Virus record (IMG/VR): IMGVR_UViG_3300021091_000245
Location: 1-32,819 of that record
Source: a virus
Reading direction: 5' to 3' (one strand)
Length of the DNA: 32,819 bases
In this document: piece by piece, positions 1 through 32,819 of the stretch
Position numbering within the stretch: position 1 is the first letter of the stretch
Layout of the letters: every line of letters begins with the position of its first letter
The notes under the pieces: model-generated
Told to the model about the DNA's origin: nothing
Seen by the model: only the letters and a program-made list of their open reading frames with translations
The model's database searches: none
Translations under genes and position numbers: made by a program

Positions 1-340
1 ATGACATAACACCATTTACATCTGTCTTTAAGAAGTAATTTGCAGTAGGTGTTGCTGGAAGTGTGTAGGTAGTATTTGATGCTGAAGTATCTGGTGCTTT
101 CAGTGAGACACTACCGCCGCCACCAGCTCCAGTTTTTGCGTGTAGTTTTACTGATTGCCCAGTAGTTGAATTTTCTTTAACCCAGTAGCGAGCAGAACCA
201 AGAAATTTATTATTATTGGTTGTGCCGTCAAGTCCCAAATAAAAATTATATTCATCATTGACAAATGCTGGTTCACCTGCAGCTAATGCTGGGAGGTTTG
301 CTTGCGTACCTCTTTTAAACTTAATCGTTGGTGCCGCCAT
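1..340 (-). CDS. Tail fibre protein, MTD-like N-terminal domain (partial, 3' end outside window)
   Basis: This is the first 113 codons of a gene that runs off the left edge. It starts with MAAPTIKFKRGTQANLPAL and continues with GEPAFVNDEYNFYLGLDG. That pattern is typical of the N-terminal domain shared by the major tropism determinant and many cyanophage tail fibres, which anchors the fibre and leaves the missing C-terminus to bind the host. A Gly-rich stretch (GAGGGGS) follows near residue 72, then a Ser/Thr-rich segment. The ATG at 340 is chosen because the family motif begins at once. A late-promoter-like box (CATAAATA, 373-380) lies about 30 bases upstream. The domain assignment is from family knowledge; the role as a host-binding fibre is inferred. 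Confidence 0.8.
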   Translation of the reverse strand, partial: MAAPTIKFKRGTQANLPALAAGEPAFVNDEYNFYLGLDGTTNNNKFLGSARYWVKENSTTGQSVKLHAKTGAGGGGSVSLKAPDTSASNTTYTLPATPTANYFLKTDVNGVMS

Positions 341-372
341 TTAATGATTCCTATCTATACGATTTCTTTTAC

Positions 373-380
373 TATTTATG
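373..380 (-). promoter_or_regulatory. T4-type late promoter box (CATAAATA)
   Basis: On the minus strand this reads CATAAATA, one base from the T4 late consensus TATAAATA. It is 32 bases before the ATG of the tail fibre gene, in the only gap between that gene and its upstream neighbour. Position and sequence fit a late promoter, but no expression evidence is available. Confidence 0.5.
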
Positions 381-391
381 AATTAGAATAC

Positions 392-730
392 TTAAAATCC
401 ACCACCATCAACATCAATGAGATTATCAAGCTCGACATCCAATTCATCAATAAAGGATTGTGGTAATCCAGGAGATACTGGTTCTGTTGCAGCAGTAGCA
501 AGGACAACATCTGGATTGACAAATTTATATTTTTTCAAAGCAGCATCATAAACCATAACATAATTATTTGTAGTATTTCCTACTTTATCCAAAGCAGAGG
601 AATCTACATTTCCTAAATCTTCTAGTGACTGTGCCAAGAGTTGTGTAGTAGATAAACGGAGATTTGTTGCTGAAGTTAATTGAGCAGTAATGTTATTACC
701 ATATGCCATTTTTACGCGATACTCTGACAT
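392..730 (-). CDS. Small virion structural protein (cyanophage type, 112 aa)
   Basis: A 112-residue protein starting MSEYRVKMAYGNNI. A Thr/Ser/Leu-rich N-terminal half is followed by an NNYVMVYDAALKKYKFVNPD segment and a very acidic C-terminus ending in DVDGGGF. The 'vydaalkkykFVnPD...' segment and acidic Gly-Phe tail recall small structural proteins found beside tail-fibre genes in T4-like cyanophages; I cannot assign a T4 equivalent. Its ATG overlaps the stop codon of the preceding gene by one base (TAATG), which suggests translational coupling. It could be a fibre-attachment or collar protein. The gene is secure; the function is a guess from context. Confidence 0.7.
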   Translation of the reverse strand: MSEYRVKMAYGNNITAQLTSATNLRLSTTQLLAQSLEDLGNVDSSALDKVGNTTNNYVMVYDAALKKYKFVNPDVVLATAATEPVSPGLPQSFIDELDVELDNLIDVDGGGF

Positions 731-1062
731 TAAGTAACTCCTGGTGATACAGTTACGATTCCTTCTGCTACTCTAGTTTTTACACCACCGCCAGATGTAA
801 TCACTAAATCATAAACATAACGTCCAGGTTTTAGAATTTTTGTGGCGAAATTACTCATAGACAATTTCAGTTTTCCATCAGCTCTATCGATAAAAGAAAT
901 GCCAAAATTATTATATGATGAAGAAGTATAAGTTTTTCTAATCTTTGCTTCTGCGGTATACCCAGTCAAATTCAACGGAAGATTATTAGCAGATGTCACA
1001 GTGAATTGTGCTTCAAAATCTGCTCCTTGCTCAACAACTAAATTTACAGGTATGGCTGCCAT
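730..1062 (-). CDS. Small beta-rich virion structural protein (110 aa)
   Basis: A 110-residue protein starting MAAIPVNLVVEQGADFEAQF, containing LPLNLTGYTAEAKIRKTYTS and a GRYVYDLVITSGGG strand near the end. The 'qGadf...nltGYtaeakIRk...G.Y.Ydl.i' pattern is a common small phage structural fold, probably an immunoglobulin-like beta sandwich as seen in receptor-binding-protein adaptors. It is followed directly by the 112-residue gene with a one-base overlap. Upstream lie a terminator hairpin and a TATAAATA box (1091-1098), so it probably heads a late unit with the 112-residue gene. The structural role is inferred from fold pattern and neighbours. Confidence 0.7.
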   Translation of the reverse strand: MAAIPVNLVVEQGADFEAQFTVTSANNLPLNLTGYTAEAKIRKTYTSSSYNNFGISFIDRADGKLKLSMSNFATKILKPGRYVYDLVITSGGGVKTRVAEGIVTVSPGVT

Positions 1063-1070
1063 TACTACCT

Positions 1071-1107
1071 ACAAAAAACCCTTCGTATAGTATTTATACG
1101 AAGGGTT
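1071..1107 (-). terminator. Intrinsic terminator after the coiled-coil gene
   Basis: A perfect 13-bp inverted repeat, AACCCTTCGTATA (1077-1089) and TATACGAAGGGTT (1095-1107), with a five-base loop. On the minus strand it is followed by TTTTTTGT. It lies just after the stop codon at 1113. Hairpin plus T-tract is the standard rho-independent form. Confidence 0.85.
1091..1098 (-). promoter_or_regulatory. T4-type late promoter box (TATAAATA) inside the terminator hairpin
   Basis: The minus strand reads TATAAATA exactly, 28 bases before the ATG at 1062. The box spans the loop and part of one arm of the 1077-1107 hairpin, so the same bases may end one transcript and start the next. Confidence 0.6.
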
Positions 1108-1112
1108 AAAAA

Positions 1113-1319
1113 TCATTCTTCAGTTGTAGTTTCTTCTTCAGATAACTCTCCTAAATCTTGCGATTCGGATTTTTCAAGTAATTCTAGAGTTTCTAAACCA
1201 CCCTGAAGTTTTAGTTTATATTCTTGAGCTTTTGTCAATTCTGCTTGAATTTGACCAATCTTTTCATCAATTTCTTTGAGTTGATTGTGAAAATTTTCTT
1301 TCAGTCCAGACGTGTCCAT
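1113..1319 (-). CDS. Coiled-coil small protein (68 aa)
   Basis: A 68-residue protein that is almost wholly helical in character. Heptad-like Leu/Ile spacing runs from residue 6 to 50 (LKENFHNQLKEIDEKIGQIQ...), and an acidic tail ends EEETTTEE. It has no signal peptide or enzymatic motif. Small coiled-coil proteins of this kind lie among the fibre genes of T4-like cyanophages and may be trimerisation or chaperone-like factors, but I cannot name it. It stands alone between the fibre gene and a strong terminator, with its own candidate promoter at 1343-1353. Confidence 0.7.
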   Translation of the reverse strand: MDTSGLKENFHNQLKEIDEKIGQIQAELTKAQEYKLKLQGGLETLELLEKSESQDLGELSEEETTTEE

Positions 1320-1342
1320 AAATCCTTAATAACAACACAGTA

Positions 1343-1353
1343 TATTTATTATA
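1343..1353 (-). promoter_or_regulatory. Overlapping extended -10 (TGCTATAAT) and late-like box (AATAAATA)
   Basis: The minus strand reads TGCTATAATAAATA. TATAAT (1348-1353) has the TGn extension of an extended -10 promoter, and AATAAATA (1343-1350) differs by one base from the T4 late box. Both would serve the coiled-coil gene starting at 1319. The TTGACA just upstream is only 7 bp from TATAAT, too close to be its -35. Confidence 0.5.
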
Positions 1354-1362
1354 GCATACTTG

Positions 1363-4300
1363 TCAACTGGTCACGTAATTTTTTTGAATAATTAATCTGT
1401 TTAAATAATCATCTCCATCAAATGCTGGAGTATATCGAAGTCTTACTTGACCTGATTGAATATCCGCACTGAAAGATCCTAAAAGGCGATTATTATAAAG
1501 AGTTGAATATTCAGATAAGTAAACATCTGTGCCATCTTGCAATAATAATATCTCAGTTGAGTGAATATAATTATTAACAGTATTTTTCATTTGAATTACA
1601 TATTTTACTGTGTTAACAGCAGATGCGCCAAACTGATCAATAGTAATAGTTGCTGAGCTAGTGGAATCAATTACTTCCAGATTGTCAGGTATCTTGACAA
1701 TCTTAATTACGCCAAAGTTAGTGGAATCAATACCTGACTGATAATATAAGAAAGATGGGGCATTTTGTGGTACTGTAAATCTAACAATTGTGTTGGATAC
1801 ATTGCCATTTCCTAAGACACCTGTAGTATATAAATTTGCTCCAATAGCACCTGGGGAAGTTACAATATTAAAGGGATGTCCTGTAACAGTTCCTAATTTA
1901 AATACATATTCTTTGCCAGGTACTAGTTGTAAATCTGGCAATACACCTAAATCTTGAGAAATATTTTCATCAACAAAAGAATACTTATTATTAACTACGG
2001 AAACTTGAAAAGTTGGAACACCAGCAACACCGATTCCAATTTCAATTTCTTCTGGGTTTGCTGCTAATGCACCATTATTTCCCAAAAGAGTCTTTGGTCT
2101 GATATTTTGAATTTTGCCAAGAGTAATTCCCTTGTCTCTTATAGAAACTACGCTCTGTGTGTTAATATCAAAGGTGTCATATCTGAATCTAGATACACCC
2201 AAACTACTAGATCCACTATTTTGTCCAGATGAATAAGCAGCTGCAGATACATCTAATTCCAAATAACCGCTATCATAAATTTCACCTAGAGTTGCAGTGC
2301 CAGTGCTTAAGAAACTTCCTGGGTTGGTAGTTTTATCTACAGTGAACGTATCAGTGTCAACAACTGTGACTTGATAAGTACCGTTATAGGTATCAGGATT
2401 TACGGATTCAATCTCCACATAATTGTCATTATTAAATAAATGTGGAGTTGTTGTATTGAAAGTAATTTTATTTGTAGAAGCACTCCAAGAAGCAGATGCA
2501 ATATTTACAGGGTTGCTAATTTTCTTGAGTATTTCTCTCGTGCCACCTACTGTTATTGCTGAGTTAACAGGTGGTAAAATACCTTTCACTACAGGAGTAT
2601 ACTTACTAATACCGTTTAGATAAGTATCATCATTTGGAATTCCTGTACCCAGTCTATTTGGAGAAACAATTCCAGATACAATTGCTGCAGCATCAATCTG
2701 ATTTAATGATAATAACTCCCAGTTATCCGTATCTGTAGCAGGTAATTGACTTAATATCCAAGTTTGTAAAACAGTATTTGAATCTCCATCTTCCTCATTC
2801 TTCTGGATAACAATATCCCCAGGCTTAACTGGATTGCCAATAAATGATAAAAGTGCTCCAGAAGTTAATGCTGGTAAAGATTGGTCTACAGTAATAGTGT
2901 TAGTCGAGATGTCAATACCACCAATAGTAATTCTAGTATTTGCTGGAATATCTTGTCCTGTAACAAGTAGTCCATCAAATAGTCCAGAAACATTATTTAA
3001 AGTAATTGTTGAAGTTGTATTACTAATAATAGACTTATTAGATACTGGAATATATTCTTGTAATCTATCTAACTCATCCTCAACAGTATATACAACGAAC
3101 TGTTGAGATTGAGGTAGTTGCGATACATTAATTTTTCCTGTTGCATCTAATTGTACAATCAAACCAGGAATACTAGCCGTGCCTTTGTTTAATCCTACAA
3201 AGTTTCCTAATACTGAAGATTTATTAATATACTCTCTTACTGCTTTTTGGGTAGGTAATACAGTGTGCTCAGCACCAACAGACCCACCCAAAGTATCATC
3301 TGGGGAAAATTTGAATATAGGTACACCAGGAGATCCTTTTAACTGCAACGAATCTAATATACCTAGAGCAACTGAACCATTGAATGTTACTTTACCGCTA
3401 CGTAAGTTTACGTTGAAAAATGGACCTACGCTAAAGTTTCCACTTTGGTCTGTAGCACTAACATAACACTTACCAGAATTTACTTCGACACTCTGCGCTG
3501 CTGAAACTGTTACACCACCGTTTTGTGGAAAAGCAGTGTAATTAATACCAGATCCAACATATTCAAATGTATGACCAGAGCTATTGACAGTTGATGGCGA
3601 ATACAGACGTATCGCCGCATTATTGGCAATAGCAGCAACTTGTTGATTAGTTAATGGGAAATTGGTAGTGAAAATAGCATTATTTGAATTATAATCAATT
3701 ACTTCACCGACTACATGCTCATTTCCATTCAAGTCTAAACCCAAACCAGGCACTTTAATAATGAAGTTTGATATAGGTGGGGCTTGGAATCCAGATACAA
3801 CAAATTGCGTGAATACAGAACCAGTTGCAATCGTTATTGATCCTGTAGAAGATCCTGGACTGTTTACATAATCCGAATCCCAGGGAATGTCTAGTAATAC
3901 AGAAATTTTATTATTTTGGAAATCTACTGTATCTACTACTATTCCACTGCCATTAATTGTAGGAGTTGAAATATGGTCAATAATAGTTACCGCTTGTCCT
4001 CTTTCAAACTTTGAAATATCGACAATAGAAACTTCGATAGTTGCTCTTACTTTAGTGCCACCAGCAGCAGATGAAAAAACAGTGCCGATGATATCACTTG
4101 GTAACTGGTTAATATCTGTTTTTGTGACATTAGTTACAGATGAAACTTGACCACCCGAGAATATAGGGAGAACTTTATTGGAATAACCAACTGCTTTTAA
4201 ACCTTCATTACCAAAGTTTGTTGCTGAGTTTGTAATTGAAGCATAACCACCAGACTCACAAAGAACACCAACCAATTCAAAAACTTGGAAAACTGATACC

Positions 4301-6300
4301 AATTGTGTATAGGCATCATTCTTCATGTGGAATCCAATTGACCCAAATACAACTTGTGTAAATGCGTCAACAACCATCGACTCTAATGGGCTGTTGCCTT
4401 CTAATTGATTACCATCTGCTAGTAATCCACCAGCTCTAGTTTTATCTGCATCATACTGAAGAGTCAGTGGATTAAATACTGCTCTACCTAATTTTGAAAT
4501 ACATGAGCAGTTTTGTGTATATGGTGATAAGAAGATTCTTTCTTTTGGTGGAATAATTTTATATAAAGCCGATAATTTACCTTGTCCCGTCGGAACTGCT
4601 TCTGATAAAGTTAACTGGTCGTCAGAATCGACAGATAAAACAGTATACTCGTTACCAGATATATTAATTCTCCATCCTGGTTGGATTTCTAGAGTGAAAC
4701 GTGTGGAAATGTTACCATTAACTACTGGACTGTTTTGTAGTAAATTTACTCTTCCTTTTCCTACTATTCCTGACTGTTCTGGATAAGCAACTGCGTATCT
4801 CCAAGTAAATGCACTTTGCGATACTACTGCTCCTGTTATATGCTTAGAAGCAGTCGTTGGCTCATCAGTAATAGGATCTGATTGTCCTCTTGCAACTAAG
4901 AATTGTCCAGTCGATTCATTAAAACTAACAATCTTCATCCACTCTTGGTCTACAAGGATATACCCAGGACCAGCAGCGTATTGTGGCACATCTTCACCTT
5001 GAATAATATCAATTACGATGGCAACTAAAGAATCAATACTATCTTGGACTTTACTACATTCTGGATATCCAGAAACATCTAAGGTTACATCATCATAACC
5101 AGCTTCAGTAAAACCAGCTGGCACAGTTAATATTTTTTGTTTGGCGTGATATGCTGCTCTTTCAAATGAATAAATTAATTCTACTTCTTCACCTACAACA
5201 GCTGCGATTAAATCTCCATTCCCATCTTTATATGCTAATCCATTCTTAATCGATTTCACATTTCCGCCACTTCTCAAATCTGCAACTATGCCATCTACGA
5301 TAAATCCAATATCTCTTCTACACGTCACTTCATCATAATCTGGATTAGTGAGTAAATCTGGAAATTCTGCAACTAAATCGTCAATAGATAAATCAATAAT
5401 ATCATCTTTTTGATATTCAATTAAATTAGCGCCATCTAAGTAAATATCATCTACCCTGCTTAAAGTGTGCCCTGGAAGGACACGGAACGAAGTATCAACA
5501 GCAGATAGAGTACGATTATCGGAAATCTCTGTTTCTAAAAATCCTTTTCCTCCGAGGAAATTATCCTCAAAAACCATATAGTTAATATAACAACCAGATG
5601 TAACCCAAAAAATATCTCTTCCTTCATTTTTGGGAATTACAATCGTTTCGCGTAAGTTATCACCTACAATAGAAGTTCCCTTTGGTAGATAAATTGGATT
5701 ATCTTCGTAATACGTGCCAGTAGAAACTCTAATGGTAGTGTTACCATCTAATGATGCTGCAGCAACAGCAGCTGCTTTAATAGTTTTGAATGCTTTTGAT
5801 GGACTGGCGCCAGATTTTGTATCACTTCCATCTGGTTTTACATACAAAACGTTTACATAATCAGCATCACCCAAAGAAGTTGGAAGACCCCATCCCTGAG
5901 CAGTTTTTGGACCATATAATTCTTTTGTAGTGCTATTGAAATAGTAATCGTTTAATTTTCCTTGATTACTTAATGGTGCAACTACACCCGATAAAATTTG
6001 CTCTGATATCGAAATAGTAGTAGATGGCCAAGACCCACTAGTTTTTGGTCCATACAACTCCTTAGTAACAGTATCTAAATAAAAATCACCATTTGCTCCA
6101 TCTGCAGATGTTGGTGGCAAAGTGCCACTAAGCAAAGAACCGCCATCATCACCAGCAATAGAGATTTGATTGATAGCAGCTACTAAATTAGGAAGACCAC
6201 TAGCAAGTTGGCTAATGTCACCTACATCCGTTGCAAGAGAATTAATCTCTTGTCTTTGCTGTTCAAAGGTATAACTTTTGGGTACGTTTCTAAGTGCCAT
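1363..6300 (-). CDS. Large fibre-like virion structural protein (1645 aa)
   Basis: The N-terminus has FEQQRQEIN (residues 12-20), typical of large cyanophage tail-fibre or baseplate-periphery proteins. Two copies of a 'FYldt.TKELYGPKt..GW' repeat follow at about 71-91 and 117-137. Residues 150-250 (YVKPDGSDTKSGASPSKAFK, then GTYYEDNPIYLPKGTSIVGD) look like the start of a right-handed beta-helix of the DUF1565 kind. Near 465-485 there is an 'iLvdqEwmkiv' turn motif, and around residue 1245 a 'HLF..nyVeIesV.pdtYNGtYqVT' module. The C-terminal 170 residues include VPGKEYVFKLGTVTGHPFNI, which recalls a cupredoxin-like domain. The ATG overlaps the previous stop codon by one base (TAATG). Host contact or carbohydrate binding is likely but inferred. 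Confidence 0.8.
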   Translation of the reverse strand: MALRNVPKSYTFEQQRQEINSLATDVGDISQLASGLPNLVAAINQISIAGDDGGSLLSGTLPPTSADGANGDFYLDTVTKELYGPKTSGSWPSTTISISEQILSGVVAPLSNQGKLNDYYFNSTTKELYGPKTAQGWGLPTSLGDADYVNVLYVKPDGSDTKSGASPSKAFKTIKAAAVAAASLDGNTTIRVSTGTYYEDNPIYLPKGTSIVGDNLRETIVIPKNEGRDIFWVTSGCYINYMVFEDNFLGGKGFLETEISDNRTLSAVDTSFRVLPGHTLSRVDDIYLDGANLIEYQKDDIIDLSIDDLVAEFPDLLTNPDYDEVTCRRDIGFIVDGIVADLRSGGNVKSIKNGLAYKDGNGDLIAAVVGEEVELIYSFERAAYHAKQKILTVPAGFTEAGYDDVTLDVSGYPECSKVQDSIDSLVAIVIDIIQGEDVPQYAAGPGYILVDQEWMKIVSFNESTGQFLVARGQSDPITDEPTTASKHITGAVVSQSAFTWRYAVAYPEQSGIVGKGRVNLLQNSPVVNGNISTRFTLEIQPGWRINISGNEYTVLSVDSDDQLTLSEAVPTGQGKLSALYKIIPPKERIFLSPYTQNCSCISKLGRAVFNPLTLQYDADKTRAGGLLADGNQLEGNSPLESMVVDAFTQVVFGSIGFHMKNDAYTQLVSVFQVFELVGVLCESGGYASITNSATNFGNEGLKAVGYSNKVLPIFSGGQVSSVTNVTKTDINQLPSDIIGTVFSSAAGGTKVRATIEVSIVDISKFERGQAVTIIDHISTPTINGSGIVVDTVDFQNNKISVLLDIPWDSDYVNSPGSSTGSITIATGSVFTQFVVSGFQAPPISNFIIKVPGLGLDLNGNEHVVGEVIDYNSNNAIFTTNFPLTNQQVAAIANNAAIRLYSPSTVNSSGHTFEYVGSGINYTAFPQNGGVTVSAAQSVEVNSGKCYVSATDQSGNFSVGPFFNVNLRSGKVTFNGSVALGILDSLQLKGSPGVPIFKFSPDDTLGGSVGAEHTVLPTQKAVREYINKSSVLGNFVGLNKGTASIPGLIVQLDATGKINVSQLPQSQQFVVYTVEDELDRLQEYIPVSNKSIISNTTSTITLNNVSGLFDGLLVTGQDIPANTRITIGGIDISTNTITVDQSLPALTSGALLSFIGNPVKPGDIVIQKNEEDGDSNTVLQTWILSQLPATDTDNWELLSLNQIDAAAIVSGIVSPNRLGTGIPNDDTYLNGISKYTPVVKGILPPVNSAITVGGTREILKKISNPVNIASASWSASTNKITFNTTTPHLFNNDNYVEIESVNPDTYNGTYQVTVVDTDTFTVDKTTNPGSFLSTGTATLGEIYDSGYLELDVSAAAYSSGQNSGSSSLGVSRFRYDTFDINTQSVVSIRDKGITLGKIQNIRPKTLLGNNGALAANPEEIEIGIGVAGVPTFQVSVVNNKYSFVDENISQDLGVLPDLQLVPGKEYVFKLGTVTGHPFNIVTSPGAIGANLYTTGVLGNGNVSNTIVRFTVPQNAPSFLYYQSGIDSTNFGVIKIVKIPDNLEVIDSTSSATITIDQFGASAVNTVKYVIQMKNTVNNYIHSTEILLLQDGTDVYLSEYSTLYNNRLLGSFSADIQSGQVRLRYTPAFDGDDYLNRLIIQKNYVTS

Positions 6301-6509
6301 TACTTACCAGCTATTTCTCGTAAAAGATTTTTTATTTCTGACAATTCACCCTTTAAAATTTCTACATCACTTTGGAGATTTTTAATAATATCTCCAGCGG
6401 ATTTAGATTTTCTGGTGTTTTCAAGTAAACTTTTATCTGTATTTATTATAGCACCAGACACGTTATCACGATATAAATTATCATGACCATATACTTTAGA
6501 ATAATTCAT
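6300..6509 (-). CDS. Small conserved cyanophage structural protein (69 aa)
   Basis: Starts MNYSKVYGHDNLYRDNVSGA, then INTDKSLLENTRKSK, and ends in a coiled-coil segment (LQSDVEILKGELSEIKNLL). The 'YSKV.gHdNLYRD..tGAIIN' opening is one I associate with a small protein found among structural genes in T4-like cyanophages; its role is not known to me. I chose the ATG at 6509, which overlaps the TGA of the upstream gene (TGATG). A TTG three bases earlier would add one residue. The coiled-coil tail suggests an assembly or fibre-attachment role next to the two giant proteins that flank it. Confidence 0.7.
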   Translation of the reverse strand: MNYSKVYGHDNLYRDNVSGAIINTDKSLLENTRKSKSAGDIIKNLQSDVEILKGELSEIKNLLREIAGK

Positions 6510-9500
6510 CAATATGCAGCTACAATTCTAGCATCTTGAATTTTGGGGACATAGCAAGGATTTGATGCCTTCATTACAATTTTTACAGCAAAAGAAGAAA
6601 ATTCACTAAGATTTGCAACACTATACTTATGCTCTTTGTATGAAGATTGTGATTCAAATAATCCAGAAATAGCAGCGTCATTCGTTGGCACTACTTCAAT
6701 ATCTGGCAATCCATTTTCATTAAATGCAATCCATTCAATATCATCAAAAATATTTTGGGAATTTACAGGTTTTACTTTATAATAAACCTCAACATCATTT
6801 GCTTCTGCCATATTGGCAGTTAATCTAACTTCAATCGTTGTGGCAGAATTTGCTAATGTAATTTCCTTTGTTACATATTTTGATAAAGAAGTGCTATTTT
6901 TTGAATTGATATCTGATGTGTAAATTACACCATTAGTATATCCTATAGAAGATACTTCAATAAATCCTGGCACAGATTCATTTGTATCTGTAGAATCGGA
7001 TGGAGAAATTTTTTGGTGCCATAATTTGTCTCCCACTCTAATAATATCACTTTGTTGATTTACTCCATCGTTAGAAGAATTTCTGGCAAAAATTCCAGTA
7101 GCAGGCGATGTGTAGTCTTCATTTATTGGTGATTTTTCTTCTAATACTACTAACTGCTTAAGTTTATTGTCCCAGGAAATAATCTTACCATAAATTTTAT
7201 TAGAGAATCTGTCAATTAAATTTTCTTGATAAACCTCAACATCAGTATCAATGGTGAATGAAGAAATTACTTCTGTTAAACCATTTGGTGAAACTGCAAC
7301 TCCATCAAAATTTTGCACTCCAAATTCCAGTTCTTCACCAGATAAAAATATGCTACTATTTTTAACTTTAGCATAAACTAAAGATCCAACAACTTTAATA
7401 ATTTCCGCTCTACATTTTGAAGTTGACCCAACAACACTTTGATTGGTTGTTGGTAAAATGGGATCACCGCCGCTATTTGTTGGTAAATTTGTTACGTTAA
7501 ATTTGTATATTGGATAAAATGATAATAATTTATATCTTCTGCCAAATCTTGCTCCATCACCTCTTGGTTTATCAATTTGAGTAGATATTACCTTGACTGA
7601 AGAAGATCTTAAATCAATTACAGGAGATAAATTATCAACAGAAGTACTAAAGTTGAATCTATAAATCAACGACTCATCTATTTCATTTTTAATTTCGTTG
7701 AATTCTGAAGCTATAACTTTTTGGTTAATAAAAAAGTGTTCCTCATTTAAGAATGTAGTTTCATAATCATTGCTCTGTTGATATGAAACATAATTTTCTC
7801 CAGAAGAATCTGTTGGAATAACATCTGTAGTTTTTATCTCTACATTAAATGGTGTTTGACTAAACGACAAATATGAAATTTGTGGATATAATTTCTCATA
7901 CTTTCTATTGTATGATGCTAAAACTTTTGCCCCGCCGCCAAATGTAGAAGATCCAGCTCCAAATAAAGATGTGATATTATATGAATTTAAACCAGAATTT
8001 GTAACTTGGAATAAATTAGTATTGAAATAATCACCTTCAATACCACCAACATCAGAGACTTGTTTGAATGTTACATAAGATTTGCCAGAATCTTCAAAAC
8101 CGTTATTCTTGTGAGTTACATTTATAATTCTGTTGTTATTTTTAAATAAAGGAGAATCTGCTGCATCATTAGCAGATGAATCAGTTTGTATTGGATTAAT
8201 ATTCAATAACTCATAACCTAAATCTTCATTAGTTAGTCTAACTTTTGCTTGGGTATTTGTGACAAAATTTGCTCGATACATAATAAACTTAATATCCTGA
8301 CTCAAATCTTCAGTCCAGGAATCTACGTTTTGTGACCTGTAAACTGAACCAAGTAAAGGTTGTTGAGTAATAACTTGAGAAGTTGAAATATCAGTTTCTC
8401 CCAGTCTAGAAGACCACAATCTGTAATCAATAGAATCAGTTTCTACAGATAGAGTATAATCAGTATTGTTCTGTAAATAAACAGGATGCTCAAAAGTAAA
8501 TCTAGATGGAGAAACAGAATTCAATACCTGACCGTCATTAGGATCAACTGAGACACCCATTCTAACTGCAGGAGTATCAATTTCTAAAACAGGTTCGATT
8601 ACAGCTTCTCTGCTAATAGAACCATTTGGTCTTAAAATAATTGATGGGGGATCGGTATATCCAGATCCTTCAAGAAGCATCTCGGTATTAAATACTTCTC
8701 CATTAGATATATAAACGTTTGCAATAGCATTACTGCCTCCAGGTAACTGAGGGCTTTGGATGATTAGAGTTGCAGAATCATATCCTTCGCCATAATCAAT
8801 AACTTTCAGAGCAACAATTCTTCCAGAATCTTTCGCAATAGTTACTGTTAAATCACTATTGTTTAAAACATTGAAACGCAATAAAGATGGAATATTTAGA
8901 TTTTCGTTTTGCTCAAAAGAATTGCCTGTAATACTAGTGTAATTGGACAAAACTAAAGTATAAACTTGATCACTTGAAAGTGTTACAGTATTTTGTAGAG
9001 AAGGTATTAAAGCATTTGAGTTTTGGTCAATTACAGATTTAATAACACCTTTTACTCCAGAATTAAATCCAGAAATAGTTTCTCCAATAGTTAGAGAAAG
9101 ATTTCCACTTGTGTAAATTCTTAAATAGGTATCACTAGACTTAACTACTTCTGTACCAGGAATAATATAGTTTCCAGGTACACTAGAATTAGTATCTGTT
9201 AAATAAACTCTAATCGGTAAAGTCTCGCTCTTCTTAGAGAAGAATAAATCAATACCTGTAACAAATACACCACCCTCCATATTTTCCACGCGGAAAGTCT
9301 GGGATAGTGGACTTGGTTTTGCTTGAGTAGACGCATTATCAATAAACTGAATACCTTCCGAAGATTTTAAGAATGCTGGAATAGTAGAGATAATAGATGC
9401 TGGTTGATTTGGGAAAATACCAGTGCAATAATACTTACACTCAGCAAAACTATCTACTGAATTATCATTTTTATCCTCTTCACTTGTGGTGAAACGGATA

Positions 9501-12500
9501 GTTTTAATACCTGTGGAAAAATTTAACTCTTCTGCGTTTTCAGATGTTTCGTACGAAACGCTATTTAAATCTCCAGTCCAAGTGGCATTTTGTAGAGGTG
9601 GTTTACCTGCAGGGAAAATTAATAGTCCGCTAGCATCTCCATTTGAATCCGTTACAATAGAAGACCCATCTGACTTAGAACCAAATGGACCTAAAGAATT
9701 TGCAGAAATTCCTGTGAATTTGGTATCTTGACAAATCCATCTGTTTACATTTCTACCATCAATAAAAGCATAGAATTTTGTATTTGGTTTGAGTCTTCTT
9801 AATGTAAATTTAATTGCTCTTGATCTAGCGTATAATTGTAATGAAGATGAAATTACATTATATCCGTTATTAACAGTATTAATACCTTTTCCAATTTCAT
9901 TATTTTGTGGGCTAATATTAGAAGTAGTAGATACTGTCGCAGAAACAACACTGGACTCTGCGCTTGTTGATATATCATTTAGAGAGCTGACATTGTAGAA
10001 TGTTCTATTAGTGCCAATCCAATTTGTGATGTAAAAATTGTTTAAACTTGAATATCCTTCTCTTGAGTCAGATTTGTTTAAAAATACTGAAAATACTTTA
10101 GTGTCGTTATTTAAAATTGTTGGTTTTTGTTTTTCATCATACCAGTGATCTATTGATGGGGTAATAGACACATCCCCAACATATTGGACCACGACAAAAG
10201 GATTTGGATTAATTTCTCCATTTGCAGTTGCAAATTTATTTGAAATAAATTCTCTATTCGTGTATGGTAGAGTTATAATATTACCTGTTTTCTGATAACC
10301 ATCTAAAGTTCTTTCTTGGTTACTAGATACAACTTCCGTTAGCGCATAAGAGTTTTCTACAGTTGGGGAAGTTAAAACTGATTGCTGTGTATCTACAGAA
10401 CACTTATAATCAAGAGAAGATAGATTACCTACTGCATGATTTTCAAAACTGTCTACAATAATACCAGACTTAAATCTATCTAAACCAATGTCATCTTTAA
10501 TTTGAGTATTGAAAGCTTGTTGCTCTAAGATACTTAAAGTGGTGTAATATTCTAGACGCTCGATTCTTCTCTCTAGTTTACCAATGTCGCGCATCGTATA
10601 TCTACGATTGTCAACTGGAGTTACTCTAATATCTTTGATGTTATTTGTGTATGCAGGAATAAACAAATAATACAGAGGAATTGCATCTTCTGGCGATTCT
10701 GGTTTTGAAGGATTTAGTGAAGAATTTCCTTTCTTAACTAAAAATTCTCCTCTCTTGTTTAGAAAAACTCCATCAATTCTATCTAGATATTGCTTACTAT
10801 TGAATGAAATAGTGTAATCTAAATTATCATCATGAGCTGGCGTAGCAGAAGGAATACCACCAGATCCATTAAAGGAAATAGTGTTATTTGTTTCTAATAA
10901 AGTTTTATTTTGGAATCCAGAAATAATAGTATTTACATCTACCTTAGGACGGAAATCAATTACATCTCCTAAATAAACTCTCCCAAGTGAAGGGGAGTTG
11001 AAATAAGGAATATCAGAAACTGGAGTGCCAGTTAACTTGTAAGAATCTATAGTTGAGAAATCGCCTTGCGAATGTTCGAAGTAATTAAATAAGATAACTA
11101 GTTGACCCTTTGGTGCTTCAAATCCTGGTTTTAAAACAAGACGAGATACGTCATATAGAGTATCTCTTTGACCGTCATCGAAAGTAAAACGTTCTGTTAC
11201 GTCATAACCTTCAATAACATTATTTTGATCATCTAACTTTGGGGGATTTGATATCGATCCTTCAAAAACTTTAATGTCTTTTCCGTATTCTCCGAAAGCA
11301 TCTGAATATGAAATTATCTGAGCAGTTTTTTCTGTGTAGTCGTATCCTCTAAACGGCACAACTTTATCGCCAGAAGAAACAACAACAATTCTCTTGTTTT
11401 TAATTGCTGTTTTTGTTTTAGGTGATGCTTTATCTACTTCAATAGTAGCTGATAATTTTAAAACCACATTGGAAGCAGAAGATGCATCCGATCTAAAGAT
11501 GAGATTATCTAGAGTAATCGATACTCCCCCAGAAGTTAATTCAGAAACTTGATTTTTGGTAATATACATTATATCACCATTTTCTAATCCAGTATCAGAA
11601 TTTCCTTTATCTAAAACTGTTAGTAAGAAATTTGATTCGGTAAATCCAACAAATCTTTGTGTGCCAAATTTTAATTGGGCGGAGAAAGTAATTTGTCCGC
11701 CAGAAGTAGAAGAAGTGGTGACAAAATCTCTTCTTATATAATACTTAATTTTAGTGTCGTCACTATCTTGTATTAAACTACTCGCTGACTTAAATCCTAG
11801 TGGGAATAATAGAGAAGAATTTTCTGGATTTTTAATTTTATTTCTTTTCCTTACCAAAACAGAATTGGTAACATCTCTTTGTAGAGCTGTGTCTAGATAA
11901 ACAACTCCTCTTGATGTAGCACTTGGTTTAGTAGCAAACTCTACAATATTTCTTCTTACCTTTCCTTCAGCATCAACATATTGCACAATATCGCCTGGTA
12001 GTAAATCTACTGTTGGGTCGCCAGAGAATGCAAGACAAACTAAAAATTTCTTACCTTTAGTGCCACTAAACGTAAAATTAGTTACATTTTTACTATCGGT
12101 GTATGTTTCATCAAATGTTTCTACATCTGCAGTAAATTTATTTGAGTTTCCATCTCCAAATTCAGAGAATAAAGACTTCACAGATTCATTAGTATATGTA
12201 ATAACTGTATTTTTAAACAACACAGCTTTCACAACCGCAGATGGAGTTGGTGGTGTGCCAGCATCGAAGTTTACAAAAACATCAGGTGGAGATAAAAATT
12301 CTTGATTTAAACTTTGCCTATCGATAATATCAATAGAAATTACTTTGCCACCAACGATTTTTGGTTTGACAATAGAAATATCAAGCGCATTACCATTTAT
12401 AGAAATTGGTTTTGTTGCTGCAGCAGGTGTTGTTTGCGAATATTGAGATCCTCTTTTTGTTACTACAAAGTGCGAAATAGTATTTTCTTTAGCAATTCTT

Positions 12501-15025
12501 AAAACGTTTCCTTGCTCATCTGTTATAGTTTCGCCAGAAATAAAATTACCGTTAATAACTTTTACTAATAATTCTGTCGAGGAAGAAAAACTTGAATCAG
12601 GTGATCCTTCAATCACAGCGTAAGCATTGCTCTGACTTCCTGTTACATATTGACCAGGAGTAAATCCAGCAACTATAGACGAATCGAGAGTTAACTTAGT
12701 GAAGAAAATTGGATTAAAGTATTCCATTTTAAAAATGGAATTGTAAATAGGATTTCCAGATGTATCTCTTCCTTTAGAAATAATTCTATCTGTTTCCTGG
12801 TTGAAACCATCTCCTCTTTCAACCAATGAAATATTTTTTGGTTTTGCAATACCTATGACGGGAGTGATAGTATTGCTATAATCTACAATCTCTCCATATG
12901 GAAGAATTTTATTACCTTCAGAAATTGGCACTGTAAGAATAATGTTGCCAGTTGCGGACGATTGTGGGTCTGAGATAATTTCGTATTCAAAATACTTTGC
13001 CGATGGTCCAGATAACACGACTGCTTGGTTGGTGTTATATGCATCAGGAATTGCGCCAGCGATGCTAACAGTATTACCAGCTACTAACCCATGGTCAGTA
13101 GCAGTGGTCATCTTAGCGATATATTTGTTTACACCATTTATTACTCTTAATTCATATTCTAAAGAAACTACTTGGACTTGTGTGCCACTTCTTTGCCAAT
13201 AATAATTCTGTGCGTTGAATGCACCATTATCAGTAGTGCTATTTGTTGATCTGTAGAATAACTGTCTTCTTTGTACTTCTGTAGTTGCTGCACTGGCACT
13301 TAATGCCTCTGGAATAAAATCAGCAGCATCATACTCTTTAAACTTTTCTAGCAAATCTCTCTTGTTTCCTAAAACAGTTAATTCTAAATAAATTTCACCA
13401 CCAATATCATCTGGTCTTTCAACTTGAGAAAAAGCAATTACTTCTACGAAGTCTACGGATGTAGATGCTAGTGTTTCACCTAAGTTAGAAACATAATATA
13501 ATTTTTTACCTAAAATACTGCTAGAATCTATAGCTGGCGACTTCAGCTTAACATAAATTGTTTTAATTGCATAATCATGAATTAAATTAGTTTTTGTTAA
13601 TGATTTTAGTGGATTTCCTCTTTTTGCTGAAGTCTTTCTAGTGTTATAATTGCCATTATAACCTAGATAACCATCATTAAATACCGAAGAAAAGTATACT
13701 GTAGGATATGAGGTTAATTGACCACCTTCCGAGTTTAATGGAATCGTGTTGTATACATTTGTCAAATTAAAATATGGTAAACCGTATGTTTTAATTCTAT
13801 TATTTTCTTTTAGTAAAACATCTCTAGCTTTATCGACTGCTAAAAACTTAGTTTCTTTGTTTACAATTTCGTATCCTCTGACATATGCCTTGCCAGCACC
13901 CATACCAGAAACAAACTTAGATTCTGCTTCTTCCTGAGAAATAGAATCTGGTCCCACTGTGCCATCTACTCTCAATGGATAAATTCCTTGATTTCCAGGT
14001 CTTTGCCAATACTCTCTTAATTCAATTGGGAAGTTGTCAACTACATAATCACCTGATTCATCATACGTCCTTCTTGCTAACGTATCCTCAATTACATTAT
14101 ACTCTTTTTTGTTTACTTTCTTTTGAATTACTCCTAAACGAAGAGTAATTAATTCAATGAAATTATCATCTGTATCTTTTTCTAAATCATATGATACCAA
14201 ATTTAGATTGATTTGTAATCTGTGTGCTCCTGGAGCACTGTAATTAGAAAATCCTCTGGCGTTATCGTATAAAGTTACGTCCTGCTCTGGGGTAACAATA
14301 TTTTCTTGTATTTCAAAACCAATTTTCTTAGATGGTTGTGAATAATACTTATCGACAATTAAAATATTTTCGTCACACTGTACAAAATATCCATTTACAA
14401 AATAAATTCCTGTTTCTACTTTAACAGCAGAACCATATCCCATTGCAGGGCTATCAATAATAGTAGACTCTAAAGTATCTGGATCTACACTTACTATGGA
14501 AGAAGGTAAAGAGCTACCATCAGTTCCTACTACCAAAATAGGACTATTTGGAATATTTGCTTCTAACTCTTCGCCTTGTCTAAAAGTAGATTCACTGTCG
14601 TTTCCCCCACTAATATAATTGACATAAATTGTATCAGATTCTGTCTCACTACCATACTCAGATTCAACTACAATACCTTTAACTCCAGAAGTTAAACCTA
14701 CTAAAGTTACACCAATCAAGTCTTTAATATCATATTTTTTAAAGACTATTTCTCCACCAACATTTTCTGCTACTTCAGAAACAGAAGATAATTTTACATA
14801 ATTTAAACGATTATTGAAAGATACCTCTCCAGGTATTACTTGCTGCCCCTGCTTAAACTGATATTTCCCAAATTGCTCAATCTGATTTTGTAAAATTGAT
14901 TGTAGAGTCGTTAATTCTCTAGACTGAATGGAATATCCTGGTCTAAAGAGCACTTTGTAAAAATTTTTAGACGCATCGAAATCGTCATTATACTCTTTGG
15001 TATTTAAATTAGTACTTTGGGGCAT
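6509..15025 (-). CDS. Giant DUF4815-like virion structural protein (2838 aa)
   Basis: The N-terminus (NFYKVLFRPGYSIQSRELTT, then QNQIEQFGKYQFKQGQQVIP) is the typical opening of DUF4815 proteins, which sit after gp8 in T4-like cyanophage baseplate clusters. Further family signs are a 'MRDIGKLERRIERLEYYT' segment near residue 1480 and 'LRRLKPNTKFYAFIDGRNVN' near 1750. Beta-rich insertions separate these, including a 'DHGLVAGNTVSIAGAIPDAY' module near 650 and two 'G.GY' turn repeats near 2090-2120. No catalytic motif is visible. It probably forms a peripheral baseplate or fibre-base component; the exact place is not established. It is 43 bases downstream of gp8, with GAGTAGAG before the ATG as a ribosome site. 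Confidence 0.8.
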   Translation of the reverse strand: MPQSTNLNTKEYNDDFDASKNFYKVLFRPGYSIQSRELTTLQSILQNQIEQFGKYQFKQGQQVIPGEVSFNNRLNYVKLSSVSEVAENVGGEIVFKKYDIKDLIGVTLVGLTSGVKGIVVESEYGSETESDTIYVNYISGGNDSESTFRQGEELEANIPNSPILVVGTDGSSLPSSIVSVDPDTLESTIIDSPAMGYGSAVKVETGIYFVNGYFVQCDENILIVDKYYSQPSKKIGFEIQENIVTPEQDVTLYDNARGFSNYSAPGAHRLQINLNLVSYDLEKDTDDNFIELITLRLGVIQKKVNKKEYNVIEDTLARRTYDESGDYVVDNFPIELREYWQRPGNQGIYPLRVDGTVGPDSISQEEAESKFVSGMGAGKAYVRGYEIVNKETKFLAVDKARDVLLKENNRIKTYGLPYFNLTNVYNTIPLNSEGGQLTSYPTVYFSSVFNDGYLGYNGNYNTRKTSAKRGNPLKSLTKTNLIHDYAIKTIYVKLKSPAIDSSSILGKKLYYVSNLGETLASTSVDFVEVIAFSQVERPDDIGGEIYLELTVLGNKRDLLEKFKEYDAADFIPEALSASAATTEVQRRQLFYRSTNSTTDNGAFNAQNYYWQRSGTQVQVVSLEYELRVINGVNKYIAKMTTATDHGLVAGNTVSIAGAIPDAYNTNQAVVLSGPSAKYFEYEIISDPQSSATGNIILTVPISEGNKILPYGEIVDYSNTITPVIGIAKPKNISLVERGDGFNQETDRIISKGRDTSGNPIYNSIFKMEYFNPIFFTKLTLDSSIVAGFTPGQYVTGSQSNAYAVIEGSPDSSFSSSTELLVKVINGNFISGETITDEQGNVLRIAKENTISHFVVTKRGSQYSQTTPAAATKPISINGNALDISIVKPKIVGGKVISIDIIDRQSLNQEFLSPPDVFVNFDAGTPPTPSAVVKAVLFKNTVITYTNESVKSLFSEFGDGNSNKFTADVETFDETYTDSKNVTNFTFSGTKGKKFLVCLAFSGDPTVDLLPGDIVQYVDAEGKVRRNIVEFATKPSATSRGVVYLDTALQRDVTNSVLVRKRNKIKNPENSSLLFPLGFKSASSLIQDSDDTKIKYYIRRDFVTTSSTSGGQITFSAQLKFGTQRFVGFTESNFLLTVLDKGNSDTGLENGDIMYITKNQVSELTSGGVSITLDNLIFRSDASSASNVVLKLSATIEVDKASPKTKTAIKNKRIVVVSSGDKVVPFRGYDYTEKTAQIISYSDAFGEYGKDIKVFEGSISNPPKLDDQNNVIEGYDVTERFTFDDGQRDTLYDVSRLVLKPGFEAPKGQLVILFNYFEHSQGDFSTIDSYKLTGTPVSDIPYFNSPSLGRVYLGDVIDFRPKVDVNTIISGFQNKTLLETNNTISFNGSGGIPSATPAHDDNLDYTISFNSKQYLDRIDGVFLNKRGEFLVKKGNSSLNPSKPESPEDAIPLYYLFIPAYTNNIKDIRVTPVDNRRYTMRDIGKLERRIERLEYYTTLSILEQQAFNTQIKDDIGLDRFKSGIIVDSFENHAVGNLSSLDYKCSVDTQQSVLTSPTVENSYALTEVVSSNQERTLDGYQKTGNIITLPYTNREFISNKFATANGEINPNPFVVVQYVGDVSITPSIDHWYDEKQKPTILNNDTKVFSVFLNKSDSREGYSSLNNFYITNWIGTNRTFYNVSSLNDISTSAESSVVSATVSTTSNISPQNNEIGKGINTVNNGYNVISSSLQLYARSRAIKFTLRRLKPNTKFYAFIDGRNVNRWICQDTKFTGISANSLGPFGSKSDGSSIVTDSNGDASGLLIFPAGKPPLQNATWTGDLNSVSYETSENAEELNFSTGIKTIRFTTSEEDKNDNSVDSFAECKYYCTGIFPNQPASIISTIPAFLKSSEGIQFIDNASTQAKPSPLSQTFRVENMEGGVFVTGIDLFFSKKSETLPIRVYLTDTNSSVPGNYIIPGTEVVKSSDTYLRIYTSGNLSLTIGETISGFNSGVKGVIKSVIDQNSNALIPSLQNTVTLSSDQVYTLVLSNYTSITGNSFEQNENLNIPSLLRFNVLNNSDLTVTIAKDSGRIVALKVIDYGEGYDSATLIIQSPQLPGGSNAIANVYISNGEVFNTEMLLEGSGYTDPPSIILRPNGSISREAVIEPVLEIDTPAVRMGVSVDPNDGQVLNSVSPSRFTFEHPVYLQNNTDYTLSVETDSIDYRLWSSRLGETDISTSQVITQQPLLGSVYRSQNVDSWTEDLSQDIKFIMYRANFVTNTQAKVRLTNEDLGYELLNINPIQTDSSANDAADSPLFKNNNRIINVTHKNNGFEDSGKSYVTFKQVSDVGGIEGDYFNTNLFQVTNSGLNSYNITSLFGAGSSTFGGGAKVLASYNRKYEKLYPQISYLSFSQTPFNVEIKTTDVIPTDSSGENYVSYQQSNDYETTFLNEEHFFINQKVIASEFNEIKNEIDESLIYRFNFSTSVDNLSPVIDLRSSSVKVISTQIDKPRGDGARFGRRYKLLSFYPIYKFNVTNLPTNSGGDPILPTTNQSVVGSTSKCRAEIIKVVGSLVYAKVKNSSIFLSGEELEFGVQNFDGVAVSPNGLTEVISSFTIDTDVEVYQENLIDRFSNKIYGKIISWDNKLKQLVVLEEKSPINEDYTSPATGIFARNSSNDGVNQQSDIIRVGDKLWHQKISPSDSTDTNESVPGFIEVSSIGYTNGVIYTSDINSKNSTSLSKYVTKEITLANSATTIEVRLTANMAEANDVEVYYKVKPVNSQNIFDDIEWIAFNENGLPDIEVVPTNDAAISGLFESQSSYKEHKYSVANLSEFSSFAVKIVMKASNPCYVPKIQDARIVAAY

Positions 15026-15068
15026 CTCTACTCAAGGTAATGGGTTTATTATGAAAAATAGAAAAATA

Positions 15069-16946
15069 TCAGAATTCAATAACTAGTTTGATATCTTCGA
15101 TTTGATCTGGAGCTCTAGTAATAAGTCTTCTGTTTTCAACGTATACAATGTCGCCAGTATATTTTGCGACTTCTGGGGAAGCTAGTCCATCAACAAATGT
15201 TAAACCTAGCAGAGGCAATACACCACCACCAGTTGAATAGGTAACTTCTACATTTCCTTCAATTAATGAAGTTTGTCCAACTACTAATTTAGCAGCATCA
15301 GAGACAAATGCTCTTACTATACCATTGTCTGTATGATAATCTGGACTTTGGAAATACTTTAATACTCCCGATGAAGGTGTTTGTCCAGATGGAACTTCGT
15401 CCCAAACCCAAGAAACTATAGTGCCATAAGCAAACTTTCCTGATGCAACTTCTTGACGCACAATTTCATCTGGTTGGAATGCACCTGAAACATTATTTAA
15501 TTTGATAGCACGAATTGCACTTAAAGTATCTTGAGTAGCAAAATCTGTAGATGGAGCAGGAAGTTTTGGATTTTTGATAATTCCAATTCTTCTGAAATCG
15601 TTATCTACAGGAAAATCTCCTTGACCTTCTGCATATGTTAGGCGAATATTTGCCATTACACGCTTAGCAAGAAGTTCTCTGACTACATCAGAACCATGTC
15701 CTCCTTGAGGCGGAATGATAACTTCGATATGTCCCGATGCACTAGCAGAAACAGTGAATGGAGATGTTAGATTTGGATTAGCAAATAAGAAACCATTTTT
15801 CAATAAAATATTTCCATATGTATAACCACTTCCACAAATAGTTACGCGGTTACCACTAGAATTTACTAGATATGCACTATCAATTGTTCCTGTATTTGAT
15901 GTTTCTATACGCACTAAACCGTCTTCACCATCTCCAACGATTTTGGCATACATAATTTCGCTAGCAGGTAAGTTACTTCCAATACCTCTTACTACAATCG
16001 CTGAAATTGCGCCTGTCTGAGTTGCTGCTAGATTCTTGACTGTTACATCCTCGACTACTGGCATAAAATCAGTTGATAAAAATCTCAATACATCATTAGT
16101 TGGGATTGTAAAAAGATATTTCCAGGTGTAACCACTTGTAACATCTGGATACTCGGTGAAAATACCAGTAGCAGAGTTATATACACCCTCTCCCGATGGT
16201 CCAGGATTTCTTTTTGGCTCTAGAGAAGCATTAACACCATTTGGATTTGTTGCACTAGATCCATTATATAAACACTTGAATACTTCGTAGTTATTGTTTA
16301 CTACATAGAATTTTGAATTAGATAAGCTCTGTGATTTACCTAATGGACCAGCACCATCTGGATCTACTTGTGCTGGATTTGCATATGAATAATCAGGTCT
16401 CCACATATCGAATCTAGGATTGATAGTTGGATTCCAATTATATCTTCTTACTACTGCCCTTACTTGCTCTGGACTAATTCTTTTGAGAGCAATCATGTCA
16501 TCATGAATACTCTTATCCTCTTCGTCATTATCCGCTGGTCTTAGAGGAATTTCATCAGTAGCATATCTATAAACAGCAGTGTTTGCAGTTGCGTTTGAAG
16601 TATTGCCACGAATTTGACTACCAATGCTAGGAACTGCGGAAATATTTGGGAAAACATTAGAAAGTAGGATGCTGTTAGGATAAACAGCTTCGACAGTTGC
16701 TCGGAATGGAGAATTGTTGATAGTGATACCACTTCCAGTTACATAAATTTGCTCTCCTACTTGAAAACTACCAGAAACTGAATAAATTTCTAGATAAGCA
16801 TTCCATTTCTGGGGACGCCCAACGAAAAAATATGATTTTGTTCTATCGGCAGAAGTAGCTTCGGTGCTAGTGCTACCTTCTGATAAAGATTCCAAAAATT
16901 GAATCGCATTAAAAATTCTGAATTTTTCAGAAATGATGGCTGGCAT
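15069..16946 (-). CDS. 8: Baseplate wedge protein gp8
   Basis: A 625-residue protein starting MPAIISEKFRIFNAIQFLES, followed by a YFFVGRPQKWN segment. That is the standard opening of the gp8 baseplate wedge protein in T4-like cyanophages. It is much longer than T4 gp8 (334 residues), as is usual in cyanophages. Other gp8-like segments are RAVVRRYNWNPTINPRFDMW near 160 and SGYTWKYLFTIPTNDVLRFL near 270. gp8 bridges gp7 and gp6 in the wedge and contributes to baseplate rearrangement at infection. It follows gp7 and has its own leader with two tandem late boxes (16983-16996). Confidence 0.85.
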   Translation of the reverse strand: MPAIISEKFRIFNAIQFLESLSEGSTSTEATSADRTKSYFFVGRPQKWNAYLEIYSVSGSFQVGEQIYVTGSGITINNSPFRATVEAVYPNSILLSNVFPNISAVPSIGSQIRGNTSNATANTAVYRYATDEIPLRPADNDEEDKSIHDDMIALKRISPEQVRAVVRRYNWNPTINPRFDMWRPDYSYANPAQVDPDGAGPLGKSQSLSNSKFYVVNNNYEVFKCLYNGSSATNPNGVNASLEPKRNPGPSGEGVYNSATGIFTEYPDVTSGYTWKYLFTIPTNDVLRFLSTDFMPVVEDVTVKNLAATQTGAISAIVVRGIGSNLPASEIMYAKIVGDGEDGLVRIETSNTGTIDSAYLVNSSGNRVTICGSGYTYGNILLKNGFLFANPNLTSPFTVSASASGHIEVIIPPQGGHGSDVVRELLAKRVMANIRLTYAEGQGDFPVDNDFRRIGIIKNPKLPAPSTDFATQDTLSAIRAIKLNNVSGAFQPDEIVRQEVASGKFAYGTIVSWVWDEVPSGQTPSSGVLKYFQSPDYHTDNGIVRAFVSDAAKLVVGQTSLIEGNVEVTYSTGGGVLPLLGLTFVDGLASPEVAKYTGDIVYVENRRLITRAPDQIEDIKLVIEF

Positions 16947-16982
16947 AGTCTTTTCCCTTGGTAGTTTCTTTTATTTCCGAGT

Positions 16983-16996
16983 TATTTATATTTATA
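16983..16996 (-). promoter_or_regulatory. Tandem T4-type late promoter boxes before gp8
   Basis: The minus strand reads TATAAATATAAATA, two exact TATAAATA boxes sharing two bases. They lie 36-49 bases before the gp8 ATG, in the 54-base gap after the gp7-like gene. This fits a late promoter that allows gp8 and downstream genes to be transcribed apart from gp7. Confidence 0.65.
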
Positions 16997-17000
16997 CTGA

Positions 17001-20000
17001 TTATGATAAACTTCTCAAGTAATCACCTGGATTGTGTGTTTGCACGACAGTATTTTCTGCTCCCCTGACGCAACCAATAAAACGATCTGATAGTTTATCG
17101 GTATACGTAATTATTTCATTTCCTATTAAAAGTTTTCCTGATGATGGGAATCGAGAAGTATCTGGAATGTAAACAATATCATCTAAAGAAGACAATGAGC
17201 TATCCAATAAAGCACCATGCTCTTGTATCGATGGCCATGTAATATCCCAAATAGCACCATTTTGCCCAACTGAAGATGAATGTCTATCAGAAAAATCTCC
17301 AATGGTAATATTTGGATAATGTAACTCCATCATTTCTAAGGTATTCTGCTCACTGACATCAGCCACTCCATAATCTGTCATGAATTTAATGTTTTCATAC
17401 ACTTCAAATCTATTGCCAAGTTTTCCATAATTGTATTTTGCTTGATTTTGAATGCCATCATAAACATCAACGAAACCAAAATCGTAACGCAAAGTAGTAT
17501 TTCGAATAATGTAGTCAATTGTAGTGACAATTGGGTCGAAGTAAAATTCAGATATTCTTTGATATGAAATATTTGTAATACTATCAATCTGAGCAGCTTC
17601 CAAATTGAGAATAGAAGTTATTTGTTTTTGATTTTCGGTGCAAGTTACATCATATTCTGGTGGTGTTATTATAATAGTTGGATTTGTAGAATCATATGAA
17701 GATTGTACATCAATTACAGTTTCGATATTTGGAGTTAATTTTCCATCAATTGTTATTGTTATTTGAGTATATAATGCAGTGTCTAAGGTTATCTTTGGAG
17801 ATAACACCAAATCTGTACTAGAATTTATTACCTTTTGTGGAGATTTATAAACATTATATCCCCTTGTTACATAAACTTTGGGTGGAGTTACATATCCGCT
17901 TCCTTTATTAGTTAAAACAACATCAATTATTTCTCCCCCATTCATTACAACAAAACCAGATGCTCCACCACCAGATACGGGCCCTATAATATTGCCATAT
18001 GTATCTCTTAATGGTTGTGGGACAAAAACTAAATCTGGAGTTTCTCTATAACCGAATGCGGATGGTTGAATATCCGCTTTCTTAATAGCAACTACAGAAG
18101 CTGTTTTATTGATAATTTTTAAATTAATGCCATTTCTTAATTCAACTATAGTTTGATCACTTAATTCTATAATAGAATTTCTAGTGAATACCGTTTTTGG
18201 TACAATAATACCAGAATCAATTATAGAAGCATATCTTTCATACTTTCTTCTATTCCAAGTTAATGAAGAAATTTCTCCATTTGAAACAGATGCGAAAACG
18301 CTTAGACCTACTCCATCAACGATTCCATTGTAAGTAGTAACACCTATTTGACCATAATGATTATTTTCAATTAAATCATCTCTTCTGTGACCTAACTTTT
18401 TAAGTACTTCTGGTATTAATAAAATAGATCTGTAATCTCTTTCACCATCGACCTGAATTAAATCGCCTACATCTAGATTATTACTATAAACTGGTGACAA
18501 TTCAGTGCCATACATCCAACCAGATTTGGTTTTGAATACCAATTCATTCTGTTCATCATCTTTTTCATAATCGGTTATTGATACAATATCTTCTGGATAT
18601 ATAATAAATTCTTGAACTGGTGATTTATATGAGGATAATTTTAATGGTTGTGATGGACTAAACTTGTAATTTTGTTGTTTAATAATGATTCGTATTGTTG
18701 GATTTCCTTGCGAATCTGTGCTAGCAAAAGAAGTTAATACTTCACCAATCGAATCCCAATCCTTTATGCTGGTACCTTGATAAACGGTATCATATTTTTG
18801 TAATTGATCGTTGCTGATAAATGCAGATGATATAATATCTACTTTGTTGAAGAATTTATTATTTTCAAAATTGTAGAAAGTTAATTTTGGTGTGCTTTCT
18901 TTGCCATACAAGTATATGATATTAATTATCTGTCCTGGCTTTGGAGGTTCTGCAAAGAAAATGTCGGACCCAGTGATAGTGTAGGCACGATTTCTGATTT
19001 GCAAAACACCCTCAACAAAAACTAACACAGTTCTATCATTATCTACCGTAACTGTTCTTCTATCTAATACCCTTCTAAGCAAGAATGGTCCTTTAGTTTG
19101 AGAATCAAATAATTCTGGGTCAATTTCTAATCTTTCATAATTTCCTATACTATAAGCAAAAAACTTACTACGATTAACATCATCTAATTTTCTTGGAGCA
19201 TCAATAAAAACTATATGATTTGGTGTTACTGTCCTATCAATATAGTAAGAAGAAGTAGCAGGAATTAATGGAGTCATTTTGTTTTCCTGCACAACACCAT
19301 CTAACGATACTAGTAAATTTTCTTTAGCATCTAAAACTACATCAGTGCCATCTTCATAAAATAGTGGGAATCTAGTTTCTATACCATTGAAATCATTGTC
19401 TATGTTTTTAATTTTCTTAAAGTAACGAGAATTGAAATCATTATTTTTAAATCTAATCATTCTACCCACAAATTTTTGTGGTTCTATGATTTGATTATTT
19501 GATATTCTCTGTCCTAAAGGTGGAGTTGCAAAAGTTATAGTGGAACCAGACACAGTAAATGTGGTGCCAGGATTTTGCATTACACCATCAATAGTAACAA
19601 AAAGATTATTTGGATTGAATACATTTAAAACACCAAATCCAGGAAGTATCATATTGAATGTTCTTCTTCCCACAATATTTCCAGACTCGTCAAAATCTCC
19701 ATCAAATGGCTGCTGTAATTCAAAAACATATGATAGTAGTTCAGTAGTATCAATACCAGATACTAATACACTCCCCTTCCCTCTTCTTATGTTAGTATCT
19801 TTATATCTTACAATAGTTTGAGTAATCTGCTGACGAGTATTTTCTATTGTTACTCGGTTTGTAGTCTCGTCCCACAATTCAATAATACTTACACTTGAAG
19901 TAACATTTTGTCTAGACGGCATTGAAGTCTTAGCTTCAGCATCAATATTGACTTCACCAAACATCTTGAATCCAGATGGGTGAACAGTTTGCTCAACTAA

Positions 20001-23000
20001 TTTCCTCCAAATGTTTATTGGAGTTTTTGATTTCACCACATAAGAATAATCTTGATAAAAATAAGAATCGGAAAGTCTTTGATTACTACTAGATAACTGA
20101 CCTTTTGCAGTGTCATAATATCCAGTATTATCATAGTATGATTTAATATCTGGGTTGAATAAAGTAACAAAATTATCAGTTACCAAAGCAGTTTTTCTTT
20201 TCAAATTACCAGAAATAATCAAATTCTTTCTAAATTCTCCTTTTACTTTTTCTACTTTTAAGAAATTGCGTTTTGAATCAAAACCATCCTTTGCAATTCT
20301 TCCTTCCGCAATTAAAAATCCATTTTCAAATTGTTTAATTATTTCACCGTTTACAAAACTATTTTCATCAAAATTTTTAATGGTTAAAATTTGATGAGAT
20401 GTAAAAACAGATGATAATGTAGTATCATTGTAATAATTTGAACCATTATAAATTACTTTCAAATTCTTTGGATATCCAACATTTTTACTTCCAAAGAATA
20501 TCTTGACATCAGATTCTATTACATAAATTTCTGGTTTTTTATTAAATTTTCTATCAGGATTCAATAATTTTATAGCTATAATTTCTCCACTATTTCCGAC
20601 CGTGACATCAAAATTTAATAATAATAAGTCATTATCTGTTTCTAATATTACTTTTGGTTTAGAATAATTCTTTCCAGGTTTTAAAATAGAAATAGATTCA
20701 ATTACTGTATTTTTTTCGTCATATGAAATTTCTGCTTCACACAAATTATTGCTATTTGGCAAAACACCGTGTACGGTAGGTATTTTTTTGTATAACTTTC
20801 CAGTGTTGACTATAGAAACGGATTCTATTTGACCTTCTGCAAAAATAGAATTAGTGGAATAAGAGAAAACACCATGACCATCATACTCTGGAGTGAAATT
20901 CATTTCGTAAGCAAATGACCTCGGAGACACGTAAGTAACTGTTTTTTCACCCTGTAAAGGATCATCTTGTAATAACAAATAAGAATTGCTAGAATCAACT
21001 ATTGCCGCTTTATCAAAATAGTAATAATTTCTAAAATCTACAGATTCCTTAACATCGTAATTATTCGATGGCGATGCATCTCCAAATCCAAATTTAACTG
21101 AAATATACGAAGAAGTATCATCACCAGACCCAGGAAGTGCATTTCCACGGATTGATTCAGTTGTTAATATATTTTTATTGATACTTGGCGAGAATTCCAA
21201 GAAAGATCCAGCCAAAGATGGATGCTTAGTAATAAAATTATAACGATAATACTTCTGTATTGGTATAATCGGATTGATTAACCAAGGACCAGACTCATTG
21301 TATTTTGAAAACTCAAATTTGTATGATGGTTGAGCAACCACACTATCTACTGAAACGAGTTTAGATGGACTTCCTGAGTCGAAGAAAGATGAGTTGAATG
21401 ATAATGGAGATATTGATTCTAAAGTTTGATTTATATCAAAATAAACTGTTAATTCTTGTGTAATTTCGTCGTAACTCTTAACTATCGGTGAATTACTACT
21501 TCCCCCAAGAGTATCTCCTTCATTAAACAAATATTTCGCAGTAACAAAACTAATAGCATCACCGTTGAAATGATTTTCGCGGATAGTGTTATTAAAAGAT
21601 CTAGTTACTGTTAAAGTTTTGTTGATATTACTTACAGAATCTACTCTAATATTTTCTTGATTAATCTTGATAACATCACCAGATGAGAAGTTTCTGATAT
21701 CAGAAACTCTCAGAATGGTATTATTCTTGCCAAAACCAACGTGAGTAACTTCCAAGAATAAGTATGATTGACTTAAAGACCCAGATAATCTGTTTAAGCT
21801 AGTGTTAGATACTGTTAAAATATCTCCAATCTGATAACCAGATCCTTTAGTCGTTATTACAACGCCATTTTCACTAACTCTACCATTTGATACAGTTATA
21901 GTTGCTTTTGCATTACCAGGAGCTCCTGGACCACCTACGTGAGATTTTTCTGGTGTTGTCAATAAACCATTTTCATCTCTTGTTTTAGTTTGATCTGAGA
22001 AAATCAATTCCACATTTGTGAATGTAGCAGAACCAGCATTAGCGTAGTCCTCCCCACTATTCAACCTCTTCACGGTGCCTATACCAGTGTCACTGACTGC
22101 AGTATTAATTACTGGTGGGAAAAGTTTAATAGTTTGATAAATTCTCTTTCTAACATAGTAATTAGTAGTAGTTTCGGTATCATCAGGAATAATATCAATA
22201 GTAACTTTATCATTTAATGTTAAATTATGGTCTTCATCAGTAGTCACTAAAGAAATATTATTGTTGATAGAGAATATTTCTATATTTTTACTCAATTCAT
22301 CTATTTGAAAAATTCTGCTTCCAATAGTGTCGTCAATTATTTCACTTTTTAGATAAAAATCTCTGGATGTGATAAAATTGCCATCGTCAACTTTAACTTT
22401 TAAGGTATTTCCAGATATTACTTGCTCTAATATAGTGCCTCTAGCTATTTCACTTGTTGCTACAACGCCAAAAGAAGAAGAATTGATTAAAGATACTGGA
22501 GATCCATTTTGTGTTTCTGATATTTGGAAATTGCTACTGGAAGCATTTATTACATAGTAAATCTTATTCTCGATAATACCATTGGATGACCTAGCAAATG
22601 AGATTCCATCACCATTAGTAAATGGATTGAATGCGACTCGTAAAGTATTAGTCGTAATTGATAATATTACTACTTCTTTGCCACTAGTTAATCTGACAAA
22701 AGCATCTTTAGTATAGAAAGATTCTGTATCGACAATTAAATTCAATACGCGTACGGAAGAATTTAATTTATTGATAGTATCAAAATTTCCAGATATATTT
22801 CTTAAAACAAATGTATCTGCAGAAAAAATGTTTCCTACAACTTCTCCTGATGCATTTGTGCCTTCTTGAGTTATAATAGATTGGTTGAAGAAGTATACTG
22901 GTTTTTTTGAAACTATTTTAGCAGCTTTTGTCTCTTTGGATTCTATTGATAAAATATTTTTACCTTTCAATTTAGAAACTTCGGCTATTAAACCAAATCC

Positions 23001-25853
23001 AGAAGTTTGGTCATTATTAATGTATAATTTATTTCCTATTGAGAAATTAGATGGACTATCTTCTACTGTGCATAACGTAATATTACCTTCTGTGGTAGAT
23101 TCTACGATTACATTAGCATTAATCCCGTTTGCTGGGGTATCTTGAGTTTTTAATCTTCTTGATTTTGATGGAATGTTATTTTGATTAATTTTTGCCACAT
23201 AATTAGATTCTACTGGTATCGAGTAAAATCTTTCTCCAATAATATATGGGAATACTGGAGTGTTAGTGGAATCAACCGTTACGAAATATGCATAAGTGCC
23301 ATTTGGATAATCTGGAGTTACGCAATATCTACCATTGTTTTCGTCCAAACTACCAAATCTATGTTGATAACGATAATCTTCTGTGAAACTTCCTAGGGGA
23401 TAATCTGATAGATTTGGTCCACCGTCTCTAGATGTTTTTAATCTATAACTAGATGTCATTCTAGATATAGATGAATTTGGATTCAGTGGATTTTCGTAAG
23501 CATATGGACCATAGATGGGATTGCCATCATATGCATACCCAAGAATAGGTGAATGCTTGGATGCATCATTATCCAACAAAAGATTTCTTAATGCTACTGG
23601 ATTTGCTACATGTGCATAACCATATCCGAAAGATTTTTCAATATTTTCAAATAAATATCCGTTATTGTTATCTAACTTTGGTATACCAATTCTATTCTTT
23701 AATCTATCATATCTATTATTTTTCCATCTCTTTACGAATGCGGATGCAGTAGCATCTCTTCCGATAGGAATTACTTCTACACTAATATTTTCTTGAGTGT
23801 AAAACTTGCCTTCACTGATTTTATTAAATCCAATTAACTTACCATCTGTTGAAATAATTGAAGTATATTCAGCTAATCTACCATTATTAGTTCTATCTTT
23901 GATAAAAATTAATGGGGGGGTTGAATAATATTCTCCTGGATTAACAATTGTAAGCTTAGTTACTTTGTCTTTAGTGACAGTTGCCGACACTTGAGCGCCT
24001 CTACCAGAAGTTATAGTTACGCTTGGATTTCTCTCAAATTTTTCACCAGGATTAATTACTTCGATTCTTTCTAACACTTCTCCAGAAAGAATTGCTCTTG
24101 CCTTTGCTTCCTTGTCACCCTCTATCAAGACGTATGGTGGATTTTTATATCCTTTACCCTTATTTGTTACATTAATAGTCTCTACGCCACCAAAAATCAC
24201 ATCTTGACTATCATAGTCTTTATATCCATATGCTAAAACGCCATTCAAGAAAATACCAATGTCTCTAGTTGGAGTTGGATATAACTCAGTATTTCTTATT
24301 GCTTCTTTTCTAATTAATTTAAGATTCTTCTGATCAGAAGGTGTCAATGTAACAAAATTGCCAATATTATAGGATGGCAATCCAGAAGATGCAATGTAGT
24401 AGTATTGATCGTCTTCGTAAATAGCTGATATGTCAGTCAATACTTCTTCTAGTCCAGAAATATTGCTACCAGTAGTATCACTATTCAACAACCATCTAAC
24501 AGATGAAGATAATTTATTGTATATAACTGGATTTCTAGTTTCAAATCCAGAATCACTTATTTGTATTTCATCGCCTTCGGTTGAATATGGTTGACCAGAA
24601 GAAACAGACACTCCATATAAAACACCATAACATAAAAATGAAACATTTTTCTCAATACCATCTTCTACATATTTTGCAGAAAGATTACTGTAATTTAATA
24701 CCTGAGTATTTTTAGGATAATCGCCACTAATGGCGCTATTTCCTCCAGACCTACTATCAATAACAAATTGATTGACATTCTTATCTTTAAATGTGAATGT
24801 CTCAGATCCTATTCTTATCTTTCCCTTGACATTTTTCCAACCAGAAGTGGAAAAAACATTAATTCTATTATCTGTAGAAGAAGATGGGAGTAATCTTTTG
24901 GTCAAAAATGTCTTTTGTGCTACAGAAAACTCTCCAACAACTGTTTCTGGAGCTAAAATGACTTCATAAATGCTTTCGCCATCAAAATTGCCAAGAAAAT
25001 TAACATTATCAATAATTGCAAATGCATTTTTTACGGAAGAATTATATACATCTTCCTCTTGATATAATTTTTCGCCAATTACTTTAAAAGGATCACCAGA
25101 TATTACTTTTACACGAAGAGATAATTTATTAATCCAATCCGATGTTGAAGATTTTAACGTATTATCCTTTGGATAATAAATTTCTGGAATATCTAACCCA
25201 TCTTGAGTTATTAATGAGTTGAATATGAATTTTATAGACTGCTCAGTGCCTTTAGACCTATAAAATTGCTTAATATTCTTAATTAGTGTTCTTTTATCAA
25301 TCTCTTTTTTTAAAGATTCTTCGGGGAAAGATGCGAGGTATTGTGTTTCGTAATTTTTAACAAAAGCATATAAAAATAGATTGCTAATGTTGTATATTTG
25401 AGCACCAGAAAGATGATTTACTCCATTACCATAATTACCGACTTTATATGTCGATGTATTATATAAATCACCTAGTTTTGTAGTGCCACTAACATTTCTA
25501 ACACATCCAATGAATGAATTAGCTGTTTTTTCAGCATAAAATATTACTTCATCATCAATCATCACATATCCATTCTTTTCTGGGAATGCATAAGTGTCTT
25601 CGACAAATATTACTGTATCGGAATCTAATACATTAGAAGTAATATGAGTATATTCTGATAAAATTTTTTTTTCGTAAGTATCAATGTCAGCATAATTAGA
25701 TAGATTGTTAATAATATCTAAAGATTGCCCAGTTAACTCCAAATGCTCATAGTATTTCTGTATAAATGCAGAAAACTTTGGATATTCGGTTGAAATAAAT
25801 TCTGGTAGTTGATTATCAACTAAAGTAGAAATTCTTTTCTTAGCTACCGACAT
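17001..25853 (-). CDS. 7: Giant baseplate wedge protein at the gp7 position, with YHYH-type motif (2950 aa)
   Basis: Lies between gp6 and gp8, the place of T4 gp7 (1032 residues) but nearly three times as long. The N-terminus has LPEFISTEYPKFSAFIQKYY (15-34) and LIKNIKQFYRSKGTEQSIKF (about 196-215), the conserved core of cyanophage gp7-like proteins. GYAYDGNPIYGPYAYENP near residue 770 matches the YHYH-domain motif. Several repeat families are visible: 'GYxMIDDEVIFYAE...FIGCVR' at 95-119, mirrored by 'GKLLIGNEIITYTD...FIGCVR' at the C-terminus; two triplets of a 'NPGekYxxpPxv.i' repeat near 566-640 and 1685-1766; and three 'DGVxQ...tPPxxGq' repeats near 2090, 2185 and 2280. The gp7 identity rests on gene order and the N-terminus; roles of the inserts are unknown. 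Only 4 bases separate it from gp6. Confidence 0.75.
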   Translation of the reverse strand: MSVAKKRISTLVDNQLPEFISTEYPKFSAFIQKYYEHLELTGQSLDIINNLSNYADIDTYEKKILSEYTHITSNVLDSDTVIFVEDTYAFPEKNGYVMIDDEVIFYAEKTANSFIGCVRNVSGTTKLGDLYNTSTYKVGNYGNGVNHLSGAQIYNISNLFLYAFVKNYETQYLASFPEESLKKEIDKRTLIKNIKQFYRSKGTEQSIKFIFNSLITQDGLDIPEIYYPKDNTLKSSTSDWINKLSLRVKVISGDPFKVIGEKLYQEEDVYNSSVKNAFAIIDNVNFLGNFDGESIYEVILAPETVVGEFSVAQKTFLTKRLLPSSSTDNRINVFSTSGWKNVKGKIRIGSETFTFKDKNVNQFVIDSRSGGNSAISGDYPKNTQVLNYSNLSAKYVEDGIEKNVSFLCYGVLYGVSVSSGQPYSTEGDEIQISDSGFETRNPVIYNKLSSSVRWLLNSDTTGSNISGLEEVLTDISAIYEDDQYYYIASSGLPSYNIGNFVTLTPSDQKNLKLIRKEAIRNTELYPTPTRDIGIFLNGVLAYGYKDYDSQDVIFGGVETINVTNKGKGYKNPPYVLIEGDKEAKARAILSGEVLERIEVINPGEKFERNPSVTITSGRGAQVSATVTKDKVTKLTIVNPGEYYSTPPLIFIKDRTNNGRLAEYTSIISTDGKLIGFNKISEGKFYTQENISVEVIPIGRDATASAFVKRWKNNRYDRLKNRIGIPKLDNNNGYLFENIEKSFGYGYAHVANPVALRNLLLDNDASKHSPILGYAYDGNPIYGPYAYENPLNPNSSISRMTSSYRLKTSRDGGPNLSDYPLGSFTEDYRYQHRFGSLDENNGRYCVTPDYPNGTYAYFVTVDSTNTPVFPYIIGERFYSIPVESNYVAKINQNNIPSKSRRLKTQDTPANGINANVIVESTTEGNITLCTVEDSPSNFSIGNKLYINNDQTSGFGLIAEVSKLKGKNILSIESKETKAAKIVSKKPVYFFNQSIITQEGTNASGEVVGNIFSADTFVLRNISGNFDTINKLNSSVRVLNLIVDTESFYTKDAFVRLTSGKEVVILSITTNTLRVAFNPFTNGDGISFARSSNGIIENKIYYVINASSSNFQISETQNGSPVSLINSSSFGVVATSEIARGTILEQVISGNTLKVKVDDGNFITSRDFYLKSEIIDDTIGSRIFQIDELSKNIEIFSINNNISLVTTDEDHNLTLNDKVTIDIIPDDTETTTNYYVRKRIYQTIKLFPPVINTAVSDTGIGTVKRLNSGEDYANAGSATFTNVELIFSDQTKTRDENGLLTTPEKSHVGGPGAPGNAKATITVSNGRVSENGVVITTKGSGYQIGDILTVSNTSLNRLSGSLSQSYLFLEVTHVGFGKNNTILRVSDIRNFSSGDVIKINQENIRVDSVSNINKTLTVTRSFNNTIRENHFNGDAISFVTAKYLFNEGDTLGGSSNSPIVKSYDEITQELTVYFDINQTLESISPLSFNSSFFDSGSPSKLVSVDSVVAQPSYKFEFSKYNESGPWLINPIIPIQKYYRYNFITKHPSLAGSFLEFSPSINKNILTTESIRGNALPGSGDDTSSYISVKFGFGDASPSNNYDVKESVDFRNYYYFDKAAIVDSSNSYLLLQDDPLQGEKTVTYVSPRSFAYEMNFTPEYDGHGVFSYSTNSIFAEGQIESVSIVNTGKLYKKIPTVHGVLPNSNNLCEAEISYDEKNTVIESISILKPGKNYSKPKVILETDNDLLLLNFDVTVGNSGEIIAIKLLNPDRKFNKKPEIYVIESDVKIFFGSKNVGYPKNLKVIYNGSNYYNDTTLSSVFTSHQILTIKNFDENSFVNGEIIKQFENGFLIAEGRIAKDGFDSKRNFLKVEKVKGEFRKNLIISGNLKRKTALVTDNFVTLFNPDIKSYYDNTGYYDTAKGQLSSSNQRLSDSYFYQDYSYVVKSKTPINIWRKLVEQTVHPSGFKMFGEVNIDAEAKTSMPSRQNVTSSVSIIELWDETTNRVTIENTRQQITQTIVRYKDTNIRRGKGSVLVSGIDTTELLSYVFELQQPFDGDFDESGNIVGRRTFNMILPGFGVLNVFNPNNLFVTIDGVMQNPGTTFTVSGSTITFATPPLGQRISNNQIIEPQKFVGRMIRFKNNDFNSRYFKKIKNIDNDFNGIETRFPLFYEDGTDVVLDAKENLLVSLDGVVQENKMTPLIPATSSYYIDRTVTPNHIVFIDAPRKLDDVNRSKFFAYSIGNYERLEIDPELFDSQTKGPFLLRRVLDRRTVTVDNDRTVLVFVEGVLQIRNRAYTITGSDIFFAEPPKPGQIINIIYLYGKESTPKLTFYNFENNKFFNKVDIISSAFISNDQLQKYDTVYQGTSIKDWDSIGEVLTSFASTDSQGNPTIRIIIKQQNYKFSPSQPLKLSSYKSPVQEFIIYPEDIVSITDYEKDDEQNELVFKTKSGWMYGTELSPVYSNNLDVGDLIQVDGERDYRSILLIPEVLKKLGHRRDDLIENNHYGQIGVTTYNGIVDGVGLSVFASVSNGEISSLTWNRRKYERYASIIDSGIIVPKTVFTRNSIIELSDQTIVELRNGINLKIINKTASVVAIKKADIQPSAFGYRETPDLVFVPQPLRDTYGNIIGPVSGGGASGFVVMNGGEIIDVVLTNKGSGYVTPPKVYVTRGYNVYKSPQKVINSSTDLVLSPKITLDTALYTQITITIDGKLTPNIETVIDVQSSYDSTNPTIIITPPEYDVTCTENQKQITSILNLEAAQIDSITNISYQRISEFYFDPIVTTIDYIIRNTTLRYDFGFVDVYDGIQNQAKYNYGKLGNRFEVYENIKFMTDYGVADVSEQNTLEMMELHYPNITIGDFSDRHSSSVGQNGAIWDITWPSIQEHGALLDSSLSSLDDIVYIPDTSRFPSSGKLLIGNEIITYTDKLSDRFIGCVRGAENTVVQTHNPGDYLRSLS

Positions 25854-25857
25854 TTAA

Positions 25858-27678
25858 CTACTCTTGAATGATTGTGAATTTACTTTTTGTGATATCTACA
25901 TCTAAAAACATTTCTCTAGTAGATACGATATCATTAATTAATGGATTGACGCGAATCTCGATTTTATCATCATTGAAACTTCCTTTGATAATAGTCAAAT
26001 CATACATCATTATTTCGCCCTTTCCATAATTAACTTTACCTAGATTTGAGTTAACTACTACCTTTTCACCAGTTATACTATCTAATTTATACAAAACTAA
26101 TTTGCCTTGTCTATCTTCTATAAAAACGGTGTCTAGAGGAAACTCTCTTACAGTAAAACCAGTACTGGTGATAGATGGTTCATCATCTTGAATGAAAGGA
26201 TTCTTAAAGCATATTTCATAATAAAACTTTGAATTTAATGCAGGATAGAAATCCTTACGCATAGTTATAGTAGTCAAGTTTGACTTGATAGAAGCGTCAG
26301 AATCGTCAATAACACCAACAAACTTACTGTAACGGAATTTGCCATTAAATTTTTCTGTATCTGATAATTGTATATAATCTTCAATATTCTTGATTGCTAA
26401 TTCTTTTATTTTATCTGACTTATATGTAGTGAGAGTAGTGTCATAGTATATTTTTGAATCCATCTCAACATATAATATTGATGGGTCTACAACTCGTGGA
26501 GTAACTGAAGCAACTGCGTATTTTTTGAGTGCTTTTTCAATTTCTTTTTTAGTAAATGAAGTCAGATAAGTTGCATACTTAGGTTTGATGACAATTTTAA
26601 CAACACCATACTCAGGGGGGTCATCTTCTTCTCCTCCGAATGCTGTTATATCAGCTACTGAAGGATATACACTCCTCACAATTGCTCTATAATCTTCGCT
26701 AGTTACTGCTCTATCTTGCGTAGCATAATTCTTTGCGGCATTGAATTTGATTCTATCGATAGATTCTGAGAATTCACCGCCAGAAGAAGGTGATACAGTA
26801 ATTAAATTTGTAATCGTTAAGTTATAATTATTGGATAACGTGTCAGTGGAGTTTAAATCTTCAACAATTGCACTAAAAGTAAATACTCTTGCTCCATTTG
26901 TTTCTGGACCTGGAGTAACCAAATATGAAATTTCTACATATTCGCCATTTTCAAGTTTCCTCCCAAATACACCATCTCCAAACTGTAATTCATAATTTTC
27001 GTCTTCGATTTCAGTTAGAAAGAATACTTTACTTTCGGGATTAACATTTAAAATATTTTCTGCATAATCATAAGTATCAAAATACCCATTTGGGTAAGAT
27101 TGTGTAGATTTAAATACTCTGACTTTAATTGTATTTGTATCTACGTTTACATTTTTAATTAAAAATCTTTGATTTCTTAAAGAATTGTTAACTACATGAT
27201 AATCAGTGATTATATTACCAGAATAAATTTCTAAATTGCTGAAAGAAGCAACACCATTATTCACCGTTGCCCTTGCATCTTCTAAAATACTGTATTGATA
27301 CGCAGAATTTTCAAAAAACGATGAAAATGCGGATCCTCTTCGTATAACAACAGTATTCGGTTTATTTTCAGAAATGTAAGTTAATTCTAGGTTTACAACT
27401 GCTTTTGATGCTGTAGCAGATTTAGGTCTGTATCCTAATTGCTTAGCTATTGCTACAACATTGTCACGTAAAGTTGCTGAACTTAAAAACATTTCATTCA
27501 CCACCATGTTGGTGTTGAATGCAGTATAATAAGTATTGTATGCTAACAGATCAATCAAAGCACTAAGAGCACTTCCTTCAAAATCATAGTCAGTAAACTC
27601 TGATTGCGCTCTTAGATACTCTCTGAGCGAAGTTTTAATGTTATTAAAATCTAATTGATTTAACTGAGAGTATGGCAT
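25858..27678 (-). CDS. 6: Baseplate wedge protein gp6
   Basis: A 606-residue protein starting MPYSQLNQLDFNNIKTSLRE, with 'DYDFEGSALSALIDLLAYNT' at 33-52, the hallmark opening of T4-type gp6. Residues 320-420 (TSEDYRAIVRSVYPSVADIT, then VVKIVIKPKYATYL) carry the baseplate-J-like part of the protein. gp6 dimers form the ring that holds the wedges together, so it is essential to baseplate structure. Length is near that of T4 gp6 (660). It starts 3 bases after gp25 ends and is followed 4 bases later by the gp7-like gene, so gp25-gp6-gp7 is one unit. Confidence 0.9.
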   Translation of the reverse strand: MPYSQLNQLDFNNIKTSLREYLRAQSEFTDYDFEGSALSALIDLLAYNTYYTAFNTNMVVNEMFLSSATLRDNVVAIAKQLGYRPKSATASKAVVNLELTYISENKPNTVVIRRGSAFSSFFENSAYQYSILEDARATVNNGVASFSNLEIYSGNIITDYHVVNNSLRNQRFLIKNVNVDTNTIKVRVFKSTQSYPNGYFDTYDYAENILNVNPESKVFFLTEIEDENYELQFGDGVFGRKLENGEYVEISYLVTPGPETNGARVFTFSAIVEDLNSTDTLSNNYNLTITNLITVSPSSGGEFSESIDRIKFNAAKNYATQDRAVTSEDYRAIVRSVYPSVADITAFGGEEDDPPEYGVVKIVIKPKYATYLTSFTKKEIEKALKKYAVASVTPRVVDPSILYVEMDSKIYYDTTLTTYKSDKIKELAIKNIEDYIQLSDTEKFNGKFRYSKFVGVIDDSDASIKSNLTTITMRKDFYPALNSKFYYEICFKNPFIQDDEPSITSTGFTVREFPLDTVFIEDRQGKLVLYKLDSITGEKVVVNSNLGKVNYGKGEIMMYDLTIIKGSFNDDKIEIRVNPLINDIVSTREMFLDVDITKSKFTIIQE

Positions 27679-27681
27679 TGA

Positions 27682-28080
27682 TTATCTCGTTCTTTGTAGA
27701 ATAAATTCTGTAGATAATGGAGAATTTAAACTTTCTCTACCTATAATTTCAAATTCAATGTAGACTTCATAACTGTTTGTGTCAAAATTTGGAGTTACTT
27801 CTACTTGAAGTAAATTAACTCGTGGCTCATATCTTTCAATTACAAGTCTAATTTCATCCTGAAGACTAGATGAGGTTGCGTAATCTAGTAATTCAAATAA
27901 CAAATCTGCTATTCTAGTACCAAGTAATGAGTTAAATGGTCTTTCACCTGGCTTTGTTAATACTAAATTTTGCAAAGCATTTTTAATGGCAGTTTCATTT
28001 TTAACCACCACCAAATCTTTTGTATTTGGGTGTGCCCCAAAGGCAACACTTATGTCTTTAAAAGTTTGAAAGGTGGGCAT
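27682..28080 (-). CDS. 25: Baseplate wedge protein gp25
   Basis: 132 residues, the same length as T4 gp25, with the GPW/gp25-family pattern. VKNETAIKNALQNLVLTKPG (27-46) is followed by ERPFNSLLGTRIADLLFELL, then the helix LQDEIRLVIERYEPRVNLLQ and an EFEI strand near the end. gp25 is the small wedge protein that links the wedge to the tube-sheath junction and helps start sheath assembly. The 'GERPfnp.lG..i..llFE' core is clearly visible. It has a late-like box (GATAAATA) 24 bases upstream and leads the gp25-gp6-gp7 unit. Confidence 0.93.
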   Translation of the reverse strand: MPTFQTFKDISVAFGAHPNTKDLVVVKNETAIKNALQNLVLTKPGERPFNSLLGTRIADLLFELLDYATSSSLQDEIRLVIERYEPRVNLLQVEVTPNFDTNSYEVYIEFEIIGRESLNSPLSTEFILQRTR

Positions 28081-28104
28081 GAATACACCACTACTAGTCC
28101 AAAG

Positions 28105-28112
28105 TATTTATC
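28105..28112 (-). promoter_or_regulatory. T4-type late promoter box (GATAAATA) before gp25
   Basis: The minus strand reads GATAAATA, one base from TATAAATA, 24 bases before the gp25 ATG in an 84-base intergenic gap. It is a good candidate to drive the baseplate operon. Confidence 0.55.
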
Positions 28113-28164
28113 AGACTAATGACGGAGTTTCTTGCCCACCAGAGGTTTTATGTCGGAGACCCGC

Positions 28165-28362
28165 TCATAACCATTCTACATAGTCATCAAACCCATCTTT
28201 ACCACCACACCACTTTTCCATGCGGTTTTCAGGGATTTTATACTTCTGCATATGTGCTTTTCTCAGTAATGCATCACTTCTGGGGTCTGTAATAAGCACA
28301 GAAGTGCCGAAATCCTTCTGCATCATCGAAGGCACATTATCTGGAATTGGTTTGTTAGCCAT
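28165..28362 (-). CDS. Hypothetical protein (65 aa)
   Basis: Starts MANKPIPDNVPSMMQKDFGT and ends KDGFDDYVEWL. It is a mixed-charge, probably soluble protein with one Cys (KWCGG) and no motif that I recognise. The start is supported by GGAGCAAACAG just before the ATG, a good ribosome site. It is the last gene of the short group that begins at the sigma70-type promoter at 29026-29054, and it is followed by gp25 under a separate late promoter. An early or middle role is possible but not shown. Confidence 0.65.
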   Translation of the reverse strand: MANKPIPDNVPSMMQKDFGTSVLITDPRSDALLRKAHMQKYKIPENRMEKWCGGKDGFDDYVEWL

Positions 28363-28405
28363 CTGTTTGCTCCATAAGGGTTAAACAGAACTTTTAGAGG
28401 GGTTG

Positions 28406-28861
28406 CTATCCCTGTTTTTTCACTAAATCGTAGTCATCACCGAGAATTTCGCGCATATAATCGTCATCCCAGTAGTCATAATATTTGATATTACTCAGAA
28501 TTTTGCGGAATTGTCTCAATTTTGCTTTAGGCTGCGCTAAAATTAGGTTGTAAAGTCCGTTGTTACTCTGAATTTCGCCAACAAAACTGATTTTTTCCGC
28601 ACAATCTTCAAAAAACTCCCAATCTTCCCATATTTTGTTGTAAGATTCGACCCATTCTAGTATATCTTCAACGCTGTGATAATCTTCTACAATAAAAATG
28701 ACGACATCGTAACCTTCAATAGGCTCGATATCGTCAATTTGACACTCTACAATTTTATATTTTGCGGTCGAGGCATAGGGACAGACTGCAAAACCACCCA
28801 ATTCTGGGCGTAGTATCGATACTTTGTGTATCCATTCCCTAATATGTGCCTCTTTATTCAT
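28406..28861 (-). CDS. Hypothetical cyanophage protein (151 aa)
   Basis: A soluble, acidic, aromatic-rich protein: MNKEAHIREWIHKVSILRPE, then LGGFAVCPYASTAKYKIVEC, then strand-like YDVVIFIVEDYHS, a helix EDILEWVESYNKIWEDW, and an acidic tail (YYDYWDDDYMREILGDDYDL). The 'W...V....LGGF.vCPYA' segment somewhat resembles DUF1415 proteins, which share a Cys-Pro-Phe/Tyr motif, but the match is too weak to assign. The ATG overlaps the stop of the basic 47-residue gene by one base (TAATG), and AAGGGA lies upstream as ribosome site. The two genes are likely co-translated. Function unknown. Confidence 0.75.
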   Translation of the reverse strand: MNKEAHIREWIHKVSILRPELGGFAVCPYASTAKYKIVECQIDDIEPIEGYDVVIFIVEDYHSVEDILEWVESYNKIWEDWEFFEDCAEKISFVGEIQSNNGLYNLILAQPKAKLRQFRKILSNIKYYDYWDDDYMREILGDDYDLVKKQG

Positions 28862-29004
28862 TAATTCCCTTGACCACGATAACGCTTTTTGCGTCCATTA
28901 CGTGCAGTAGCAGCAAGATTTGTATTTTTACTGCGCCCTTGACGAGTGCATTTGGGTTTTCCTGGAATATAACTGGACTTATTAAAACTAGGAGACTTTG
29001 CCAT
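28861..29004 (-). CDS. Very basic small protein (47 aa)
   Basis: A short gene of 47 residues, starting MAKSPSFNKSSYIPGKPKCT and ending GRKKRYRGQGN. It is rich in Lys and Arg, with a single Cys. I associate the pattern 'SFNKSSYiP.KPk...KKRYrGQG' with a small protein conserved in T4-like cyanophages; its function is unknown to me. The composition suggests nucleic-acid binding. It is the first gene after the sigma70-type promoter at 29026-29054, and its stop overlaps the next ATG by one base. The strong promoter and tight coupling support it as a real gene despite its size. Confidence 0.75.
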   Translation of the reverse strand: MAKSPSFNKSSYIPGKPKCTRQGRSKNTNLAATARNGRKKRYRGQGN

Positions 29005-29025
29005 ACAGTTTAAACAACTAAAGAT

Positions 29026-29054
29026 ATTATACCACAGATTAATCAGTCTGCCAA
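29026..29054 (-). promoter_or_regulatory. Sigma70-type promoter TTGGCA - 17 bp - TATAAT
   Basis: The minus strand has TTGGCA (29049-29054), a 17-bp spacer and TATAAT (29026-29031). The -35 lies in the last codons of the PAAR gene, and the ATG of the 47-residue gene is 22 bases beyond the -10. Hexamers and spacing are near ideal for host RNA polymerase, which suggests early or constitutive transcription of the 47-, 151- and 65-residue genes inside a late region. Confidence 0.7.
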
Positions 29055-29363
29055 GACATCTTGAGATCCAGTAGAAATTTGCCCTAGGTCTGCAGAGTCG
29101 CCAATTCTTGCTAATGGTCTTCCATTTACAAATACTTTTGTGCTTCCTATGTTAACTTTTTGCCCTAGGTGGGGTATACAAGGTGGTATAGGAGGACTAG
29201 CAGGATTTGTAATTGTATGTGGACTTAACTGTGTATCTTTTAATGCTGCTAATTTGCCATTAATAAACACATTCGTAGCACTTCCTAGCGTAGAGATAGT
29301 AGTAGTCGTATCACATCTGTGACCAGTATTTACAGTGTCTCCGACTCTTGCAACTCCTGGCAT
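29043..29363 (-). CDS. PAAR-motif baseplate spike tip protein
   Basis: 106 residues, starting MPGVARVGDTVNTGHRCDTT, with INGKLAALKDTQLSPHTI and CIPHLGQKVNIGSTKVFVNG following. The regular 'vfiNGkpaariGD' repeats with His and Cys residues (H15, C17, H49, C62, H65) are the PAAR pattern: a small beta cone that binds a metal ion and sharpens the tail spike. T4 gp5.4 (97 residues) is the counterpart. It lies a few genes upstream of gp25, consistent with baseplate context. It overlaps the preceding gene by 34 bases, and its end holds the -35 of a downstream promoter. Confidence 0.88.
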   Translation of the reverse strand: MPGVARVGDTVNTGHRCDTTTTISTLGSATNVFINGKLAALKDTQLSPHTITNPASPPIPPCIPHLGQKVNIGSTKVFVNGRPLARIGDSADLGQISTGSQDVLAD

Positions 29364-29488
29364 ATTTCTAATTGATTCTCTAATTTATTTAGACGATTAT
29401 ATAAGACATCCAATGCTGTAGGTAAACTTTTATAGTCTTCTCCAGGTGGTCGATATTCCAAAATAAAAGGATCAGGAATCTTCGCCAT
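29330..29488 (-). CDS. Hypothetical protein upstream of PAAR (52 aa)
   Basis: Starts MAKIPDPFILEYRPPGEDYK and ends with a coiled-coil-like helix (ALDVLYNRLNKLENQLEICQ). I chose the ATG at 29488 because it overlaps the previous gene by only 17 bases and has AGAGAAGAGG just before it. The same frame is open to an ATG at 29602, which would give 90 residues and add another helix (LSEILKLLENFSERLNYLEK) but overlap the neighbour by 131 bases. The added helix is itself heptad-like, so the longer form cannot be ruled out. It is not recognised as any known family; a helper of the adjacent PAAR tip is possible. Confidence 0.6.
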   Translation of the reverse strand: MAKIPDPFILEYRPPGEDYKSLPTALDVLYNRLNKLENQLEICQELQESETL

Positions 29489-29786
29489 CCTCTTCTCTAA
29501 GTAGTTGAGCCTCTCTGAGAAATTCTCTAGCAGTTTCAATATCTCGCTCAACTTCTGATCCGTCGTCTGATACATCACTTCCTCCAAAACTACTTGTATC
29601 ACTATAAATCACTTCACCATTTTCTTTTCTTTCTATAGAAATCATATCACCTGAATCTTGTAACCCAGAATACCATTTATCTGCAGCATCTAGCATATAA
29701 TCTGCAACTGCATCAAAATCATTAAAAGAAAGATTTTCAATAACCTTTCCATCTTTACCAACAATTTTAAATCCAAATTCAGTCAT
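29472..29786 (-). CDS. Acidic hypothetical protein (104 aa)
   Basis: Starts MTEFGFKIVGKDGKVIENLS, with a helix DAVADYMLDAADKWYSGL and a strongly acidic second half (SDVSDDGSEVERDIETA) ending EEDGEDS. I recognise no family. The ATG at 29786 is preferred; a TTG three codons earlier would add MSK. A GAG six bases before the ATG is a weak ribosome site. It begins 18 bases after the AbrB-like gene ends. Acidic small proteins of this type are frequent among phage accessory genes, but nothing here shows what it does. Confidence 0.65.
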   Translation of the reverse strand: MTEFGFKIVGKDGKVIENLSFNDFDAVADYMLDAADKWYSGLQDSGDMISIERKENGEVIYSDTSSFGGSDVSDDGSEVERDIETAREFLREAQLLREEDGEDS

Positions 29787-29803
29787 TTTACTCAAAGCAA
29801 TAA

Positions 29804-29959
29804 TTATTCTTTTCTTAACATAATGCTATCGTCATCTGAATATTCCCATTTTAAAACGTCACCTTCAACCCAACCTAAAGAATCTAACAGATCTTCGGGA
29901 ATGGGCATAATATACTCATCATTTAAATCATCATATTCAATTTGACTCACAAACTTCAT
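29804..29959 (-). CDS. AbrB/MazE-like small DNA-binding protein (51 aa)
   Basis: A short gene of 51 residues, starting MKFVSQIEYDDLNDEYIMPI, then PEDLLDSLGWVEGDVLKWEY and ending SIMLRKE. The 'ymlPIPeDLLdsLGW.eGDvLkWe' pattern is the swapped-hairpin AbrB/SpoVT/MazE fold, used by small DNA-binding regulators and antitoxins. The fold call is from this pattern; target and partner are unknown. Its ATG overlaps the stop of the preceding gene (ATGA), so the two are translationally coupled. No toxin is recognisable next to it, so a transcription regulator is as likely as an antitoxin. Confidence 0.75.
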   Translation of the reverse strand: MKFVSQIEYDDLNDEYIMPIPEDLLDSLGWVEGDVLKWEYSDDDSIMLRKE

Positions 29960-30171
29960 AGTTCATCCTCTACTGGTTGATTTGTATCAAAATCAGGAAT
30001 AATGACTTCGCATTCTAATGTAGAGGTTTTCTTAGCTTCGTTTACTTTTGTCTTCGCACTAAAGACTTTTGCTTCTCTCTTAATAGCTGACCAAGAGCCT
30101 GATTCGGTCATGTATACTTTACCACCTGTAAGAATTTTAGATGGATTGGTTGCTCTTAAAATGTAATCCAT
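29956..30171 (-). CDS. Hypothetical protein (71 aa)
   Basis: Starts MDYILRATNPSKILTGGKVY and contains GSWSAIKREAKVFSAKTKV and a strand-like LECEVIIPDFDTNQ, ending VEDEL. It is a mixed beta/charged soluble protein of no family I can name. It follows the 83-residue gene by 4 bases and its stop overlaps the ATG of the AbrB-like gene, so the three probably form one transcript. The position directly before an AbrB-like gene makes a toxin-like role conceivable, but no toxin motif is visible. Confidence 0.65.
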   Translation of the reverse strand: MDYILRATNPSKILTGGKVYMTESGSWSAIKREAKVFSAKTKVNEAKKTSTLECEVIIPDFDTNQPVEDEL

Positions 30172-30175
30172 ATTT

Positions 30176-30427
30176 TTAGTCTACGTATGTTATGAAATCT
30201 TTGGGAGTTTTGCGTTCTGGCAATTGCACAGACTCGTTATATTCATTCCGAGATCTAATCAAATCTGCTGCTCTATATAGGGCCGCGGATACTTCCACTC
30301 TTTTGTCATTCATTGCAAATGCTTGACAAATCTTCTCACATTCGCGCCTTTCAAATTCTTCCGCTGCTTTTATATATTCAATAAATCCGACCTTCTCGGC
30401 AATCTCGTATAAGTCCTGTTTAGTCAT
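30176..30427 (-). CDS. Helical hypothetical protein (83 aa)
   Basis: Starts MTKQDLYEIAEKVGFIEYIK, then EFERRECEKICQAFAMNDKR and VSAALYRAADLIRSRNEY. It is mostly helical with two Cys residues, and I recognise no family. It is the most upstream AT-rich phage gene here and heads the run down to the PAAR gene. A TATAAATT sequence (30445-30452) is 17 bases before the ATG, a candidate but imperfect late box; no clear ribosome site is seen. Its start marks the edge of the AT-rich phage block. Confidence 0.65.
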   Translation of the reverse strand: MTKQDLYEIAEKVGFIEYIKAAEEFERRECEKICQAFAMNDKRVEVSAALYRAADLIRSRNEYNESVQLPERKTPKDFITYVD

Positions 30428-30444
30428 GGTGAAATAATAAAGAT

Positions 30445-30452
30445 AATTTATA
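30445..30452 (-). promoter_or_regulatory. Possible late promoter box (TATAAATT)
   Basis: The minus strand reads TATAAATT, one base from TATAAATA, 17 bases before the ATG at 30427. The spacing is shorter than for the other late boxes in this window (24-49 bases), so support is modest. Confidence 0.35.
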
Positions 30453-30653
30453 TATGCTTGACAGGTGTTTCAGTTCTGTGCTATTTGTGATTGTGCCCCC
30501 TACTGTAATTAACACACAGGGTTATGAACACAACTCCTCTAAAAAGTCCTGTAAGGAGAGTGTTGTGGATCTTTTTCTATTCTCTGTGCGACGCACGACG
30601 GGTGACTGCACCCCATAAAATTCTTCCGAGTTCTTTTGAAGTCATCAGAATAT

Positions 30654-30699
30654 ACCCCACTTGCTCTCTTAGCGTTGTTTGAGTTGGTGGGGTTTTTTT
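30654..30699 (+). terminator. Terminator-like hairpin with T-tract (plus strand)
   Basis: ACCCCAC (30654-30660) pairs with GTGGGGT (30687-30693), with an inner CTC/GAG pairing, and the plus strand continues as TTTTTTT. The form is a rho-independent terminator for plus-strand transcription, yet no plus-strand gene lies upstream. It may end a small RNA or simply separate two blocks. Confidence 0.45.
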
Positions 30700-30814
30700 G
30701 AGAATTTTTTCTGGGAAAAATTTTTTAAATGAAAGCGTTATCATGAGAGCGTTTTCAAAGTTTTGTAGGTTAATAGTATCTATCAATTTTCCTTTTCGCT
30801 CGGCCGCCCCTAGT

Positions 30815-30849
30815 ACAAACAAACGCCCCCCGACCACTGCCGAGGGGCG
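30815..30849 (-). terminator. Intrinsic terminator closing the GC-rich block
   Basis: On the minus strand CGCCCCTCG (30841-30849) pairs with CGGGGGGCG (30824-30832), nine pairs with one G-U, across an eight-base loop, followed by TTTGTTTGT. It lies 29 bases after the stop codon at 30878. Confidence 0.75.
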
Positions 30850-30877
30850 CTGAGGTGTGCTAGGATGGGCGACTGCC

Positions 30878-31144
30878 TCAGAAGTTGCAGGCGAGGCGCT
30901 CGGTGTCCCACATGCCAGCGGCACGGTCAGCAGCAGCAGCACGGCGATCTGCTCGTGCCTGAGCAGCGAAGCGGGCAGCGTTGGCGATCTTGTCGCCTGT
31001 CCACTGCCTGCCCAGTCCCACCACGGGGGTGATGGTGAAGGCGCGTCCGCTGCCTGCCGACCCGTTGACGGGGCAGGTGCCCTTCAGGCATCCGTCGCCG
31101 TTGGCGATCTGTCCTTTGGTCTGGCGTGAGTTGGGGCGAAGCAT
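30878..31144 (-). CDS. Hypothetical protein, GC-rich block (88 aa)
   Basis: Starts MLRPNSRQTKGQIANGDGCL, then CPVNGSAGSGRAFTITPVVG, and an Ala/Arg-rich helix (AARFAAQARADRRAAAADRA), ending TERLACNF. It has three Cys residues and a basic, Ala-rich C-terminal half. I recognise no family. GC-rich codon use contrasts with the phage genes to its left. It has its own leader with TATACT 22 bases upstream and a strong terminator after it, so it looks like a complete single-gene unit. The terminator, promoter and codon pattern support it as real. Confidence 0.6.
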   Translation of the reverse strand: MLRPNSRQTKGQIANGDGCLKGTCPVNGSAGSGRAFTITPVVGLGRQWTGDKIANAARFAAQARADRRAAAADRAAGMWDTERLACNF

Positions 31145-31394
31145 GGTAGGTCTGTTGTGTGGTCTTAGTATAGCACCCCCCCAGGGGGAGGGGGGGGGTC
31201 AGTCCCCCAGAACCCAGGTCGCCAAGTTCGCCTGCGTCGAGTCGCTGATTCATCAGTGCCCACCACGGGGAGTCGATGAAGGCGTCGAGCAAACCCTGGT
31301 GGTGGATGAAGCGGAGACCCTCCAACCAGGAGACGGTGCCATCCCACTCAGCAGAGGCGAGGAAGTCATCCCACAGGGTCACGTCGTTGGTCAT
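30927..31394 (-). CDS. Hypothetical protein, 3' end doubtful (gene-like part 31199-31394)
   Basis: Starts MTNDVTLWDDFLASAEWDGT, then SWLEGLRFIHHQGLLDAFID and SPWWALMNQRLDAGELGDLG. These first ~63 residues look like a real soluble protein. As sequenced, the frame then runs through a poly-C tract and across the promoter and most of the next gene to 30927, giving 155 residues whose tail is low-complexity and implausible. One base fewer in the five-G run at 31204-31208 would end the protein at TGA (31199-31201) after 'GSGD'. I therefore regard the real end as about 31200 and suspect a homopolymer error or a true frameshift. No family recognised. TACAAT lies 26 bases before the ATG. Confidence 0.45.
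   Translation of the reverse strand: MTNDVTLWDDFLASAEWDGTVSWLEGLRFIHHQGLLDAFIDSPWWALMNQRLDAGELGDLGSGGLTPPLPLGGCYTKTTQQTYHASPQLTPDQRTDRQRRRMPEGHLPRQRVGRQRTRLHHHPRGGTGQAVDRRQDRQRCPLRCSGTSRSPCCCC
31167..31172 (-). promoter_or_regulatory. Extended -10 box TGC-TATACT
   Basis: The minus strand reads GGTGCTATACTAAG, with TATACT 22 bases before the ATG at 31144. The TG one base before the hexamer gives an extended -10. No -35 is seen. It belongs to the repeated leader family of this block. Confidence 0.5.
31176..31198 (-). terminator. GC-only hairpin between two small genes
   Basis: On the minus strand nine Cs, T, five Cs, T and seven Gs allow a C7/G7 stem with loop TCCCCCT. It abuts the -10 box of the next gene. 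There is no T-tract, so termination is only possible, not shown. Confidence 0.35.
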
Positions 31395-31420
31395 CGGTCG
31401 GTTTCTTGGTTTACTCAGGA

Positions 31421-31426
31421 ATTGTA
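31421..31426 (-). promoter_or_regulatory. Extended -10 box TGC-TACAAT
   Basis: The minus strand reads TGTGCTACAATTCC, with TACAAT 26 bases before the ATG at 31394 and a TG extension. No clear -35. Its leader diverges most from the family but keeps the spacing. Confidence 0.45.
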
Positions 31427-31451
31427 GCACAGGATGGGGGGGGCGGTGCCC

Positions 31452-31850
31452 CTAGTCTTCAAACGTGGGGAGGGCAGCGAGCGCCTCTGCAGCGTAGCGG
31501 TCAGCGTGGGCACCTGCGAGCCAGGATGCCTCAACAGTGATGGGCACCTGCCGACCCATGGTCTGCTGTGCGTCGTCAGTGGGGCGACCTGCCCACACGA
31601 TCTGGCGGGTGCTCAGGTCAGAGGCGGGGGTGAGAATCATGGTAGGGTAGCGATGGGGTAGGGGGGGGGGGCACCCCCTCAGTCGGTCGCTGATGTTCCA
31701 GGTGCCCCAGGTGCCGCCGTTGGCGTGAGCGTCGCGGGTCTCGATTGCCTGCAGGCGCTCGGCGCTGGTGTAGCGATTCCACAGGTCGAGGTCGGTGCTC
31801 TGGTAGCAGTCAGACCAGATGCGGTTGGCGGTTTCGAGGGTCATGGTCAT
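31452..31850 (-). CDS. Hypothetical protein, possible fusion of two genes across a G11 tract (132 aa)
   Basis: As sequenced this is one frame of 132 residues, but it reads like two proteins joined by a proline-rich linker. The first part starts MTMTLETANRIWSDCYQSTD and runs to WGTWNISDRL (about residue 56). Then CPPPLPHRYP is encoded across a run of 11 Gs on the plus strand (31661-31671). The second part starts at the ATG at 31640 (MILTPASDLSTRQIVWAGRP) and ends AALPTFED. With a different run length the first gene could instead stop at a TGA overlapping that ATG (ATGA), a usual coupled pair. I recognise neither part. ATG 31850 is preferred to 31844 because it aligns with the other leaders (CGACCCATG). 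Confidence 0.5.
   Translation of the reverse strand: MTMTLETANRIWSDCYQSTDLDLWNRYTSAERLQAIETRDAHANGGTWGTWNISDRLRGCPPPLPHRYPTMILTPASDLSTRQIVWAGRPTDDAQQTMGRQVPITVEASWLAGAHADRYAAEALAALPTFED
31661..31671. repeat. Poly-G tract, 11 bases
   Basis: Eleven consecutive Gs on the plus strand inside the fused frame at 31452-31850. It is the longest of several G/C runs in this block (7 C at 31176, 9 G at 31190, 8 G at 31436). Such runs are prone to sequencing error and to replication slippage. Confidence 0.9.
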
Positions 31851-31874
31851 GGGTCGTTTCGTTTCGATGGAATC

Positions 31875-31880
31875 AGTCTA
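31875..31880 (-). promoter_or_regulatory. -10-like box TAGACT in repeated leader
   Basis: The minus strand reads GACCCTGTAGACTGATTCC, with TAGACT 24 bases before the ATG at 31850, followed by a leader ending ACGACCCATG. It overlaps the end of the previous gene closely (stop at 31886-31888). Confidence 0.5.
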
Positions 31881-31885
31881 CAGGG

Positions 31886-32062
31886 TCAGGGCATCTCGCA
31901 GGCGCCAGGGAGGACACTGTTGTAGGTGTCACAGCGGCGCTCGGTGGCGGCGTTGACGCTCTGCACAGTATCGGCGGCGAAGGAAACGGCGGCGCTGCCT
32001 GCTGCCATGATCGGACCGTAGAAGGCGGCACCGAGAATCAGGAGGGCGATGGTCTTGAGCAT
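31886..32062 (-). CDS. Small secreted or membrane-anchored protein (58 aa)
   Basis: A 58-residue protein starting MLKTIALLILGAAFYGPIMA, a clear signal-peptide-like start: one Lys, then a hydrophobic stretch to about residue 20 and Ala-rich residues to 30 that could hold a cleavage site. The short mature part has two Cys residues (RRCDTYN and GACEMP) that could form one disulfide outside the cytoplasm. No family recognised. A leader nearly identical to those of its neighbours precedes it. It could act at the cell envelope, for example in superinfection exclusion, but that is speculation. Confidence 0.6.
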   Translation of the reverse strand: MLKTIALLILGAAFYGPIMAAGSAAVSFAADTVQSVNAATERRCDTYNSVLPGACEMP

Positions 32063-32089
32063 GGGTCGTCTCGTGTGGTTGATGCTGTT

Positions 32090-32095
32090 AGTCTA
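32090..32095 (-). promoter_or_regulatory. -10-like box TAGACT in repeated leader
   Basis: The minus strand reads GACCCTGTAGACTAACAGC, with TAGACT 27 bases before the ATG at 32062; the leader continues ATCAACC and ends GAGACGACCCATG. Part of the repeated leader family. Confidence 0.5.
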
Positions 32096-32114
32096 CAGGG
32101 TCGTGGTCGGGTTG

Positions 32115-32134
32115 GGGGCGGCCGCGGCCACCCC
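32115..32134 (-). terminator. Long GC palindrome after the 55-residue gene
   Basis: GGGGCGGCCGCGGCCACCCC is nearly a perfect 20-base palindrome, 8 bases after the stop at 32143. It would form a very stable hairpin. No T-tract follows, so it may be a terminator-like or RNA-stabilising element. Confidence 0.45.
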
Positions 32135-32142
32135 GTCGATTG

Positions 32143-32310
32143 TCACATGCCGTTGAGGAAGTCTGCCATCGCTTCCTGGTACTCGTCGTAGGTCTTGAAG
32201 CGGTCAGCGAAGCAAGCGGGCACCTTGCCATCGAACTTCTGGGGCTCGGGCAGGTCGCGTCCCTTGGCGAGGATCTGGGCTTCGTAGACGTTGGGGTTGT
32301 AGCGGGTCAT
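32143..32310 (-). CDS. Hypothetical protein (55 aa)
   Basis: A short gene of 55 residues: MTRYNPNVYEAQILAKGRDL, then PEPQKFDGKVPACFADRFKT, ending YDEYQEAMADFLNGM. It is soluble, with one Cys, and I recognise no named family. The regular composition, a leader matching its neighbours (TAGACT 24 bases upstream) and a palindrome just after the stop support it as a real gene. GC-rich third codon positions set it apart from the phage genes at left. Confidence 0.6.
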   Translation of the reverse strand: MTRYNPNVYEAQILAKGRDLPEPQKFDGKVPACFADRFKTYDEYQEAMADFLNGM

Positions 32311-32334
32311 GGTCTCGTGTGTGTTGATGTGGTT

Positions 32335-32340
32335 AGTCTA
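32335..32340 (-). promoter_or_regulatory. -10-like box TAGACT in repeated leader
   Basis: The minus strand reads GACCCTCTAGACTAACCAC, with TAGACT 24 bases before the ATG at 32310; the leader then ends ACACGAGACCATG. Confidence 0.5.
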
Positions 32341-32357
32341 GAGGGTCAGGCGAGGGA

Positions 32358-32383
32358 TGGGGGGCAGTAGGGTGCCACCCCCT
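32358..32383 (-). terminator. GC hairpin after the NYETW gene
   Basis: On the minus strand GGGGGTGGCACCC is followed by a C-run, allowing a GGGGG/CCCCC stem or a short GGGT/ACCC stem. It lies 7 bases after the stop at 32390. Terminator function is uncertain without a T-tract. Confidence 0.35.
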
Positions 32384-32389
32384 CAGGTG

Positions 32390-32647
32390 TCACAGGTCTG
32401 CCATCATCTGATTCATCTCCACGTCGCAGATCTTGGAGTCGTCCCACGCTACGCCGTCAGGGGTCTGCCCGAGCATCCGCCCGATCTGTCCCTCCATCAT
32501 GCAGCGCACGAACTTCTGCCACGGGGTCTCGTCAGCACCGCAGAAGGTCACGCACGCCTTAGCGGTATTGTAGAGGAACTCGTCATTCTGCATCCAGAGG
32601 GAAGCGTTCCAGGTTTCGTAGTTTGCCCAACCGTTGTAGGTCGTCAT
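32390..32647 (-). CDS. DUF7249-like NYETW-motif protein (85 aa)
   Basis: Starts MTTYNGWANYETWNASLWMQ. The 'NGW.NYETW...LW..Nd..lY' motif is shared by a family (DUF7249-like) of small proteins in phages and bacterial mobile DNA. The rest is FLYNTAKACVTFCGADETPW, then a helical part ending MNQMMADL. It has four Cys residues. The family has no established function that I know of. I chose the ATG at 32647 because the motif begins at once and the repeated leader (CATACT 27 bases upstream, ending GAGACAACCCATG) precedes it; the open frame extends further up but in non-coding-like sequence. Confidence 0.78.
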   Translation of the reverse strand: MTTYNGWANYETWNASLWMQNDEFLYNTAKACVTFCGADETPWQKFVRCMMEGQIGRMLGQTPDGVAWDDSKICDVEMNQMMADL

Positions 32648-32674
32648 GGGTTGTCTCGTTTGGTTGATGCTGTT

Positions 32675-32680
32675 AGTATG
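32675..32680 (-). promoter_or_regulatory. Extended -10 box TGC-CATACT in repeated leader
   Basis: The minus strand reads GGGGTGCCATACTAACAGC, with CATACT 27 bases before the ATG at 32647 and a TG extension. A small hairpin (ACCCC/GGGGT, 32683-32697) directly precedes it. Confidence 0.5.
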
Positions 32681-32712
32681 GCACCCCTTGATGGGGTTTG
32701 GGGCGATTGGTG

Positions 32713-32730
32713 GACAGTGCCTCAACTGTC
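32713..32730 (-). terminator. Small hairpin at the end of the partial gene
   Basis: GACAGT (32713-32718) and ACTGTC (32725-32730) are perfect inverted repeats with a six-base loop, overlapping the stop at 32729. There is no T-tract. Confidence 0.35.
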
Positions 32731-32819
32731 ACAGGATCTGCAGGTCGTCAAGGATGACCCCATCCTTCCGAATCTCAGCGTAGACGAACTCGTCTGCCTT
32801 GATGGCGAGCAGGCGCTGC
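32729..32819 (-). CDS. C-terminal fragment of a hypothetical protein (partial, 5' end outside window)
   Basis: About 30 codons of the end of a gene entering from the right edge: RLLAIKADEFVYAEIRKDGV, then ILDDLQIL and TGA. The fragment is strand-like with alternating hydrophobic residues and too short to identify. The context of its stop (CTGTGACA) resembles that of the NYETW gene (CTGTGACA), which hints that these genes share 3' sequence as well as leaders. Confidence 0.5.
   Translation of the reverse strand, partial: QRLLAIKADEFVYAEIRKDGVILDDLQIL

Follow-up and report, generated by a model that had tools for sequence, protein, structure and literature searches.

The window, the whole stretch of DNA that was analysed, is one virus record of 32,819 bases, in which a T4-like cyanophage late region closes the left 30.8 kb and an island of small GC-rich genes takes up the right end (Table 1). 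A two-segment maximum-likelihood fit over positions 25000-32819 places the change point at 30796, with a G+C content of 0.337 to the left and 0.626 to the right (log-likelihood gain 255), and the third-codon-position G+C is 0.81 in the island genes versus 0.25 in the late genes. The abrupt step from AT-rich to GC-rich DNA reported in the preliminary description is real (34% to 63% G+C), and the line counts given there are exact (20 of 60 bases at 25381-25440 and 39 of 60 at 32461-32520). The step exists, but the true boundary is about 370 bp to the right of 30428, the start given there for the region: the segment 30428-30796 still belongs to the AT-rich side, and it contains a 55-aa minus-strand ORF, absent from the first list, together with a conserved element. 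Long G/C runs (homopolymers of at least six) are indeed found six times in the right 2 kb, but the statement that they never occur at the left is slightly overstated, because the left 30.8 kb has two.

Table 1. Features of the late block, the boundary element and the GC-rich island in the window.
Feature	Position	Strand	Basis or remark
gp6-like baseplate wedge gene	25858-27678	-	ORF; collinear with gp6 of S-PM2 and S-RSM4
gp25-like baseplate wedge gene	27682-28080	-	annotated gp25 genes matched by tblastn; start preceded at 32 nt by late box GATAAATA
PAAR-motif protein gene	29043-29363	-	PF05488, E 1e-14; late box TCTAAATA upstream
83-aa gene, last listed of late block	30176-30427	-	ORF; relatives at same place in loci L103 and L104
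55-aa ORF, first gene after element, begins MITLSFKKFFPEK...	30577-30744	-	relatives in L103, L104, L109 and L125; phrog_31136, E 2.4e-4
Conserved non-coding element on composition boundary, start region of late-side genes	about 30700-30815	-	21-mer and HMM matches
Invariant core TAACCTACAAA (TTTGTAGGTTA on + strand)	30762-30772	-	
Conserved block GCCGAGCG (CGCTCGGC on + strand)	30797-30804	-	contains composition change point
Terminator-like hairpin closing the island's last gene	30822-30851	-	
Island gene, 88 aa	30878-31144	-	leader with TATACT-type -10 box
132-aa ORF combining two island genes	31452-31850	-	separate genes in relatives
Island gene, 58 aa	31886-32062	-	leader CTGTAGACTAACAGCATCAACCACACGAGACGACCC
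Island gene, 55 aa, phrog_649	32143-32310	-	leader with TAGACT box
Island gene, DUF7249, phrog_871	32390-32647	-	PF23907, E 1.1e-34; leader with CATACT box

In the late block, the best match of the gp25-like protein is that of Synechococcus phage Sf-FR1 (53.8%). A back-translated search for the 83-aa gene gave no match, though L103 and L104 contain relatives just left of the junction. The late block also encodes a MazE/AbrB-type antitoxin-like protein at 29804-29959 on the minus strand (PF04014, E 6.7e-7), and in P-TIM40 an annotated AbrB/MazE protein is found at a similar place. A plus-strand noncoding RNA at 30478-30705, with a TTGACA-like promoter and a hairpin with a T-run, was considered and dropped, because this stretch is better read as the minus-strand 55-aa gene, which has relatives; the fold z-score of the candidate is only -1.9 and no Rfam match was obtained.

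The island is built of cassettes with a sigma70-like -10 box and an A+C-rich leader, usually without a Shine-Dalgarno sequence. Over all related loci, this combination precedes 23.7% of the island-side ORFs versus 1.7% of the late-side ORFs, a 14-fold difference which bears out the earlier remark that gene style changes at the boundary. The DUF7249 leaders of 85 relatives have in common a -10 box, placed near -30, and a stretch rich in A+C ahead of the ATG, for example CATCAACCAAACGAGACAACCC; a Shine-Dalgarno-like sequence is seen in 15 of the 85. A degenerate leader pattern scanned in ten genomes gave one match, the leader being too variable for such a pattern. Close to position 30815, where a terminator had been proposed, there is a minus-strand terminator-like hairpin (30851-30822). 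The island genes are mostly small and of unknown function, the common families being DUF7249 (75 loci), the '...WNISDRD' protein (60 loci) and phrog_6036 (34 loci). In the island of S-PM2 one gene is annotated as an anti-restriction protein, and the ArdA match is only sub-threshold. Two reading frames of the window are affected by G homopolymers. In the relatives of the 132-aa ORF the first gene ends with WNISDR[HD] and the next begins with MILSMASDL, and in the window the intervening stop is missing beside an 11-G homopolymer at 31661, so this ORF is either a real fusion or a sequencing error. At 30927-31430 (minus strand), an island-gene ORF starting near 31393 crosses a 9-G run at 31190 into the region of the next gene, and its 3' end is uncertain. 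Since many of the island genes carry sigma70-like -10 boxes and A+C-rich leaders, they are most likely transcribed early by the host RNA polymerase, and they may have a role in host takeover or anti-defence.

The conserved element on the boundary was observed once per genome, and its alignment behaves as that of non-coding DNA. The 21-mer GTTTTGTAGGTTAATAGTATC (30760-30780) occurs exactly in 46 viral contigs, whereas well under one contig would be expected by chance; several IMG/VR contigs come from one sample series and are not all independent, and distinct sequences were counted where relevant. At the 21-mer, the G+C content climbs from 31-45% to 47-69% in the contigs whose flanks allow the comparison. 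Eighty IMG/VR loci were picked solely for encoding the DUF7249 island gene, and most of them also contain baseplate-side sequence in the same order and orientation. With an HMM built from the 21-mer contigs, most of the remaining loci show a single element located between the DUF7249 gene and the late genes, and in S-PM2 the element falls at the genome's own GC edge. A second form, TTTGTAGGTTAGG...CGCTYGGC, has at least 120 matches in the viral scan. All 18 loci of the window's subgroup have their fitted change point no more than 150 bp from the core, as do 40 of the 67 other loci. The element is upstream of gp25 in each of 15 isolate regions, two of which were fetched via the element itself; 10 of the 11 isolates that were neither fetched in this way nor used for HMM training have E values of at most 2.4e-4, and the remaining one, ACG-2014f, has the exact core with an E value of 0.47. 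Prochlorococcus phage P-TIM40 also carries the element. The GC step is strong in S-PM2, S-CAM9, S-WAM2, S-RSM4 and ACG-2014f and weak or absent in S-RIM2 and P-TIM40. The element is constant, and the composition of the island is variable.

Because the alignment was anchored on the core, the 11 columns of the core are necessarily invariant. Wider constraint is indicated by the neighbouring columns, which have 1.3-2 bits, and in the window's subgroup (36 distinct sequences) a longer stretch, GATACTATTAACCTACAAAACTTT, is invariant. No conserved RNA structure is present on either strand of the element (RNAalifold z-scores from -0.75 to 0.85), and no Rfam match was obtained. A host origin of the element was rejected: among the genomes of 84,980 prokaryote species, a 22-bp form of it is found in a single contig, which comes from a MAG and itself reads as the phage element. 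Locus L305 (PALY01000154.1), binned as Deltaproteobacteria, carries the phage element and is probably a misbinned cyanophage fragment. In S-PM2 (NC_006820), extra partial matches to the AT-rich end of the element (the GGGAAAAATTTTTT side) are seen at 154908-154944 and 164935-164967, away from the island. In the GenBank records of S-CAM4 and ACG-2014e/h/i/j a 'hypothetical protein' is annotated over the non-coding element, and this annotation is probably a spurious ORF. A text search of the open-access literature found no description of the element, and it is apparently an undescribed, highly conserved non-coding control element.

The geometry of the element is also preserved. In minus-strand orientation, the relatives that do not belong to the window's subgroup show an A-tract, TAACCTACAAA about 14 bp later, then, after 15 bp, a T4-type late box and, about 80 nt further on, an ORF. 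Of 121 distinct sequences from outside this subgroup, 110 have TAAATA at one exact offset from TAACCTACAAA, mostly within GATAAATA, GCTAAATA or ACTAAATA; in S-PM2, GATAAATA lies at about 25.1 kb of the record. Both subgroups have the A-tract, about 14 nt ahead of the core. An ATG-initiated ORF of at least 33 aa starts 20-160 nt downstream (median 80) for 115 of 118 elements; the corresponding counts are 48 for the island side and 28 for shuffled sequence. In the window and its subgroup no late box is found at the fixed offset, and most members of the subgroup have none within 700 nt; the promoter function of the window's element is therefore a prediction. Several isolates (S-RIM2, S-RIM12, ACG-2014a/b/d, P-TIM40, S-BM3 and DSL-LC02) have ATATAAAA instead, 13-14 nt beyond the far side of the core and in the place that the GCCAAGCGAAAA block takes in other phages, so that the arrangement differs while the spacing is again fixed. 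The late-side gene next to the element in DSL-LC02 lies on the opposite strand.

The T4-type late promoter has an 8-bp TATA box at -10, which is used by the gp55/gp33/gp45 system. The element resembles it in having, in most relatives, a TATAAATA-like box before the first late-side gene, followed by an AT-rich stretch, and it differs in the conserved 11-bp site at a fixed 15 bp upstream, in the A-tract and in the absence of the box at that place in the window's subgroup. The published late promoter of S-PM2 is NATAAATA (PMC2984593). Since T4 late promoters are said to lack conservation at -35 (PMC2988020), TAACCTACAAA at about -39 to -29 would be a variant of this promoter type. The core is not a general late-promoter feature: at that spacing it accompanies only 0-1 of the 66-80 other late boxes per genome.

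We consider it probable (at about 0.6 for the two statements jointly) that the change in composition marks a natural and conserved border, at which two transcriptional blocks of the T4-like cyanophage genome meet, and that the element is a late promoter region with an extra upstream site, heading the late operon at this boundary. The right block would then be a turnover-prone array of small minus-strand genes of high G+C, many of them with a sigma70-like -10 box and an A+C-rich leader of their own, which the host RNA polymerase would transcribe early, and the left block would be an AT-rich late operon with the PAAR, gp25 and gp6 genes. The single-copy DNA element would join the two at the head of the late block, in the order A-tract, TAACCTACAAA, late box (for most relatives not in the window's subgroup, GATAAATA or CTAAATA), AT-rich leader and first late-side start codon. 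Some phage or host factor may bind the extra site at about -39 to -29 and so start the operon, by transcription that would be late and may be gp55-dependent, and the terminator before the element would stop read-through from the island. More tentatively, and with clearly lower probability, the element may be the one master cis-acting DNA site of each T4-like cyanophage genome, at which a factor reads TAACCTACAAA and its fixed-spacing partners, separating the early and late blocks and triggering the baseplate operon (or replication), a control layer that is absent from T4.

The core is conserved despite the differing promoter arrangements, which leaves room for another DNA-level role. It is conceivable, although rather unlikely, that the element serves as an origin of replication or as some other DNA-maintenance (initiator-binding) site and coincides with a promoter by chance, the late box being incidental. 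T4 replication origins are promoter-associated and AT-rich, as is the element, and one copy per genome with long invariant stretches would suit such a site, as would its persistence where the surrounding promoter arrangement varies between phages. The cumulative GC-skew minimum of the window looked suggestive in this respect, but in whole genomes the skew tracks the coding strand, with no genome-wide turn at the element, although this is a weak test for a T4-like phage with several origins. The AT-richness nearby is also not extreme, as 2.5-5% of the genome windows rank lower in G+C.

Slightly less likely still is that the element acts in RNA, as a leader governing the translation or stability of the first late-side gene. 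A start codon is adjacent in nearly all cases, and in the phages with ATATAAAA upstream the core could be transcribed, but neither strand has a conserved fold, and where the late box is downstream of the core, transcripts from this box would exclude the core.

The preliminary description had proposed either a recently acquired island next to the baseplate cluster or two genomes joined in assembly, and had suggested that related cyanophage genomes be searched for the same junction. Many independent IMG/VR contigs and isolates have it. A GC-rich small-gene array upstream of the gp25/gp6 baseplate operon is present in S-PM2, S-RSM4, S-WAM2, S-CAM9 and many IMG/VR contigs, and the island does adjoin the baseplate cluster, with the same layout in S-PM2 and most DUF7249 loci. 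S-PM2 matches the GC-rich part of the window at 88.6% identity (megablast), and its copy, likewise upstream of gp25/gp6, falls in 21.0-25.25 kb; nowhere else in that genome do 1-kb windows reach 50% G+C. The similarity of locus L032 to the window covers both sides and runs through 30705-30805, where the identity is 87% versus about 70% in the flanking late genes. A single recent insertion of the GC-rich block in the window's phage, with the element marking its end, would account for the difference in third-position G+C and in gene style, but it is very improbable, because the position is identical across many phages and samples while the gene content turns over, and because the element is also present beside a region that is not GC-rich in S-RIM2 and P-TIM40. 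The boundary with its conserved element recurs across T4-like cyanophages, and the island is an old, position-fixed and fast-changing block of cassettes. An assembly chimera, suggested by the abruptness of the step, is refuted by L032, L103, L104, L109 and L095, which come from other samples and match both sides and across the junction, and by the cultured phages that share the layout.

The island resembles the 'ORFanage' of S-PM2 and the hyperplastic regions of cyanomyoviruses in being a variable stretch of small database orphans, and the S-PM2 island sits within the published ORF002-ORF078 range (PMC2984593). It differs in that its limits define a GC-rich sub-block, which has leader signals of its own and, at one edge, a conserved element; according to a review, the ORFanage itself is not general in cyanomyoviruses (PMC2984593). 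Cyanomyoviruses are without the T4 transcription-ordering factors Alt, ModA/B, MotA and AsiA, and the way in which they control early and middle transcription is described as unknown (PMC2984593). With the composition jump explained as a block boundary, quality filters should not mistake such steps for chimeras, and a family-wide single-copy element with invariant bases and fixed spacing to late boxes offers a concrete site for pull-down and reporter work.
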